Shown in pieces: positions 1 through 64,000 of a stretch of 64,000 bases of DNA. Position 1 is the first letter of the stretch, and each line of letters begins with the position of its first letter. Source of the stretch: Gimesia aquarii (GTDB lineage: Bacteria; Planctomycetota; Planctomycetia; Planctomycetales; Planctomycetaceae); assembly GCF_007748195.1 (NCBI RefSeq), contig NZ_CP037920.1, positions 3,349,501 through 3,413,500 of the forward strand. The letters run 5' to 3'. Below the pieces are notes generated by a model, which was not told where the DNA came from, ran no database searches, and worked only from the letters and a program-made list of their open reading frames with translations. Made by a program: the position numbers and the translations under genes.

Positions 1-2065
1 TTTTAAAAATGCGACTGTTGGTATTGCCGTTTATTGTGAGTTGGCTCGCTCCCAATCCCGTAATTGTCAGGTCATCAGTAATCTGTAGTTCATCCAAGAG
101 AACAATGGTCTGACCCGTGAGGCTGTTGTTGAAGGAAATGGTGTCTGCGCCGAGATTAGAATTTGCCAGTTTGATCGCTTCCCGTAGTGAGAGCTGACCG
201 AGGGAATAATCGCCATCGTCGAAATCGGAATTTGAATCAACAAGAAGATGTAAAGGTTCAGGTACAATGAAGCCTTCAAATGCGCCGATGTCTACAGTGC
301 CGTCAATAATTCTTGGAAAACCGGTTCCACGTTGATCTGTGGAAAGTCCTATACTGGTGGCTGCTAAATTATTACCAGCATTAATCGCAGCACTACCAGC
401 TAGTAAGGCGTGTGTTTGGGTGGGGCCACCATTATCATTCAAAACCCGGTGCAGTAATCCGGAAATACTTGATGAAATGATATTATTCTGTCCTGAATAA
501 CTGCCATCGATTTGAGCAGGCGAGAAGCTGGGGCCGGATCTATTTCCTGCAACAATACTATTCCTAAGTGTGAAGTTGGGTGTACTTTGGAATGAATAAA
601 TGCCACCCCCGGTAAAAGTAGTGGTTCCATTTCCAACGATCGTACTATTAATAACAGAGAAATCTGTATTACCAAATAAATCGATCGCTCCACCATTGAA
701 TCTAGCCTTATTTTCGGAGAAGGTGGAGTTATAAATAGTTACTTTATCAGCTCCCGAATTACTTAGTGCACCACCACTGACGTTGGCGGTATTTTTAAAA
801 AATGTTGAACTGGAAATAAACAGCGTTCCACTATTGTCGATTGCCCCGCCGTCGGACCCACTGTTGGGAGCAGTATGATTCTTGATAAAGGAGCTGTCAT
901 AAATGCTCAATTTTCCAGTATCATTCTTGATTGCTCCACCATCGGATTTTGTCATATTTTCGGTGAAGGTACTGGCTGTCACAGTCATTTTACTTTGCTG
1001 AATATAGATTGCACCACCAGACCATCTGGAATAGTTGTTTGTGAACCGGCTGTTACTAATTGAGTCTTCATCATCTGTGGTATTAATTAACACTGATCTA
1101 TGATAGATCGCCCCACCTGAAAGAGAGTTGTTCGAATCGAAAGCCGAATATGAAACGGAAAAGCTAGACACAAAGGTAGTATAGATTGCACCACCGAAAG
1201 AAGAGGCTTCGTTTCCAATGAACTCTGTCTGGGTTACTGTCAGTGTGCCATCTATTTGATATATCCCACCACCTGAACCATGAATAGCCTTGTTCGAATC
1301 AAAAGTCGAATTTGAAACGGATAAGCTAGACGCCGAGTTGGAATAGATTCCCCCACCGGAAGAAGATGCTTCGTTTTCAATGAACTCTGACTGGGTTATT
1401 ATCAGTGTGCCATGATATTGATATATCGCACCACCTTGCCCCTGAACAACCTTGTTCTCTTGAAAACGTGAATTGTCTACCGACAGAATCCCATCACTGT
1501 TGTAAATCGCTGCCCCTCCTTGAGTAGCGGCATTTTTGCTCAGTATGGAATCGACAATGGAGAGCGATTCTGAACTATAAATCGCTCCTCCTTGTTCTGC
1601 AGATCCATTCGTCAGTGTAAGACCACGAATCTCAACATCGATCGTAGTAGTTGTACTACTATCGTCTATGTTAAAAATGCGGTTGTTAGCATTGCCATCT
1701 ATTATCAGTTGGTCTGAACCAAGACCGGTGATGGTCAGGTCATCGGAAATTACGAGTTCATTCGAGAGTACTATACTTTGACCTGCGAGACTGACATCGA
1801 AAGTAATTGTGTCTGCGCCTACGTTAGCATTTGCCAACTCAATTGCTTCTCTAAGACTGCCTGTTCCAGAATCGTTAGTATTCACAACTGTGAATGCTGT
1901 TAATAGCGTACGATCTTCCAATGATTCTGTAACGAACTTGGAAACAGAAGTCTGCGCGAACGGTGCTTGAACACTGCGATTTTGCTTTCGACATGTTCTG
2001 CGGTTTCTGGAGTGAGGGGTGCGGAGCTTGTACTTCAATGAAGAAAGCCAATGGAATCGATACAT
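1..2065 (-). CDS. Partial giant surface protein: beta-helix repeats with CSLREA-like and choice-of-anchor-Q domains (C-terminus off window)
   Basis: The frame stays open from an ATG at 2063-2065 to the left edge, about 688 codons, so the C-terminus is missing. A basic, Arg-rich leader of about 50 residues leads into LEDRTLLT, the same motif at the same distance from the start as in the neighbouring giant protein; this is why I prefer this start over an in-frame ATG at 2180-2182. Two modules follow, each opening with a GSLREAIELANAN-type segment (CSLREA-like), at about residues 70-130 and again near the window edge. Between them are many short repeats carrying GGAIY or GGGIY, as in right-handed beta-helix proteins. 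A segment with NGGPTQTHALL and DIGAFEG resembles the choice-of-anchor-Q domain. The protein is probably exported and surface-associated; its ligand is unknown. The family call is good, the function open. Confidence 0.8.
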   Translation of the reverse strand, partial: MYRFHWLSSLKYKLRTPHSRNRRTCRKQNRSVQAPFAQTSVSKFVTESLEDRTLLTAFTVVNTNDSGTGSLREAIELANANVGADTITFDVSLAGQSIVLSNELVISDDLTITGLGSDQLIIDGNANNRIFNIDDSSTTTTIDVEIRGLTLTNGSAEQGGAIYSSESLSIVDSILSKNAATQGGAAIYNSDGILSVDNSRFQENKVVQGQGGAIYQYHGTLIITQSEFIENEASSSGGGIYSNSASSLSVSNSTFDSNKAIHGSGGGIYQIDGTLTVTQTEFIGNEASSFGGAIYTTFVSSFSVSYSAFDSNNSLSGGAIYHRSVLINTTDDEDSISNSRFTNNYSRWSGGAIYIQQSKMTVTASTFTENMTKSDGGAIKNDTGKLSIYDSSFIKNHTAPNSGSDGGAIDNSGTLFISSSTFFKNTANVSGGALSNSGADKVTIYNSTFSENKARFNGGAIDLFGNTDFSVINSTIVGNGTTTFTGGGIYSFQSTPNFTLRNSIVAGNRSGPSFSPAQIDGSYSGQNNIISSSISGLLHRVLNDNGGPTQTHALLAGSAAINAGNNLAATSIGLSTDQRGTGFPRIIDGTVDIGAFEGFIVPEPLHLLVDSNSDFDDGDYSLGQLSLREAIKLANSNLGADTISFNNSLTGQTIVLLDELQITDDLTITGLGASQLTINGNTNSRIFK

Positions 2066-2173
2066 ATGAGAAAAATCCGGTTGGGGATCAGGTAGGCGAC
2101 ATTTAAATGAGGTCAGTTTATGCTTGTGTATACTAGCATAAGAGGAAACAAATACAATGAATGTTTCATTAAG

Positions 2174-2196
2174 AATGCTCATGAATAGAGAGCATT
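2174..2196. other. Short inverted repeat between the two giant genes
   Basis: AATGCTC at 2174-2180 is mirrored by GAGCATT at 2190-2196 around a 9-base loop. It sits downstream of the 3645-residue gene and upstream of the beta-helix gene. There is no T-run on either side, so a terminator role is only possible. Confidence 0.3.
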
Positions 2197-2238
2197 AACT
2201 AAGAAATAGGTATCTGACCTTATTGTAATCATACCTCT

Positions 2239-5200
2239 TTAAAACGGCACTAATTCTGTCTCATTTTGTATAGTCAAAAAGAATGAATCCGCTTCTTCAG
2301 GCGTGGAATGCTCACCGAGGTCAATATTCAATTCCCAGGATGGTAGGTTGCGAATACCGGGAGCCAGGGTCTCTTGCATCACTCCTTCTGCTTCATGATC
2401 ATAGCCTAACAGGTGGCCGAGTTCGTGCATGATGACGGACCAGAGATCCACTCGACCAGCGGCATCACTGTCGGGCAGGGCAATGAGGGATAAGTGACTT
2501 GACTGTTCGAACTCACTATGATCACCAGGTGTGTCATCAATAAACCAGCCATATCCGGCGGCATTAACATCGATGTAAATTGTACCGGTAACGGCGCGAC
2601 CTAATGTGTTTCCCGTAAGGTTAACGATTTCAATGTCGATATTTTCCAGTGTTTCGTTTTGGCTTGGAGTAAGCTGAGGACTGACGTATTCAACAACACC
2701 GTCCAATACTGAGTCGGCAGCAGACTGTGAAAGAGAAACTGGTGAGGTTTGCGGTTCAGCTTGAGACGTATCGGCAATCAATGGATTGTTCCAGGCTTCC
2801 GGGAAATTCTGAGGATAGGTAATCGCCGTTTGACCAAGCTTACTTTTGTTGTAGTTGCTCACAAACAAATTGAGATCTTTAAAGTCGACGCTATTGTTTT
2901 GATTATAGTCGGCAAACCAGGAAAGGTCTGAAGCAGACTCGCTGGGGATGGTCTGATAAACACTGGCGAACAGCATCAGATCTTTAAAATTGATTGCGTC
3001 ATCATCGTCGAGATCAAAGGGGTTCGCCCAAATATCGGCTCCTGCAAATTCTACTAAGTTCGTTGTGACGGGAATATTACCATCCAAATGGACTTGCTGC
3101 GAATTGATATTAAAACCAAGATCATAAGGGCCAATACTTCTGCCGGGAAGATCGAGTTCGACTTGGTCTTCTGCAAGGGGTTCAAATTTGATACGAGCAA
3201 ACAAAAGATGACCTGCAATTCCTAGTTCAGATGCATTTGTTTCGGCGAACAGACCTTCTACTGTTCCCAAAGCATCGTTAATTGTTCCTGCCTGATTTTG
3301 AGAGAAGCTTGCACCAAATTCGATATCAGTTGCTGATGTAAATTCTGTATGATAATTGAGATCTAGTTCTACGGAGAAAATTCCCTGATTGGTAGGACTG
3401 CTGGCATTGACCCATATTTCGACCCAGTAAGAAGACCATTCGGTAATGGAATCCTGATTTTCTGGAAGTAAATTGACTTCTCCGTTTGGTTGTGTATTTG
3501 TGGGTGAGTTGACAACACGCAAATCAATATTCGCTGAGGCAATGATATCATCTACAATGGTAACTTCTGCCTGATTGTCTGCAAATAAAACGTTGCGACC
3601 ATTCGCTTGAAGATTCGTTAAATTAACGAGAAACGTTTCATCAGCTTCTAACAGAAAAGAATCGATAATCGAAATCGTAATGGTTTTTGATTGTTCTCCC
3701 GGAGAGAAGTTGATCGTGCCAGACGTGGCCACATAGTCTTCTAGGTCAATAGCAGTTTGATCTGTCGTAGCAAAATCAACGTTGACTGTTGTGTCAACTG
3801 GCGAGTCCAGAGATACAGTCAACGTTGCGAATCCCGAATCTTCGTCGACAAAGATATCATCAATTGATATGCGGGCTTGATCATCATCGAAGATGGTGAC
3901 TTCGCCCTGGTCATCTGTGAGAATGACATCGGTGCCATTTGTTTGAAGGTTACTCAGATTAACGAATAAGAATTCACTGAGCTCTACGAGGTCATTATTC
4001 ACTATAGGAATTGTGATTGTTTGGGTTTGCTCGCCTGGATTGAAGGTCAGAGTTCCAGTTTGAGATAAATAGTCTTCAGGACCTGTCGCTGTCTGATCAA
4101 CCGTTTCAAAGTCAACAGTGATGATTTCTCCAACTGGTTGATCTAAGGATACAGTCAGAGTTGCAGTTCCAATGTCTTCATTGACAGAAATATCATTGAT
4201 GGAAATGGTGGTCTGGTCATCGTCAGTGATGGTGATTTCTGACTGCGAGTCTGCGAACGTGACATCAAGTCCGTTGGCTTGAATATTGGATAGATTGATA
4301 AAAAATGATTCTGTTAACTCTACGTCATCGGTATCGATTATGGGAATAGTTATGGTTTGCGGTTGCTCTCCCAGAGTGAAAACTAAAGTGCCTGTGTGGT
4401 GGAGATAATCTGTAGGATTTGTTGCTGAATTATCAACGGTAGCAAAATCGACGGTGACGGTTGTGTCCACCGGTTGGTCCAACGACACGAGTACGGTTGC
4501 AGTTCCCGCGTCTTCATTGACGGTAATATCAGTAATCGAAAACGTAGACTGGTCATCATCAACGATAGTTACTTCTGCCTGATCGTCTGCAAGAATGACA
4601 TCTGAACTACTGGTTTGTAAATTACTGAGAGTCACAAAAAATGTTTCATCAAATTCGACAGCGGCATTGTCCAGGATCGTGATGGTTATGCTTTTCGATT
4701 GCTCTCCTGGATTAAATGTTAAACTGCCTGATTGGAATAGATAATCAATTGAATTTAATGCTGACTGATCATCGGTTATAAAATCGATACTAACTGCTGT
4801 GTCGACGGGACTGTCTAAAGAGACGGTGAGAACCGCGGTTCCATCCATTTCGTCAATCGAGAGATCACTAATTGTTAAATTAGACTGATCGTCATCAAGA
4901 ATCGTGACTTCGCCCTGATTATCGGCGAATGTGATATTTGCACCGTTTGCTTGGATATTACTCAGGTTCACAAGAAATGATTCTGTAAATTCCACAAGAG
5001 CAGTGTCAGTGATATCAATAATGATCTCTTGTGATTGCATACCCGCATTGAAGGTGAGGGTGCCTGACTGGGCGGTATAGTCGTCGGGGTCGACGGCGAG
5101 CTGATCTGCGGTGGCAAAATCGACGTTGACGGTGGTGGCGACCGGTTGATCCAGGGTGACCGTGAGCGTGGCGGTACCGTCATTTTCGTTGACTGTGACA

Positions 5201-8200
5201 TCGTCGATGTCGATGGTCGCTTGCTCGTCATCGAGAATGGTGACTTCACCCTGGTCGTCGGCAAAGGTGATGTTGGCGCCACTGGCCTGGATGTTGGTGA
5301 GGTTGACGAGGAACGTTTCAATGCCTTCCACGATGTCCAGGTCATCGATGATATCGACGATGATGGTCTGGGACTGCTCTCCCGGATTGAAGGTGAGTGT
5401 GCCGGTTTGGGCGGTATAGTCGTCGGGATCGAAAGCCGTCAGATTATCGGTGGCAAAGTCGACGGTGACGGTGGTGGCAACCGGTTGATCCAGGGTGACC
5501 GTGAGTGTGGCGGTACCGTCATTTTCGTTGACGGTGACGTCGTCGATGTCGATCGTGGTCGCTTCATCATCGAGAATGGTGACTTCACCCTGGTCATCGT
5601 CGAAGGTGATGTTGGCGCCGCTGGCCTGGATGTTGGTAAGGTTGACGAGGAACGTTTCAATGCCTTCCACAATGTCCAGATCATCGATGATATCGACGAT
5701 GATGGTCTGGGATTGCTCTCCCGGATTGAAGGTGAGGGTGCCTGTCTGGGCGGTATAGTCGTCGGGATCAACGGCGAGTTGATTTGCCGTGGCAAAGTCG
5801 ACGGTGACGGTGGTGGCAACCGGTTGATCCAGGGTGACCGTGAGTGTGGCGGTACCGTCATTTTCGTTGACGGTGACGTCGTCGATGTCGATCGTGGTCG
5901 CTTCATCATCGAGAATGGTGACTTCACCCTGGTCATCGGCAAAGGTGATGTTGGCGCCACTGGCCTGGATGTTGCTAAGGTTGACGAGGAACGTTTCAAT
6001 GCCTTCCACGATGTCGATGTTATCGATGATATCGACGATGATGGTCTGGGACTGCTCTCCCGGATTGAAGGTGAGGGTACCTGTTTGAGCGGTATAGTCG
6101 TCGGGATCGAAAGCCGTCAGATTATCGGTGGCAAAGTCGACGGTGACGGTGGTGGCAACCGGTTGATCCAGGGTGACCGTGAGTGTGGCGGTACCGTCAT
6201 TTTCGTTGACGGTGACGTCGTCGATGTTGATGGTCGCTTGCTCATCATCGAGAATGGTGACTTCACCCTGATCATCGGCAAAGGTGATGTTGGCGCCGCT
6301 GGCCTGGATGTTGGTAAGGTTGACGAGGAACGTTTCAATGCCTTCCACAATGTCCAGATCATCGATGATATCGACGATGATGGTCTGGGACTGCTCTCCC
6401 GGATTGAAGGTGAGGGTGCCGGTTTGAGCGGTATAGTCGTCGGGATCAACGGCGAGTTGATTTGCCGTGGCAAAGTCGACGGTGACGGTGGTGGCAACCG
6501 GTTGATCCAGGGTGACCGTGAGTGTGGCGGTACCGTCATTTTCGTTGACGGTGACGTCGTCGATGTCGATGGTGGCTTGTTCATCATCGAGAATGGTGAC
6601 TTCACCCTGATCATCGGCAAAGGTAATGTTGGCGCCGCTGGCCTGGATGTTGGTAAGGTTGACGAGGAACGTTTCAATGCCTTCCACAATGTCCAGATCA
6701 TCGATGATATCGACGATGATGGTCTGGGATTGCTCTCCCGGATTGAAGGTGAGGGTGCCTGACTGGGCGGTATAGTCGTCGGGATCAACGGCGAGTTGAT
6801 TTGCCGTGGCAAAGTCGACGGTGACGGTGGTGGCAACCGGTTGATCCAGGGTGACCGTGAGTGTGGCGGTACCGTCATTTTCGTTGACGGTGACGTCGTC
6901 GATGTCGATCGTGGTCGCTTCATCATCGAGAATGGTGACTTCACCCTGGTCGTCGGCAAAGGTGATGTTGGCGCCACTGGCCTGGATGTTGCTAAGGTTG
7001 ACGAGGAACGTTTCAATGCCTTCCACGATGTCGATGTTATCGATGATATCCAGAACGATAGTCTGGGATTGCTCTCCCGGATTGAAGGTGAGCGTACCTG
7101 TTTGAGCGGTATAGTCGTCGGGATCGAAAGCCGTCAGATTATCGGTGGCAAAGTCGACGGTGACGGTGGTGGCGACCGGTTGATCCAGGGTGACCGTGAG
7201 TGTGGCCGTGCCGTCATTTTCGTTGACGGTGACATCGTCGATGGAGATTGTGGTCGCTTCATTATCGAGAATGGTGACTTCTGCCTGATTGTCTCCCATA
7301 ATGACATCGGCACCATTGGGCTGAAGGTTAGTGAGATTCAGGAGAAATGATTCATCACCTTCTACAATATTCACATCATCGGTGATATCGACGATGATGG
7401 TCTGAGATTGCACTCCCGGATCAAAGGTCACAGTCCCTGTTTGGGTAGTATAATCGCCGGGATCGAAAGCCGTCTGATTATCGGTGGCAAAGTCGACGGT
7501 GACGGTCGTATCAACTGGTTGATCTAACGAGACGGTAAGTGTGGCGGTACCGTTATTTTCGTTCACTGTCAAGTCACTGATTGATATGATAGCTTGATCA
7601 TTATCTTCAATCAGGACCGTTGCCAGACTATTAGAAAAAGTAACGTTCTCCCCATTCTGAATGTTACTTAAACTGATCAGAATGGATTCATCATCTTCCA
7701 CGAGATTATCATCAATGATGTTTACAGCGATAGTGTGAGACTGCTCTCCCGGATTGAAGGTGAGCGTGCCAGTTTGTGCCGAATAGTCATCTGGAGCGAC
7801 CGCTGTTAGATTCGTTGTGGTGTAGTCTACACTTATGGCGGTATCGACTGCGAAATCCAAAGAGACAGTCAGCATGGCTGTTCCCGCATCTTCATTCACT
7901 GATATATTATTAATTGAGAAACTGGCCGACTCATTATCCAGAATAGTGACCTCTGCCTGAGCATCGGCAAAAGTAACATTTGCCCCGTTGGCCATGATGT
8001 TGGATAAGTCTACAAGAAACCTTTCATCGCCTTCCACAATGTTATTATCGACAATGGAAATAATGATGGACTGTGACTGCTCTCCCGGATTGAAGGTGAG
8101 TGTGCCGGTTTGGGTGGTATAGTCGTCGGGATCGAAAGCCGTCAGATTATCGGTGGCAAAATCGACGGTGACGGTGGTGGCCACGGGTTGGTCTAATGAA

Positions 8201-11200
8201 ACGGTAAGTGTGGCCGTGCCGTCGTTTTCATTGACGGTGACATCGTCGATGGAGATGGAAGCTTGTTCGTCATCAAAAATGGTGACAATTGCCTGATTAT
8301 CTCCCATAATCACATCAGCACCATTCGCCAGAAAAGCAGTCAGATCGACCTGAAATGTTTCGTCAGCTTCCACAATATCAAGATCATTGATAATAGGAAC
8401 GATGATGGTTTGTGACTGTACTCCGGGGTTAAAGGTGAGGGTGCCTGTCTGAGCGGTGTAGTCGTCCAATTCAATTGCCGACTGATCCGCAGTGGCAAAT
8501 TCCACAGTGACAATTTCGTCGACCGGTTGGTCTAATGAAACGGTGAGTGTGGCCGTGCCGTCATTCTCGTTGACCGAAATATCATCGATGGAGATGGTGG
8601 CTTGATCATCGTCCTGAATGGTGACAATTGCCTGATTATCTCCCATAATCACATCAGCACCATTCGCCAGAAAAGCAGTCAGGTCGACCTGGAATGTTTC
8701 GTCGTTTTCTACCAGATCATCATCAATGAGAGAAACGAGTATCTGTTGTGATTGAACTCCGGGGTTAAAGGTGAGGGTGCCTGTCTGAGCGGTGTAGTCG
8801 TCCAATTCAATTGCCGACTGGTCCGCAGTGGTGAACTCCACTGTGACGGTCGTAGCGACCGGTTGGTCTAACGAGACAGTGAGCGTGGCGGTGCCATCAT
8901 TCTCGTTCACTGTAATATCATCGATGGAGATGCTGGCTTGATCATTATCTTGAATGGTGATCTCACCCTGATCATCGGCAAAGGTAATGTTCGCACCACT
9001 GGCCTGGATGTTGGTGAGATTGACGAGAAATGTTTCGTCAGGTTCTACCAGATCAGTATCATCGACAATGGAAATAATGATGGACTGTGACTGCTCTCCC
9101 GGATTGAAGGTGATTGTGCCTGATTGTGCGGTATAGTCGTCGGGGTCGACGGCCGTCAGATTATCGGTGGCAAAATTGACGGTGACGGTGGTGGCGACTG
9201 GTTGATCCAAGGTGACCGTGAGCGTGGCGGTACCGTCATTTTCGTTGACGGTGACATCGTCGATGGAGATGGAAGCTTGTTCGTCATCAAAAATGGTGAC
9301 GATTGCCTGGTCATCTCCCATAACCACATCAGCACCATTTGCTAGAAAAGCAGTCAGATCGACCTGAAATGTTTCGTCAGCTTCCACAATATCAAGATCA
9401 TTGATAATAGGAACGATGATGGTTTGTGACTGTACTCCGGGGTTAAAGGTGAGGGTGCCTGTCTGAGCGGTATAGTCGTCCAATTCAATTGCCGACTGAT
9501 CCGCAGTGGTAAATTCCACAGTGACAATTTCGTCGACCGGTTGGTCTAATGAAACGGTAAGTGTGGCCGTGCCGTCATTCTCGTTGACCGAAATATCATC
9601 GATGGAGATGGTGGCTTGATCATCGTCCTGAATGGTGACGATTGCCTGATTATCTCTCATAATCACATCAGCACCATTCGCCAGAAAAGCAGTCAGATCG
9701 ACCTGGAATGTTTCGTCGTTTTCTACCAGATCATCATCAATGAGAGAAACGAGTATCTGTTGTGATTGAACTCCGGGGTTAAAGGTGAGTGTGCCTGTCT
9801 GAGCGGTATAGTCGTCCAATTCAATTGCCGACTGGTCCGCAGTGGTGAACTCCACTGTGACGGTCGTAGCGACCGGTTGGTCTAACGAGACAGTGAGCGT
9901 GGCGGTGCCATCATTCTCGTTCACTGTAATATCATCGATGGAGATGCTGGCTTGATCATTATCTTGAATGGTGATCTCACCCTGATCATCGGCAAAGGTA
10001 ATGTTCGCACCACTGGCCTGGATGTTGGTGAGATTGACGAGAAATGTTTCGTCAGGTTCTACCAGATCAGTATCATCGACAATGGAAATAATGATGGACT
10101 GTGACTGCTCTCCCGGATTGAAGGTGATTGTGCCTGATTGTGCGGTATAGTCGTCGGGGTCGACGGCGAGTTGATTGAGGGTGGCAAAATCGACGGTGAC
10201 GGTGGTGGCAACCAGTTGATCCAGGGTGACCGTAAGCGTGGCGGTACCGTCATTTTCATTGACCGTGACGTCGTCGATGGCGATTGTGGTCGCTTCATCA
10301 TCGAGAATGGTGATTTCACCCTGGTCGTCGGCGAAGGTGATGTTGGCGCCGCTGGCCTGGATGTTGGTAAGGTTGACGAGGAACGTTTCAATACCTTCCA
10401 CGATGTCCAGATCATCGATGTTGTCAACGACGATAGTTTGAGATTGCACTCCAGGTGTGAAGGTGAGGGTACCCATCTGGGTGGTGTAGTCGTCTGGGCT
10501 GACGGCTGATTGATCAACGGTGTCGAAGTCGACGTTGACGGTCGTGGCGACCGGTTGGTCTAACGAGACAGTGAGAGTGGCAGTGCCGTCATTTTCGTTG
10601 ACGGTGACATCGTCAATGGAGATCGTGGCTATTTCATCATCGATAATGGTGACTGTTCCTTCTGCATCTCCCATTGATACGTCGAACCCATTGGCCATGA
10701 TGTTGGATAGATTGACGAAAAATATTTCATCACCTTCGATAATGTCAACGTCGTCAATGATGTCAACGACGATAGTTTGAGATTGCACTCCCGGGGTGAA
10801 AGTGAGGGTGCCTGTTTGGGCAGTATAGTCGGTTGGATTGAGAGCCGACTGATCAGCAGTGGCGAAGTCGACCGTGACAGTGGTGTCAACCGGTTGATCA
10901 AATGAGACGGTGAGTGTGGCGGTGCCATCATTCTCGTTCACCGTAATATCATCGATTGAAATGCTGGCCTGATCATTATCTTGAATGGTGATCTCACCCT
11001 GATCATCGGCAAAGGTGATGTTGGCGCCATTGGCCTGGATATCGGCCAGACTAACGAGAAATAGTTCCGTGTCTTCTACAAGATTATCATCATCGATGGA
11101 AATATCGATGGTTTGTGATTGCACTCCCGGATTGAAAGTCAGAGTGCCCGTTTGGGCAGTATAATCGTCTGGACTGGCGGCTGATTGATCGGCGGTGGCG

Positions 11201-13176
11201 AAGTCGATGGTGACGGTCGTGGTCACGGGTTGGTCTAATGAAACGGTAAGCGTGGCCGTTCCGTCATTTTCGTTCACAGAGATATCATTAATCGAGATCG
11301 TGGCCTGTTCGTCATCGATAATGGTAACTTCTGCCTGAGAATTTCTCATCAATACATTGAATCCATTGGCTATGATGTTGGACAGATTGACGAAAAATGT
11401 TTCATCACCTTCGACGATGTTAACGTCATCAATGATATCTACGACGATGGTTTGAGATTGCACTCCCGGAGTGAAGGTCAGGGTACCCGTCTGGGTGGTA
11501 TAGTCGTCGGGGGCCACAGCGAGTTCATCGAGGGTGTCAAAGTCAACGGTGACAGTCGTGGCGACCGGTTGATCTAACGAGACCGTGAGAGTGGCCGTTC
11601 CGTCATTTTCATTCACGGAAATATCATCAATCGAAATATTAGCCTGATCATCGTTTAATATTGTGACTTCAGATTGCTCATCAGCAAAAGTGATATTTGC
11701 ACCATTGGACAGGATATTGCTCAGATTGACGAAAAATATTTCATCTGCTTCCACAATATTATTATCGGTGATATCAACGATTATGGTGTGTGACTGTTCT
11801 CCCGGGTTAAAGATCAGGGTGCCTGTTTGGGAAGTATAATCGTCTGGGCTGGCGGCTGATTGATCAGCGGTAGCAAAGTCTACACTCACAGTGGTGGCGA
11901 CTGGTTGGTCTAACGAAACGGTGAGAGTGGCCGTTCCATCACTTTCGTCCACAGAGATATCGTCGATTGCGATCGTAGCTTCATCGTCATCTAAGATGGT
12001 AACAGTAGCCTGAGGATCTCCCATAATCACATCGGCATCACTAGTTAGAAGATTGGTCAGGTTAACCAGAAATGTTTCATTGCCTTCCACGAGATTGTCA
12101 TCACTGAGAGGGACTGTGATGGTTTGTGATTGTACTCCCGGGTTGAAGATCAGGGTGCCTGTCTGGGCAATATAGTCACCAGTAGTGAGGGCCGATTGAT
12201 CTGCAGTCATGAAGTCCACACTGATAGCTGTATCGACAGGATGATTCAGCGAAACTGAAATCATTGCTGTGCCGTCATTTTCATTTACGGAAACATCATC
12301 GATCGAAACAATGGCTTGATCGTCATCCAGGATTCTAACTTTGGCCAGCGTATCGGAAACAATCAGGTTGGAACTTGTGGTTTGAATGTTAGACAAACTT
12401 ACTAAAAATGTTTCCGTACTTTCCACCAAATTCGAATCGACGATGGGAACGTTAATGGTTTTTGATAGTTCGCCTGGAGCAAACGTCATTGAGCCAGATG
12501 CAGCAAGATAGTCATCGGGATTATTGGCTGTTTCATCAAAGATCAAAAAGTCAAAACTGACTTCGGTATCGATGGGGTTATCAAGAGAAACAACTACAGA
12601 TGCCGTTCCATCAAATTCATTCACAGTAATGTCATTGATCGATAGAGTGGATTGGTCATCATTTAGAATTGTGACTGTTGCTTCGCTATTGTCGAGAGAT
12701 GTCCCTGTGCTATTGTTAAGCAAATGGACTTCAAATGTTTCATTTTCTTCAGTTAAGACATCACCATTAACCTGAATTGAAATCGTTTGTGTTTGTAAAG
12801 TACTTGATGGATCTGCCGCGAAGTTAAGCGTGTTTCCTTGTGAAACGTAGTCAGCATCTACTGTTGTTGCTGTAGCATCTGCTGTTGTGAAATCGACAGA
12901 TGCAATACTATTGAGGTCCCCTGGAGCTGCGCCAGTTCGTGAGACTGTTAGAACGACATTAGAAGTGCCGGCATCACCTTCGACAAATGATACATCATCT
13001 ATGCTAAAAAGCGATGTTAAGAGTGTGCGATCTTCGAGCTGTTCGATTAAATTTCTATAACGGCCTTGAATTGTTTGATAACGTTTCAGTGAGCGGGAAC
13101 GTTGCTTGCTAAACGTGCGTGGGCGAGATGATCGACATTTCGAGGCGATTGACCTTAACCAGTTCGTCAACAACAT
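2239..13176 (-). CDS. Giant 3645-residue Calx-beta repeat surface protein with cohesin-like, dockerin-like and C-terminal metzincin protease domains
   Basis: A basic leader with LEDRTLLT near residue 47-54 precedes about 28 Calx-beta repeats of 112-113 residues (about 57-3208). Each unit carries a variant of VNENDGTATLTVSLDQPV, then DDYTAQTGTLTFNPG, then an acidic VTILDDE-type end. Calx-beta units usually bind calcium, and the acidic ends fit that. Residues about 3209-3370 look like a cohesin-type beta-sandwich. Residues about 3382-3445 contain two DxDxDxxxxxxD-like loops (DLDDDDAINFKDL and DYNQNNSVDFKDL), typical of type I dockerins. From residue 3584 reads HELGHLLGYDH, the HExxHxxGxxH zinc site of metzincins, followed by GVMQETLAPG as a plausible Met-turn. 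The protein is probably secreted or surface-bound, a calcium-stiffened stalk ending in a protease. No classical signal peptide is obvious and the Shine-Dalgarno is weak. Units in the middle are nearly identical at DNA level. Confidence 0.9.
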   Translation of the reverse strand: MLLTNWLRSIASKCRSSRPRTFSKQRSRSLKRYQTIQGRYRNLIEQLEDRTLLTSLFSIDDVSFVEGDAGTSNVVLTVSRTGAAPGDLNSIASVDFTTADATATTVDADYVSQGNTLNFAADPSSTLQTQTISIQVNGDVLTEENETFEVHLLNNSTGTSLDNSEATVTILNDDQSTLSINDITVNEFDGTASVVVSLDNPIDTEVSFDFLIFDETANNPDDYLAASGSMTFAPGELSKTINVPIVDSNLVESTETFLVSLSNIQTTSSNLIVSDTLAKVRILDDDQAIVSIDDVSVNENDGTAMISVSLNHPVDTAISVDFMTADQSALTTGDYIAQTGTLIFNPGVQSQTITVPLSDDNLVEGNETFLVNLTNLLTSDADVIMGDPQATVTILDDDEATIAIDDISVDESDGTATLTVSLDQPVATTVSVDFATADQSAASPDDYTSQTGTLIFNPGEQSHTIIVDITDNNIVEADEIFFVNLSNILSNGANITFADEQSEVTILNDDQANISIDDISVNENDGTATLTVSLDQPVATTVTVDFDTLDELAVAPDDYTTQTGTLTFTPGVQSQTIVVDIIDDVNIVEGDETFFVNLSNIIANGFNVLMRNSQAEVTIIDDEQATISINDISVNENDGTATLTVSLDQPVTTTVTIDFATADQSAASPDDYTAQTGTLTFNPGVQSQTIDISIDDDNLVEDTELFLVSLADIQANGANITFADDQGEITIQDNDQASISIDDITVNENDGTATLTVSFDQPVDTTVTVDFATADQSALNPTDYTAQTGTLTFTPGVQSQTIVVDIIDDVDIIEGDEIFFVNLSNIMANGFDVSMGDAEGTVTIIDDEIATISIDDVTVNENDGTATLTVSLDQPVATTVNVDFDTVDQSAVSPDDYTTQMGTLTFTPGVQSQTIVVDNIDDLDIVEGIETFLVNLTNIQASGANITFADDQGEITILDDEATTIAIDDVTVNENDGTATLTVTLDQLVATTVTVDFATLNQLAVDPDDYTAQSGTITFNPGEQSQSIIISIVDDTDLVEPDETFLVNLTNIQASGANITFADDQGEITIQDNDQASISIDDITVNENDGTATLTVSLDQPVATTVTVEFTTADQSAIELDDYTAQTGTLTFNPGVQSQQILVSLIDDDLVENDETFQVDLTAFLANGADVIMRDNQAIVTIQDDDQATISIDDISVNENDGTATLTVSLDQPVDEIVTVEFTTADQSAIELDDYTAQTGTLTFNPGVQSQTIIVPIINDLDIVEADETFQVDLTAFLANGADVVMGDDQAIVTIFDDEQASISIDDVTVNENDGTATLTVTLDQPVATTVTVNFATDNLTAVDPDDYTAQSGTITFNPGEQSQSIIISIVDDTDLVEPDETFLVNLTNIQASGANITFADDQGEITIQDNDQASISIDDITVNENDGTATLTVSLDQPVATTVTVEFTTADQSAIELDDYTAQTGTLTFNPGVQSQQILVSLIDDDLVENDETFQVDLTAFLANGADVIMGDNQAIVTIQDDDQATISIDDISVNENDGTATLTVSLDQPVDEIVTVEFATADQSAIELDDYTAQTGTLTFNPGVQSQTIIVPIINDLDIVEADETFQVDLTAFLANGADVIMGDNQAIVTIFDDEQASISIDDVTVNENDGTATLTVSLDQPVATTVTVDFATDNLTAFDPDDYTTQTGTLTFNPGEQSQSIIISIVDNNIVEGDERFLVDLSNIMANGANVTFADAQAEVTILDNESASFSINNISVNEDAGTAMLTVSLDFAVDTAISVDYTTTNLTAVAPDDYSAQTGTLTFNPGEQSHTIAVNIIDDNLVEDDESILISLSNIQNGENVTFSNSLATVLIEDNDQAIISISDLTVNENNGTATLTVSLDQPVDTTVTVDFATDNQTAFDPGDYTTQTGTVTFDPGVQSQTIIVDITDDVNIVEGDESFLLNLTNLQPNGADVIMGDNQAEVTILDNEATTISIDDVTVNENDGTATLTVTLDQPVATTVTVDFATDNLTAFDPDDYTAQTGTLTFNPGEQSQTIVLDIIDNIDIVEGIETFLVNLSNIQASGANITFADDQGEVTILDDEATTIDIDDVTVNENDGTATLTVTLDQPVATTVTVDFATANQLAVDPDDYTAQSGTLTFNPGEQSQTIIVDIIDDLDIVEGIETFLVNLTNIQASGANITFADDQGEVTILDDEQATIDIDDVTVNENDGTATLTVTLDQPVATTVTVDFATANQLAVDPDDYTAQTGTLTFNPGEQSQTIIVDIIDDLDIVEGIETFLVNLTNIQASGANITFADDQGEVTILDDEQATINIDDVTVNENDGTATLTVTLDQPVATTVTVDFATDNLTAFDPDDYTAQTGTLTFNPGEQSQTIIVDIIDNIDIVEGIETFLVNLSNIQASGANITFADDQGEVTILDDEATTIDIDDVTVNENDGTATLTVTLDQPVATTVTVDFATANQLAVDPDDYTAQTGTLTFNPGEQSQTIIVDIIDDLDIVEGIETFLVNLTNIQASGANITFDDDQGEVTILDDEATTIDIDDVTVNENDGTATLTVTLDQPVATTVTVDFATDNLTAFDPDDYTAQTGTLTFNPGEQSQTIIVDIIDDLDIVEGIETFLVNLTNIQASGANITFADDQGEVTILDDEQATIDIDDVTVNENDGTATLTVTLDQPVATTVNVDFATADQLAVDPDDYTAQSGTLTFNAGMQSQEIIIDITDTALVEFTESFLVNLSNIQANGANITFADNQGEVTILDDDQSNLTISDLSIDEMDGTAVLTVSLDSPVDTAVSIDFITDDQSALNSIDYLFQSGSLTFNPGEQSKSITITILDNAAVEFDETFFVTLSNLQTSSSDVILADDQAEVTIVDDDQSTFSITDITVNEDAGTATVLVSLDQPVDTTVTVDFATVDNSATNPTDYLHHTGTLVFTLGEQPQTITIPIIDTDDVELTESFFINLSNIQANGLDVTFADSQSEITITDDDQTTISINDISVNEDIGTATLTVSLDQPVGEIITVDFETVDQTATGPEDYLSQTGTLTFNPGEQTQTITIPIVNNDLVELSEFLFVNLSNLQTNGTDVILTDDQGEVTIFDDDQARISIDDIFVDEDSGFATLTVSLDSPVDTTVNVDFATTDQTAIDLEDYVATSGTINFSPGEQSKTITISIIDSFLLEADETFLVNLTNLQANGRNVLFADNQAEVTIVDDIIASANIDLRVVNSPTNTQPNGEVNLLPENQDSITEWSSYWVEIWVNASSPTNQGIFSVELDLNYHTEFTSATDIEFGASFSQNQAGTINDALGTVEGLFAETNASELGIAGHLLFARIKFEPLAEDQVELDLPGRSIGPYDLGFNINSQQVHLDGNIPVTTNLVEFAGADIWANPFDLDDDDAINFKDLMLFASVYQTIPSESASDLSWFADYNQNNSVDFKDLNLFVSNYNKSKLGQTAITYPQNFPEAWNNPLIADTSQAEPQTSPVSLSQSAADSVLDGVVEYVSPQLTPSQNETLENIDIEIVNLTGNTLGRAVTGTIYIDVNAAGYGWFIDDTPGDHSEFEQSSHLSLIALPDSDAAGRVDLWSVIMHELGHLLGYDHEAEGVMQETLAPGIRNLPSWELNIDLGEHSTPEEADSFFLTIQNETELVPF
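5040..7300 (-). repeat. Near-identical 339-bp tandem repeats (Calx-beta units 18-24)
   Basis: Inside the giant gene the unit recurs every 339 bases. For example, TGGCCTGG occurs at 5283, 5622 and 5961 in the same context. About seven units differ by only a few bases, while units nearer either end of the gene are clearly diverged. This suggests recent unequal crossing-over or gene conversion in the middle of the array. Assembly collapse or expansion is a risk here. Confidence 0.85.
8200..10164 (-). repeat. Higher-order duplication: two three-unit blocks of 1014 bp
   Basis: Units 9-11 and 12-14 of the Calx-beta array are two copies of one three-unit block. Matching points lie exactly 1014 bases apart: GCTTGTTCGTCATC at 8261 and 9275, and GATGTTGGTGAGATTG at 9007 and 10021. 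This block is distinct from the single-unit array at 5040-7300. Confidence 0.8.
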
Positions 13177-13204
13177 GGATGGAGTTTCTTTCTGGAGTGT
13201 CTAA

Positions 13205-13245
13205 ATTCTTGTAATCAATTCTGTGTTCATGTGTATTACAAGAAT
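13205..13245. promoter_or_regulatory. Perfect 11-bp inverted repeat upstream of the giant Calx-beta gene
   Basis: ATTCTTGTAAT (13205-13215) and ATTACAAGAAT (13235-13245) are exact reverse complements separated by 19 bases. They lie 29-69 bases upstream of the ATG at 13176 on the minus strand. The position fits an operator or a 5' leader hairpin. Confidence 0.45.
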
Positions 13246-13582
13246 GTTGGTTTGGGTGATATGGGGTGATTAAGCATAGTGTATGGTTTCTAGGGCATAA
13301 GATAAATTTTCATTATGTAAAAGCGTACCAATGCACTCGTTATCATTCCAGCACTTTTGTTCGGAATTATTGACGGTTTAGGGTTTTTCTGAGACGTCCT
13401 GTTATTGTCTGCATAGGAGACGAATTTGACATTGCAAGTGGTTGAATGTATATGTTATTTTGTTCATATAGACTGAATTCAATGCTATGTCTTTTGAAAT
13501 GAATAAAGATCGCTACAGAGTCTACTAGGTCAAATTTTTACGTTATTGAACTGGGAATATTTCATTTGACCTGTTGAATTAA

Positions 13583-13620
13583 CATGAAATCAGTTCCGAG
13601 GTTGAGGAACTGATTTCATG
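13583..13620. other. Perfect 15-bp hairpin
   Basis: CATGAAATCAGTTCC (13583-13597) and GGAACTGATTTCATG (13606-13620) are perfect reverse complements around an 8-base loop. No T-run follows on either strand, so it is not a standard intrinsic terminator. It could be a processed RNA hairpin, a protein site or a remnant of a small mobile repeat. Confidence 0.6.
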
Positions 13621-14047
13621 GTCGTACTAAGAGGTTAAAACGCGCATGGCAGAATTGAATCGAAACTCAACCGATCTATTCCGAGCTGCTTTATTCGTCA
13701 CTGGCATGCACTAATACCAGTGAGTGGAGTTCAAACATTGATAAGTATTCTGATTGAGAATTATCGAATTGGACTGGCTCTAGCGCACTCGAAAAGGCTT
13801 GTTATCTAGCAGTGCTCAGTTGTGTAATTTTTCTTTGAGTTGTTTTTCAAGCTCTGGATTCGGTTAGAGGGGGCACATCAACCCCCCCCTCATTCAGGCT
13901 GAGTTTTTTGATGGGCTAAGTAATGAAAAAACGTTTCTTAAATGAGGTAGCAACAGAGCAGTTTGTTAATGCGATTTTCAATTTTTATTTTGTTATGTTT
14001 TTTAATGAACTAAATGTCATAACTTTATAATTCGTTTCTGAAATCAG

Positions 14048-14126
14048 TTGACAAATATTATAGGAATTCTATAAACGAACAATATATTGAGTATTACATA
14101 TTGTATTAGTAAGTATTACATATTGT
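14048..14126 (+). promoter_or_regulatory. Promoter-like sequence followed by two direct repeats
   Basis: TTGACA at 14048-14053 is followed after 16 bases by TATAAA at 14070-14075, close to a sigma-70-type promoter. Just downstream, AGTATTACATATTGT occurs twice (14090-14104 and 14112-14126), with a 22-base period that places the copies on the same DNA face. The next plus-strand gene starts at 14520, so the leader would be long. Planctomycete promoter rules are poorly known. Confidence 0.35.
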
Positions 14127-14519
14127 TGTTTATTGTGTTGGATTTTGTTTGATTTCCTATTTGATGTGATGATATAGAGATTTGTTGTTGTGAAAAACTT
14201 GATTTGCGCATGTTCGATATCATGGCTCTATTTTACAAATTATATAAATTTATTTTACAAATTGATCTGACCAATTAACTCATTGTTTAGATTGTGAATG
14301 TATCATTTGTATATTGATAGATTTAGGGCTAGAAGAGTCTCTATGAACCAGTTCAGAGTTGTTAATGCATCATTTGATTCAAGCCCGAATTCTTTTAGAG
14401 ATCAACAACAAAGAGTGGCACTACATCTCTTTCAAAAATCGTTCCTTTTTTGAAATGGGATTATCCAATTGTTTTAAACATGTTCGATTCTTTCGGAGCT
14501 TTTTTAGTAGGTTACCAGT

Positions 14520-14930
14520 ATGCGCATTTTGCTTTTGGTTGTGATGTTTTTAGGAACTACAGGTTGTGGAAAAAGTATAGAGCAAGCAAGCTCTTCAGCT
14601 TCCGGTAAGATCACCCTAGACGGTAAGCCACTCACATCCGGAACTTTGAATTTTTATCCCGCTAACGAAGGTAACAGTGCATTTGCAACCATCAACTCGG
14701 ATGGGACATTCACCGTTAATACAAGTGCTGGAACAAATGGATTAGAACCAGGAGACTATAGCGTTGTAGTTAGCTACGAGGTGCCTTCAATGATAGATGA
14801 TGAAGGTGCCGAAGTGCCAGGTGTTAATCCTATTCCAGCTAGATTTCGGAATGAAGAGGCCCCTGAAATATCGATCACTGTTCCTAAGAGCGGCACAGAT
14901 GCATTGAATATTGATTTAACCTCTCAATAG
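14520..14930 (+). CDS. Small lipoprotein with a carboxypeptidase-regulatory-like beta-sandwich
   Basis: This 136-residue protein begins with a short hydrophobic leader and a relaxed lipobox ending at Cys16 (LGTTGC). That suggests lipidation and anchoring to a membrane facing the periplasm. The mature part has the pattern GKITLDGKPLTSGTLNFYP followed by a glycine-rich stretch with EPGDYSVVVSY, typical of the small carboxypeptidase-regulatory-like planctomycete lipoproteins usually encoded just before DUF1559 genes. That is the arrangement here, with about 70 bases to the next gene. The molecular role of such pairs is unknown. The ATG at 14520 gives a complete signal sequence; no strong Shine-Dalgarno is visible. 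Confidence 0.75.
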   Translation: MRILLLVVMFLGTTGCGKSIEQASSSASGKITLDGKPLTSGTLNFYPANEGNSAFATINSDGTFTVNTSAGTNGLEPGDYSVVVSYEVPSMIDDEGAEVPGVNPIPARFRNEEAPEISITVPKSGTDALNIDLTSQ

Positions 14931-15001
14931 GAACTGTTTACTAGATTACGATATTTTAAAGCTCAGTTTTATTATATTTTTATTTGAAAAAGGGTGCTCT
15001 C

Positions 15002-15976
15002 ATGAGAAATCAATTCAAACGAGGATTCACACTAATTGAACTACTGGTTGTCATTGCCATCATTGCGATTCTCATTGCACTACTCCTGCCTGCAGTACAG
15101 CAGGCACGCGAAGCCGCCCGCCGATCGCAATGTAAGAACAATCTGAAGCAGTTCGGATTAGCAATACACAACTATGTCGAGACACATGGAGTATTGCCAC
15201 CCGGCTATGTCAGGCAACGTGGGAGTGACTCTAACAATTTTGGAAACTGGTCATGGGGAACCTACCTTCTTCCGTTCGTAGATCAAGCTTCTCTTTACAA
15301 CCAACTCAATCCAGGCAACGTCCAGATGGTTGACGCTATCAATCCGAACGATCCCGTGCACGGAGATTCTGGAACGAGGTTGCTCCGCCTAATGCAAAAG
15401 CCAGTGGTTATATTTCGTTGTCCTTCTGATGTTGGACCAGACGTTAATAGAAATGTTGGTGGTGATCGTGAAGTAAGGGACGCGGGGTCGCAAAATCGGA
15501 ATACGGCCATTTCGAATTATGTCGCTGTCAATCGTAGTCATGAAACCAATCGAGGTGCTGGTGGAGTTCAAGGCGGTCCCTTTTATCAAAACAGCAAAGT
15601 AAAGATTCGGGATCTGACCGATGGTACGAGCAACCAGTTATTGCTTGGTGAACGAATTTGGAAAAAAGTAGCCACTGTTTCCACCAATAATCCTTGGGCA
15701 GGTAATGTTTTTGGAGCTGCCGGAACGCGTCAGGCTCATAATGGTGGTGTTGCTTCTGTCATGGGGTGTGGAAAGCGAAAACTTAACTGTCCTGAAAACA
15801 ATGAATGTCGACGTGGATTCCTGAGCACTCACGAAGGAGGCGTTCATTTCTTGATGGCTGATGGCGCTGTTCGGTTCATCAGCGAAAACATAGATCACAA
15901 TACAAACCCAGCTGTGAATTCAACATTGGAATACCTGATGGCGATTCAGGATGGCAATACCATCGGCGATTTTTGA
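15002..15976 (+). CDS. DUF1559 pilin-like secreted protein
   Basis: This 324-residue protein opens with a type IV pilin/pseudopilin-like signal: a short basic end, then GFTLIELLVVIAIIAILIAL, followed by LLPAVQQAREAARRSQC. The C-terminal part holds the family's H-x9-DG element (HEGGVHFLMADGAVRFISE). Planctomycetes encode many such paralogues. They are assumed to be processed by a prepilin peptidase and exported, but their function is not established. The ATG at 15002 is preferred over a TTG at 14984 because AAAAAGGG lies just upstream and the signal then begins correctly. It pairs with the lipoprotein at 14520. A second family member starts at 63326. Confidence 0.9.
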   Translation: MRNQFKRGFTLIELLVVIAIIAILIALLLPAVQQAREAARRSQCKNNLKQFGLAIHNYVETHGVLPPGYVRQRGSDSNNFGNWSWGTYLLPFVDQASLYNQLNPGNVQMVDAINPNDPVHGDSGTRLLRLMQKPVVIFRCPSDVGPDVNRNVGGDREVRDAGSQNRNTAISNYVAVNRSHETNRGAGGVQGGPFYQNSKVKIRDLTDGTSNQLLLGERIWKKVATVSTNNPWAGNVFGAAGTRQAHNGGVASVMGCGKRKLNCPENNECRRGFLSTHEGGVHFLMADGAVRFISENIDHNTNPAVNSTLEYLMAIQDGNTIGDF

Positions 15977-16048
15977 TTGATGATGTTCTCCGGTCCCTCC
16001 GACACCAAGTTGGTAATCCGAATAGGACTCTGATTTAATAATGATCTA

Positions 16049-16560
16049 TCACCTTTTGACAGTCACGGCCATCACGATAGGGGCGGTGTTTTCGTTGCCT
16101 TTGATAAACTCGATGTTTGTGATTTTGTCTTGGCGTTTTGGCTTTACTGCGAGGTATCGGATCTACTGAGCACGTAGTTGGAAAGCGAATTCACTTATCG
16201 ATACATTGACACGGCGGATATCGTTGGCGAAGTGGATTCCGTTGAGAAGCTCGTGGTCTTCCATTAGGCTGTTCATGTAGTAAAGTCGTACGACCTCAAA
16301 ACGATCTTTTCTATGTTGTTGGGGAAGCTCCAGCCAGCCACGCCTCTTAACAGGTGAATGGTTTAGGCACTGGTCTTTCATGTCAGTGAGACTGACTTTG
16401 GCGGAAGGGGCCGTACGGGGCGTTGAGCAGAACGATATACTGTGTTGTCTTCCGATGTGGGGCTGATAGTGCAAAGGGAATTTCATTAAAACTTTTAGGT
16501 TTCCAGTTGCGAAAAATCATTCGGTCCAGATCATTTTCTTCGGTGTGAAATAAAGATTGA
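16049..16560 (-). pseudogene. Remnant of the C-terminal domain of a large planctomycete secreted protein
   Basis: Minus-strand reading gives a recognisable but broken domain. One frame (from about 16559) reads FRNWKPKSFNEIPF then QYIVLLNAPYGP and stops at 16383-16385. A second frame resumes near 16405 with VVRLYYMNSLMEDHELLNGI, then IRRVNVSISEFAFQLRAQ, and meets a TAG at 16163-16165. The same frame then continues IRYLAVKPKRQDKITNIEFI and ENTAPIVMAVTVKR to a proper stop at 16049-16051. From memory this matches the C-terminal galactose-binding-like domain of many planctomycete secreted proteins. There is at least one frameshift, one nonsense codon and no 5' part. It is almost certainly non-functional. 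Confidence 0.75.
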
Positions 16561-16683
16561 GTACTTACTGCAGTGGCATACCGGATTTTACGGAATTAGA
16601 AGAAATCGTTTCTTAATGGTGTTGTAATCTGCCCTATTCTCATCAATATCTGATTAACGGTGTACTCAACCCTCGACTTTATA

Positions 16684-16689
16684 TATAAT
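16684..16689 (+). promoter_or_regulatory. Possible -10 element upstream of the Tat oxidoreductase
   Basis: TATAAT occurs at 16684-16689, about 120 bases before the ATG at 16807. No good -35 is present at standard spacing (TGTACT at 16661). Weak evidence. Confidence 0.25.
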
Positions 16690-16806
16690 GACACGCTAGT
16701 AGCAAACATTGTCTCAAGACCCACGACCCGCCAGGTGCGCCGAATGATGCCAGCGCGCTATTGACTCCATTACTTCTGAATTTTTCCATCAAGAGGATTC
16801 CAATCG

Positions 16807-18177
16807 ATGTCAACATCTCGACAAATAACGCGCCGTAATTTCCTTCAGGGAGCTGCCTTCGCTGGGGCTGCCACTTTTTTTTGCCCCTCCGCAAATCGTG
16901 CTTTCGGATACCAGTCACCCAATGACCGTCCGGTCTTTGCGACCATTGGACTGAGAAACCAGGGCTGGGCGATTACTTCGAAGTCGTTTAGCTTTGCTGA
17001 TTTCGCTGCACTTGCCGATGTTGACTCGAATGTCCTTGAGACCAACGTAAAAAAAACAGAAAAGAAACAAGGTAAGAAACCAGACGCCTATAAAGACTAT
17101 CGGAAAGTCCTCGACCGAAGAGATATTGATGCTGTTATGATCGCCACGCCCGACCATTGGCACACGAAAATCGCGGTCGAAGCGATGTATGCTGGAAAAG
17201 ATGTGTACTGTGAAAAACCATTGACTCTGACGATCGATGAAGGCAAGTTGATTGAAAAGGTCGTTAAGGAAACCGGCCGTGTTTTCCAGGTTGGCACGAT
17301 GCAGCGATCTGAATCGGCACAGCGGTTTCTACAGGCCGTTGCTCTGGTGAAAGATGGACGCATTGGTACGGTTAAAAAAGTGACATGTGGGATCAACAGT
17401 ATGTCAGCTTCACCCACGATACCAGTTGCTCCAGTTCCTAAAGAACTTGACTGGGACTTTTGGCTGGGACCGGCCCCAAAAGTTGATTACCGAGCTTTAC
17501 CTAAAATGCGTAGGGGGTACGGTGGTGGTGTCCCGCTTTACAGCAATTGTCACTATGCCTTCCGAAACTGGCACGAGTACTCCGGTGGAAAACTGACCGA
17601 TTGGGGTGCACATCATGTTGATATTGCCTGCTGGGCTCTTGGTGCCAGCGACACGGGGCCGAGTAAGGTAACGCCGCTCGAATTTTCGTTGCCAGTGGAA
17701 TATAAGGATGGACATCCTGTGGTCAATGACCAGTACAATGCTGCTACCAAGTTTAAAATTGGAGTAGATATGCCCAACAATGTAGAAATGATTATCACCA
17801 GCGAAGGTGACAACGGCATTCTTTTCGAAGGCACAAAAGGTCGGTTCTTTGTTAACCGAGGTAAGATTGTTGGAAAGCCTGTTGACAATCTCAAAGACAA
17901 TCCATTGCCAGAAGGGGCTATCGAAGAGGTTTATGGTGGCAAAGTCAGCGCGAATCACACTGCCAACTTTATCGAGGGTATGAAATCTCGCAAGCAACCA
18001 ATTTCCGATGTCTGGTCGCATAATCGTATGCTTGAAATCTGTCATCTCTCCAACATCGCCATGCGTCTGGACCGTCAACTCAAATGGGATCCCGTTAAGC
18101 GAGAAATTATTGATGATACCCAAGCGAATTCGTTCCTCACACGAGAAAACCGTAAGGGTTACGAAATCAATATGTAG
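16807..18177 (+). CDS. Tat-exported Gfo/Idh/MocA family oxidoreductase
   Basis: This 456-residue protein carries a Tat signal with Arg9-Arg10 in ITRRNFLQGAAFAGAA, so folding with a bound dinucleotide before export is likely. The family signature ATPDHWHTKIAVEAMYAGKD leads into CEKPLT with Glu136-Lys137-Pro138, the conserved catalytic Lys region. GGKLTDWGAHHVDIACWALG marks the substrate-binding C-terminal half. The N-terminal nucleotide loop is unusual: GLRNQG stands where most members have GxGxxG. Members oxidise sugars or polyols with NAD(P); the substrate cannot be read here. It appears monocistronic and is followed by a strong terminator at 18284. A second Tat-exported member is at 41771. 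Confidence 0.88.
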   Translation: MSTSRQITRRNFLQGAAFAGAATFFCPSANRAFGYQSPNDRPVFATIGLRNQGWAITSKSFSFADFAALADVDSNVLETNVKKTEKKQGKKPDAYKDYRKVLDRRDIDAVMIATPDHWHTKIAVEAMYAGKDVYCEKPLTLTIDEGKLIEKVVKETGRVFQVGTMQRSESAQRFLQAVALVKDGRIGTVKKVTCGINSMSASPTIPVAPVPKELDWDFWLGPAPKVDYRALPKMRRGYGGGVPLYSNCHYAFRNWHEYSGGKLTDWGAHHVDIACWALGASDTGPSKVTPLEFSLPVEYKDGHPVVNDQYNAATKFKIGVDMPNNVEMIITSEGDNGILFEGTKGRFFVNRGKIVGKPVDNLKDNPLPEGAIEEVYGGKVSANHTANFIEGMKSRKQPISDVWSHNRMLEICHLSNIAMRLDRQLKWDPVKREIIDDTQANSFLTRENRKGYEINM

Positions 18178-18283
18178 TCAGTGTAGGTCAGGAAATAGAA
18201 TTCGCGGATTCACTCGGTGATTCTGCCACTCCAGCGACCGAAAGAGAGTTCTGAAAAATGTAGAACTTTACTCTACAGCTAGC

Positions 18284-18322
18284 AAAAAAGGACTTACGCC
18301 TCAATGACGTAGGTCCTTTTTT
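18284..18322. terminator. Intrinsic terminator, bidirectional in appearance
   Basis: Left arm AAAAAAGGACTTACG (18284-18298) pairs with right arm CGTAGGTCCTTTTTT (18308-18322), with one G-T pair and a 9-base loop. The A-run and T-run make it work as a terminator on both strands. It follows the oxidoreductase gene and sits next to the tRNA fragment at the island's left edge. Confidence 0.8.
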
Positions 18323-18329
18323 AGATGAA

Positions 18330-18390
18330 TACCGGAGGGGGGACTCGAACCCACACGGGGTTTACCCCCACTGGATTTTGAATCCGACGC
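18330..18390 (-). pseudogene. 3' fragment of a tRNA-Leu(CAA) gene: candidate attachment-site remnant
   Basis: Read on the minus strand, the anticodon loop, variable arm, T-arm and 3' acceptor strand of tRNA-Leu(CAA) are present, but the 5' acceptor strand is missing and the D-arm side is degenerate. A 55-base stretch (18331-18385) matches the intact tRNA at 23126-23210 at 51 positions. Two of the four differences keep a base pair in the variable arm (GGGG/CCCC here, GAGG/CCTC there). Its orientation equals that of the intact gene 4.8 kb away. This is the geometry left by integration into the 3' end of a tRNA gene. Confidence 0.7.
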
Positions 18391-18920
18391 ATGCATTGTT
18401 GAGAATCATTGTGTTTTAGGTTCAATGAGATTGGTCACAGGAATTTACACCGGAATATTACTTGGTCTGAGATCTATTGATATTACGTTTCAGATGCCAA
18501 AATTGTCACCAATTCCGATTAAGATTCTATTTGTTCTCGCATCTTGAAATTGAGTACGGATTCTCATAAATAAGTGAGGAACACGATTACAAACAGTACT
18601 TTCGGGCAAACACTGATTTACTCAATCGTTTGGAAGAAAGAACTAAAAATACCTGCAACAAAATCGGATTTTATTCTCACCAAGGTAGGCAATTTTGAAG
18701 ACTCGTTGCATCTCTCTGTACTAAATAACAGATTTGTTGTTGTGATTTTTTACAATAACGTTATCATTTGTTCTCATGGCCAAGTGGGAATCTGATTATG
18801 ATACCAACTCAAGTAAAAATATAAAGTGGAATACTTCAATAGGTTGATTGTTGCAGCCAGAAAGATTTTCTCATATATCATCTTTGTATAGATGATGACC
18901 GATACAGTAGCGAGGGCAGC
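18391..18920. other. Spacer upstream of the tyrosinase operon, no gene seen
   Basis: This AT-rich 0.5-kb stretch is unlike the GC-richer operon that follows. A plus-strand ORF of 73 codons at 18574 has no motif and no ribosome site. A hairpin (18877-18896) lies just before the tyrosinase ribosome site. Confidence 0.5.
18877..18896 (+). promoter_or_regulatory. Leader hairpin before the tyrosinase gene
   Basis: ATCATCT (18877-18883) pairs with AGATGAT (18890-18896) around a 6-base loop. It ends about 14 bases before the GAGGG ribosome site of the gene at 18921. It could influence translation or mark an operator. Confidence 0.3.
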
Positions 18921-20159
18921 ATGAGTATCGTTATCGAGGTTAATAATTCTAATGACTCCAGTGGTCGCTATCTTTCATGGGCACCAACGCCCTGCCGTGT
19001 TCGGGTTACTGACCCCGCCGGTGCAACAGGTCCGACTGTTAACGTTACACTAAGCGGGAGGTCAACGGCCACGGGGGGAGCAGTGGTTTTCCGCAAAGGG
19101 ACAACCGGAGCCTTCTCAACGACACTGAGTTTTCCCGTGCCAGTTTCTGGTTTGTCGGAAACATTCTTCGTCGCAGGGGAGTTCAGTAGGCCAAGCAGAC
19201 AAGACGGCGATGTTACGATCGAGGGGCAGGTTAATGGATCGAACTCAGGCCCAATCAGGATTCGGGTAATGGTTCGTGTTCGAAAGAACGCTAACGAATT
19301 GCGGGCTGGCGAGCGAGATCGATTCATCAACGCGATGGCGACACTCAACGACCGCGGATTGGGACGCTTCACTGACTTCAGAGAAATGCATTTCGGTGGT
19401 GGATTGGGGCAGGCCCATGGTGCAGCTGGGTTCTTGGCCTGGCATAGAAACTATTTACTTGACCTCGAACGAGAACTTCAGGCGATTGATCCATCCGTCG
19501 CTCTACCATATTGGAAGTTCGATGAGCCTGCTCCGAACATCTTTACCGAAAATTTTCTCGGAGCCCCCGATGGCTCCGGGTTCGTACGGTTCGCTTCAGG
19601 CCATCCTATGAATTTCTGGAGAACGGGGACTGTCACTGGAATCGAACGCAGATTGCGATTCTCTCGAACCGTGGCACCACCAGGTCTGTTGAACCAGGAC
19701 GAAACTTTAGGCCTGGGGCTAAATTACCAGATGTTCCGTGATATGGAGTTCAATCCGCACAATCGAGCCCATACAAGTTTCCGTGGTTTCGTTTCTAATG
19801 CCGCCACAGCTCCACGGGATCCATTGTTCTTTTTGCTGCATTGCAACGTCGATCGTCTCTGGGCTATGTGGCAGCATGAAGACAGTCGTCGATTTGATGC
19901 TTCTCATAGTGCTTCCTATGACAACCGACCGTTACCCTCACGCCAGATCGGACACAATCTGACAGACACAATGTGGCCATGGAATGGCGTCACTGGAAAC
20001 CCTCGCCCTCCCGTCGCACCGGGGGGAGATCTTGCGAGTTCGCCGATCGTCACAGCGCCGGGTCCATCGCCGCGGGTCGACCAGACTCTCGATTACCAGG
20101 GCCGGGTGTCGGCTATTAATCGCCTCGGCTTCGACTACGAAGATGTTCCATTTGCCTAA
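18921..20159 (+). CDS. Tyrosinase-family type 3 copper oxidase
   Basis: This 412-residue protein has a beta-sandwich-like N-terminal domain (about 1-115) and a tyrosinase core (about 125-345). CuA ligands are read as His157, His166 and His175 (MHFGG, AHGAAGFLAWHRNYL). CuB ligands are His280 and His284 (PHNRAH) and His307 (FFLLHCNVDRLWAMW), with normal spacing. Asn281 follows the first CuB His, a feature linked with monophenolase activity in the family. The usual HH pair before NVD is LH here. No signal peptide is visible, so it is probably cytoplasmic or exported by an unusual route. It likely oxidises phenols to quinones; the substrate is unknown. GAGGGCAGC precedes the ATG. It heads a three-gene operon with 20- and 23-base gaps. 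Confidence 0.88.
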   Translation: MSIVIEVNNSNDSSGRYLSWAPTPCRVRVTDPAGATGPTVNVTLSGRSTATGGAVVFRKGTTGAFSTTLSFPVPVSGLSETFFVAGEFSRPSRQDGDVTIEGQVNGSNSGPIRIRVMVRVRKNANELRAGERDRFINAMATLNDRGLGRFTDFREMHFGGGLGQAHGAAGFLAWHRNYLLDLERELQAIDPSVALPYWKFDEPAPNIFTENFLGAPDGSGFVRFASGHPMNFWRTGTVTGIERRLRFSRTVAPPGLLNQDETLGLGLNYQMFRDMEFNPHNRAHTSFRGFVSNAATAPRDPLFFLLHCNVDRLWAMWQHEDSRRFDASHSASYDNRPLPSRQIGHNLTDTMWPWNGVTGNPRPPVAPGGDLASSPIVTAPGPSPRVDQTLDYQGRVSAINRLGFDYEDVPFA

Positions 20160-20179
20160 TCCTAACAACGGAGAAATCC

Positions 20180-21031
20180 ATGGCTAAAAAGACTAAAACG
20201 CCGCGCACAACGAAACAGGTACTTGCCTTAGTGAAGGACAGGAAGAAGACGGTTAATGATCGGATTCAGGCTCTCTCTGAGATGTCGATCGCGGTTTGCG
20301 ACAAGAAGTCAGCGCTTGAGGGGGTTATCAACATACTGACTGATGTCGATGAGGAATTTGAGGTGCGTGAAGAGGCGCTTCGAACACTACAGGCGGCAAG
20401 CTTTAGCGTTGTGCGTTTTGAGTCTAGCCGACCAGCTTACGTGGCTGCACTACGGAAAGTTGCAAAGGACGAAAACGAAGCTCTTCGTGAGCAGGCTTTT
20501 GAAATCCTCGCTGCCCAGCAGGATGGTCAGGTCCAGCGGAACCTCATCAAAGGTCTGAAGGATCCGAATAAAGCAAAGATCGCTCCCGAGCGAGCCCTCC
20601 AGCTTCTTGCTTATGATTCCCATGCCGATGCATACGATGTCGCCCGTCATATTTTCGATGATCCACCCAGCAAAGAGGCAAAACGTGAGGCACTTCGTCT
20701 GCTCTCATCTGATTCAAAGGCAGTGAAGATTTTCTCGAAAGTGCTTCGCGACAAGGCCGAGTCAACTGAGGTGCGCCAGATTTGCGCTGCAGCACTGCAT
20801 TCACTTGAGCCGAAGACGCTTTACAGACAAGCGAAGCAAATCGTACTCGACAAAACGGATTCCGATAATTTGCATGCGACGTGTTTAAGCGCACTTACCT
20901 ATTTCAATGAGAAGCTGTCGGATAAGGATGGCAAGCTCGTCGATCATGTTCGAGAGTTGAAAACGAAGGCTTCATCTAAAGTTAAGAAACGAGCGAGTGC
21001 GTTCCTGAAACGCTTTGGTGATAACGACTAG
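20180..21031 (+). CDS. HEAT-repeat protein of the tyrosinase operon
   Basis: This 283-residue protein is soluble and almost entirely helical by appearance. It has successive units of about 30-40 residues such as EEFEVREEALRTLQAASF, ENEALREQAFEILAAQ and EAKREALRLLSSDS, the pattern of HEAT/armadillo-type repeats. It has a Lys-rich N-terminus and no signal peptide or cysteine cluster. Such solenoids usually serve as binding scaffolds. The gene follows the tyrosinase by 20 bases with a GGAG ribosome site, and the next gene, whose N-terminus also looks HEAT-like, follows by 23 bases. A role as adaptor or chaperone for the tyrosinase is inferred from position only. Confidence 0.7.
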   Translation: MAKKTKTPRTTKQVLALVKDRKKTVNDRIQALSEMSIAVCDKKSALEGVINILTDVDEEFEVREEALRTLQAASFSVVRFESSRPAYVAALRKVAKDENEALREQAFEILAAQQDGQVQRNLIKGLKDPNKAKIAPERALQLLAYDSHADAYDVARHIFDDPPSKEAKREALRLLSSDSKAVKIFSKVLRDKAESTEVRQICAAALHSLEPKTLYRQAKQIVLDKTDSDNLHATCLSALTYFNEKLSDKDGKLVDHVRELKTKASSKVKKRASAFLKRFGDND

Positions 21032-21054
21032 CAATTGGCATTAGGAGGTTCACA

Positions 21055-22635
21055 GTGACTGCGATTGCTCTTACGAAGAGTGCGACAGAAGCGGATTTCG
21101 TTGAGTCTGTCGACTGCCTAATTATAGCAGCTGACACTCCACGGCTCACCGAGTTGTTATCCGAAGAGCACCCTGTTTATTCGCAGAAGAGCACTGCCGC
21201 GACGGCGCGGATGCGCGCTTGGATTCTGGTCGGACTTGGCCGTATTGGACTCTGCCATGGATCGTTGATCTACGTGATCGAAGAACTTGATACCGGTATT
21301 GAACCTTATCTTGTCGCGGCGGCTGCGGTTGCATTGCGTTCCTATCCATCGAAAGAACGTACTTTTGCCCGCTACTTGGTACATGCAATTGAGAACATTC
21401 GCTATCACGATGAGCCAGTTAATTATGAGCGATATGGTGAGTATTCCGAGGATGAGAGCCGCACGGCGGTCACAGAGATTCTTGAATCATTGGAGTGGCA
21501 TGGGGCGGGTATGCTGACCAACGATGAGATGACGTTTCTTCGTGGTCTACCGGATTGTCATCAGGAGATCGTGAGTCGCCTGGCATTGCGAGCAGACTCG
21601 CACAGTACCAGTTGCTGTGAAATTCCAGAAATTTTCGGAAGGTTTTCACTCCCCTCAGGCCGACAAGTCAATGAAGCCGCGTTGGGGGCTGTGTTGTTTG
21701 AAGACCAAGACGGTTCAGTCTTTGGCTTTCGAGAGTACTTTAGAGGTACATCCTCTATCGTTGCATTCTTCTACACACGCTGCGATAACCCGTTTAAATG
21801 CTCTCTAACAGTTGCGAAGCTTGCGAACATTCAGCGCATTTTACAGAAACGTGACTTACAGCGACCAGTGCGTGTCGCCGCAATTACTTACGACCCTGAG
21901 TTTGATGACACTACTCGTATTCGGGTTTACGGTGCAGATCGTGGGATTGAATTCGATTCACACACGAAACTATTGCGTTGTATTCGCGGTATGGAGACGG
22001 TCCGAAAGTACTTTCGTTCCGGCTCGAACTTCATTGGTTCGTTGATCAACCGTCATCGAATCGAGGCATTTGTTCTCGATAGGAGCGGCGAGATTGTGGC
22101 CACGTTCCAGCGGATGAGATGGGACGAAGAAGAGATTATCGAGTTTGCGGTGGACCACGCCGAGGGCTGTGAATCGGTTCAACGAAAAAACATTAGTCAT
22201 GCGCGAAGTCACTTGCGACGGTTTTTCATGGGGCTGCTTTCAATACTGCCACCCGCGGCAGTTGCGTTCTTTCCCAAATGTCCTTTTTGCTGGGCCGCCT
22301 ACTTCAGTGCTGTGGGCCTTTCCGGGTTAGAGCTTGCTTATAGTCCGTGGTTCTATCCTGTATTATGGTTTTTTCTCTGTATCCATGTGGTAAGCTCAGG
22401 AATACGCTCGCGAACAACGGGGAAGTTGTATTCGTTCGTGATGGCTGTGGCGGGGGCGGGACTTTTGGTGTTGCCGGCAGGGCAGTGGTCGAAGCTGTTG
22501 GCGATTGGGTTGATCGGAACCAGTTCACTGATTGGTTCAATGGAGCATCAGCGATCACGACTCAAGACTACTGCGCGGTCACGATCAAGTTCTGAGTTCG
22601 TATGTAGTGCCGATGATAACGAAGAGACCCCATGA
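21055..22635 (+). CDS. Fusion of HEAT-like, SCO1/SenC-like and four-helix membrane domains (candidate copper chaperone)
   Basis: This 526-residue protein starts at a GTG with AGGAGG six bases upstream. Residues about 1-180 form alpha-helical HEAT-like repeats. Residues about 200-370 have the SCO1/SenC thioredoxin fold: FYTRCDNPFKC with Cys243 and Cys249 in the copper-binding Cx5C position, then ITYDPEFDDTTRIRVYG, then INRHRIEAFVLDRSGEI with His334 as a plausible third ligand. Residues about 390-500 contain four hydrophobic segments. The first holds FFPKCPFCW (Cys409, Cys412), a CPxC pair like those of metal transporters and vaguely reminiscent of MerC. SCO proteins deliver copper to enzymes. 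Fusion to a membrane metal motif next to a copper oxidase suggests tyrosinase metallation (inference). I know no named family with this architecture. Confidence 0.75.
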   Translation: MTAIALTKSATEADFVESVDCLIIAADTPRLTELLSEEHPVYSQKSTAATARMRAWILVGLGRIGLCHGSLIYVIEELDTGIEPYLVAAAAVALRSYPSKERTFARYLVHAIENIRYHDEPVNYERYGEYSEDESRTAVTEILESLEWHGAGMLTNDEMTFLRGLPDCHQEIVSRLALRADSHSTSCCEIPEIFGRFSLPSGRQVNEAALGAVLFEDQDGSVFGFREYFRGTSSIVAFFYTRCDNPFKCSLTVAKLANIQRILQKRDLQRPVRVAAITYDPEFDDTTRIRVYGADRGIEFDSHTKLLRCIRGMETVRKYFRSGSNFIGSLINRHRIEAFVLDRSGEIVATFQRMRWDEEEIIEFAVDHAEGCESVQRKNISHARSHLRRFFMGLLSILPPAAVAFFPKCPFCWAAYFSAVGLSGLELAYSPWFYPVLWFFLCIHVVSSGIRSRTTGKLYSFVMAVAGAGLLVLPAGQWSKLLAIGLIGTSSLIGSMEHQRSRLKTTARSRSSSEFVCSADDNEETP

Positions 22636-23125
22636 TTACGCCGTGTCAAGATTCCGTTTCATTGTATTCTGAATTTACGCGAAAATAGGAATCCATTCGC
22701 ACCGTACGCTAAAACGCCGTCGCACAGATTACAATTCAATAAGCGAGCTGCCCATTCAGGCCAACGACCCAGGGTTTCTCTCACCAGCCCTCACAGCGGT
22801 CGTACTGTCAGGTCAACTTCAAATGCATTCCATGGGAGGTGTCATGACATTTCATGTGGTATGGAATCAGGTGGAGATCAGCTTATTGATGCGAAATTTC
22901 AGTTTTTCAAACGTAGGGTGGTGAAGGTATTATGAAGCAGTTATTGTAACCTTCGAGAGATGGTGCATTGGGTTCATGGGAAGAATAGGAGATTTCGGAG
23001 CACGGATTTCTGGTGCAGAGAAGGGCGTCAGGGAAAGAACCATCCCAAGTGCCCACCTGCCCCAAATATGTCCTAAACGAAAACAGAGGTTTCCATCAGA
23101 ATGATGAAAACCCCTTGTTTTTCAG
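22636..23125. other. Spacer between the tyrosinase operon and tRNA-Leu, no gene seen
   Basis: No coding potential is apparent on either strand and no integrase fragment is seen. A perfect palindrome TGTCATGACA (22840-22849) lies between ATTCCAT (22827-22833) and ATGGAAT (22861-22867); its meaning is unclear. Confidence 0.5.
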
Positions 23126-23210
23126 TACCGGAGGGGGGACTTGAACCCCCACGAGGTTTACCCTCACTGGATTTTGAATCCAGCGCGTCTGCCGATTCCG
23201 CCACTCCGGC
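23126..23210 (-). tRNA. tRNA-Leu (anticodon CAA)
   Basis: The minus-strand sequence folds as a class II tRNA of 85 bases. The acceptor GCCGGAG pairs with CTCCGGT, with a G-U at the first pair. The anticodon arm is CTGGA-TTCAAAA-TCCAG with anticodon CAA, followed by a long variable arm with GAGG/CCTC and a T-arm GGGGG-TTCAAGT-CCCCC. The 3' CCA is not encoded. It reads UUG codons. Its 3' end faces the tyrosinase island, and a partial copy lies at 18330-18390. Confidence 0.92.
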
Positions 23211-23324
23211 TTTTGGAATAAAAGTATATAGTCTAACGCTTTACGGAATTCAATGGAAACACGGAAAAATCTTTCGATCAGTACCGCCTCTGTTGTTTTT
23301 CTGCAGAGATTGACTCAAACGAGA

Positions 23325-24110
23325 CTAAGCGGCTTCAATTGCTGCAGGAGAGAGTGGAAATTTCAGAGTAAATGCAGTCCCTTTTCCAACAGCACTTTCC
23401 ACGCGGATTCTGCCATTGTGAGCTTCCATTACTTCTTTCGCGAGAGAGAGTCCCAGCCCAGTTCCACCCTGACCGTTTTCATCAGCCTCTTTTGTTGTGT
23501 AAAACTGGTTGAAAATCTCATGCAATTGTTCAGAAGGAATTCCGTCTCCGCTGTCACGAACAATGACTTCTGCCAAATTTGATTCCTGATTAAGTCGAAC
23601 AGCTAAATCAAGTCTACCACCAGAAGGCATTGCCTGTCGTGCATTCACGATTAAGTTGACAAGGACCTGTTGAATCTGGTTCGGATTTAATACGACTTCC
23701 GGATTCGCTTCAAAATGAGTATGTAAATTGACTCGATTCATCTGAAGGTCTTTCTCAACTAGTGCAATGACACTTTTTACCAGCAGGAGGAGATCAGCCG
23801 GTTCCTGGCGACTTTCACTTCCACGAGCGTAAGAAAGCATACCAGTTGTAATTTTGGCAGCACGTTGACCTGCAGATAATATTTTAGTAAAGGCTTTTTC
23901 TCGGCGCTCTTCTTCTTTGTGTCGTAATCCTAATTTTGCATAGTTGATGACAGTGGTGAGAATATTATTGAACTCATGAGTAATTGAAGACGCTAGGGCG
24001 CCCACAGAACTCATTTTTTGGGCGTGTATTAATTGTTTTTGATAGTCTTCAACTTGTGTTTCCAACTCTTGAATTCGTTTTTCCATCGATTCGAATGTTT
24101 GGTTTGACAT
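23325..24110 (-). CDS. Soluble sensor histidine kinase (HisKA/HATPase)
   Basis: This 261-residue protein has an N-terminal coiled coil (about 6-32) followed by the dimerisation/phosphoacceptor helix ALASSITHEFNNILTTV with His45. The ATPase domain shows the N box NLIVNARQAMPSGG, the G1 box DSGDGIP, an F box and the G2 box GGTGLGLSLAKEV. There is no transmembrane helix, PAS or receiver domain, so the signal must come from a partner or through the coiled coil. The layout resembles NtrB-class kinases. No response regulator gene is adjacent. The ATG at 24110 is preferred over an in-frame TTG at 24137. The gene is isolated between tRNA-Leu and a 0.75-kb gene-free stretch. Confidence 0.88.
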   Translation of the reverse strand: MSNQTFESMEKRIQELETQVEDYQKQLIHAQKMSSVGALASSITHEFNNILTTVINYAKLGLRHKEEERREKAFTKILSAGQRAAKITTGMLSYARGSESRQEPADLLLLVKSVIALVEKDLQMNRVNLHTHFEANPEVVLNPNQIQQVLVNLIVNARQAMPSGGRLDLAVRLNQESNLAEVIVRDSGDGIPSEQLHEIFNQFYTTKEADENGQGGTGLGLSLAKEVMEAHNGRIRVESAVGKGTAFTLKFPLSPAAIEAA

Positions 24111-24137
24111 AAACGTGCCCACATCCTTGTATGACAA

Positions 24138-24891
24138 TCAAATTACTTTTTTAAGTCGTAGCCCAAGATGGCTCGTCTATTTAATATGACAAGTGTTTTC
24201 ACTCACTGTTATTTAGATATCGGCCTCTTCTATTCTGGAATCCAGAGTGTGCCGTAAGTCGGAATGATTGCATCATGATAATTAGTAAGCGCGATCTACT
24301 TATGTTGAATAGAGAGAATTGTGAAAATAGGATGAATGGGATTTTGTTGGAGATGTCAAGTTGCGTTCATAACGCAATTAAGCTTTTGCAACATGCTATG
24401 CATTTCAATCGGCTTCGCTTTTTCTATTTATATCAGTGTATGCTTAACTGATTGTAACTCTTTATCTATAAGTGAGTTTGAGAGGATTTCTAATGCGCAA
24501 GTGTTTGAGGTTATTTTACTCTTATTGTTATTTTTTTCTGAAAGACCATTGCTATTGCAGACGCAAAAAACGAATCAGAGGAATGGTTTTTCTTATTCAT
24601 TCGATTCACAGGCCCAAATAGAACTCTTTGTGTAAAATGTCTAAATTATCACACCTGCGGCCATTGATTTAGGTGAATGTAAGCGGGCTTGAGCGACTAA
24701 GAGTAAAACGCATTTTTCCGCTAAGAAGGGTATCGTCGAGCTGGTAGTGATCCTGTTCAGGACTTCTCAGATCAGAATTGTGATGGTAAAGCAGGTAAAG
24801 TATTTGCATTTACTGATAGGTTGAAGCACACGATGAGTATCGCTGTAAATACAACCGGACTCAAATACCTGGAAGGGCTGAGGTAACAACT
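24138..24891. other. Gene-free spacer before the polysaccharide locus
   Basis: The only sizeable ORF (24336-24635, plus) reads as a hydrophobic, Cys-rich chain without a recognisable domain or ribosome site. I see no clear regulatory or repeat structure. Confidence 0.5.
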
Positions 24892-25893
24892 TCAGGCAGC
24901 GGATCGTTGTTCTGGCGGTTCTTCGTCCTGCTGATCTTCTATTTGAACTGGCTGCTTTACTGTCTTGAGCCGGTAGGTGATTTCTTTTGTAATTGCTTTA
25001 TTAAAAGAAATCTGGAATTGTTGGTATGAGTATTGAGCGGCACAACACCAACCGATCACCGCCTGACAACGTTGAGGGCGCAGCTCTAATTCCTGTAGGG
25101 CAGAGACAAGCGATTTGACGCTTTTCTCATCGAAGTAGATTCCACTGCCCAGGCCATGCTGTTCAAAGCAGACAACAGAGTTGGCTGCCTCACAGTTGGC
25201 ATAAATGACGACGGGTGTACCACAGCTTTGTGCTTCTATGGCAGAAAGGTCGAAGTCAACATCGCGTGGACAGATTACTCCTGAGCAGAGTCGATATTGT
25301 TCTCGTAGCATCTGGTCGTCGACAGGGCCGATAATTTCAACATGTGGTTCTTTATGTAAGTTCGCAGGCAACTGCTCTTCAGCAATGCCAATAATCGATA
25401 AGCTCAGCTTTAATTCTTTGCAGGCATCTACTGCCAGCTGATCTTCTGCAGACCATTCTCCATCTACAATCAGGAGATAGAATGAGCTTCGTTTTTCAGA
25501 GCCGGAGCAAAAAAAATCGGTATCGACTGGAGGTTTTACGAATGAAGTAAATCGATCACGATTCAAGTTCTGAATTGTCTTGGTTGGAACAACAAATTCG
25601 ACTTCGGTTAAAGAGTTTACCAATTGCTGATTGATAGGAGACTGGTTGCTGGAATGTGGTTCCAGATAGCACAGATGTAATTGGTCTGCATTGCATTGAA
25701 CAGATGCAGCAGCTTCCAGGCTCGTACTGATGATTAAGTTTGACTGGGTGAAATCAGGCGATTGTTCAGAAGAGAAACCGGTGCCAAATCGGGCGATAGT
25801 CGATGCCTTGGGCCAAGCCTGATTCAGTGCCTCCCAAATACAATACTCAGTACGAGTATGTGATATGCCGGTATGCACTAATGTGACACTCAT
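24892..25893 (-). CDS. GT4-like glycosyltransferase, distal gene of the polysaccharide locus
   Basis: This 333-residue protein has the second Rossmann half of GT-B glycosyltransferases. A central block (YLLIVDGEWSAEDQLAVDAC) resembles the donor-domain start, and VICPRDVDFDLSAIEAQSCG at about residue 214 corresponds to the EX7E region, with Glu retained at the second position and Asp at the first. The acceptor half is poorly conserved. The start at 25893 is chosen because AAGGAGGAAACAAA stands directly before the ATG. It lies 446 bases beyond the rest of the locus, so it may have its own promoter. Its sugar specificity is not readable. The acidic Glu/Gln-rich C-terminus is probably disordered. 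Confidence 0.65.
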   Translation of the reverse strand: MSVTLVHTGISHTRTEYCIWEALNQAWPKASTIARFGTGFSSEQSPDFTQSNLIISTSLEAAASVQCNADQLHLCYLEPHSSNQSPINQQLVNSLTEVEFVVPTKTIQNLNRDRFTSFVKPPVDTDFFCSGSEKRSSFYLLIVDGEWSAEDQLAVDACKELKLSLSIIGIAEEQLPANLHKEPHVEIIGPVDDQMLREQYRLCSGVICPRDVDFDLSAIEAQSCGTPVVIYANCEAANSVVCFEQHGLGSGIYFDEKSVKSLVSALQELELRPQRCQAVIGWCCAAQYSYQQFQISFNKAITKEITYRLKTVKQPVQIEDQQDEEPPEQRSAA

Positions 25894-26339
25894 TTTGTTT
25901 CCTCCTTGAAACCATGATGAGCCTGAATTCATTCCTGTTGAATTACTACTGGCAGCGTCTTCGTCAGTAGTTGTACGCTGTGTCTCAGCGATTGAGAGGT
26001 GAAAGTGGATTCATTGAAGTATTGACAGATCTCGATACAGACAACAGAGAAAGGAATCAGTATTAGGACAGAAAGTCATTTAAAGCTGCCCAGATATAAG
26101 TAATTGGAAAATGAAGGAGAAAATAGTGTGCTTCACTCCTTCATCGTGATCTTGACAAATCTCAAAAAATTGGTCAATGCGAATCTGAGTTGATTGGAGG
26201 TCGACTTAGCGATTGTCAGCAAAATAGTTTTGAATGCAGTCTTTATAGCCTAACTGGATTAAATGATCTTTAATAGCAAGATGTGGACAAATGGTTTGTG
26301 GTGTTCTCGATTAATGTTCGAGAACAGTTTGTATTTGTC
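25894..26339. other. Gap within the polysaccharide locus
   Basis: These 446 bases separate the last glycosyltransferase from the tightly packed part of the locus. No protein-coding frame is convincing and no clear terminator is visible. Confidence 0.45.
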
Positions 26340-27533
26340 TTAGGTCAGCACTTTGGACTCTCGAAATGTATCAGTAAGGATCGATTCGAAATCTGGAACA
26401 GAGATTCCTTGTTCTGCCTGATGGATGAGTGCAGCCATTTCCCAGGCAGTGACATAGTAATACTTCCATTCCGGGTGTCGGGCTGCCTCTTGTTTTAATG
26501 CAGAGTGGAACGCCTCTGTTTCCGGTCCGAGCAGAGTATCAATATTCCCCGGTTTGGCACCATGTGTGTGGAGTTTGATAAATGTCCAATCAGGACGACC
26601 AGCGACGTGTACGTCGGCTGAAAGCCAGTGTTGAAATCGTTTCAGTGAGGCAGGACGGCCACCGTGAAGATCGGAATTTTCAATGCGTGGTAAACAACCC
26701 CATTTGCGTTGATTCCAGTCAAGGCATAAGGGACCTTGAATCATTAGCAGGCTGTTATCTTCGGGTGATTGGCCTACGCGAGCCAGAGTACCCTGGTTGT
26801 GAGATTTACGCTCATTCGGTCGGTGTTTTGCGTAGTAAATACTGTTAATGATTTGAGTTTGTGTATCACTGGGGGCAGAAGGCATTGTCAGGTCGGCATA
26901 ACAACCTGTTTCCAGTAGGATTTCAATCTCGTTATCAACGCCGCACCATCGCCCATCTGGGCGGGAGTTGCACAAAGCCCAGTTCCCATGGATGAAGCCA
27001 TAAACGATCTCTCCCGTCAGTGGATCTTTTCTTAAGAGTCCATGTCGATGATAAAGAGTCTCTCGGAACTCATTCATCTTTTGACGGAGGCCTTCCGCTG
27101 TATCCTGGTCATGGTGTAAATGCACATCAACGTCACCATAGCCTTGCTTGCAGAGTTCAGCTAGACGATCTAAATACTCTGGGGAGTACTGATCTTGTGG
27201 AAAGAAAAAAGTATGCTGCGGTACCTGGCCGCGAGAATCGCTGAACTTCGAAAAGCGGGCAGGGTATTCCTGGCACCAGCGATCAACGCGGGCCAATGCT
27301 TCAGATTTAACAGGGTTTCCCCATTCCGGTTCGAAATGATCACAGACAGCGATGAAAATATGCCGTGGCTTTTCAGGAGTGAAAGCTACTGACTCTTTCC
27401 TTCTTTTCAACCGATAATAGCTGGGAAGCCAATATTGCATATTGCGCGAGCGAATAATGAGAAAAAGAGCACAAACACTACTCACAAATACGAGTAAGCA
27501 AATTGAAATAACGGATAACAGAAGTGATGACAT
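26340..27533 (-). CDS. Membrane-anchored polysaccharide-deacetylase-like protein
   Basis: This 397-residue protein has an N-terminal transmembrane helix (about 4-28) and a large domain on the far side. [14 protein letters not shown] (Asp65, His66, Glu68) lies at the start of the barrel. [20 protein letters not shown], then [10 protein letters not shown], and [20 protein letters not shown] follow, and [12 protein letters not shown] lies near the end. The order of an early Asp, a central His-rich strand and a late His resembles carbohydrate esterase family 4-like barrels, but the NodB signatures are not exact. It may be a hydrolase or deacetylase acting on the exported polysaccharide. It follows the GT2 gene by 6 bases, so co-translation is likely. 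Confidence 0.6.
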
Positions 27534-27539
27534 AACAGA

Positions 27540-28823
27540 TCAGCTTTTCGTAGTTTGAATTAAGGCTGTATGAGAAGATTCCGTCTCAATGGGATCAAGG
27601 CCTGCTTCTTTCGGATTTAATTCTTCAATTGGTAATGGTGTGGATTGCTCTCGCTCAGTTCGCTCCCATGTGCCGTTTTGCCGTATGAAGAGGCAACGAA
27701 ACAGGCCGATTGCCAGAGCAAAATTCATTTGTACGAACATACCCGGAATTCGAAAGATTTTAGAATGTCGCCCGCGAATCACAAAATGGATACCGATCAG
27801 TGCTGATAGATAAAATAGTTCCTGTAAAATCAAAGTCGACTGATAGAATTCATAATTGAATAAATAAATGTTGGTGAGCAAAGCGATCAGCATAAAGACC
27901 GGACAAAACCAACGCAGCACTTTATGTGACCAAAAAGCAAAAGCAATGTATCCATATTTCGGATGCAGGAGCCCTTTGAGGTGTTTCAAGCATTGAAAAC
28001 CTCCCGTGCCGATTCTGACTCGTCGTTGAAATTCTGCCTGAACCGAAGGTGCGGTTTCTTCAGTTGCAAAGGCTGACTTCTCATAAATGACACGTTGGCC
28101 AGCCAGATGGACCCGCATTCCAATGAGAAAATCATCATTGATTAATTCTGGTGGAATTGGCGTATAGAGTTCTTTTCGGAGTGCGTACAGGGCGCCATTC
28201 ACTCCCAGAACGGCGCCAAGTTTGGTTTCACACTGTTTCAGGAAGTTCTCGTATTTCCAGTAGATTCCATCGACATTATTACCCGCGACTGCATCTTCCA
28301 GGATGAGTTGACCGCAGACGCATCCCGTGTCCTCATCCTGAAAATGTTTCACCAGCTGTTTAATACATTGTGGGTCCATTTTTGTGTTTGCATCGGAAAA
28401 GACAATAATCTCTCCTTTTGCTTCAGGAACACAATCATTAAGAACCGATGCTTTACCGCGGCGTTTTTCAAACTGGATCAGCCGGATGCGGTCATCATCA
28501 TACGTACTGACAAGTTCCCCCGTCAGGTCTAAGTTGCCATCACAGCCAATCAAGACTTCAAATTTATCGCTCGGATAATCAATTTTCGCCAGATTATTAA
28601 GCCGCTCCAGAATAACAGATTCTTCACGATAAGCGGCAATCACTACCGTTACAGATGGCAGGGAATTCGCATCGATTGTTTTTTTCTCTTCAATGGACTG
28701 ATTGAGATTATTTTGTCTTCGTCGACGAGATAAAAACCAGACGATCAACGGATATCCTACATAAGAATACACGATGAGAGAGAGGGATGTCCAAAACAGG
28801 AATTCCATAAAGAAGGTCATCAT
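27540..28823 (-). CDS. Membrane GT2 family glycosyltransferase
   Basis: This 427-residue protein has one N-terminal transmembrane helix, a cytoplasmic GT-A domain and about three to four C-terminal helices (about 285-375). The catalytic domain shows SVTVVIAAYREE, then GKASVLNDCVPEAKGEIIVF leading to SDANT (the DxD-type metal site, about residue 142), then VNGALYALRKEL, INDDFLIG (acceptor-site acidic pair) and QRRVRIGTGG, a variant of the QxxRW motif of processive enzymes. It probably transfers or polymerises sugars at the inner membrane. The ATG overlaps the stop of the upstream acetyltransferase by 4 bases, and AAAGGA lies upstream. Confidence 0.85.
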   Translation of the reverse strand: MMTFFMEFLFWTSLSLIVYSYVGYPLIVWFLSRRRRQNNLNQSIEEKKTIDANSLPSVTVVIAAYREESVILERLNNLAKIDYPSDKFEVLIGCDGNLDLTGELVSTYDDDRIRLIQFEKRRGKASVLNDCVPEAKGEIIVFSDANTKMDPQCIKQLVKHFQDEDTGCVCGQLILEDAVAGNNVDGIYWKYENFLKQCETKLGAVLGVNGALYALRKELYTPIPPELINDDFLIGMRVHLAGQRVIYEKSAFATEETAPSVQAEFQRRVRIGTGGFQCLKHLKGLLHPKYGYIAFAFWSHKVLRWFCPVFMLIALLTNIYLFNYEFYQSTLILQELFYLSALIGIHFVIRGRHSKIFRIPGMFVQMNFALAIGLFRCLFIRQNGTWERTEREQSTPLPIEELNPKEAGLDPIETESSHTALIQTTKS

Positions 28824-29449
28824 AGTACCGATCCTTTCTGATACTGAGTATATGTAGGATCTTCCTCTGATCGTATGTCGTTTTCCTGCTTGATTGGTAG
28901 GTTTTCAGAGTGAACTTTCAGAACCCGAGCTGGAATTCCTCCAACCGTAGTATGTGGTGCCACGTTTTTGACAACGACGGCATTGGCTCCAATTTTTGAG
29001 TGCGATCCAACGTCAACCGGGCCGATAATTTTTGCACCGGCACCGATAAAAATATCTGAACCGAGAGTTGGAGAAATATTACGCTCTGCTCCAATCGTCA
29101 CCTGATGTTCCAGTTTGATGTCATCTCCGGCAGTGACTGAGCTATTAATTACGATTCCCTGGCTGTGAATAATGACAAAACGGCGACCAAATTCTGCACT
29201 CCGTCCGATGATGCACTGGCAGAAAATAGCGTTACATTTATTGAAAATCATGGCTAAAGGAGTTAGTTTCCAATGACTGGACCACTGCATCAGTCGATAC
29301 CAGAGCATAGCCATTGTGCCATCGGTGAGGCACGTTTTCAGCATAGTGCGCATGGAAACATTTCCATAACACCATTCTGATTTTGCTTTGAGATCTTCCC
29401 AGAAATTCATATGATTCTCACTTAACTGTCTAGATTGCCCCAACTTCAT
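28820..29449 (-). CDS. Hexapeptide-repeat O-acetyltransferase (serine acetyltransferase-like)
   Basis: This protein of about 209 residues has a short helical N-terminus and a left-handed beta-helix (about 85-185) of hexapeptide units such as IIHSQGIVINSSVTAGDDI, IGAGAKIIGPVDVGSHSKIG and ANAVVVKNVAPHTTVGGIPA. This is the arrangement of the CysE/WcaF-like acetyl-CoA acyltransferases found in exopolysaccharide loci. It probably O-acetylates a sugar or lipid-linked intermediate in the cytoplasm rather than serine. A second ATG at 29410 (MNFWEDLKAK) is a plausible true start; neither has a good Shine-Dalgarno. It overlaps the next gene by 4 bases. Confidence 0.8.
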   Translation of the reverse strand: MKLGQSRQLSENHMNFWEDLKAKSEWCYGNVSMRTMLKTCLTDGTMAMLWYRLMQWSSHWKLTPLAMIFNKCNAIFCQCIIGRSAEFGRRFVIIHSQGIVINSSVTAGDDIKLEHQVTIGAERNISPTLGSDIFIGAGAKIIGPVDVGSHSKIGANAVVVKNVAPHTTVGGIPARVLKVHSENLPIKQENDIRSEEDPTYTQYQKGSVL

Positions 29450-29466
29450 GTTATCTGATCAGGGAG

Positions 29467-30876
29467 TTAGGCGTGATTCTGAACGAGCTCACCTAATAAC
29501 TCTGCCAATTCCCCCGCCTGAGATTCCCTGTTAAATTGGTTGATCTTTTCAGGGTTCGAGATAGAAGAAGCGGTCTGACTATTTAGACGTTCTGTTAACC
29601 AACGTGCGATTCCCTCAGTATCATCGGCTCTGAAATTTCCTGATGGCCAGAATCCGTTTAAAATATCAGTTGTCTCACCAGCCGGGGTGATTGCTAAGAT
29701 TTCACGCCTGGTGGCCAGATACTCGAATAATTTTGCCGGTGCAACACGATTTGCCCCTTCAACATCGCTTAGTAACAAACAGAGCGCATCCGCTGTTCCC
29801 ATTTTTTTCAATGCTTCTTGATGAGCACAATATTCTTCGGTGACCAGAGTACAGGCTGATTGATGAATTCGTTCGAGTAGCGTCAATTGTTCTGGAGTTT
29901 TTCTGCCGATGAACTGGAATTCCAGCTTGTTTAGAAGTTCGGGATTCACTTGATGAATTGATTCAATGGCTTTTACCAAAGGTTCCACAGTGGTCAGATT
30001 CCAAAGTGTTCCTGTATAAACGATACGAAATTGTTTTGGTGTATCCAAAGATCTCTGGGGCTGATCCAATTCTTCCAGAAGGTCAAAATCGTCCTGATCG
30101 AATCCGTTGTAAATGCATTTTCCAATCGCATCTGTTCCAAACTGATGTGCGCGGCTCAAAAGACGTTCTGTACTGGCCTGGGTTGTCGCAACAATGGCAT
30201 CAGAGGCTTTCATAACCGATTTTTGTAAGCGCGTTTGAATCAGATTTGAAATACGATCTTGTTGATGGTTTTCCAGATATTTACTGCTTAGATCCCATTC
30301 ATCTCGAAAGTCAGCAACGAAGGGGATTTGAAAGATTTGTTTCAGTTTTTTAGCGAGGATTAAGTTCGAGTAGGGAGGGGCAGTGGCCATAATCGCATCA
30401 TGAGGCAGGTTCCTAAGTAGTTTTTTTCCTGCTTTTAACGCATTAGGGTACCACAAGATTTGTGCATCTGGCTGTAGGAGTAATCCAGCACCCGCTTTCA
30501 TCGCTTTGCGGCAGGCTGATTTAACGGGCGTCAGCAAGCCGGTTCGCTGTCCGTTTGATTTTTGAGCTGCCACATTCTTTTTTAGGGCATAATTTGGTTC
30601 CCATGTTCGGGCTCGTTCCAGAAGTGTGTCTTCAGGAATGTCGACAAGCAGACTGTTGTCGAATACGGGAACTGAAGGGTTGGCCGCCATCAATACACTT
30701 ACGTCCCAGCCAAAACGTCGTAGATACTTCACGAATTTGACGGGCCGCTGAACTCCAGCGCCTCCGACAGGAGGAAAATGATAGCTGATTAATAACAGGC
30801 GTTTTCTATTTCGACTTGCGTACTCATTCGCACTCGAGTCTTGTGATTCAATCGATTGTGAAGTCATTGTGGACAT
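29467..30876 (-). CDS. GT4 family glycosyltransferase
   Basis: This 469-residue GT-B enzyme begins with RKRLLLISYHFPPVGGAGVQ, the usual first strand and glycine-rich loop of the GT4 acceptor domain. ATAPPYSNLILAKKLKQIF and PFVADFRDEWDLSSKY follow; DFRDEW is common in capsule-type enzymes. The donor domain opens at FRIVYTGTLWNLTTVEPLV, and the late region VEGANRVAPAKLFEYLATRR (about residue 380) replaces the strict EX7E motif with KLFEYLA, as in a known subset. It is cytoplasmic or peripheral at the membrane. It is part of the co-directional run, 17 bases before the acetyltransferase gene. Confidence 0.85.
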   Translation of the reverse strand: MSTMTSQSIESQDSSANEYASRNRKRLLLISYHFPPVGGAGVQRPVKFVKYLRRFGWDVSVLMAANPSVPVFDNSLLVDIPEDTLLERARTWEPNYALKKNVAAQKSNGQRTGLLTPVKSACRKAMKAGAGLLLQPDAQILWYPNALKAGKKLLRNLPHDAIMATAPPYSNLILAKKLKQIFQIPFVADFRDEWDLSSKYLENHQQDRISNLIQTRLQKSVMKASDAIVATTQASTERLLSRAHQFGTDAIGKCIYNGFDQDDFDLLEELDQPQRSLDTPKQFRIVYTGTLWNLTTVEPLVKAIESIHQVNPELLNKLEFQFIGRKTPEQLTLLERIHQSACTLVTEEYCAHQEALKKMGTADALCLLLSDVEGANRVAPAKLFEYLATRREILAITPAGETTDILNGFWPSGNFRADDTEGIARWLTERLNSQTASSISNPEKINQFNRESQAGELAELLGELVQNHA

Positions 30877-30903
30877 GAATAAGTATTCCTCGAATATGGA
30901 TAA

Positions 30904-31608
30904 TCAGGCAGACGCCTGTTGGGTCAAGATGGCCTGATCACCTTTGGGGGCTAGCCAATGACTGACAGTATGAGATTGGATTTGGAACTCTTGATGCTCT
31001 GAAAGTTGTCTGACCGCCTCGATTGCATAGGGGTGGTTATCGTGTAGTAAGCAGAAGTTTCCTTCTACTGGATGATAGTGCTGACACCAGTTCTTCATTT
31101 CAGCTAGATCTGACATTAAATAATCGCGTGGGTCAGTATCCCAGAGGACAACAGTACGATGCTGGAGCCAGAGTCCCAGCATTTTTCCGAGACTCAATTT
31201 GCCCTTCGGAGGGCGAACGAGGTTTGTCTCAATTCCGGTAATCTGTTTCAGTGTTTGATCGGTTTGTTTGATTTCATCCAGAAAGCAACGTGTCGATGAC
31301 TGGGAAGGTTCTTGATGAGTGAATGTGTGATTCCCGATTTCATGTCCTTCATTGATGATCCGCTCAATGAGTTCTGGATATTGCTGGGCCTTTTCACCAA
31401 TCACAAAAAATGTACCTCGTTGTTGATATTGATTCAGAAGGTCGAGTAACTGAGGTGTATATTCAGGATGAGGACCATCATCGAATGTAAAAGAAATATT
31501 AATCGCGGATCGATTCGTATTTTGCCGAGGCGCACCATGAACCAGAAACAGTTTTTGGGGAATCACTGCTGAAATCGTTTTTTTGATGAGTTGACGAATC
31601 GGATTCAT
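30904..31608 (-). CDS. NodB-type polysaccharide deacetylase (CE4)
   Basis: This 234-residue protein has a complete CE4 motif set: SFTFDDGPHP (catalytic and metal Asp at about 41-42), GNHTFTHQ (His-x3-His metal site), VRPPKGKLS (the RPP loop), VLWDTDPRDY and CLLHDNHP near the end. Members remove N-acetyl groups from amino sugars. A short hydrophobic N-terminal segment might act as an anchor. It sits between two GT4 genes with gaps of 11 and 27 bases and probably modifies the exopolysaccharide made by this locus. Confidence 0.9.
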   Translation of the reverse strand: MNPIRQLIKKTISAVIPQKLFLVHGAPRQNTNRSAINISFTFDDGPHPEYTPQLLDLLNQYQQRGTFFVIGEKAQQYPELIERIINEGHEIGNHTFTHQEPSQSSTRCFLDEIKQTDQTLKQITGIETNLVRPPKGKLSLGKMLGLWLQHRTVVLWDTDPRDYLMSDLAEMKNWCQHYHPVEGNFCLLHDNHPYAIEAVRQLSEHQEFQIQSHTVSHWLAPKGDQAILTQQASA

Positions 31609-31619
31609 AGTCGTGAGTT

Positions 31620-32870
31620 TCAGGTTTGCTGTTCTACTTTTCTTTTTTTATGTTGATCGACTGAACTGGATTTCTGTTTAATTGTTAATTCTGATGTAAA
31701 TTGAACGCTACAGTCAGAGAGAATCTGACTGAGGTGCATTGCAGATTCCTTCCAGGAATTAGGTTTAAAATCTCGTTTTTCATTTTGATCAGGTGAGTCA
31801 AGCATGTCAGTGATCGCCTCCGCCAATCTCTCAGAATTGTCAGGAGGCACTAACTGGTCACAGCTGGGATCTGCTATTTCTGGTATGCCACCCACATTGC
31901 TGGCTACAAAGCTCCTGCCACAGGAAATTGCCTCTAGAAGTACATTGGGGATGCCCTCTGAAATACTGGGCAAAACGATAAAGTCAGCGGCTCGATACCA
32001 GTCAGCCAGTCGAGACTGCTGTTGTGATCCGGTTAATTGGAAATACTCTCCTAATCCATATTGTTTTATTTTTTGGCTTAATACGGCTTTTAATGAACCG
32101 TCTCCTAAAACATAGCACGTAAAAGGAGTGCCCTGTTTACTTATTTTGTGGCAGGCATCGAGAAGAACGGAATGCCCTTTGACTGGTTCTAAACGTCCAA
32201 CGCTGACTATGATTTTTCTGTTATGAGGTAGTCCCAGTCTCTGACGCGCTTCCTGTTGATTACCAGGAGTGAACAAATTCTGGTCCACTCCTCGATAGAC
32301 TGTGTTTATTTTTTCTGAGTGAATGTCCAAGTTTTTCACAGCTTGTTTAATATCATTACTGACTGTGATCACTCCATCCGCCTGTTGCAGTACTGATTTA
32401 ATTGCACGTTTTCGACGGTGATTTTTGGTCAGTAGCAAAATGTCACTGCCACCGGTCATTACAACAACGGGTATCCCGTGTTCGCGTGCTGCCTTCACAG
32501 CGACTTCTCCATCTGGATGGAGCCAATATGACAAGATTATGTCAGGTTGAAATTGTGAAATGGTTTCATGAAGCCTTCGATTGATTGACCAATGTAGAAA
32601 TTGTCCATAAAACTGATGGAATAGTTTCGGTAAATAATAAAAACGCGGATACTCTATGCTGAGTGAGTCAGTGATATCTGTCGGTAGCCATTCACGGTTC
32701 AGACGCGTTTTATCTTTGAAGTAGTGTGAAAACTCATCCATCCAAGATACCGGAGAGACTACATGTGTTTGATGCAGCTCGGACAATGCTTGAATCATTG
32801 AATAATTAAAGGTGCCTTTTCCAGGTTGCAGCGAATTTGGAAATACACTGGAAATGAATAAAATTTTCAT
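31620..32870 (-). CDS. GT4 family glycosyltransferase
   Basis: This 416-residue GT-B enzyme has MKILFISSVFPNSLQPGKGT at the N-terminus, PVVVMTGGSDI in the acceptor half, and KIIVSVGRLEPVKGHSVLLD at the donor-domain start. The donor-site motif SISEGIPNVLLEAISCG (EX7E, about 303-311) is intact. That is a canonical active-site set for a retaining glycosyltransferase using a nucleotide sugar. A 12-base palindrome AGCAGGCCTGCT (32871-32882) sits directly before the ATG and includes the only AGG-like ribosome site. The C-terminus is Lys/Ser-rich. Confidence 0.9.
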   Translation of the reverse strand: MKILFISSVFPNSLQPGKGTFNYSMIQALSELHQTHVVSPVSWMDEFSHYFKDKTRLNREWLPTDITDSLSIEYPRFYYLPKLFHQFYGQFLHWSINRRLHETISQFQPDIILSYWLHPDGEVAVKAAREHGIPVVVMTGGSDILLLTKNHRRKRAIKSVLQQADGVITVSNDIKQAVKNLDIHSEKINTVYRGVDQNLFTPGNQQEARQRLGLPHNRKIIVSVGRLEPVKGHSVLLDACHKISKQGTPFTCYVLGDGSLKAVLSQKIKQYGLGEYFQLTGSQQQSRLADWYRAADFIVLPSISEGIPNVLLEAISCGRSFVASNVGGIPEIADPSCDQLVPPDNSERLAEAITDMLDSPDQNEKRDFKPNSWKESAMHLSQILSDCSVQFTSELTIKQKSSSVDQHKKRKVEQQT

Positions 32871-32921
32871 AGCAGGCCTGCTGATCGTGAGTAGTGAAAC
32901 TGAACTGTTCTTTATGGTGGA

Positions 32922-34187
32922 TTATCTGCTTCCTAATTTTCCATAACGCAGTAATTGCCGAATGGCTGTGTAAGTTCCGGTGGCTTTTAATACTTTTCTA
33001 ATGTTACGATCTACAACACGTGATGATTTTAAATAAAACAATAAGAGTTTGTTTTTGATCGTGGGAGCGAGCAGTAGCACTGATCCACTTTGTGTAATTT
33101 CGGAACTATAACGCTGTTTGTATTCCGCATCTCCTTCACCAAAATCAAATGTGTGAGGGGGATCATGTTGTATGAGGTCATCTAATGTCATCAACAAGAG
33201 GGCTTCTCCTGGAGACTTGCTGGCATAATCCAGATCAAATCCAACTTCAACATCGCGGAAGACTCCTTTATGCTGGTGTCCGATTTTAAATGCGACAGGT
33301 TGATCATCTTTCTTTAGCATGTAGCAACGTAAAAAACCGTTCGATGCCAGGAAGACAAGTTCTTCGAGTTCCATGTCATCATTTTTGATGCGGAGTCCCA
33401 GACGCTGAGTTTGCCAGGTATTGAGGGATATCTGATGTGCTGCTTCCAGAAAATCTGCTACCTGGTCAGGTTCTGTTACGCGGATGAAAGTCATCTCACT
33501 GTTTTGTCGTAAGAGTCTTCTTTGTTTACCCCTTGATTTTGAACGAAATTGTTTCCAGTAATCGATTGGGTTCTCTGGAAAATGAATCAAACTACGGTCT
33601 TGAAAACCGGTATGTGAAAACTTTAAAAAAGGAGTTTCTGAGTCTTGAGCAATTTTGTTAAGAGGGTCATTTACGAGTAAATCATCCAATAACAGAAATA
33701 CTGATTTTTGTTGATGACAAAACGTAGTTGCTGACTCCAGAAGCGATTTCAAAAGCGTTTTATCTTGCTGGAGTTCCGGCTGCACCAGAAATCGGTTACC
33801 AGAGAGATAGTAACCTGGAAGCAGACGGGCAGGTCCCAGCCCCTTGAGAACTTTTGTGCTCATATTTTTGGGTAGTAAAATTCCTGCTGCGATTAGGGTT
33901 CCTTGCCTATAGCATTGCATCAAGTAACCCGGGTATTGGGGATATGCTTTCGCAAGGATTGGGAGCAAAGGAATAATATAATCCGGGTGTTGATAAAGAT
34001 CTGAGTTGATATCATTTTGATAGAGCTGCATCCATGTCTGATACAATTCTGAGACAGGCTGTAGTTGTGCGCAATCCAAGGCATGGATTTTAAACTGAAC
34101 TCCATCAGATACTTTATGTTTATTGGACAGTTCGATGACCTGGGTGTTCACGTTGTCTTGTTGTTCTGGATTTAATTTAGTTTTCAT
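32922..34187 (-). CDS. GNAT/FemAB-like acyltransferase of the polysaccharide locus
   Basis: This 421-residue protein resembles the BioF2-like double-GNAT families that accompany exopolysaccharide loci. FRSKSRGKQRRLLRQNSEMT, then HQISLNTWQTQRLGL, then GFLRCYMLKKDDQPVAFKIG, and TFDFGEGDAEYKQRYSSEI correspond to the conserved second GNAT fold, with a late FDFGxGDxxYK element. These proteins transfer acyl or aminoacyl groups; the substrate is not known here. There is no signal peptide. The gene start overlaps the end of the preceding GT4 gene by 11 bases, suggesting coupled translation. A second, distinct family member is at 35393. Confidence 0.75.
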   Translation of the reverse strand: MKTKLNPEQQDNVNTQVIELSNKHKVSDGVQFKIHALDCAQLQPVSELYQTWMQLYQNDINSDLYQHPDYIIPLLPILAKAYPQYPGYLMQCYRQGTLIAAGILLPKNMSTKVLKGLGPARLLPGYYLSGNRFLVQPELQQDKTLLKSLLESATTFCHQQKSVFLLLDDLLVNDPLNKIAQDSETPFLKFSHTGFQDRSLIHFPENPIDYWKQFRSKSRGKQRRLLRQNSEMTFIRVTEPDQVADFLEAAHQISLNTWQTQRLGLRIKNDDMELEELVFLASNGFLRCYMLKKDDQPVAFKIGHQHKGVFRDVEVGFDLDYASKSPGEALLLMTLDDLIQHDPPHTFDFGEGDAEYKQRYSSEITQSGSVLLLAPTIKNKLLLFYLKSSRVVDRNIRKVLKATGTYTAIRQLLRYGKLGSR

Positions 34188-35340
34188 GGTTACTTACTTT
34201 GAGTGATGAAGCTAAAGTTTCAAGATAAAGGTTTTCGTACTCTTTGATCATGGATTGAATGTTAAAGTGCTGTTCGACTCGATCTCGGGCCGCTTGACCC
34301 ATTTGTTGCCAGCATTCTTTTTGGCGGCACATTTGGAGCACGGCTTCCGCTAATTTTGTAGCATCGGCAGAAGGTACAAGTATTCCCGTTTCTGGTTGCT
34401 GAACAATTTCCGGATTTCCCCCTACGGAAGTTGCTACGATTGGAAGTCCTACCGACATCGCTTCCAGTAGAGTCAGCGAGATTCCTTCTGTGAGCGAAGA
34501 CGAAACATAGAAACCTGACTGACTGAGCAGGGAAGGCACGTCGTTTCGTTCGCCCAGGAATTGCACATTCGATTCGAGCTGAAGTGCAGCCGTTTTCTGT
34601 TCCAGCACAGTTCGTTCTGGTCCATCTCCCACGATATGTAGTTGAAAGGTGGGAATAGAGTTCACGACGATCCTGACTGCCTCCAGCATAGTCAGCAGGT
34701 CCTTTTCGGGTGATAACCGTGAAACGGTAACTGCCGTCAAGTCATCAGTCGGACCTGTGAAAACGAAGCGATCGACGTCGATTCCGTTCCAAATACGAGT
34801 GATTTTACTATCAGGTAACCAGCCAATTCTTTTACAGCGTTTTCCGGTATCATCCGAAACAGGGACCACACGGTCTGCAATCCGGCTGGCTACGGCGAAT
34901 TGGATGCGTTCATTCAAAGTGTTTCCAAAACGTCTTCCGTGCCGGGTATGAATGATTGCTGGGATCTTTGCCCGATATGCTGCCAGACTACCATAGAAAT
35001 GAGGGTAGGCATTATGAGTGTGTAAAAGATCGAAATTTCTAACTTTCAAAAAATATGCCAGTTGATTGATTCGAGCCAGTTTACCAGGGGCCGTCAACGG
35101 ATATTCAATAACCGGACAACCCCAATTTTGAATCTCTTCTGCAGGTTGTCCCGTTTCTCCCAATGCAATAAATTCTAACTCGAATTGTTCTGGATTATGA
35201 TAGCGCGCAAAATCAACCAGCAATCGTTCTAAACCTCCGGTGCATAATGTAAGGCTCAGGTGGCAGATGCGCAATCGTCTGCCACCGGCCAGAAACTGGT
35301 CGGAAGTGTCTCGAATGTTAGTCGCTTCGATCGTGCTCAT
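34177..35340 (-). CDS. GT4 family glycosyltransferase
   Basis: This 387-residue GT-B enzyme opens with RLRICHLSLTLCTGGLERLL, the GGxE loop common among capsule and exopolysaccharide GT4 enzymes. The donor half begins at LTAVTVSRLSPEKDLLTMLE. SSLTEGISLTLLEAMSVG gives an intact EX7E site (about residue 285), followed by LPIVATSVGGNPEIV. Sugar specificity is unreadable. It overlaps the following acyltransferase gene by 11 bases and lies 52 bases downstream of the other GNAT gene. Confidence 0.9.
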   Translation of the reverse strand: MSTIEATNIRDTSDQFLAGGRRLRICHLSLTLCTGGLERLLVDFARYHNPEQFELEFIALGETGQPAEEIQNWGCPVIEYPLTAPGKLARINQLAYFLKVRNFDLLHTHNAYPHFYGSLAAYRAKIPAIIHTRHGRRFGNTLNERIQFAVASRIADRVVPVSDDTGKRCKRIGWLPDSKITRIWNGIDVDRFVFTGPTDDLTAVTVSRLSPEKDLLTMLEAVRIVVNSIPTFQLHIVGDGPERTVLEQKTAALQLESNVQFLGERNDVPSLLSQSGFYVSSSLTEGISLTLLEAMSVGLPIVATSVGGNPEIVQQPETGILVPSADATKLAEAVLQMCRQKECWQQMGQAARDRVEQHFNIQSMIKEYENLYLETLASSLKVSNHEN

Positions 35341-35392
35341 ATTAACTAATCCAAAAAAACGCTCTTCTATTCGTTTAATTTCCAGTATCTCA

Positions 35393-36586
35393 TTATTCTG
35401 AGTGATGATTCTCTCTATTAATCAGTTTCAGCGATTGTTTGATTTTTCTTAAGGCATTTAAAGCTGTGAATTTCCACCGTGGCCGTTTGATTTGAGCCCA
35501 GGTGAGATAGCTATGCGTTGTGCTCATCTTCTGTTTATGGTGACTGTTTCCTGCCAGAAAGTCATAAGCATCAAAGCCTCGGTTGAAGCATTCTTCGATA
35601 CAGAGATAGTCGGCGATCACTCCCGGACTGAGTTTGCCTTTATATTCCGCGGAACCACCCTGATAACAGAGAACACGATTCCGATCGATGAGTACTTGAA
35701 CACAGCCAATCACTTCTCCTTCAATTTTGACTCGGAAGAGTCCCATCTGGCCTTTAGGAATCAATTTATGAATGAGCGCTTTGTGAAAATTTGTGAATCG
35801 TTCACTGGCATAAGAACCTGGTTGTCCCTCTTTTTGCCAACGAGCCTGATGGAGTGTGACGAGGTCAGTGAAAATAGAGTTGGCATGTTCTATATCCTCA
35901 GCCCACTCTGTTGTGAGGTTGCCATAGGATTTCATGTTCTTTCGCAAGTTTTTACGAGTGGAATAACCAAAACCGGAAATGACTTCCCGTTCCTCATCGC
36001 GAATCTGTTTTAAATCGAAATAGTGACTTTCCACTTTTCGAGTCGACGTTTCCTGTTGTGGGAGATCCCATGATTCCAACTCATCACTGGCAAAACCATC
36101 AAATTGGAATGAATCCCATGCATCGTTTTTCGAAAGCTCGTTTAACAGCTCATTGATAAAGCTAGGTTGGTCTTCGGGTTGAACGAGCAACGAATTGTAT
36201 TCAACACAGACACTGTCAGCCGCTGGTTCTCCCGCTGTGCCTAAGTGTCGAGTTTTGAGAGATAGAGGGCCATCGTGTTGATCCACGCCTTCGGCGAGTA
36301 AACAGATTCCACAGGGGATCTCGTCTTTTGATGCGACAACGAAGGAGTAGGGGACTAGATCCTGGTAGTGTTCAATCCACGTAGATGTCCAGACATGAGA
36401 GCACATCAAGGGGACATATTCAAATTGTGCTTCCAGGGTTTTCCACAACTTGAGGCAATCGTCTGTTTGTTTGCTGTCGTGAATTTTGATTTTCAGTACC
36501 TGCGTTGTACTTTGATCTGAATTAATATCAGACTGATCTGCAGCTCGTTGATCTTGGTATTGAATTGTCGTCATCGAATTACTCAT
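35393..36586 (-). CDS. GNAT/FemAB-like acyltransferase (BioF2-like)
   Basis: This 397-residue protein has an N-terminal GNAT-like half with FEYVPLMCSHVWTSTWIEHY and VVASKDEIPCGICLLAEG, and a C-terminal half with GFGYSTRKNLRKNMKSYG, LHQARWQKEGQPGS, VIGCVQVLIDRNRVLCYQGG and CFNRGFDAYDFLAGNSHHKQ. The closing YDFLxG pattern and the RKNxRKxxK basic helix are typical of the BioF2-like acyltransferases in exopolysaccharide clusters. A role in acylating a sugar or lipid intermediate is inferred. It lies between the flippase and a GT4 gene. Confidence 0.75.
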   Translation of the reverse strand: MSNSMTTIQYQDQRAADQSDINSDQSTTQVLKIKIHDSKQTDDCLKLWKTLEAQFEYVPLMCSHVWTSTWIEHYQDLVPYSFVVASKDEIPCGICLLAEGVDQHDGPLSLKTRHLGTAGEPAADSVCVEYNSLLVQPEDQPSFINELLNELSKNDAWDSFQFDGFASDELESWDLPQQETSTRKVESHYFDLKQIRDEEREVISGFGYSTRKNLRKNMKSYGNLTTEWAEDIEHANSIFTDLVTLHQARWQKEGQPGSYASERFTNFHKALIHKLIPKGQMGLFRVKIEGEVIGCVQVLIDRNRVLCYQGGSAEYKGKLSPGVIADYLCIEECFNRGFDAYDFLAGNSHHKQKMSTTHSYLTWAQIKRPRWKFTALNALRKIKQSLKLINRENHHSE

Positions 36587-36605
36587 GGATATGGATCAAT
36601 AAAAA

Positions 36606-38114
36606 TTACGTGTTCAGAGATTTTGAAAGAGAACGATGTAAAATCATGGTTCCTTTTTCACAAACGAACCAGGTTCCAATAAGAAATACGCCACCTCCTG
36701 CAGCAACTCCAATTAATGTGAACCAGGTATTATTAACTTCAATGAATTGGGGTAAGAAATAGGAATACGCCAACAGTGCCAATAGTGGTGCAACAGTTGG
36801 TCCTATGGCGGACCGTAATAATTGGCTTAAGGAGATATCTAATTTTTTCATAGCGTACGGCAGGATGATGCCGAGTTCAGCGACTAAAATGGGAATCGCG
36901 GTTCCCAAAGCGACGCCAATGAGCCCTAGTGACTGAATCAGTATTAATGACAGAACCAAGTTGGCTACTGCCTCACTCATATAGATTAATGAAGGAACTT
37001 TTACATTTCCCATGCCATAGAGGACGGATCGAAATGTAGCAACAGGTAAGGCTACAATACGGGCTCCCAGTAATATTAATAACAGCAAATGACTTTGAGG
37101 GTAGTCAGGGCCGATCCAGGTCGTAATCAGGGTATTTCCAAAGAAGTAAACACCGATAAAAAATCCAGTCACTAATAAAAACGAGAGAGAGACTCCATTT
37201 AGAACTAATTTTCGCAAAGCATGACGTTCTTCGTTGGCATGTAATTCACCAGCACGCGGCATGAATACTTTACCAATTTGTGATATCGGCATGTTGATGA
37301 ACTGTGTCACGCGCAATGCGATATAATAAGGGACAATCGCTGCGGGGCTGTAGAAGATTCCAATAACAATTGAGTCGGTGGCTTCAATCAGCGTCCAGGC
37401 AATCGCGTCGATAAAAGCATAGCCACTAAATGACCCACATTCTTTAAGAATAGACCAATCCATAAACTGACGGCCAATTCGGAGTGTTTTGACCTGACGA
37501 AATGCAAAAAATAAATGTCCCAGATTTTCAACCAGGGTGACTGTAAAAAAGATAATGGCAATCGTCAGTAGGCCCCATTCGGCTTTCAGGAATGCAACGG
37601 TTAAGATTAAACGCAGAATGGCTCCCGTCAAATTGACGCCCCGTTCGATGTCGAAGCGTTGGATTCCCATTAAAACTCCGCCAAACACACTTCCTGCGAG
37701 ACCGACAAAGACATTCAAGCCAAGTATGAGAATGACCATTCGGATTTCAAAAAGTGAAATGGTTCCCCAGTCACTCAAGTGGGGTGCCAGCCAGGCGATA
37801 ATTCCCGCTGCAAACAATGCCAGTAATCCCATACCCAGGTAAATGGCAAAAATCACGTTCGAGACGCTGTTGAGTTTCACCCATTCTTGTTTGGCATGAT
37901 AATGCGATACGTAACGGCTGATAGTTTGGCCGAAGCCGAGATAGAGTAATCCTGAATAGCCTGCGATTGCATTAATGAAAATCCAGCTTCCGTATTGCGC
38001 ATCTCCCAGGATGTGCAATACGTAAGGCATTAGAAACACGCCGATCAACAGGCTCACTCCATGAGTGAGCCAGTTAGCAAACAGATTCAATTTTACTGAT
38101 CGACGTTGATTCAT
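36606..38114 (-). CDS. Polysaccharide flippase (Wzx-like, MOP superfamily)
   Basis: This 502-residue protein has about 12-14 hydrophobic segments. The N-terminus SVKLNLFANWLTHGVSLLIG followed by MPYVLHILGDAQYGSWIFIN is typical of Wzx/RfbX flippases. It would move lipid-linked oligosaccharide units across the inner membrane. The start is set at the ATG at 38114, which lies 36 bases after the ligase stop. A GTG-frame extension to 38240 would overlap the ligase and lacks the family N-terminus. Confidence 0.88.
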   Translation of the reverse strand: MNQRRSVKLNLFANWLTHGVSLLIGVFLMPYVLHILGDAQYGSWIFINAIAGYSGLLYLGFGQTISRYVSHYHAKQEWVKLNSVSNVIFAIYLGMGLLALFAAGIIAWLAPHLSDWGTISLFEIRMVILILGLNVFVGLAGSVFGGVLMGIQRFDIERGVNLTGAILRLILTVAFLKAEWGLLTIAIIFFTVTLVENLGHLFFAFRQVKTLRIGRQFMDWSILKECGSFSGYAFIDAIAWTLIEATDSIVIGIFYSPAAIVPYYIALRVTQFINMPISQIGKVFMPRAGELHANEERHALRKLVLNGVSLSFLLVTGFFIGVYFFGNTLITTWIGPDYPQSHLLLLILLGARIVALPVATFRSVLYGMGNVKVPSLIYMSEAVANLVLSLILIQSLGLIGVALGTAIPILVAELGIILPYAMKKLDISLSQLLRSAIGPTVAPLLALLAYSYFLPQFIEVNNTWFTLIGVAAGGGVFLIGTWFVCEKGTMILHRSLSKSLNT

Positions 38115-38149
38115 TATTAAACTTTCAGAGTGGACTCTCTCAATATGAT

Positions 38150-39640
38150 TTAATGTGCAAAAATCCGTACAAAAATAAATAATGCGATTAACAGCGCGAA
38201 GCTGACACCTATCAGACGTACTAGATGTTGTTTGTTCCAATAAATCACGGGCGTTGGTTTAGCCAAGCTGGCCCCGGCCAGATTTAAATAAGCTGCTGAA
38301 ACTCCAACAATCATGTAAGTGGGAACGACATAACATCGAGACAACGACATCATTCCGCCACACCAGGCTGCAAGCACCGCACCAGCATATGGCAGATAAC
38401 GCTCCAGTTCCTGATTTCGGAAAATGGGTTTGCCCTGGCAGGAATTCTGGAAACGTGCCAAGCGATACAGCCCCAGACCGGCAAAGAAAAAACAACCTAT
38501 GAACAAGGTACCGCCAAAAATACCGAGTTCAGTAAATGCATGTACGAATGAGTTATGGGCGGCCAAACCTGCCAGATCGGAATACAATCCCTGGCCAATT
38601 CCGAAAAATAAGTCGGGAGATTTCAAGGCACTCAATCCTTCTCTCCACAGCAGAATTCGATCATGTCCAGTTCCGGAATTTAAATCGATATTTCCTTGCC
38701 GTCCGGCAAGTACAGTCAGTCCTGCGAGACCGACAAGTGCGCAGGTAATGGCTGCTTTTTTTCCATATTTCGGTAATACAAAAGCCATACTGGCGATGCC
38801 GAGAGTTAACAATCCTCCCCGAGATCGTGTATAGAGTAATCCAACTCCCAGCACGATTAAGCTGACGATCCAGAAAAAACGTAATGAGCCGGCTGTGGGA
38901 TCGTTGAAAAAGTACAAACAGAGAATTCCCGTTGTGACAATCAAGACAGACAAGTCGTTAGGATCCTGAAAAATTCCGGTACCGCGCATTCGGAAGACAC
39001 GTAGATCTTCACCTGCATCGGAAACACCATCGCGGTCGCTGACATGCTTGATAAATTCAAAATCAAAAACACCCGAGTAGTCGACGACGCAGAACAGAAT
39101 CATGATCGATGCTGCGATGGCAACTGTCTTTAATAGTCCTTTCAGGCGTTGAGGAGAGTCGATAATTGAAACGAGCAGGAGGTAATAAATTAATGTCTTC
39201 AGGAACGCGAAGGTTGATGTATGAATTCCATAAAAATACATATGAGATGCATGTGAAAGTGCCACTGCCGCCAATAAGCCAATCACACAAAATGTGATTG
39301 GCTGTCGTTTAAGCATGGGGACTTGAAGAGTTCTTTTTATCTGATCGAGTGAAAAGAGGAACGATGATACAATGAGCACTTCATAGATCGGTAAATTTTC
39401 TAAGCTCGGGATCAGTTCTGCTGGTCTCAGGAATAACGTGATATTAACCATCAAGAACAGGTAATAGGCGTAGTCTGGTGCTGAGGAGCCTCCCATAATT
39501 GAGAGTGGATACTGCGGATGTCGTTTTTTTGAACGAGCCGTCTTTGGGACGGGTGGGCGCGTAGACTGACTTGGTGACGTCGATTGAGGATGATCGACTT
39601 CACAAACAGAGGAATGAGTTGAATTGGATTCATTCACCAT
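38150..39640 (-). CDS. O-antigen ligase/polymerase family membrane protein (Wzy/WaaL-like)
   Basis: This protein of about 496 residues has a hydrophilic N-terminal 55 residues and then about 10-12 transmembrane segments. The conserved Wzy_C-type loop contains LLYTRSRGGLLTL (Arg-rich element, about residue 273) and GIGQGLYSDLAG followed by AHNSFVHAFTELGIFGG (His near 365), as in ligases and polymerases that join lipid-linked glycans. It is the first gene of the minus-strand run, so promoters should lie in 39641-39980. The ATG at 39640 is preferred over a GTG at 39697; both have poor ribosome sites. Ligase and polymerase cannot be told apart by sequence. Confidence 0.85.
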   Translation of the reverse strand: MVNESNSTHSSVCEVDHPQSTSPSQSTRPPVPKTARSKKRHPQYPLSIMGGSSAPDYAYYLFLMVNITLFLRPAELIPSLENLPIYEVLIVSSFLFSLDQIKRTLQVPMLKRQPITFCVIGLLAAVALSHASHMYFYGIHTSTFAFLKTLIYYLLLVSIIDSPQRLKGLLKTVAIAASIMILFCVVDYSGVFDFEFIKHVSDRDGVSDAGEDLRVFRMRGTGIFQDPNDLSVLIVTTGILCLYFFNDPTAGSLRFFWIVSLIVLGVGLLYTRSRGGLLTLGIASMAFVLPKYGKKAAITCALVGLAGLTVLAGRQGNIDLNSGTGHDRILLWREGLSALKSPDLFFGIGQGLYSDLAGLAAHNSFVHAFTELGIFGGTLFIGCFFFAGLGLYRLARFQNSCQGKPIFRNQELERYLPYAGAVLAAWCGGMMSLSRCYVVPTYMIVGVSAAYLNLAGASLAKPTPVIYWNKQHLVRLIGVSFALLIALFIFVRIFAH

Positions 39641-39980
39641 TAATGATTTATGCCAGTAAAACGGTTGTTCTACGCCAATCGTTGAGATGAACCGCACTTA
39701 GTGCCGGTAATCCCCCGAATTAGTTTAAATGGGTACAGTTTTTTAAAAGATAGAACAGGAACAGGAGGCATGTGTGGCGAATTAAAGGTTTCCCAAGCAT
39801 TCCGGCTGGTAATAATCGATTCAACCGGCATGATTCATTTAGAACCGAAATTAAGATTGCTTCTTAGCGCAATTCCAGCACGCATGATCAATTGAATCAT
39901 TTCCCGTATCACGTTATCTTCTCTGTCCTCGTGTATACGGGCGAATAAACGATTTTCTGTTTCAACTATTGAGAAGAGTG
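39641..39980. other. Divergent intergenic region
   Basis: This 340-base gap separates the minus-strand polysaccharide locus from the plus-strand ABC-F gene, so it should hold promoters for both. I see no convincing -35/-10 pair or operator by eye. Confidence 0.4.
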
Positions 39981-41759
39981 ATGGCGACCCTGATTGAAAT
40001 ATCAAGTGTGACAAAGAGTTATGGCGCGCAGGAATTATTGAAAGAAGCATCTATTGCACTTGGTGATGAGCAAAAAATTGGATTTATTGGGCGAAATGGT
40101 GCTGGTAAATCAACATTATTACGCATTTTGCTTGAAGAAGAGACGGTTGATAGTGGCCAGGTGATTCGACATCCCAATCTCATGATTGGATACCTACGCC
40201 AGCACGATCCTTTTAAGCCTGGTGAAAGTGCGCTCGATTTTCTGATTCGCGACAGTGGGCAGCCGGAATGGAAATGTGGAGAGGTTGCTGGAGAATTTGA
40301 ATTGAAAGGCCGGTTTCTGAATGGCCCGGTTAAAGAACTGTCTGGTGGCTGGCAGACACGTGTCAAACTGGCGTCTTTGTTGCTGCATGAACCGAATTTC
40401 CTCATGCTCGACGAACCAACAAACTTCCTTGATTTAAGAACCCAATTGCTGCTGGAAGATTTTTTAAAGCACTATCGCGGAGCTTGTCTTGTCGTATCTC
40501 ACGATCGTTCCTTTCTCAAAGCCATCTGCACACAAACGCTCGAATTAAAACGGGGGAAGCTGACACTATTTAATGGAAATGTAGATCAGTATCTCGAAAA
40601 TCAGGAAATTCTCAAGGAACGTGATGCGCGAACAAATGCCACCGTCATGGCAAAACGTCGACAGTTAGAAACGTTTATCGCTAAGAATAAAGCGGGAGCC
40701 AATACGGCTTCACAAGCCAGAAGTAAAGAGAAACAGTTGGCACGCCTGACATTGACAGAGATTGAAGGAGCGGAGTCCACAGTCAATATTGTGATTCCCC
40801 AGACGGAGAAACGACAGGGAACCGCTCTGACCTGCGATGATTTGGCAATTGGATATCCGGATTTACGCGTTGCTGAAAAAATTACGCTCGAAATTGAGCA
40901 TGGATCAAGGGCTGCCATTGTTGGGGACAATGGACAGGGAAAAACAACCTTTTTACGCACCATTGCGGGATCGTTGAAAGCGTTAGAGGGAGATCTCAAA
41001 TGGGGATATCACTGTAAAATCGCCTGTTATGCGCAGCATGTTTATACCTCATTACCAGATGACCAGACGATTCGAGACTATCTGGAAATGGAGTCGGCTC
41101 CTGGAACCACAAATCAGCAAATTCTGAACGTCGCAGGCAGCTTTCTGTTTAAAGAGCAGGCATTAGATAAACCTATCAAAGTGTTGAGTGGGGGAGAACG
41201 AGCCCGTTTATGCCTGGCTGGAATTTTGTTAGGGAATTATTCGATTTTGATTTTGGACGAACCAGGGAACCATCTCGATGTCGAAACAGTGGAAGCCTTG
41301 GGAGACGCACTGGTGAAATTTCAGGGAACTGTGATATTTACCAGTCACGATCGTCATTTTATGGGCAAAGTAGCGACAGATGTGATTGAAGTCGTCAACG
41401 GAAGTGTCAAAGCCTATGAAGGCGATTACGAATCTTATCTTTATCGCGTGAAAAAGGAAGTCGCTGATGGGCACCGTGAACAACATCAGGAGTCTGTCGC
41501 TAAGCAGGAACAGAAAAGCTCTAAAAAGCGTGAGAAAGGGCTGGGAGGCAAAATCAAAAATGCGCGGAAGGAACTTTCAGCCATCGAACGAAAAATCGCG
41601 CAACTTGATGAGAAAAAGAACAAAATTAACGAACAATTTTTGAAGGCGACCAGTTCCCAGGAAGCACAAGAACACCATGCAGAAATGCAGCCGCTTATTG
41701 AAGAAATTGCGGAACTGGAATCCCGTTGGATGGAACTCTATGAGATATTAGAACAATAA
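39981..41759 (+). CDS. ABC-F family ATPase (Uup-like)
   Basis: This 592-residue protein has two ABC ATPase domains and no membrane segments. Domain 1 has GRNGAGKST (about 37), LSGGWQTRVKLASLL (about 120) and MLDEPTNFLD. Domain 2 has GDNGQGKTT (about 316), LSGGERARLCLAGIL (about 401) and ILDEPGNHLD (about 425). The linker and the C-terminal coiled coil (about 500-592, Lys/Glu-rich) fit the Uup branch of ABC-F proteins, which act on ribosomes or DNA. The Gly in DEPGNHLD replaces the near-invariant Thr of DEPTNHLD. The ATG at 39981 is used rather than the TTG at 39969. A second ABC-F gene is at 47279. Confidence 0.9.
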   Translation: MATLIEISSVTKSYGAQELLKEASIALGDEQKIGFIGRNGAGKSTLLRILLEEETVDSGQVIRHPNLMIGYLRQHDPFKPGESALDFLIRDSGQPEWKCGEVAGEFELKGRFLNGPVKELSGGWQTRVKLASLLLHEPNFLMLDEPTNFLDLRTQLLLEDFLKHYRGACLVVSHDRSFLKAICTQTLELKRGKLTLFNGNVDQYLENQEILKERDARTNATVMAKRRQLETFIAKNKAGANTASQARSKEKQLARLTLTEIEGAESTVNIVIPQTEKRQGTALTCDDLAIGYPDLRVAEKITLEIEHGSRAAIVGDNGQGKTTFLRTIAGSLKALEGDLKWGYHCKIACYAQHVYTSLPDDQTIRDYLEMESAPGTTNQQILNVAGSFLFKEQALDKPIKVLSGGERARLCLAGILLGNYSILILDEPGNHLDVETVEALGDALVKFQGTVIFTSHDRHFMGKVATDVIEVVNGSVKAYEGDYESYLYRVKKEVADGHREQHQESVAKQEQKSSKKREKGLGGKIKNARKELSAIERKIAQLDEKKNKINEQFLKATSSQEAQEHHAEMQPLIEEIAELESRWMELYEILEQ

Positions 41760-41770
41760 AAAGGCTTGTT

Positions 41771-43249
41771 TTAAGTGTTCTCAGGCGGTTTTCCGTCGAT
41801 CCAGGGGCCCGCCAATTTTTGATATTTGGGTGGTATGAGAATACTGCCTTTGTCTCCTGCTTTCCAACCGGCAACGTGTCGCGGTTTGCTGCGTTCTTTA
41901 GACATCTTTTCCCAATTAGCCGCCCAACTCTGATCTCCATCCTGGATTTGTTTGGATTTCTCGTCAACCTGAAAGACTTTTCCGTTTCGATAACTGAGTA
42001 CGGCCAGATTCACAAGCATTACAGCCGCTGCACCGAGTTCCGGAGAATTATTAACCATCGCGGGGTCACCAGCTTTGACTGCATCAATGAAATTCTCAAA
42101 GTGAAGCAATGTCTGATCGGGGACACGTTGCGAGATTACTTCTTCTTTTTTCAGTTTACTGTTTAACGTCACCTGGGGGCGTTCTGGAATAAACTCATAC
42201 GCTTGTTTCTTACCGAATACATCTTTATCAAACACAATCGTACCATGGTGACCTCGAATCAAGTGTCGAATGGGGACCGCGCTGGAAATCATAGTACTGG
42301 AAACGAGTCCTTGAACACCCTCGTGAAAATCAGCAATGATGGAAGCCACATCAGTGACTTCGCGGTCATCGTATTCTAGAAAAATACCACCGCCTCCCAC
42401 AACGCGTCCCGGGTACATCAAACCGGTGGCTTTGAGCATCGCTGTAACGCGATGTACGAACAGGTCTGAGTACATACCGTAGCCAAAGGGCCAGTAGCAA
42501 CGCCATTGGCCAAACGTGGCGCGGTCGAATGGTAAATCTGGGGCGAGTCCTTCTTCGACACCCAGCCAGCGTTTCCAGTCAACGGTTTTCGGAGTCATCT
42601 CTTTTGTGATGACATTATGACGAGACATTCCCCCGAGAGAATTACGAAAACTTTCTGCCTGAAACTGTACGATTTTTCCCAGTTTTCCTTCGTTGACCAG
42701 GGCTCGCACCTCATTCCAAATCGGCATACTCGTTGATTGGACACCGACTTGAACAACCAGTCTGGATTTCTTCCAGGCATCAACGACATCCATTGCCTCC
42801 GAAATATGATGGGTCATTGGTTTTTCACAATATATGTGCTTCCCCGCTTTAAGGGAATCTAAAACTTGCTTAGCATGCCAATGGTCCGGTGTTGCAATAC
42901 ACACAGCATCGATTTCTTTGTCATTCAGTAGATCGCGGTAATCAGCATAAGTTTTAGGTGCCTGCTTTGTTTGTTTTTTGATATAGTCAACAGCCTGGTC
43001 CTGGTGGACGGAATAGACATCGTTAATGGCAGTGATATCGAGATTGACTCCTTTTTCATTGCGTAATTTGATGAGTGACTTGACGTGTGAACCAAAGCCG
43101 CGTCTTCCAGGTCCGATGATACCGATCCTGATTCGTTCGTTGGCTTGATAAGCATTTGAGGGGGCAACTGCCGAAAACTGACTTGCTGCGACAGAAGCTA
43201 TCGCGGATTGTTTAAGAAAAGTACGGCGGCTTTCTTTGTTCTGATTCAT
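41771..43249 (-). CDS. Tat-exported Gfo/Idh/MocA family oxidoreductase
   Basis: This 492-residue protein has a Tat signal (SRRTFLKQSAIASVAASQF, Arg8-Arg9) and then a canonical nucleotide-binding start IRIGIIGPGRRGFGSHVKSL. CIATPDHWHAKQVLDSLKAG and CEKPMTHH (Lys at about 142) form the conserved catalytic region; VDWKRWLG and FVHRVTAMLKATG lie in the second half. It probably oxidises or reduces a sugar in the periplasm with a co-exported cofactor. It is the last gene of a minus-strand run after a sulfatase-DUF1080 fusion (35-base gap) and a sialidase, which points to host- or algal-glycan breakdown. Confidence 0.9.
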   Translation of the reverse strand: MNQNKESRRTFLKQSAIASVAASQFSAVAPSNAYQANERIRIGIIGPGRRGFGSHVKSLIKLRNEKGVNLDITAINDVYSVHQDQAVDYIKKQTKQAPKTYADYRDLLNDKEIDAVCIATPDHWHAKQVLDSLKAGKHIYCEKPMTHHISEAMDVVDAWKKSRLVVQVGVQSTSMPIWNEVRALVNEGKLGKIVQFQAESFRNSLGGMSRHNVITKEMTPKTVDWKRWLGVEEGLAPDLPFDRATFGQWRCYWPFGYGMYSDLFVHRVTAMLKATGLMYPGRVVGGGGIFLEYDDREVTDVASIIADFHEGVQGLVSSTMISSAVPIRHLIRGHHGTIVFDKDVFGKKQAYEFIPERPQVTLNSKLKKEEVISQRVPDQTLLHFENFIDAVKAGDPAMVNNSPELGAAAVMLVNLAVLSYRNGKVFQVDEKSKQIQDGDQSWAANWEKMSKERSKPRHVAGWKAGDKGSILIPPKYQKLAGPWIDGKPPENT

Positions 43250-43284
43250 GTTTCCCTCAAGAATAAATTTCGAAAACGAATAAA

Positions 43285-45279
43285 TTAAAATTCTTTAATC
43301 AAGATGTTTTTATATTCGACATGGCTTCCATGCCCCAAGAGTCCGATATGTCCTCGTTGATTCTGTAAGCCCGGATGTTTCGCCAGCACATTTGTATCTT
43401 TGATTTTAGAGAGATCGGTGTTTAATACGGGAATATCATTTACAATAACTGTAATCTGTGAGCCGCGGCAAATGATTTCTTCGTGATTCCATTCGCCGGC
43501 AGGTTTCAGAGCTCCTTTTTTGGCGGGGATCACATCATAAACTGACCCATGGTATTGTGTCGGTTTGAGTTTTTTCGGGTAGCCTTTGTTATCCAGTACT
43601 TGAATTTCCATACCTTCATAAGCAGGGCGTCGATCAACGAGAGGACAGCGAATGGCAATGCCATTATTGGCTCCTTTGGACAATTTAAAATCGAACTGGA
43701 GACTGAAATCGCCATATTCCTTTTCTGTGAACAAAAAGCCGCCTCCATCGGCTGGGCAGACCAGCTTCCCCGCATCCACATGATACCCTTTGCGGTTGGC
43801 GCGTTTTAATGTCCAGCCGGTTAAGTCGTGACCGTTGAACAAAGGAGTGTATTTCGCTTGTTTTTTTGTGACTTTACTTTCAATGGAAACCGGAAGTGTG
43901 TACTGCTTCAACCATAAATCATCAGTTTCTTGTAGATGCTGTAATAATTTTTCAGAGAGTTCTTTGCGAACATCCTGGAATTCAGGCTGATAAGCTAAAT
44001 TGATCACTTCATCGGGATCATTCTTGAGATCGTACAATTCGACTTCATCGCGATAGAGAAATTTCTTCACCGTCCGCTGTCCGAGGAGCGGCTCTTCTAA
44101 ACGAAGTGTTTCGTTCCAGGTGGCACGGGATAAGGTATCGATAGGCAGAGGGTATTTCGAACGCCATTCCAGGTTCCAGATTAATTTATAATCACGGGTA
44201 CGAATCGTACGCATCGGATAATACATGGTCACTTCATGGAATACGTGACTCAAATAAGCTTCATCCCAACCTGAAGTACTCGTTTTTCCAATTGTTGGTA
44301 AAATGCTGCGACCGTGTAGCGGATAGTACGGTCCTTTGGTATTCGTCCACTCAAGAACAGTTGGTGTGACATCCAGTAGGGAGACCATGGAGTCCGAGAC
44401 AACTCCTTCTGACCCTTTTTTGAGTTTCGGATTTCGCATAATAAAGGGTACACGTACCCCCGGTTCATAATGATTGGCCATCGCGCCCGGTTCCGAACTA
44501 CCGTGGTCGCTGGTGAATATGACCAGAGTGTTGTCCGCTTGACCTGAATCTTCCAGAGCTTTCAAAATCTGACCGATAGCTTGATCCATGTAACTGATCT
44601 GTTGGTAATAACCAGCCAGACCTTGTCTCACTTCGCGGCGGTCAGGTAAGTAATGGGGGACTTTGATCTTTTCTGGATCATAGGTTTCTAGAGACATTCC
44701 TGGTTCTTTGACTTTCACTCCCCATTCCGGTTGTGTGCGAGAAGTAGGATGTGGATCGTGAAAACCCATCACCAGAAAAAATGGTTGGTCACTTTTTTGA
44801 TTCAGAAAATCAGAAGCCAGATCAGCCATACCTTTTGCGCGATGACCATTGATTTTCGGCTGAAAGTCAATCGTTGTGTCTTCTGGATAAAGATGATACT
44901 TGCCGATCATTCCCGTGCGATAATTGTTTTTCGCGAGCAAAGAAAAGATAGTTTTAACCTTTGGTTTCAAGCGGAAATTATGATCGCCATGTGGGTGCCC
45001 GTATTGACCGTTGGCGTGCACATGAAGACCCGTGTAAAACACACCACGACAAGGCCCACATGAAGCAGTGGTGGCAAATGCATGCTGGTAACGCGTGCCT
45101 TCTCTTGCCAGTTGATCGATATTTGGTGTCTTAACAACCGAATTACCATAACAACCGCAATCATCCCAGTTCTGATTGTCGGAAAACAGGATGAGCACAT
45201 TTCGCTGTTCCGCCGAAAACAGGGATGGTGATCCCAGCACGAAAGTTATTATGACAGTGAGATAAGAGAAAGGTCTCAT
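43285..45279 (-). CDS. Secreted sulfatase fused to a C-terminal DUF1080 domain
   Basis: This 664-residue protein has a cleavable signal peptide (about 1-23). Residues about 25-455 form a type I sulfatase: NVLILFSDNQNWDD, then SCGPCRGVFYTG with Cys74-x-Pro76-x-Arg78 (the formylglycine signature), GMIGKYHLYP and FTSDHGSSEPGAM. The first metal site reads SDN where most members have DD. Residues about 475-664 form a DUF1080/concanavalin-like domain (LFNGHDLTGW, GDFSLQFDFKLSKGANNGIA, WNHEEIICRGSQITVIVND). The domain order suggests desulfation coupled to glycan binding or cleavage. The substrate is unknown. A formylglycine-generating enzyme is not encoded in this window. Confidence 0.9.
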   Translation of the reverse strand: MRPFSYLTVIITFVLGSPSLFSAEQRNVLILFSDNQNWDDCGCYGNSVVKTPNIDQLAREGTRYQHAFATTASCGPCRGVFYTGLHVHANGQYGHPHGDHNFRLKPKVKTIFSLLAKNNYRTGMIGKYHLYPEDTTIDFQPKINGHRAKGMADLASDFLNQKSDQPFFLVMGFHDPHPTSRTQPEWGVKVKEPGMSLETYDPEKIKVPHYLPDRREVRQGLAGYYQQISYMDQAIGQILKALEDSGQADNTLVIFTSDHGSSEPGAMANHYEPGVRVPFIMRNPKLKKGSEGVVSDSMVSLLDVTPTVLEWTNTKGPYYPLHGRSILPTIGKTSTSGWDEAYLSHVFHEVTMYYPMRTIRTRDYKLIWNLEWRSKYPLPIDTLSRATWNETLRLEEPLLGQRTVKKFLYRDEVELYDLKNDPDEVINLAYQPEFQDVRKELSEKLLQHLQETDDLWLKQYTLPVSIESKVTKKQAKYTPLFNGHDLTGWTLKRANRKGYHVDAGKLVCPADGGGFLFTEKEYGDFSLQFDFKLSKGANNGIAIRCPLVDRRPAYEGMEIQVLDNKGYPKKLKPTQYHGSVYDVIPAKKGALKPAGEWNHEEIICRGSQITVIVNDIPVLNTDLSKIKDTNVLAKHPGLQNQRGHIGLLGHGSHVEYKNILIKEF

Positions 45280-45325
45280 TCCAATTTCCTAAGCATTGAT
45301 TTAATGATTGACTGTCAGGTTGCTT

Positions 45326-46516
45326 TTACTTTTTCTGGCCAGTCGCCTGATTGACGAGGATCCGCTTGCGGACTTTTCCCGAGACTGGTTTACCGGCAAG
45401 AACGTCTTCTTCTTTAAACGTAGCCATTAGAATCTTCTTATCGCCCGTTCGAGAGTAATCATAAATCAGATAAATCGTGCCGTCTTCACTTTGAACGCCA
45501 TCAGGATAAGAGACACCAGGTCGCTCATCGAGCAGTAAGCCGCCTTGCCAGGTCTTTCCATCATCAGTCGAGAGGTATGCCGTCAAGTCCCGACGCGTTT
45601 TTCGATTTTCGGGATTATGTCGTACCAGTAACAGGTTTCCCGACTTCAACCTACGAATAAAAAAGCGAGCGTTAATATGCGGGATTGAGGAAGCACTCCC
45701 TTTTGACCAGATTTTACCACCATCTTCAGAGAATGTCTCTCCGATCCCATATTTCGTTCTGACCAACGTCCACAGGCTTTTGTCTTTCCGTTCTACAATC
45801 ATGTGTTCGTCGAATGTTCTTTGGGGGACTTTGGTTTGACCCTGCAGTTGAAAAGAGTTTCCATTATCTTTCGAGATGAAAATATTTCCGCCTCGTTCTT
45901 TCGGTAAATCAAATCGATGTTCAATCGAGTCTTTCGCTTTCTGATCCCAGATCGCCACCGGTAGCAACCAGTCACCGTTGGAAAGCACCGTCGGCTTATT
46001 CATCATAATTCCATTACAGATCCGCCGTGGTTGACTCCACTTGGGATTTTCCTTATCGGATTCCTCTGTTGTAATAGCCCAGACCCCACTTCGCCCATCC
46101 CACCAGCGGTAAGACTGAGCCCAGAACAGCCAGAGACGTCCACTGGGGTCATGCCAGATGGCTGGATCATAAGCGCGAACAGGGCCGGGGGGATCGATGA
46201 CCAGTTTCGGAGCAGACCAGGTTTTTCCATCGTCATCACTGGTGACCAGCACGACATAATTCAGTTCGCCTTCGCCAGTTCCTCCTGCATACCAGAGTGC
46301 CCAGAGACGTCCATTGGTAGCGCGTTCGATTCCCGGAATACCCTGGAAAAGACGAGTCTTGTCTGCATACTCTTTTCCCGGATGTGTATTGATCGGAGGG
46401 GCGACAAGTGCGGGGTCATCTGTTTTTTTGGTTTCTTGCGCAAAACTGATTTTCGTGATATTCGTCAACAATAATGATGAGGTAAGAATTGATACAAGGA
46501 GGATAGCGGTTCGCAC
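45326..46516 (-). CDS. Exo-alpha-sialidase-type BNR repeat protein
   Basis: This 396-residue protein has a signal peptide (about 1-26) and a six-bladed sialidase-like propeller. Asp boxes are visible as SDDDGKTWSAP, SKDNGNSFQLQ, SEDGGKIWSKG and STDDGKTWQGG. An early Arg region (FQGIPGIERATNGRLWALWY) and YPDGVQSEDGTIYLIYDYSR near the end fit the family. Many planctomycete members act on sugars other than sialic acid, so specificity is open. The start is a GTG with AGGA about nine bases upstream. It leads a three-gene operon with the sulfatase (46-base gap) and oxidoreductase. Confidence 0.82.
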   Translation of the reverse strand: MRTAILLVSILTSSLLLTNITKISFAQETKKTDDPALVAPPINTHPGKEYADKTRLFQGIPGIERATNGRLWALWYAGGTGEGELNYVVLVTSDDDGKTWSAPKLVIDPPGPVRAYDPAIWHDPSGRLWLFWAQSYRWWDGRSGVWAITTEESDKENPKWSQPRRICNGIMMNKPTVLSNGDWLLPVAIWDQKAKDSIEHRFDLPKERGGNIFISKDNGNSFQLQGQTKVPQRTFDEHMIVERKDKSLWTLVRTKYGIGETFSEDGGKIWSKGSASSIPHINARFFIRRLKSGNLLLVRHNPENRKTRRDLTAYLSTDDGKTWQGGLLLDERPGVSYPDGVQSEDGTIYLIYDYSRTGDKKILMATFKEEDVLAGKPVSGKVRKRILVNQATGQKK

Positions 46517-46536
46517 GATGTGAGTCCTGGAAAAAC

Positions 46537-46589
46537 GTTAATGATAGTTAATGAATTTTAATACAAAGAAGTTCGTTCGTTATCATTAA
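46537..46589. promoter_or_regulatory. Repeat cluster upstream of the sialidase operon
   Basis: GTTAATGA occurs at 46537-46544 and again at 46547-46554, exactly 10 bases apart. TTAATGATA (46538-46546) has a perfect reverse complement TATCATTAA at 46581-46589. The cluster lies 21-73 bases upstream of the sialidase GTG, as expected for an operator. Confidence 0.4.
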
Positions 46590-46840
46590 TGCTAACAAAA
46601 TCGAGGCTGTGAGGCGAGCATCTTAGCGAAAGTATGAAAATAAGTGCGGCTTGCCTTTGAAGGCAGAAGTGAAATGCTGAGCGGAATAACAGAGATCTCA
46701 AAGTGCGGCTGGACAGACAGTCTTTACTGACATAAAGTATTTATGCATGGATTATATAGGGAACCTTTCAGACTGAACGCCAATCACTCGCAATCTTATT
46801 TCAATATCGCTTGAGACTAGATAGAAATACGAGGCTCATA

Positions 46841-47119
46841 ATGACATTAGCAGAATTGATCATCTTACTGATCGTTGCCGGGATTTGCGGAAGCATCGCG
46901 CGGGCACTGGCAGGTGGTTCGCGAGGCGGGTGCCTGGTTTCGATTGCGTTAGGCTTCATTGGGGCATTATTGGGAAGTAAAATAGCGATAATGTTGGGGT
47001 TACCAGAAATTTTTTCCATTTCGTTTGGTGGGAGCGATTATCCCATAGTCTGGTCAATCATTGGAGCATCGATTTTTGTAGCCATTCTTGGCTTGTTGAC
47101 AGGTCGATCTCGACGTTGA
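46841..47119 (+). CDS. GlsB/YeaQ/YmgE family small membrane protein
   Basis: This 92-residue protein has three hydrophobic segments and the family layout: LIILLIVAGICGSIARALAG, the glycine-rich SRGGCLVSIALGFIGALLGS with the conserved G-x3-G face, and IVWSIIGASIFVAILGLLTG before an Arg-rich end. Proteins of this family are stress-linked inner-membrane proteins of unclear function. The ATG at 46841 has GAGG six bases upstream. It is followed by a strong terminator at 47225 and is monocistronic. Confidence 0.88.
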   Translation: MTLAELIILLIVAGICGSIARALAGGSRGGCLVSIALGFIGALLGSKIAIMLGLPEIFSISFGGSDYPIVWSIIGASIFVAILGLLTGRSRR

Positions 47120-47224
47120 AATTTGATTGATATTGTGAATTCATCGAGCTCTCAATCAATCCATGAGAGAGGGCATTGCAGAATTCTGATTCCTTTCCCA
47201 TACTATGGCTGCGTCCGAATGACT

Positions 47225-47250
47225 CCCGACTTCTTGAGTCGGGTTTTTTT
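47225..47250 (+). terminator. Intrinsic terminator after the GlsB/YeaQ gene
   Basis: CCCGACT (47225-47231) pairs with AGTCGGG (47237-47243) around a 5-base loop and is followed by seven T's (47244-47250). It lies inside the 5' extension of the next reading frame, which argues that the real start of that ABC-F gene is downstream. Confidence 0.85.
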
Positions 47251-47278
47251 ATTAATGTGTTGTTGGAAGTACTGCTGT

Positions 47279-49069
47279 ATGTCTCTGTTGAGTATGAATC
47301 AGGTCTCTTTTACCTGGGGGGGAGCCCCCCTGTTAGACAAAATCAGCCTGGAGATTAATCCTGGCGAGCGAATTGGTCTGTTAGGAAGAAACGGAGCCGG
47401 GAAGTCGACACTGATGAAATTGATCGCCGGCGAAATTGATCCGGATGATGGTGAAGTAAAACCTGAGAAGGATTTGCGAATTGCCAGGCTGGTCCAGGAA
47501 GTTCCTTCAGGTTGCGCACAACGAGTTCACGATTACGTTGCAGAGGAGGCGGCCCCTTTTTATGAACATGAGTGGGAAGCCGAACACGCGGTTGAGAAAA
47601 TTCTGTCACGCATGAGCTTGCAAGGTGATGCTCCCTTTGATTCTTTATCTTCAGGGATGAAGCGGCGTGTTTTATTAGCGCGATCCATTGTGCAGTCTCC
47701 CGATATCTTACTGTTGGATGAACCAACAAATCATCTGGATATACCCTCCATCAGATGGCTAGAACAGTTTCTACAGTCGTATTCCAGTACGTTGTTATTT
47801 GTGACTCATGACCGAATGTTTTTACAGACCCTGGCGACGCGGATTGTCGAAATCGACCGTGGTCATTTATATGATTGGACTTGCGATTACGACACATTTC
47901 TCAAACGTAAAGAAGCATTTCTGGAGGCAGAAGAGAAACAGAATGCGTTATTTGATAAAAAGCTGGCTGAAGAAGAAGTCTGGATTCGAAAGGGCATCAA
48001 AGCCCGTCGAACGCGAAATGAAGGTCGTGTTCGTGCGTTGAAAAAAATGCGTGAGGAACGGAGACAACGACGCAGTCAGGTTGGCAATGTTAACATGCAG
48101 GTAGCCAACGCAGAGCGTTCGGGGCAATTAGTCATTGAGGCCAAAGACGTTGCATTTTCTTATGACAACAATCCCGTGATTCAAGACTTTTCGACTTTAA
48201 TTACACGAGGCGATAAGATCGGCATCATTGGCAGAAATGGTGCTGGTAAAACGACATTACTGAAACTGCTTTTGGGAGAGCTCAAGCCTGACAGAGGCAC
48301 AGTACGCCTGGGAACCAATCTGGAAATTCTCTATTTTGATCAACTGAGAGAGCAGCTTGATGAAGAGAAAACCGTCGTTGAAAACGTGGGTGAGGGACAA
48401 GAGACACTTGTCATCAACGGGAAGCCCAAGAACATATATGGTTATCTACAGGATTTCCTCTTTACTCCGGAACGGGCGCGAAGGCCCGCCCGCTATCTGT
48501 CCGGAGGTGAACGGAATCGGCTGTTGTTGGCAAAATTGTTCAAACGCCCTACGAATCTTATGATATTTGATGAACCGACGAATGATCTGGATGCGGAAAC
48601 ATTGGAGTTGCTCGAAGAATTAATCGGTAATCATCCGGGAACATTATTGCTCGTCAGTCACGATCGGGCCTTTCTCAATAATGTCGTGTCTGCGACGTTG
48701 GTCTTTGAAGAAGAAGGACGAGTGAAAGAGTACGCAGGAGGCTATGATGATTATTTGTTACAGTCAGGAATTAATAATGACACCCAAAAAAGTGACAATG
48801 TCTCAAAAGCAAAAATAGAATCACCCAAAGTACAGAAAAAAAAGGTAGTCAAGTTAAGTTTCAAAGAACAGCGTGAGCTAGAACAGATTCCGCAGCGTAT
48901 TGAAGAGTTGGAGCAGGAGCAGGCGGAATTACACACAGCGATGGCATCACCTGAATTTTTTAAACAGACAAATGAGATTATTGCGGAAGCTTCTGCACGC
49001 GTTGAAACAGTGCAGCAGGAATTGGAGTCTCTCCTTGAGCGTTGGGAAGAATTAGAAGCACGATCATAA
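47279..49069 (+). CDS. ABC-F family ATPase (second copy in window)
   Basis: This 596-residue protein has two ABC domains. Domain 1 has GRNGAGKST (about 36), LSSGMKRRVLLARSI and LLLDEPTNHLD. Domain 2 has GRNGAGKTT (about 318), LSGGERNRLLLAKLF and MIFDEPTNDLD. A basic linker (KARRTRNEGRVRALKKMREE) and a C-terminal coiled coil rich in Glu/Gln (about 520-596) match Uup-type ABC-F proteins. The upstream-open frame reaches 47123, but it would include a terminator hairpin, so the ATG at 47279 with GGAAG upstream is used. The SUI1/YciH gene follows by 16 bases, a translation-related pairing. Confidence 0.9.
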   Translation: MSLLSMNQVSFTWGGAPLLDKISLEINPGERIGLLGRNGAGKSTLMKLIAGEIDPDDGEVKPEKDLRIARLVQEVPSGCAQRVHDYVAEEAAPFYEHEWEAEHAVEKILSRMSLQGDAPFDSLSSGMKRRVLLARSIVQSPDILLLDEPTNHLDIPSIRWLEQFLQSYSSTLLFVTHDRMFLQTLATRIVEIDRGHLYDWTCDYDTFLKRKEAFLEAEEKQNALFDKKLAEEEVWIRKGIKARRTRNEGRVRALKKMREERRQRRSQVGNVNMQVANAERSGQLVIEAKDVAFSYDNNPVIQDFSTLITRGDKIGIIGRNGAGKTTLLKLLLGELKPDRGTVRLGTNLEILYFDQLREQLDEEKTVVENVGEGQETLVINGKPKNIYGYLQDFLFTPERARRPARYLSGGERNRLLLAKLFKRPTNLMIFDEPTNDLDAETLELLEELIGNHPGTLLLVSHDRAFLNNVVSATLVFEEEGRVKEYAGGYDDYLLQSGINNDTQKSDNVSKAKIESPKVQKKKVVKLSFKEQRELEQIPQRIEELEQEQAELHTAMASPEFFKQTNEIIAEASARVETVQQELESLLERWEELEARS

Positions 49070-49085
49070 CGAGAAGGAGTCGATA

Positions 49086-49427
49086 ATGCGTTTATTTGAA
49101 GGAACTCCCTTTGATCGCCCGCCACGTTGTGAAAAGTGTGATCAATTAGAAGAGGAATGTATTTGTCCGCCAGAGCCTCCCTTTCGTATTCCGCCTGAAC
49201 AACAGACTGCCAGGCTGGCCATTGAAAAACGAAAGAAGGGAAAACGTGTGACCGTAGTACGTGGGTTACCGGAAGAGGGCAATGATCTTCCCGAGTTGTT
49301 GAAACAATTGAAGTCCCAATGTGGAGCCGGTGGTGCCTTAAAAGAGGAAGAACTCGAAATTCAAGGCGATCAACTGGACCGCGTTCGTGAGGTCTTGAAA
49401 GCAATGGGATTTCAAGTGAAAGGGTAA
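49086..49427 (+). CDS. SUI1/YciH family translation initiation factor
   Basis: This 113-residue protein has an N-terminal CEKCDQLEEECIC cluster, four cysteines that could form a zinc knuckle, and a Pro-rich linker. A SUI1 fold (about 45-113) follows: KGKRVTVVRGLPEEGNDLP, LLKQLKSQCGAGGALKEEEL, EIQGDQLDRVREVLKAMGF. Bacterial YciH proteins resemble eukaryotic eIF1 and can influence start-site selection. AGAAGGAG stands just before the ATG. It is co-directional with the ABC-F gene, with a 16-base gap, and convergent with the MlrC gene. Confidence 0.92.
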   Translation: MRLFEGTPFDRPPRCEKCDQLEEECICPPEPPFRIPPEQQTARLAIEKRKKGKRVTVVRGLPEEGNDLPELLKQLKSQCGAGGALKEEELEIQGDQLDRVREVLKAMGFQVKG

Positions 49428-49439
49428 CTAAAACCTAAT

Positions 49440-50939
49440 CTAAAAATCTGGTGCACTATCGTAGGGGATTTCAACGGGATAAAAATCCTGTTTTCTATGT
49501 TGATGATTAAGCTTGGCAAAATCATGTGTATGAATCGCTTTGGCTTCGACATTGAAAATCGAGCCAGCAAATGGTTCAAAGCTGGCTCGGAAATGAGCCG
49601 AAGATTTGACTGAGATGTAATTCATTGATTCACAGTCGATTCCCAGCGTTTTGGAGAATGCGGGACCGAAGGGTTGCTCTCGTGCTGTGACCACAACGAC
49701 AGAGACACCATCCTGTTGAATCCAGACTGAGGGACCCATATTACCGGTTAGTCCTGCATACATCGGCCCATCATATTTAAACTTTCCCTCTGAAAGTGCT
49801 TTGACTTCTGCCTTCATTTTGACCGGTGGGCCTTGTATGGGATGAGATTTACCTCCCACTTCAGTTTCGATGATCCCACCAACGCCCGCTTTCTGTGCCA
49901 GCGCAACGACTTCAGGATCGACGATATACAAAATTAAAGCCTTGTCTAGTTTTTGATCGAGAAACGTTTGCAGAATTTCTGTGGAATCACCGGCAGTTCC
50001 GCCACCGGTGTTGTCTGCATGATCGGCGAGAACAATGGGATATTTTCCCATTTCCTGTCCTTGCTTGATGGCATCTTTCACAGAAAAGGGAAGTTGGTAC
50101 CATCTTCGACGTCGTTCCCAGATCCAGGAACCGAATTCCTCAGCCGTTTTATCTGCCAAACTTTGGTCATTGTCAGCGACAATGATGATGGAAGGACCAA
50201 CGTCAGGCACATCTGCCCAGGGAAATCCAGTGGAGACTGTCACACTCAGAATCCCGGGGCGAGATTCGATTTCGTGTGCGTAGTCCATCACTTCCTTCAT
50301 TGGTTGATGCGCGGTGACCTGACAGGCAGTGCTCCAAAAGAACGGAAGTTGGTATAAAGACATGACTGGTTTTACATCGTCTTGAATAATACGGACGATG
50401 AGATCGGCTGCTTCCTGGCCACGTTCATTCATGTCAATATGAGGATACGTGTCGTACCCTAAAATCGCAGTCGCTTCCTGGACGCGTAGTGGAGTGTGAT
50501 TGCCATGTAAATCGGGCGTGACCAGAATGGGACGATCTGGACCGATGTACTCTCGAACTTTTGAAATGAAGTGTCCGTCTCCATCTTCAATACCTTCAAT
50601 CACCATCGCCCCGTGAAGATCTAACAGAACACCATCAAGGGGACCTGCCTGTTCTGCTTCTTTGAGACGTTGCAGAAATTCTTCCAATAAAGCATCGTAT
50701 GTCTTTCGTTCGATCAATCCACTGGGAAAGGCGAATGTCCACAGGAGCGGAACTAACTCAAAACCATGTTTTTTTGCCCCATCAATGAAACCACCGATGC
50801 AAACATTCGAGCCAGGGAACGTTTCCATAATTTCCTGCCCGCGATATAAGCCACGGTCATTGATGAAGTCATCAAGCGTTGTCGGAAGAGAAGAATAGGT
50901 ACTTGTTTCATGTAGCACACCACCGGCCGCAATTCTCAT
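49440..50939 (-). CDS. M81 family metallopeptidase (MlrC-like)
   Basis: This 499-residue protein matches the microcystinase C/M81 family over its length. Features are MRIAAGGVLHETSTYS at the N-terminus, then VTPDLHGNHTPLRVQEATAI and YDTYPHIDMNERGQEAADLI (metal-binding Asp/His region), and ADHADNTGGGTAGDSTEIL at the start of the C-terminal domain. Members are soluble zinc hydrolases; MlrC cleaves linearised microcystin, but most homologues probably act on other small peptides or amides. The ATG at 50939 with AGGA upstream is preferred over an earlier in-frame start at 50987. It is convergent with the YciH gene and divergent from the FAD monooxygenase. Confidence 0.88.
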   Translation of the reverse strand: MRIAAGGVLHETSTYSSLPTTLDDFINDRGLYRGQEIMETFPGSNVCIGGFIDGAKKHGFELVPLLWTFAFPSGLIERKTYDALLEEFLQRLKEAEQAGPLDGVLLDLHGAMVIEGIEDGDGHFISKVREYIGPDRPILVTPDLHGNHTPLRVQEATAILGYDTYPHIDMNERGQEAADLIVRIIQDDVKPVMSLYQLPFFWSTACQVTAHQPMKEVMDYAHEIESRPGILSVTVSTGFPWADVPDVGPSIIIVADNDQSLADKTAEEFGSWIWERRRRWYQLPFSVKDAIKQGQEMGKYPIVLADHADNTGGGTAGDSTEILQTFLDQKLDKALILYIVDPEVVALAQKAGVGGIIETEVGGKSHPIQGPPVKMKAEVKALSEGKFKYDGPMYAGLTGNMGPSVWIQQDGVSVVVVTAREQPFGPAFSKTLGIDCESMNYISVKSSAHFRASFEPFAGSIFNVEAKAIHTHDFAKLNHQHRKQDFYPVEIPYDSAPDF

Positions 50940-51152
50940 GGTTGTTATTCCTGGATGAATGTAATGCAATTGAGCGTTGTGATTCACAGATCAGTACAGT
51001 GAATATTAAGATAGACAATCTGTGTTTGAAAAGAAAGCAAGACTTTGTAATAGAATTTCATCTTCTAAAGAACGGTTTAATTCGCTATGAAAACGATTTC
51101 AGTGATATTTGAGTCTTCATCAAAACTAATTTCTCTTGATTGAGCCAGCGTT

Positions 51153-52325
51153 ATGAAAATTGCGATTGCAGGATGCGGCATTGCGGGAACTGCGGCTGGT
51201 TATCTTCTTGCCCAACAAGGGCATGAGGTGACTATTTTTGAGCAGGCACAGCGCTGTGGGCCTATTGGTGCAGGGATTCTCGTCCAACCAATTGGACAGG
51301 CAGTTTTGAAATCACTGGGAATATATGATGAGATTTATCAGCAGTCTGCTCAATTAAATTGTATTGAAGCCCTCAAACATTCTGGAAAACGGTTGATTCG
51401 TTTAGAGTATCAACGACTCCGAACGGGGCTCTATGGTTTAGGTGTCCATCGTGGTCTTTTATTTAACTCATTGCTGGAATTGGCAAAACAGGGCGGAGTC
51501 GAGGTTCGTGAAGATGCGCGCATCGCGACTTACCATCTTTCTGATTCAGGAGTTTCATTAGAATTGGATTCAAATGAGCACACAGAATCATTCGATTTCA
51601 TGATTGCCACAGATGGAGCACGCTCAGCGCTACGGATCGCTTCAGGAATTCGTCATCACACGACTGAATATGCCTATGGTGCTCTCTGGGCAACAGGAAC
51701 TTGTTCTTCAATTGAAGATCGATTGTTTCAGGTAGTGGAAGGAACAAAAAGACTGGTGGGAATCTTACCGATTGGCAATCAGGAGTGCAGTTTCTTCTGG
51801 GGATTGACGGCGGCTCAGCTAGAGAGTTTTAAGCAAAGTGGCCTTGATGTCTGGAAAGATGAAGTCTTGAAACTTTGTCCTCAAGGAGAAGAATTAGTGA
51901 CTCGAATCAATTCCTTCGAAGAGTTGACGTTTACGACCTATCGCAGTGTTTCGATGCAATCCTGGTTTGCAGATCGTATCATCTTTCTGGGAGATGCCGC
52001 GCATCCGACAAGCCCGCATTTAGGGCAGGGAGCCAATTTTGCGCTTGAAGATGCATGGGTGTTTTCGGAATGCTTGAAACAGGAAACGAATTTTAGTGTT
52101 GCTTGTTTACATTATGAGTCACTCAGGAGAAAAAAGATCCGATTTTACCAACAGATTACAAGTTGGTTAACTCCTTTTTTTCAATCAGATGGATTTGTAA
52201 AAGGCTGGGGCCGTGATATCACTTTGCCTGTGATGTCTCAGATTCCAATTCTACGTCAACAAATGTTAAAGACACTTTGCGGATTCAAAACGGGTTGGCT
52301 AAAGAGTCAAATTGGTGAGGAATAA
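51153..52325 (+). CDS. FAD-dependent monooxygenase (UbiH/salicylate hydroxylase-like)
   Basis: This 390-residue protein is a group A flavoprotein hydroxylase. It has IAIAGCGIAGTAAGYLLAQQ (GxGxxG Rossmann loop), MIATDGARSALR (the DG motif) and IIFLGDAAHPTSPHLGQGAN (the GD motif) followed by FALEDAWVFSECL. Such enzymes hydroxylate aromatic or polycyclic substrates with NAD(P)H and O2. The substrate cannot be told here. No C-terminal membrane segment is visible. It is monocistronic between the divergent MlrC gene and the convergent CorA-like gene. The ribosome site is weak. Confidence 0.88.
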   Translation: MKIAIAGCGIAGTAAGYLLAQQGHEVTIFEQAQRCGPIGAGILVQPIGQAVLKSLGIYDEIYQQSAQLNCIEALKHSGKRLIRLEYQRLRTGLYGLGVHRGLLFNSLLELAKQGGVEVREDARIATYHLSDSGVSLELDSNEHTESFDFMIATDGARSALRIASGIRHHTTEYAYGALWATGTCSSIEDRLFQVVEGTKRLVGILPIGNQECSFFWGLTAAQLESFKQSGLDVWKDEVLKLCPQGEELVTRINSFEELTFTTYRSVSMQSWFADRIIFLGDAAHPTSPHLGQGANFALEDAWVFSECLKQETNFSVACLHYESLRRKKIRFYQQITSWLTPFFQSDGFVKGWGRDITLPVMSQIPILRQQMLKTLCGFKTGWLKSQIGEE

Positions 52326-52352
52326 ATTGTCTAAGATAATGAAACTGTGCAC

Positions 52353-53102
52353 CTACTTGGCTTTTTGATTAGTCCCCCTTTTTAAAAACAGATGGATTAA
52401 GAATCCCAGAGCCAAACCCGCTGCCACCATGACCCAGAAGGGTATCGGAGTCATGTATTGTTCGTACCCGTGACGAAAATTTGAACCAAAGATGGTGCTC
52501 AAAGTAGCTATCGGGAAAAAGTACGCGATCAGTAAGTTTAAACGATGTGAAGACAGCTCAATTCGAGCAGAAACTTCTGCTTGTTCCTCCGCTCGTTTTG
52601 CGATGAGATACTCCAACGAATTTTTTGCATCTTCAATCAGTAATTCTGCTGTTCGTTCCAGTCGATAAGAATTATCACGATAATCAATGAGAATTTTATC
52701 TTTGGGAACGGCTTCGCGTGCCATCTGCAACGCCTGAGTTGCATGGCACAGGGAGCGATGGACTGGTCCCAGATGATTTAAGACTTCGAGGTATTCCACC
52801 GAACTGGTTGCCTGGTCTATTTTTTCGTCAAAGTCTTCCAGTATTTCTTCATATTCCTGGAGATGACGATTCAAGGCATCAGGCCCCCCCTGAAATTCAG
52901 TATCATGCCAGATTGCGTCTGGTTCTCGCCAGAAGAATCGTCCTTTGCGATTCATGTCGTCCGGATTGGGAGCAGCATGTAAAATTATGAGCAGGTGTCC
53001 TTCTGCCACCATAGTACGTTGGCGACCTGCCCGTTTTCCAAGTCGATCGTGAAATTCCTCAGGCACATTCCAGGTTGCCGGCAGTAGGGAAGATTCATGC
53101 AT
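52353..53102 (-). CDS. CorA-like membrane protein without the GMN motif
   Basis: This 249-residue protein has a cytoplasmic alpha/beta N-terminal region, a long helical stalk (about 100-190) and two C-terminal transmembrane helices (about 188-238). The segment HRLNLLIAYFFPIATLSTIF then GSNFRHGYEQYMTPIPFW matches the CorA pore region. The selectivity loop reads GSNF where Mg2+/Co2+ channels have GMN, and the N-terminal domain is shorter than usual. Transport and ion preference are therefore uncertain; similar CorA-like proteins with altered loops exist. The ATG at 53102 with GGA eight bases upstream is chosen over a TTG at 53126. Confidence 0.72.
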   Translation of the reverse strand: MHESSLLPATWNVPEEFHDRLGKRAGRQRTMVAEGHLLIILHAAPNPDDMNRKGRFFWREPDAIWHDTEFQGGPDALNRHLQEYEEILEDFDEKIDQATSSVEYLEVLNHLGPVHRSLCHATQALQMAREAVPKDKILIDYRDNSYRLERTAELLIEDAKNSLEYLIAKRAEEQAEVSARIELSSHRLNLLIAYFFPIATLSTIFGSNFRHGYEQYMTPIPFWVMVAAGLALGFLIHLFLKRGTNQKAK

Positions 53103-53258
53103 CTTTCTATCCAATCTCTTTTTCAAGGATATGGGAATTGCAATTCAAGTGTTTTTATTTGTAGTATGCCTGTTAAACCATTCAAAGGGAATTGAAGGCA
53201 ATCAGGACTCATCAATTCTCAAGACAAATCTGTCTTGTATGATATCAAAGGGAGAGCT

Positions 53259-54470
53259 GTGAACGAACTACCCAAAAGATTACTTTCTCTGAAAATACTT
53301 GGCTGGCTTTGCCCTCTTATAATTTGTTCCGGTTGTAATGCACCACCGCCTCCGGCTCCGATGAAACCTCCCACAGTCACAGTCGCAGAACCACTGCAAA
53401 AAACTGTGATCTTTAATGAGGATTTCACTGGAACGCTTGCTTCAGTTGCCACTGTCGATATACGAGCGCGTGTTGATGGCATTCTTGAGAAAGTTGATTT
53501 TGAACAATCAACGCTGGTGAAGAAAGGTGATTTACTGTTTCAGATTGAACGAGATCAATATCAAGCTGCTTTAGATAAAGCAAATTCTGTGCTAGCGGCG
53601 AGTAATGCGCAGTTAATTGACTCTCAGGCAACATTGGAACGGAATGAAATTCTATTTAAAAAGAAAGCTGTCACCCCTCAGGATTTAAACGATGCGACGG
53701 CAGAGCGCGATAAAGCCAAAGCCAGTGTGATGGGAGCCAAGGCGGATGTGGAACAGGCAACCATCGATTTGAATTACACACGTATTTATGCCCCCATCAC
53801 TGGTGAAATTGGACGGACGTTAGTCGATGCCGGGAACCTGGTCGGTTCAGGAGAAAACACATTATTGACGACCATCGTCACCATGGATCCGATTTATGTT
53901 TACTTTGATGCCAGCGAACGTTTACTCCTGGAGGCTTTAAAAAAGAAACAGACTCCTCACGAAAAAAATCCGCTGAAAGTCTATGTAGGTTTATCAAATG
54001 AGGAAGGTTTTCCCCATAAGGGAGTTCTCGATTATGCAAGTAACACAGTCGATCCAGGTACTGGAACTATCCAACTGAGAGCGATATTTGAAAACAAAAA
54101 AGGATTGCTTTATCCCGGTGTCTATGTACGCGTACGAGTTCCGGGGAATCCGATCCCTAATGCAGTATTAGTCCACGATGTTGCCATTGGAACCGATCTT
54201 GCGGGAAAATATCTCCTCATTGTCGGTAAAGATAATATTGTCGAAAAACGGCAGGTTGAGTTAGGTCAGCTAGAAAACAATATGCGGGTAATTTTGAAGG
54301 GAGTCAAACCCGGAGAGAAATATATTTATGAAGGGATTCAGCGCGCCCGTCCAGGTCGTCCTGTGACCATTAAGAATGAGCCACCAAAGCAGACGAATTC
54401 TCAAAAACAAACACAGCCAAAAACACAAACCAGCAATAAGAAGCCAAAACCGGTTCCCGCCTCAAAGTGA
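53259..54470 (+). CDS. RND efflux periplasmic adaptor (membrane-fusion protein), lipoprotein
   Basis: This 403-residue protein has a lipoprotein signal ending at Cys26 (IICSGC) followed by a Pro-rich linker. The adaptor domains are in order: the lipoyl half GTLASVATVDIRARVDGILE and GDLLFQIERDQYQAALDKA, a coiled-coil hairpin (about 100-160), the second lipoyl half YTRIYAPITGEIGRTLVDAG, and the beta-barrel and membrane-proximal domains. It would link an RND pump to an outer-membrane channel. The GTG at 53259 has AAGGGAG directly upstream. The RND permease follows after 83 bases. The C-terminus is a Lys/Gln/Thr-rich tail, probably disordered. Confidence 0.92.
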   Translation: MNELPKRLLSLKILGWLCPLIICSGCNAPPPPAPMKPPTVTVAEPLQKTVIFNEDFTGTLASVATVDIRARVDGILEKVDFEQSTLVKKGDLLFQIERDQYQAALDKANSVLAASNAQLIDSQATLERNEILFKKKAVTPQDLNDATAERDKAKASVMGAKADVEQATIDLNYTRIYAPITGEIGRTLVDAGNLVGSGENTLLTTIVTMDPIYVYFDASERLLLEALKKKQTPHEKNPLKVYVGLSNEEGFPHKGVLDYASNTVDPGTGTIQLRAIFENKKGLLYPGVYVRVRVPGNPIPNAVLVHDVAIGTDLAGKYLLIVGKDNIVEKRQVELGQLENNMRVILKGVKPGEKYIYEGIQRARPGRPVTIKNEPPKQTNSQKQTQPKTQTSNKKPKPVPASK

Positions 54471-54553
54471 AGAGGGATTTAATTGATCGATCTATTTTAC
54501 ATTCATTAACTGAAATTCACTGATCTGAAAATTCAAGAACGAAACGGATTACG

Positions 54554-57500
54554 ATGTTTTCCCGGTTTTTTATCTATCATCCTATCTTTGCCAGTGTCAT
54601 CTCGATTGTAATTGCCATTGTCGGTGCATTGGCTCTCCCCTTATTACCCGTGGAATTATTTCCAGATATCACACCACCGACTGTTGCCGTTACCGCGACA
54701 TATCGGGGAGCTGATGCTCAAGTGGTTGCCGATACTGTTGCTACACCCATTGAACAGCAGGTGAATGGTGTGGAGGACATGCTCTATATGTCGTCCAGTA
54801 GTACCAGTGACGGCAACATGACGTTAACTGTGACGTTTGATGTAGGTACGGATCTGGATATGGCAAACGTGCTGGTACAGAACCGGGTTGCGATCGCGAA
54901 TCCCCAACTACCTGAAGATGTGAAACGAGAAGGGGTGACTACAAAGAAAAAGTCAACGAATATGACTTTAGTGGTTGCCTTGAACTCACCTGATGAAACG
55001 TTTGATGAACTCTATTTGAGTAATTACGCCTCCATTAATATCAATGATGAATTGAAACGAATTGATGGGGTCAGCGATGTGACTGTGATTAATGCCAAGG
55101 ACTTTGGCATGCGGATCTGGTTGAATCCGAATCAACTCGATACGAGAAACATCACGACGACTGATGTAGTTAATGCGCTACGTCAACAGAATGTGCAGGT
55201 AGCTGCAGGGCAGATTGGCCAGGAGCCTAATCCTGATAATCAGGATTTTCAATTAACGATCACAACTTTGGGACGTTTATCAGATCCCAAAGAATTTGCC
55301 AACATTATTATCAAAACCGGTGAAGATGGACAAATTACTCAGATCAAAGATGTGGCCACAGTACAATTAGGTGCGCAAAGCTATGATGGTTACTCTCAGT
55401 TAGATGGGAAGCCAGCTGCTCTGATCGCCATCTATCAGTTGCCTGGTGCGAATGCGTTGCAAGTAGCAGAAGAGTCAAAAAAACTGCTGGAAAAACTAAA
55501 AGCAGATTTTCCGAAAGGTCTCGATTATTCTGTACCCTATGACTCAACCGAATTTGTGACTGCCTCGATTACGGAAGTGGTTGAGACGTTGTTCATTGCA
55601 CTCGGTCTTGTGTTTGTCACGATCTTTGTCTTTTTACAAGACTTCAGAGCGACTCTGATTCCTGCTGTGACGATTCCCGTTTCGCTGTTGGGAACAATGG
55701 CGGTCATGCTCGCAATGGGATACACGATCAATACTCTGTCATTGTTTGGAATTGTGCTTGTGATCGGGATCGTGGTCGATGATGCCATCGTCGTTGTAGA
55801 GAACGTTACTCGTATATTAGACACGGAAAAGTGTTCTCCCAAAAAAGCCACTGAACTTGCCATGATCGAAATCACTGGCCCTGTGGTTGCGACCACTCTT
55901 GTGTTATTGGCCGTATTCGTACCTACGATGGTTCTGCCGGGAATTACCGGGCGTTTATATCGTCAGTTTGCGTTAACTATTTCAATCGCAACTCTCTTTT
56001 CTTCTGTCTGTGCATTAACGTTGAGTCCAGCGATGTGCGGTATTATGTTGCGACCTACTCAGGAAAGACGTGGTTTCTTCTTTCGTGCGTTTAACTGGTG
56101 TTTTGATCGATCTTTAAACGTCTATATGAAATTCGTCAAGGTATTTGTCAGACGTGCATTTTTTATGATTATCCCACTAGGAGCGATATTTGCAGCAACA
56201 GGAGTCGGATTCCTTTCGGTTCCTGGTGGCTTTTTGCCAGATGAGGACCAGGGATACATTTTTATAAATACACAATTGCCAGATGGTGCCTCCTTAAATC
56301 GAACACGTGCCGTTCAGAATCGGATCAACAAGATCGCTGCCGACCTGCCTGCTGTAACCAATGTGATTACAATGGGAGGCTTTTCCATGTTGAACAATTC
56401 CAATGCCTCTAATTATTCCACAACAATTGTTGCCTTGGAGAATTGGGACCAGCGGCAAGAACCTAGCCTCAGTGTGTTTGCATTAGTTCGCAGACTACAT
56501 GTCCCATTATCACAGATCCAGGAATCGATTTCTTTTCCATTCATTCCTCCCGCGATTCAGGGTCTGGGTAATGCAGGGGGATTTCAGATACAGATTCAGG
56601 ATCGTGGTTCGGCTGGATCTGATGTCTTACAAATGGCGACGATGGATCTAATGGATCGTGGAAATTCTGATCCCGTTCTATCAGGTTTGAATACCAGCTT
56701 TAGCGCCACAGTCCCACAGATCTATCTCGATATTGATCGCGAGAAAGCTATTAAGATGGGAGTGCCCCTTGATTCTATCTTTGACACCTTGCAGGCAGAA
56801 CTGGGGTCTATGTATGTCAATGATTTCAATATCTTTAATCGCGTGTTTAAGGTGATGGTTCAGGCTGATGAGAATTTCCGAAGCAAGGTGGAAGACATTA
56901 CTCGTTTAAAAGTACGAGACCGTAGAGGGAGCATGGTGCCCCTTCACACGCTGGTGAAAGTCAATAATTCAGCCGGTCCTCAAAATGTGAGCCACTACAA
57001 CCTGTATCCGACAGCTTCTATCACCGGGAACTCAGCGCCCGGATACAGTTCTGGGCAAGCCATTACTCGAATGGAACAACTTTCAGATGAGGTTTTACCG
57101 CAGGGATTTGGTTATGAATGGACGGGAATCTCTTATCAGCAGATTGAAGCGGGAAATATGGCGCCCTTCATTTTTGCGATGGCGCTGGTATTTGTCTATT
57201 TATTCTTATGTGCTCAATACGAAAGCTGGTCGATTCCCCTTTCGGTGATTCTGTCCGTACCTCTCGGAATCTTTGGTGCCATTTTTGCCACGATGCTGCG
57301 TGGATTCGACAATAATATTTATACACAAGTTGGATTTGTTTTGTTGATTGCATTGGCTAGTAAAAATGCGATTCTGATTGTGGAATTTGCAAAGCTCCAG
57401 CGTGAGTCGGGGAAATCAATCACTGATGCGGCAATTGAAGCCTGTTTTCTACGTTTCCGCCCTATTCTGATGACAGCCATTAGCGCGATTCTGGGTGCGG

Positions 57501-57709
57501 TACCATTGGCGATTGCCTCTGGTGCCGGAGCAGCGAGTCGACAGGCTTTGGGCACAGCCGTCGTAGCAGGATTAACGGCTGCAACATTCTTCGGTGTGTT
57601 TATGGTTCCTGTGATGTACGTGATTGTTCAGAAAATCAGCGAATGGATTGGTGGCAGGCAGCAAGTACATGAAGAAGGGACAGATAGTTCTCCTGCGCCT
57701 TCAGCTTGA
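54554..57709 (+). CDS. RND family efflux permease (HAE1/AcrB-like)
   Basis: This 1051-residue protein has full family length, with 12 predicted transmembrane helices and two large periplasmic loops. The N-terminus [20 protein letters not shown] is typical. TM4 carries [18 protein letters not shown] with the paired Asp residues of the proton relay, and TM10 has [16 protein letters not shown] with the conserved Lys. It exports hydrophobic compounds by proton antiport in complex with the adaptor at 53259. No TolC-type outer-membrane gene is nearby, so a shared channel elsewhere is likely. It is convergent with the rRNA methyltransferase gene. Confidence 0.95.
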
Positions 57710-57735
57710 ATTATCAAACAAAAAAGTACGGTACA

Positions 57736-58521
57736 TCAACTGAAGTGGCGCTGCCGATTAGCCTCGTAAAGCAGTATCCCAGCAGAAACTGCTACATTGA
57801 GCGACTCCGTTTTTCCTTGCTGTGGAATGCGCACGAGGTGGGAACATTCTTCGAGAAGTGCAGCCTGAATTCCGGTACCTTCGTTTCCCACAATGACAGC
57901 GGTCGGTTGCTGAAAATCATATTCTGAAAGCGATTGTTGAGCGTGCATTGTTGTGCCCACTACACAAACTCCTTTATTTTTCAAGTCATGACATAATTGA
58001 ATCAGGTCGGGAGTTTGAGCAATCGGGATGCGGTTCAGGGCACCGACCGAAGTACGGCAGACGAGACTGGTGACTTCACATTGTTCATCGGTTCCTACAA
58101 AAATGCCGTGTGTTCCTAAAACTTCGGCTGATCTAATCATCGCACCAAAATTATAGGGATCTTGAATTCGATCCAGAACTAAATATAAGGGGGATTTGGT
58201 TTGTTTCTGGAGCAGATCCTGTGCAGAGGCGTACGGAAAAGGTGACATCTTTGCAATCATTCCCTGATGATCACTAGCCCGGCATTTTTGTGTGATTGCA
58301 TCGGTCGAAGAGATCGAGACAGGAACTGATAATCGATTCGCAAGATGTTCTGCCTGAGCAATCACGTCTGATTCCAATTGGTCTGACAAATGCAGTTCCC
58401 ACATTGGCCAGAAACCCACGGATAATGTTTCCATGACGGCGTTCCGACCCCAAATCCAACACTTTTGATGGTTTCCGAGAAGGGGCTTTTTTTTCTTTGA
58501 TCTAGATTGCTTTCCGACCAT
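57736..58521 (-). CDS. rlmB: SpoU-family rRNA 2'-O-methyltransferase (RlmB-like)
   Basis: This 261-residue protein has a short substrate-binding N-terminal domain (about 15-100, beginning WIWGRNAVMETL) and a SPOUT knot domain. The knot shows motif 1 DPYNFGAMIRSAEVLG, motif 2 VIVGNEGTGIQAAL and motif 3 VRIPQQGKTESLNVAVSAGI, the SAM-binding trefoil. RlmB methylates 23S rRNA at the G2251-equivalent position; TrmH-type tRNA methylation is the main alternative. A basic Lys-rich N-terminus may aid RNA binding. It is monocistronic and divergent from the map gene. Confidence 0.85.
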   Translation of the reverse strand: MVGKQSRSKKKKPLLGNHQKCWIWGRNAVMETLSVGFWPMWELHLSDQLESDVIAQAEHLANRLSVPVSISSTDAITQKCRASDHQGMIAKMSPFPYASAQDLLQKQTKSPLYLVLDRIQDPYNFGAMIRSAEVLGTHGIFVGTDEQCEVTSLVCRTSVGALNRIPIAQTPDLIQLCHDLKNKGVCVVGTTMHAQQSLSEYDFQQPTAVIVGNEGTGIQAALLEECSHLVRIPQQGKTESLNVAVSAGILLYEANRQRHFS

Positions 58522-58668
58522 AGGAATTCTATTTCGTTTTGACTATTCTATGAAGGCAACTGGTGACTTATCAAATTCTGAAAATCAATTTTATAATGCA
58601 TTCGAGTGGAATATTGATCCTTGTTGGGGATCGCAATTTCATATTAACGAATCAAGTGACCCTCGTTA

Positions 58669-58677
58669 TGCTATAAT
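58669..58677 (+). promoter_or_regulatory. Extended -10 promoter of the methionine aminopeptidase gene
   Basis: TGCTATAAT at 58669-58677 is an exact TGn-TATAAT extended -10. No good -35 is at standard spacing, which is acceptable for extended -10 promoters. It lies about 46 bases before the TTG start at 58724, leaving room for the AGAGGCGG ribosome site. Confidence 0.45.
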
Positions 58678-58723
58678 AAGTTACTAGCAGTTTTTTACTG
58701 AAAATAATACAGAGGCGGTTATT

Positions 58724-59515
58724 TTGTCTGGAAATCCAATTATATATAAACCATACGAGTGGGAACGACTCAGAATCGCATCTCAGTTTAATGCGAAATT
58801 GATGGACCATTTACGCCCTTTTGTCAAGCCGGGTGTTACCACTGATGAAATTAATGAAGTCGTTCATGAATATACAGTGTCTCATGGTCATGTTCCGGCA
58901 ACACTGGGATATATGGGGTATCCCAAAAGCTGCTGTATCAGTATTAATGAAGTCGTCTGCCATGGCATTCCAGATGAGACTGTACTGAAAGAAGGTGATA
59001 TTGTTAACGTCGATATCACCAGTATTGTCGGTGGTTGGTATGGTGATCAATCGGAGACATTTCTAGTAGGAGAGGTCTCCGAAGATGCGCGAAAGCTGGT
59101 ACAAGTTACGTTTGACTCACTGTTTCTGGCCATTAATACCATTCGACCTTCATCCAGCGTCGTTGAAATTGGGGAAGCGATCTATGGCTATGCGACAGGG
59201 TTGGGTTATGGTGTCGTACGTCAATATCAAGGTCATGGGATCGGTCGAGAATTTCATACTGATCCCGGGATTCCACATTATCCCACCTCGGCATCAGAGC
59301 GAGATATCCTGCTTCCTGGGATGTGCTTTACGATCGAGCCGATGTTAAATGCCGGCACCTGGAAAACCGTAGAAGACCGTAGTGATGGATGGACCGTCCG
59401 CACGAAAGATAATAAATTATCGGCACAGTTTGAACACACAATTCTAATGACTGAAGATGGTCCTGAAATCTTGACTTTAACGAAAGAGGGGCCTCAGCCC
59501 GGTCATCAATTCTGA
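58724..59515 (+). CDS. map: Type I methionine aminopeptidase
   Basis: This 263-residue enzyme removes the initiator Met from new proteins and needs two metal ions. The metal ligands can be read in order: Asp in [13 protein letters not shown], a second Asp in GDQSETF, His in [17 protein letters not shown], Glu in [10 protein letters not shown] and Glu in [15 protein letters not shown]. The length is standard. The start is a TTG (58724) with AGAGGCGG five bases upstream; no in-frame ATG nearby has a comparable site. It has its own promoter (58669) and no operon partner. Confidence 0.93.
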
Positions 59516-59691
59516 TAGGCACAATTGGTTTTCATTTTCGGAACAACTCTCATTTTTTCTGAAATTCAGGTCATGTTTTGCTTTTCATGCTTTGATGATG
59601 CTTGTCGTACTTAGAGTTTGAAATGCGGCAACGCTCTCTAGAGTAATAAATCTCTTTTGCGATTTTCATTTTGCTGCAGGCTATTGCAGTT

Positions 59692-59719
59692 TCTTAAGAA
59701 CATATAGTATCTTAAGATC
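59692..59719. promoter_or_regulatory. Two tandem palindromes upstream of the Kelch-SGNH gene
   Basis: TTCTTAAGAA (59692-59701) and ATCTTAAGAT (59710-59719) are perfect 10-base palindromes sharing the core TCTTAAGA, with centres 18 bases apart. They lie about 86-113 bases before the ATG at 59805. They may be a dimeric regulator's operator. Confidence 0.4.
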
Positions 59720-59804
59720 ATAATCCCTTTTTCGTTGAAGGATTACAATGTGCTAGCCGTTTCTTGATGTTGCTTGAACAAAAGTAGCGAGATTTGGAGT
59801 CAAC

Positions 59805-61994
59805 ATGATGCGACTTACGATGCTGATAGCGGGTGTCATTTTTTCGATAACAATTTCTGTTTTTGCAGAAGAGAAAACTCTGGACTGGGCTCAAGTCACT
59901 GACAAAGCAGGTTGGCAACCACGCGATTCACAGGGCGAGTTAGTTTATAAAGATCAATTGTGGATTTTTGGTGGCTGGTTCAATTCTTATGAAGCACCAC
60001 CTCGTGATGTGTGGAACTCATCTGACGGAAAGAAGTGGAATCTTGTTACCAAACAGGCTCCCTGGATTCATAGTGACTTGCCGATGTCAATCGTCTTTGA
60101 TGACAAAATGTGGATGATGGGGGGGTGGTATAACGGCAGGCTCAAAGGGCATTCTGCAGGAAATCAAGTCTGGTCATCGGTGAATGGCAAAGATTGGGAT
60201 CTCGTGACCGAGCAAGCCAAATGGACCCCGCGCCTGGCTGCAGCGATTGTGGAATTCAAGGGGAAGATGTGGTTACTGGGGGGCATTGAAAATTATTATT
60301 TTGGTGATGATAAAAGTCTAAAAAATGATGTCTGGTATTCTTCAAATGGCAAAGATTGGAAACTGGCAACTGCTGATGCAGGGTGGTCACCTCGCGCGTA
60401 CCATCAGGCTGCTGTATTGAATGGGAAAATCTATGTATTTGGAGGTGGCAATTATACACCCAAATATCATGCAACGAATGATGTATGGAGTTCTGAAGAT
60501 GGAATCCATTGGAAACAGGAAACAGCGCAGGCTCCCTGGCACGAAAGGCTGTGGTTTTCTTCGGTGGTCTACCGAGATCGAATGTGGGTTATTGGTGGTT
60601 GGTCTAATCATCCCGCAAAAAATAAAAATGATGCCTGGTATTCAAAAGATGGAAAGCATTGGAATAAACTCAAAACGAATAAAGTCTGGAAAGAACGCCA
60701 CGAGCTTTCCGCGTTTGTTTTTAAAGATAAGATCTGGATTGCAGGAGGGCATGCACAACCTCTCAACAGTGAGGTCTGGACGCTTGATATCCCCAGGGAC
60801 TGGTTCAAAAAGGAAGAGAGTAGCGCCTCTCTGAAACGTGGTCTACCAAAGACTATTGAAAAACTAAAGTCTGGAAAACCGACAAAAATCGTTTGTTTTG
60901 GAGATAGTGTCACCGGGGTTTACTATCACACGGGGAGCCGGCGTGCTTATACAGATATGTTAGGCATCGCATTAGAAAAAACGATACCTGAGGTGAACCC
61001 TCATATGATCAACGCTGGTATCAGTGGGCATACCACGGTCAATGCCTTATCACGGATTGACCGGGACGTGCTACAACATCAACCTGACCTCGTCACGGTG
61101 ATGTTTGGTTTAAATGACATGAGTGGTGGTAAAAGGCATGTTCCATTGGAACAATACCGGAAAAATTTACAATTAATCATTACCAAATGTCGTGCTGTAG
61201 GAGCAGAAGTTCTACTTTGCACACCGAATGCTGTAACTACAACTCAAAGTCGCCCTGCAGAGAAATTGGTTGAGTATTGTGATGTTGTGAGAGCAGTTGG
61301 CAATGAAATGAGTGTACCTGTGTGCGACTGCTATCAAAAACTGAATAAATTGCGCGATCAAAATCCATTCGCATGGCGATTACTGATGAGCGACGAAATT
61401 CATCCCACAATGGCAGGGCACAAGAAAATAGCGGAATTCATTTCTGAAGCAATTACAGGAAAAGAGATTTCACTGACCGAAGTCGAACCACCTGTACTTG
61501 CGATTCCGCGCACGAAGTCGCTACTGAAAACAAATCAGCCGATTCGTGTTGTCGCAATGCCTCCCTTGGATGAGATGATCCAGAAAGTCGTTAAGCAAGT
61601 TGCACCTCAGACTAAATTACAAATGACTGTCTGGAAGACAGATGGTAAAACAATCAAGCAAATTGAAGCAGATGCCAAAACAGTGATTCGTCCGCAGAAG
61701 CCGGATTTGGTTTTACTGGCGATTCCGCGCACAGCAGCTTCAGATTCGAAGGAAGAATTCATACATAGTTATATCTGGACGATGAACTATTCCCTGAATT
61801 TTGGAAAAGGGGGCTGGGATTGTGTCGTTTTTCATCCGAACGTCTTTAACCCTCAGAGTGCAGATCCTGACTTTGACAAGCTAATACGCCAATTGGTCCG
61901 CGGGCAGGATTTGACTCTCGTCGATCGTAAACCTGATCAGAAAACAGAAGCAGAAACGATTTTATTGAAATGGTGGCAATCTCAACTGAATTGA
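59805..61994 (+). CDS. Secreted Kelch-repeat and SGNH/GDSL hydrolase fusion
   Basis: This 729-residue protein has a signal peptide (about 1-22). Residues about 25-345 form Kelch-like blades, each with a variant of DQLWIFGGW or KMWLLGG, NDVWYSSNGKDWKLAT and WSPRAYHQAAV. Residues about 360-555 form an SGNH hydrolase: CFGDSVTG with Ser368, a Gly block (INAGISGHTT), GLNDMSGG with Asn437 and DEIHPTMAGH with Asp530-x-x-His533. Residues about 570-729 are a further region with PDLVLLAIPRTAASD, a possible degenerate second SGNH-like domain. It probably de-esterifies a polysaccharide, with the propeller as a binding module. It is monocistronic. Confidence 0.85.
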   Translation: MMRLTMLIAGVIFSITISVFAEEKTLDWAQVTDKAGWQPRDSQGELVYKDQLWIFGGWFNSYEAPPRDVWNSSDGKKWNLVTKQAPWIHSDLPMSIVFDDKMWMMGGWYNGRLKGHSAGNQVWSSVNGKDWDLVTEQAKWTPRLAAAIVEFKGKMWLLGGIENYYFGDDKSLKNDVWYSSNGKDWKLATADAGWSPRAYHQAAVLNGKIYVFGGGNYTPKYHATNDVWSSEDGIHWKQETAQAPWHERLWFSSVVYRDRMWVIGGWSNHPAKNKNDAWYSKDGKHWNKLKTNKVWKERHELSAFVFKDKIWIAGGHAQPLNSEVWTLDIPRDWFKKEESSASLKRGLPKTIEKLKSGKPTKIVCFGDSVTGVYYHTGSRRAYTDMLGIALEKTIPEVNPHMINAGISGHTTVNALSRIDRDVLQHQPDLVTVMFGLNDMSGGKRHVPLEQYRKNLQLIITKCRAVGAEVLLCTPNAVTTTQSRPAEKLVEYCDVVRAVGNEMSVPVCDCYQKLNKLRDQNPFAWRLLMSDEIHPTMAGHKKIAEFISEAITGKEISLTEVEPPVLAIPRTKSLLKTNQPIRVVAMPPLDEMIQKVVKQVAPQTKLQMTVWKTDGKTIKQIEADAKTVIRPQKPDLVLLAIPRTAASDSKEEFIHSYIWTMNYSLNFGKGGWDCVVFHPNVFNPQSADPDFDKLIRQLVRGQDLTLVDRKPDQKTEAETILLKWWQSQLN

Positions 61995-62085
61995 GCCATG
62001 CATGATTTGCTCTGTTGCCTAAAAAAACAGCAGCTTGCTTTGACATCAATCTCTCTGCATCGATATCAATTACGCTTGAAAATCA

Positions 62086-63003
62086 TTAGTTCGAATTTTC
62101 CTGATTTGGGACATTTTCGTAAGTTTCGATATGCGTATTTAATGCTCTTGAGATGTGTGCGGTCAAACATTTGGTTGCCAGCTTAAGATCACGCTTTCGA
62201 ATCGCCTGCAAGATGGATTTGTGCTCTATCGCATAGGTGTGGGGCTGATGTTGGGAACTGAATTGACCTTTAAAGGCAAACCGTTTCCGAATCAGCGGCG
62301 CAATCACTTCCAGGAGCGTCTGACTACCCGTGCTTTCGACCAGCGTGCGATGGAAACGCATGTCGTTATCAAGACGTTCATAGCGCGAAATATTTCCATT
62401 AGCAGCAATCACAGCATCACATTCTGCCTCTAATCGATCGATCGTTTCATTAGTGATATGTTTCATGGCCTCTTTTAAAGCGACCGGTTCAAGCAATAGT
62501 CGACAATGATATAAATCAGTAATTTCAGAGACAGTGAGTGAAACAATTTGCCAGCCGCGACGTGGAATACGTACAAACATGCCGTCTTTGCAGAGCCAGT
62601 CCAGTGCTTGTCGAACAGTAATTAAGCTGACACTGAATTCTTTGACGAGATCTTGCGCACGTACTGTCTGACCCGGAAGGTATTCGCCGCGCAGTACCTT
62701 TTCCTGAATCTCTCGATAAGTGCGTTCTGTCTGGTTTTTAAATTCGAATGTCTCATCAGTCGGAACTGCGCCGTTTGTAGGTATTTTGACCACAACAGGG
62801 TGACGGCGTTCATCAATTTCGACCCACTTATCCTGAATAAGCTGGTCGATTGCTTTTCGGATGGTCGTGCGACTTGTACCTAGTTCCCGTGCCAGAGTGG
62901 TTGCATTTAAGTGTGTACCTTTTGAAAGCTCATCTGAGGCTAATTTCGCAAGTAAGTGCTGATGCACACGAGAGACCAGAGTTGGTTGGGAATTTGATGA
63001 CAT
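62086..63003 (-). CDS. GntR-type regulator with two winged-helix domains and an FCD domain
   Basis: This 305-residue protein has two successive GntR-like winged helices: residues about 8-75 (THLNATTLARELGTSRTTIR then KAIDQLIQDKWV) and about 85-150 (TVRAQDLVKEFSVSLITVRQ then ALDWLCKDGMFVRIPRRGW). An FCD/FadR-like effector domain (about 155-290) has YHCRLLLEPVALKEAMKHIT, NDMRFHRTLVESTG and EHKSILQAIRKRDLKLATKC, with His residues that commonly bind a metal. Standard FadR-type proteins have one winged helix. The ATG at 63003 with AAGAGG upstream is used rather than the in-frame start at 63096. It diverges from the DUF1559 gene across a repeat-rich region and may control it and itself. Confidence 0.85.
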   Translation of the reverse strand: MSSNSQPTLVSRVHQHLLAKLASDELSKGTHLNATTLARELGTSRTTIRKAIDQLIQDKWVEIDERRHPVVVKIPTNGAVPTDETFEFKNQTERTYREIQEKVLRGEYLPGQTVRAQDLVKEFSVSLITVRQALDWLCKDGMFVRIPRRGWQIVSLTVSEITDLYHCRLLLEPVALKEAMKHITNETIDRLEAECDAVIAANGNISRYERLDNDMRFHRTLVESTGSQTLLEVIAPLIRKRFAFKGQFSSQHQPHTYAIEHKSILQAIRKRDLKLATKCLTAHISRALNTHIETYENVPNQENSN

Positions 63004-63153
63004 GAATTGGCGCCTCTTGAAATCAAAATCGAATGGAAGACAAACCTGACTTCTGAATAGAAACACATTTGTTCGAAGTGATTTTGTCTGCTGCAATTAT
63101 AGAGAGCATTCAGTGGAACGAAACCTATGGAAAATATAAAATAACAAAATGAT

Positions 63154-63226
63154 ATTATTAATAAAAAAGTCATTGACATGTACGTCTCTATGATTTATTA
63201 ATAATGTTATTCATAAAAAAGTCATT
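63154..63226. promoter_or_regulatory. Divergent control region with inverted and direct repeats
   Basis: ATTATTAATAAA (63154-63165) has an exact reverse complement TTTATTAATAAT at 63194-63205. ATAAAAAAGTCATT occurs twice as a direct repeat (63161-63174 and 63213-63226, period 52). TTGACA lies at 63173-63178 on the plus strand. The block sits between the GntR gene (minus) and the DUF1559 gene (plus), as expected for an operator set. Confidence 0.5.
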
Positions 63227-63325
63227 ATTTTAAACGATTATGATCTTAATACTCTTCTACAGTAAATAGCTGTTCTACTGTGCTCGTTTATTTTTCATTT
63301 CCAGGTTATTGGGAGTACATCAGCC

Positions 63326-64000
63326 ATGCGAACTCAAAAAAATCCTCGTTCTGCTTTTACATTAATTGAATTATTGGTCGTGATTGCGATCATTGCCATT
63401 CTGATTGCTTTACTTCTACCGGCTGTTCAGCAGGCCAGGGAAGCAGCCCGTCGTAGTACCTGCAAAAACAATCTTAAGCAATTAGGATTAGCAATTCATA
63501 ATTATCATGAGGCACATAGTGTTTACCCACCTTCTTCAATAAACAGAGGTGCCGGTAGTCCCAATGGTTGTTCTGGCTGGGGAGTTCCCGCGATCAGCGG
63601 TCTTACGATGTTACTGCCTTATATGGACCAGGCTAATGTTTATAACCTCTATGATTTTGATATTGGACAAACTGATCCTTCCGTGAATGTCGCTGCCATG
63701 AATACGGATATTCCCTCGTTGGTCTGCCCCACTGATTCCAATTCAGTCGTTCAAATTACAGGAGCCTGTTACAAATTTGCCAGCCCCTGGCAGGCAGCTC
63801 AACATAATGGAGGTACAAATTATGTATTTTGCACAGGAACAGGGACTGGTTGGACTTATTTGGGATCTGCGGGAAACGCACCAGATCTCGGGGGAATCTT
63901 TCTGGAAAATGGAAAGAAAAAAATACGTGATGTGACCGATGGTACGTCTAACACAATTGCGATGGGAGAAGTTCTCTGGGTTGATCATGCCAATAATGCC
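63326..64000 (+). CDS. DUF1559 pilin-like secreted protein (partial, runs off window)
   Basis: The 225 codons visible start with MRTQKNPRSAFTLIELLVV, continuing the pilin-like helix and LLPAVQQAREAARRSTC. Then come the family's conserved KNNLKQLGLAIHNYHEAHSV, PYMDQANVYNLYDF and IRDVTDGTSNTIAMGE. The C-terminus with the H-x9-DG element is outside the window. GGGAG lies upstream of the ATG at 63326. It is a paralogue of the gene at 15002. Its location opposite a GntR regulator with a shared repeat region suggests regulated expression. Confidence 0.9.
   Translation, partial: MRTQKNPRSAFTLIELLVVIAIIAILIALLLPAVQQAREAARRSTCKNNLKQLGLAIHNYHEAHSVYPPSSINRGAGSPNGCSGWGVPAISGLTMLLPYMDQANVYNLYDFDIGQTDPSVNVAAMNTDIPSLVCPTDSNSVVQITGACYKFASPWQAAQHNGGTNYVFCTGTGTGWTYLGSAGNAPDLGGIFLENGKKKIRDVTDGTSNTIAMGEVLWVDHANNA

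Follow-up and report, generated by a model that had tools for sequence, protein, structure and literature searches.

Dedicated copper helpers of tyrosinases are already known, since MelC1 and PpoB2 exist. In Streptomyces, the tyrosinase operon melC1-melC2 encodes a caddie protein described as required for the delivery of copper to the apo-tyrosinase (PMC3817396, PMC8375020). The operon of Gimesia aquarii described here resembles this system in having dedicated partner proteins encoded together with a tyrosinase; however, MelC1 appears in those accounts as one small protein, encoded by the upstream gene and exported by Tat, while here two unrelated partners are encoded downstream, mostly lack a signal-like N-terminus, and one of them shows an SCO fold. 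No caddie gene was found beside the tyrosinase at this locus, where the interval between 18177 and 18921 contains no + strand ORF of at least 80 aa, and the Pfam matches of the two proteins encoded downstream are to HEAT and SCO families and not to MelC1. In Marinomonas, the PpoB1-PpoB2 operon encodes a membrane protein reported to be involved in transferring copper to the tyrosinase of the operon but not to a different oxidase (PMC2855505). The parts of this account that describe the system mention no HEAT or SCO component (PMC2855505). Furthermore, PpoB2 belongs to COG5486, and a Pfam scan, read against what we take to be the COG5486 model, gave no such match in the third protein of our operon or in six CPxC membrane modules related to it. 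A third system, mtoX-SCO1/senC-mauG, shows an SCO protein beside methanethiol oxidase, proposed to mature that copper oxidase, and in some species the SCO protein is fused to a second maturation domain, which resembles the domain fusion in our operon; in the account given, however, the oxidase is SBP56 and the fusion partner MauG (PMC5739008). Some tyrosinases, of the Bacillus type, are described as being produced in active form with no partner protein (PMC9454253).

No paper on a tyrosinase-HEAT-SCO unit was found in the open PubMed Central literature (subscription papers and preprints lie outside it), in line with the initial annotation of this DNA, which knew of no named system with this set. 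The three genes probably represent an undescribed variant of the dedicated helpers, made of apparently unrelated parts and working in the cytoplasm.

Organization of the operon and its tyrosinase

The window, the whole stretch of 64,000 nucleotides that was analysed, contains three + strand genes encoding a tyrosinase, a HEAT-repeat protein and a third protein, here called the helper (Table 1). The ORF coordinates agree with the gaps of 20 and 23 bases between them that were annotated initially. The genome (7.4 Mb, one contig) has PF00264 matches at the operon tyrosinase only. Consensus scans found five promoter-like sites (5.0 expected) and eight terminator-like sites (5.3 expected).

Table 1. 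Features of the tyrosinase operon and its flanks, in window positions
Feature	Position	Strand	Observations
56-bp partial copy of tRNA-Leu (3' portion); upstream border of the putatively acquired segment	18330..18385	-	52/56 identical to 23126-23181, direct orientation
Tyrosinase	18921..20159	+	412 aa; PF00264, E 5.9e-30; alignment, hydropathy; no signal-like N-terminus; extra N-terminal domain, approximately aa 1-115
HEAT-repeat protein (gene 2)	20180..21031	+	283 aa; HEAT_2, 40.0 bits (cut-off 27.7)
Helper (gene 3)	21055..22635	+	526 aa, GTG start; helical N-terminal domain, SCO-like domain and membrane part
Helper alpha-solenoid domain, approximately aa 1-180	21055..21594	+	Model helices 12-180, block pLDDT mostly >90
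Helper Cys187-Cys188 pair, N-terminal of the SCO domain	21613..21618	+	Kept in 51/52 aligned helpers
Helper SCO domain, approximately aa 207-372, with Cys243, Cys249 and His334	21673..22170	+	
Helper membrane part, approximately aa 384-514, predicted N-in/C-in	22204..22596	+	Distantly MerC-like in some relatives
CPFC motif (Cys409, Cys412), first predicted membrane segment	22279..22290	+	48/52 aligned helpers
Intact tRNA-Leu (CAA), likely insertion site	23125..23210	-	ARAGORN

The tyrosinase shows the PF00264 central domain and the six copper-binding histidines of the family: His157, 166, 175, 280, 284 and 307 are invariant in 18/18 aligned tyrosinases, the window copy included, which bears out the full set of type 3 copper ligands noticed initially. 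Within the usual last His pair of tyrosinases, the ligand was chosen according to the assignment that we take to be the customary one. Monophenol/diphenol oxidase activity is predicted for the enzyme from its sequence. Against the Streptomyces MelC2 type (NF047834) it scores 95.2 bits, below the equivalog cut-off of 450 bits. The N-terminal stretch of about 115 residues gave no match in the Pfam scan and is modelled as beta strands in the structure model of a relative.

The operon lies between a tRNA-Leu(CAA) gene and its partial copy. This repeat was detected by exact matching, and its longest exact match has 17 bases versus 15 or fewer in 200 windows simulated with the dinucleotide content preserved. 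The operon genes show a GC3 of 0.51-0.52, versus 0.34-0.47 in 17 other genes of the window. Among 98 relatives of the genome, a full-length helper was found in one (G009; 44% identity, with tyrosinase and HEAT genes beside it) and weak partial hits in 18 others; in the same-genus sample (n=16), G009 is also the only genome with a full helper. Because of the flanking tRNA repeat, the GC3 contrast and the scarcity of the helper in the genus, the operon segment reads as an insertion at the tRNA gene. Inspection of the ORFs, as opposed to a profile search, noticed no integrase-like frame between the repeats. Across the 39 loci scanned, five hold a tRNA gene, in three of them (L032, L052, L097) within approximately 1 kb of the operon; since so few loci hold tRNAs, tRNA-linked insertion is not the rule.

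Domains of the helper protein

The helper matches SCO1-SenC (PF02630) with 35.1 bits against a cut-off of 22.8, and its predicted model shows the SCO fold. The copper motif of SCO1/SenC proteins is CxxxC; the helpers, by comparison, have a Cx5C spacing in 52/52 aligned sequences. Cys243, Cys249 and His334, the last corresponding to the distal copper-binding His of SCO1/SenC, are present in all 52, the window copy included, so that the SCO1-like domain with this Cx5C and His was correctly read at first sight; the Cys187-Cys188 pair is also found in the window copy and is missing from a single aligned helper. The Cx5C/His site is a putative Cu(I)-binding site. Besides the spacing, the helper differs from SCO1/ScoI chaperones in its fused helical and CPxC membrane domains, its predicted cytoplasmic location and its link to a tyrosinase.

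Since the SCO site is Cx5C, the helper might be a thiol-redox protein, that is, a thioredoxin-like thiol-disulfide partner that keeps cysteines of the tyrosinase or HEAT protein reduced or defends against quinone damage, with the membrane part supplying electrons. This reading appears rather unlikely: 5/18 alignment rows have A, S or T in place of the tyrosinase Cys, His334 is present in all 52 aligned helpers, and relatives of the membrane part that stand alone adjoin copper oxidases from families unrelated to one another. Such a His is required in a Cu(I) site of this kind and is not required in a reductase.

The N-terminal third of the helper, initially annotated as HEAT-like repeats, is modelled as an alpha-solenoid, and to this extent the annotation holds; in Pfam, no HEAT match was found in this part of the window copy, and HEAT_2 matches 1/52 helpers (E 0.0076). 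A profile comparison with hhalign (probability 0.2%) does not support the helical part as a copy of the HEAT protein.

In the membrane part, the two cysteines of the CPxC motif are absent only from four aligned helpers, which are gapped there and lack the membrane part. A plain hydropathy scan found one clear segment (457-479) in the window copy versus four in L029 and L031, and around residues 371-430 the model of the window helper is of low confidence (block pLDDT 51-58). Thus, of the four-helix membrane part with CPFC that had been described, the motif is present, one helix is clear by hydropathy and four are likely. The positive-inside charge bias predicts an N-in orientation. MerC is a family of mercury transporters; its profile (PF03203) matches 8/52 helpers weakly (E ≤0.01, best 1.6e-4) and gave no match in the window protein. 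The membrane part is absent in L035, L051, L053, L092 and L093, and the helper match ends before it in 8/8 Bradyrhizobium helpers. It is optional and therefore not the core of the system; we infer that the system centres on the SCO and HEAT parts, to which the membrane part is an addition.

Distribution and co-occurrence of the three genes

A homologue search with the helper, in which the best 7997 candidates were scored, found at least 1199 homologues, the best 120 of them listed. A scan with two peptide patterns, using one genome per species for 84,980 species, found 38 loci: 31 show an SCO-type helper and seven the CPxC membrane module alone. Of these helper loci, two of which (L025 and L028) are interrupted by contig ends, a window-type tyrosinase lies upstream in 28 and a HEAT gene is present in 29. 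A helper mostly found without tyrosinase genes, named initially as the outcome that would speak against the system, is therefore not what the genomes show. The tyrosinase of L030, L041 and L052 is interrupted by a stop or divided over different frames, and in L035, a Nitrospira MAG, an intact helper has no neighbouring tyrosinase or HEAT gene and the genome bin no PF00264 match. The trio is found in at least four bacterial phyla, with named hosts, according to their record titles, in Acidobacteriota, Pseudomonadota, Bacteroidota and Actinomycetota. Furthermore, four plasmid records (L120-L123), three of them typed as conjugative, all contain the trio by profile match, annotated as tyrosinase family, hypothetical or HEAT, and SCO family. 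On the B. barranii plasmid, the annotation covers only the C-terminal part of the tyrosinase.

A phylum survey of Acidobacteriota found the helper in 1/297 genomes, the survey centre itself; since this left co-occurrence unassessable, sampling was moved to the genus or family around trio genomes, each group being named after the record title of its central genome. In Bradyrhizobium (n=195), the helper is present in eight genomes and the tyrosinase clade in the same eight (335-678 bits; next best 79); any PF00264 match is found in 57 genomes, therefore 49 have other tyrosinases without the helper. In Sphingobacteriaceae (n=201), six genomes contain the tyrosinase clade and the same six a full helper (≥236 bits), and five further genomes show fragments only, four of which are CPxC modules; the fifth, L091, is a decayed scrap with HEAT and SCO recognized by profile and the tyrosinase by eye. 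In Variovorax (n=101), both occur in the same four genomes. Across these 497 genomes, the full helper accompanies the window-type tyrosinase in 18/18 and is found in 0/479 of the others. Twelve of the 18, including the three sample centres, were already known from the 84,980-species scan; the six newly found (three Bradyrhizobium and three Sphingobacteriaceae) all have the complete unit. The check proposed at the outset, a search for co-occurrence of the three families, thus gave exact agreement in three samples, with constant gene order. Distances among the trio proteins were compared in 30 loci, with L097 left out, as were L025, L028, L030, L035, L041, L052, L054 and L095 (contig ends, broken frames, missing partners, a near duplicate or an unlisted helper frame), and with the plasmid loci L120-L123 outside the comparison; their correlation also reflects, in part, shared species history.

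In four loci (L037, L040, L049, L097) the tyrosinase and HEAT protein form a single chain, and this fusion was found in 30/120 L037 homologues among the matches listed (coverage ≥89%, L037 itself included). The model of the L037 fusion has a mean pLDDT of 92.5 and a pTM of 0.92, suggesting that its two halves have a fixed mutual arrangement; so high a single-chain value supports, short of proof, an interface between the separate proteins. The HEAT proteins had been proposed to dock the tyrosinase, and it is the separate one that is the better candidate for such a platform, because it is naturally fused to the enzyme. A 675-aa HEAT-SCO frame in L052 was dropped as a further linkage, since the tyrosinase and HEAT protein of this locus are spread over several frames and the fusion is likely a frameshift product.

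N-termini were assessed by a hydropathy measure, not by a signal-peptide predictor. In L092 and L093, which lack the membrane part, the tyrosinases, HEAT protein and helper all show signal-like hydrophobic N-termini (peak hydropathy 1.8-2.6); in nine other sets the peaks are at most 0.8, 1.2 and 1.5 for tyrosinase, HEAT protein and helper, respectively, so that 9/11 helpers examined have no signal-like N-terminus. Because the compartment changes jointly in L092 and L093, the partners probably meet.

The exact co-occurrence, constant order, tyrosinase-HEAT fusions and joint change of compartment strongly support a single system made up of the three genes, whose client is the tyrosinase. It is highly improbable that the helper is a usual cytochrome oxidase SCO protein that lies beside a tyrosinase by chance, as its Pfam and plasmid annotation as SCO family and the tyrosinase-free L035 might suggest: such a protein would not be expected to follow one tyrosinase clade so exactly, in constant gene order, with a Cx5C spacing and usually without a signal-like N-terminus.

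A candidate route for copper

Outside the trio, CPxC modules adjoin tyrosinase genes, according to Pfam, in L055, L057, L058, L087, L088, L089 and L109, and lie inside tyrosinase-LodA-LodB clusters in L060 and L061. The module of L056 is 2 bases downstream of an arthropod-type hemocyanin gene, and that of L090, a weak match, 14 bases downstream of a copper amine oxidase gene. No copper oxidase was found beside the module in L062, L108 and L110. A copper oxidase thus adjoins the stand-alone module in 11/14 loci, a count that includes the near-duplicate pairs L088/L089 and L108/L110. Weak relatives of the module have DUF899 genes as neighbours in L100-L102, and other genes in L099 and L111. In 9/11 stand-alone module rows, a CC or CxC pair is located ahead of the first helix, and the L087 module scores 15.1 bits against MerC PF03203 (cut-off 27.6).

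These neighbours, the SCO fold and the conserved Cys/His set point to copper loading. HEAT repeats are general docking scaffolds, and the trio might instead be a working enzyme complex, in which the HEAT protein and helper present substrate or position the tyrosinase at the membrane and have no copper role; the single-chain tyrosinase-HEAT proteins and the frequent membrane part of the helper would fit. We regard this as unlikely, as it leaves unexplained why the Cys/His set is invariant in the SCO domain, and also the CPxC modules beside the copper amine oxidase and hemocyanin genes. We therefore favour a dedicated copper-loading machine for the tyrosinase as the probable role of the trio. 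As to the copper-loading system proposed at first, the sequences themselves show that there is a conserved unit and what its client is, and copper loading is a strong inference.

In the proposed mechanism, the CPxC pair would take up Cu(I) in the membrane, where the membrane part is present, and Cu(I) would move from there to the Cys187-Cys188 pair, to Cys243/Cys249/His334 and to the dicopper site of the apo-tyrosinase, the SCO domain handing it over while the HEAT protein holds the enzyme. Where the membrane part is missing, the helper would obtain copper from a different pool. Since a signal-like N-terminus is lacking in most of the copies examined and an N-in orientation is predicted for the membrane part, loading would be cytoplasmic and probably takes place inside the cell, unlike what is found, to our knowledge, in SCO proteins otherwise known.

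Points against copper loading are the Cx5C spacing of the SCO site, the L035 helper without partners, the absence of the membrane part in several helpers, the CPxC modules without a copper oxidase, the weak module relatives next to DUF899 or other genes, and the Bacillus-type tyrosinases that become active on their own.

More tentatively, the small membrane modules with CPxC, which mostly have a predicted cytosolic CxC/CC tail, may form an unnamed family that supplies Cu(I) to intracellular copper oxidases as unrelated as tyrosinase, hemocyanin and copper amine oxidase. Its tyrosinase branch would be fused to a cytoplasmic SCO relay and work with a HEAT clamp, giving an inward copper route for one class of cytosolic enzymes.

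The system bears on how bacteria insert copper into enzymes that seem to remain in the cytoplasm, a compartment where free copper is kept very low. As a mobile three-gene unit, complete in its partners and with natural fusions, it is an unusually testable case. It could aid the production of active tyrosinases, and it gives a rule to locate copper helpers beside other orphan copper oxidases.

Neighbours of the CPxC membrane module

The CPxC membrane module, encoded in some loci without the SCO domain, immediately adjoins an arthropod-type hemocyanin gene in L056 and a copper amine oxidase gene in L090. In two other loci, it clusters with tyrosinase and LodA/LodB-like oxidase genes, assigned with Pfam in L060 and by eye in L061. 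In L100, L101 and L102, which belong to genomes of the same class or genus as the window, DUF899 genes are paired with weak CPxC membrane proteins.

Tandem tyrosinases and a Calx-beta protein

L092 contains three tandem tyrosinases, each with a signal-like N-terminus, with additional copies of the N-terminal domain among them, and a single HEAT gene and a single SCO gene common to all three. In the window, one 3645-aa protein shows 28 Calx-beta repeat matches.

Probable insertion and loss of the operon

Coordinates of the features described
Source	Feature	Position	Strand
Window	Calx-beta protein	2239-13176	-
Window	Partial tRNA-Leu copy, 56 bp	18330-18385	
Window	Intact tRNA-Leu	23125-23210	
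L056	Hemocyanin, CPxC module	7902-10528	
L060	Oxidase cluster	2864-10417	
L061	Oxidase cluster	3609-10330	
L090	Amine oxidase, CPxC module	1267-3584	
L091	Operon scrap	4492-4950	
L092	Tandem tyrosinases	3557-12299	

The window sequence shows the operon bracketed by direct repeats, the partial tRNA-Leu copy and the intact tRNA-Leu, a predicted footprint of insertion at a tRNA site. L091 holds a decayed scrap of the tyrosinase-HEAT-SCO operon (HEAT and SCO assigned by profile, tyrosinase by eye), which would represent an operon loss event.
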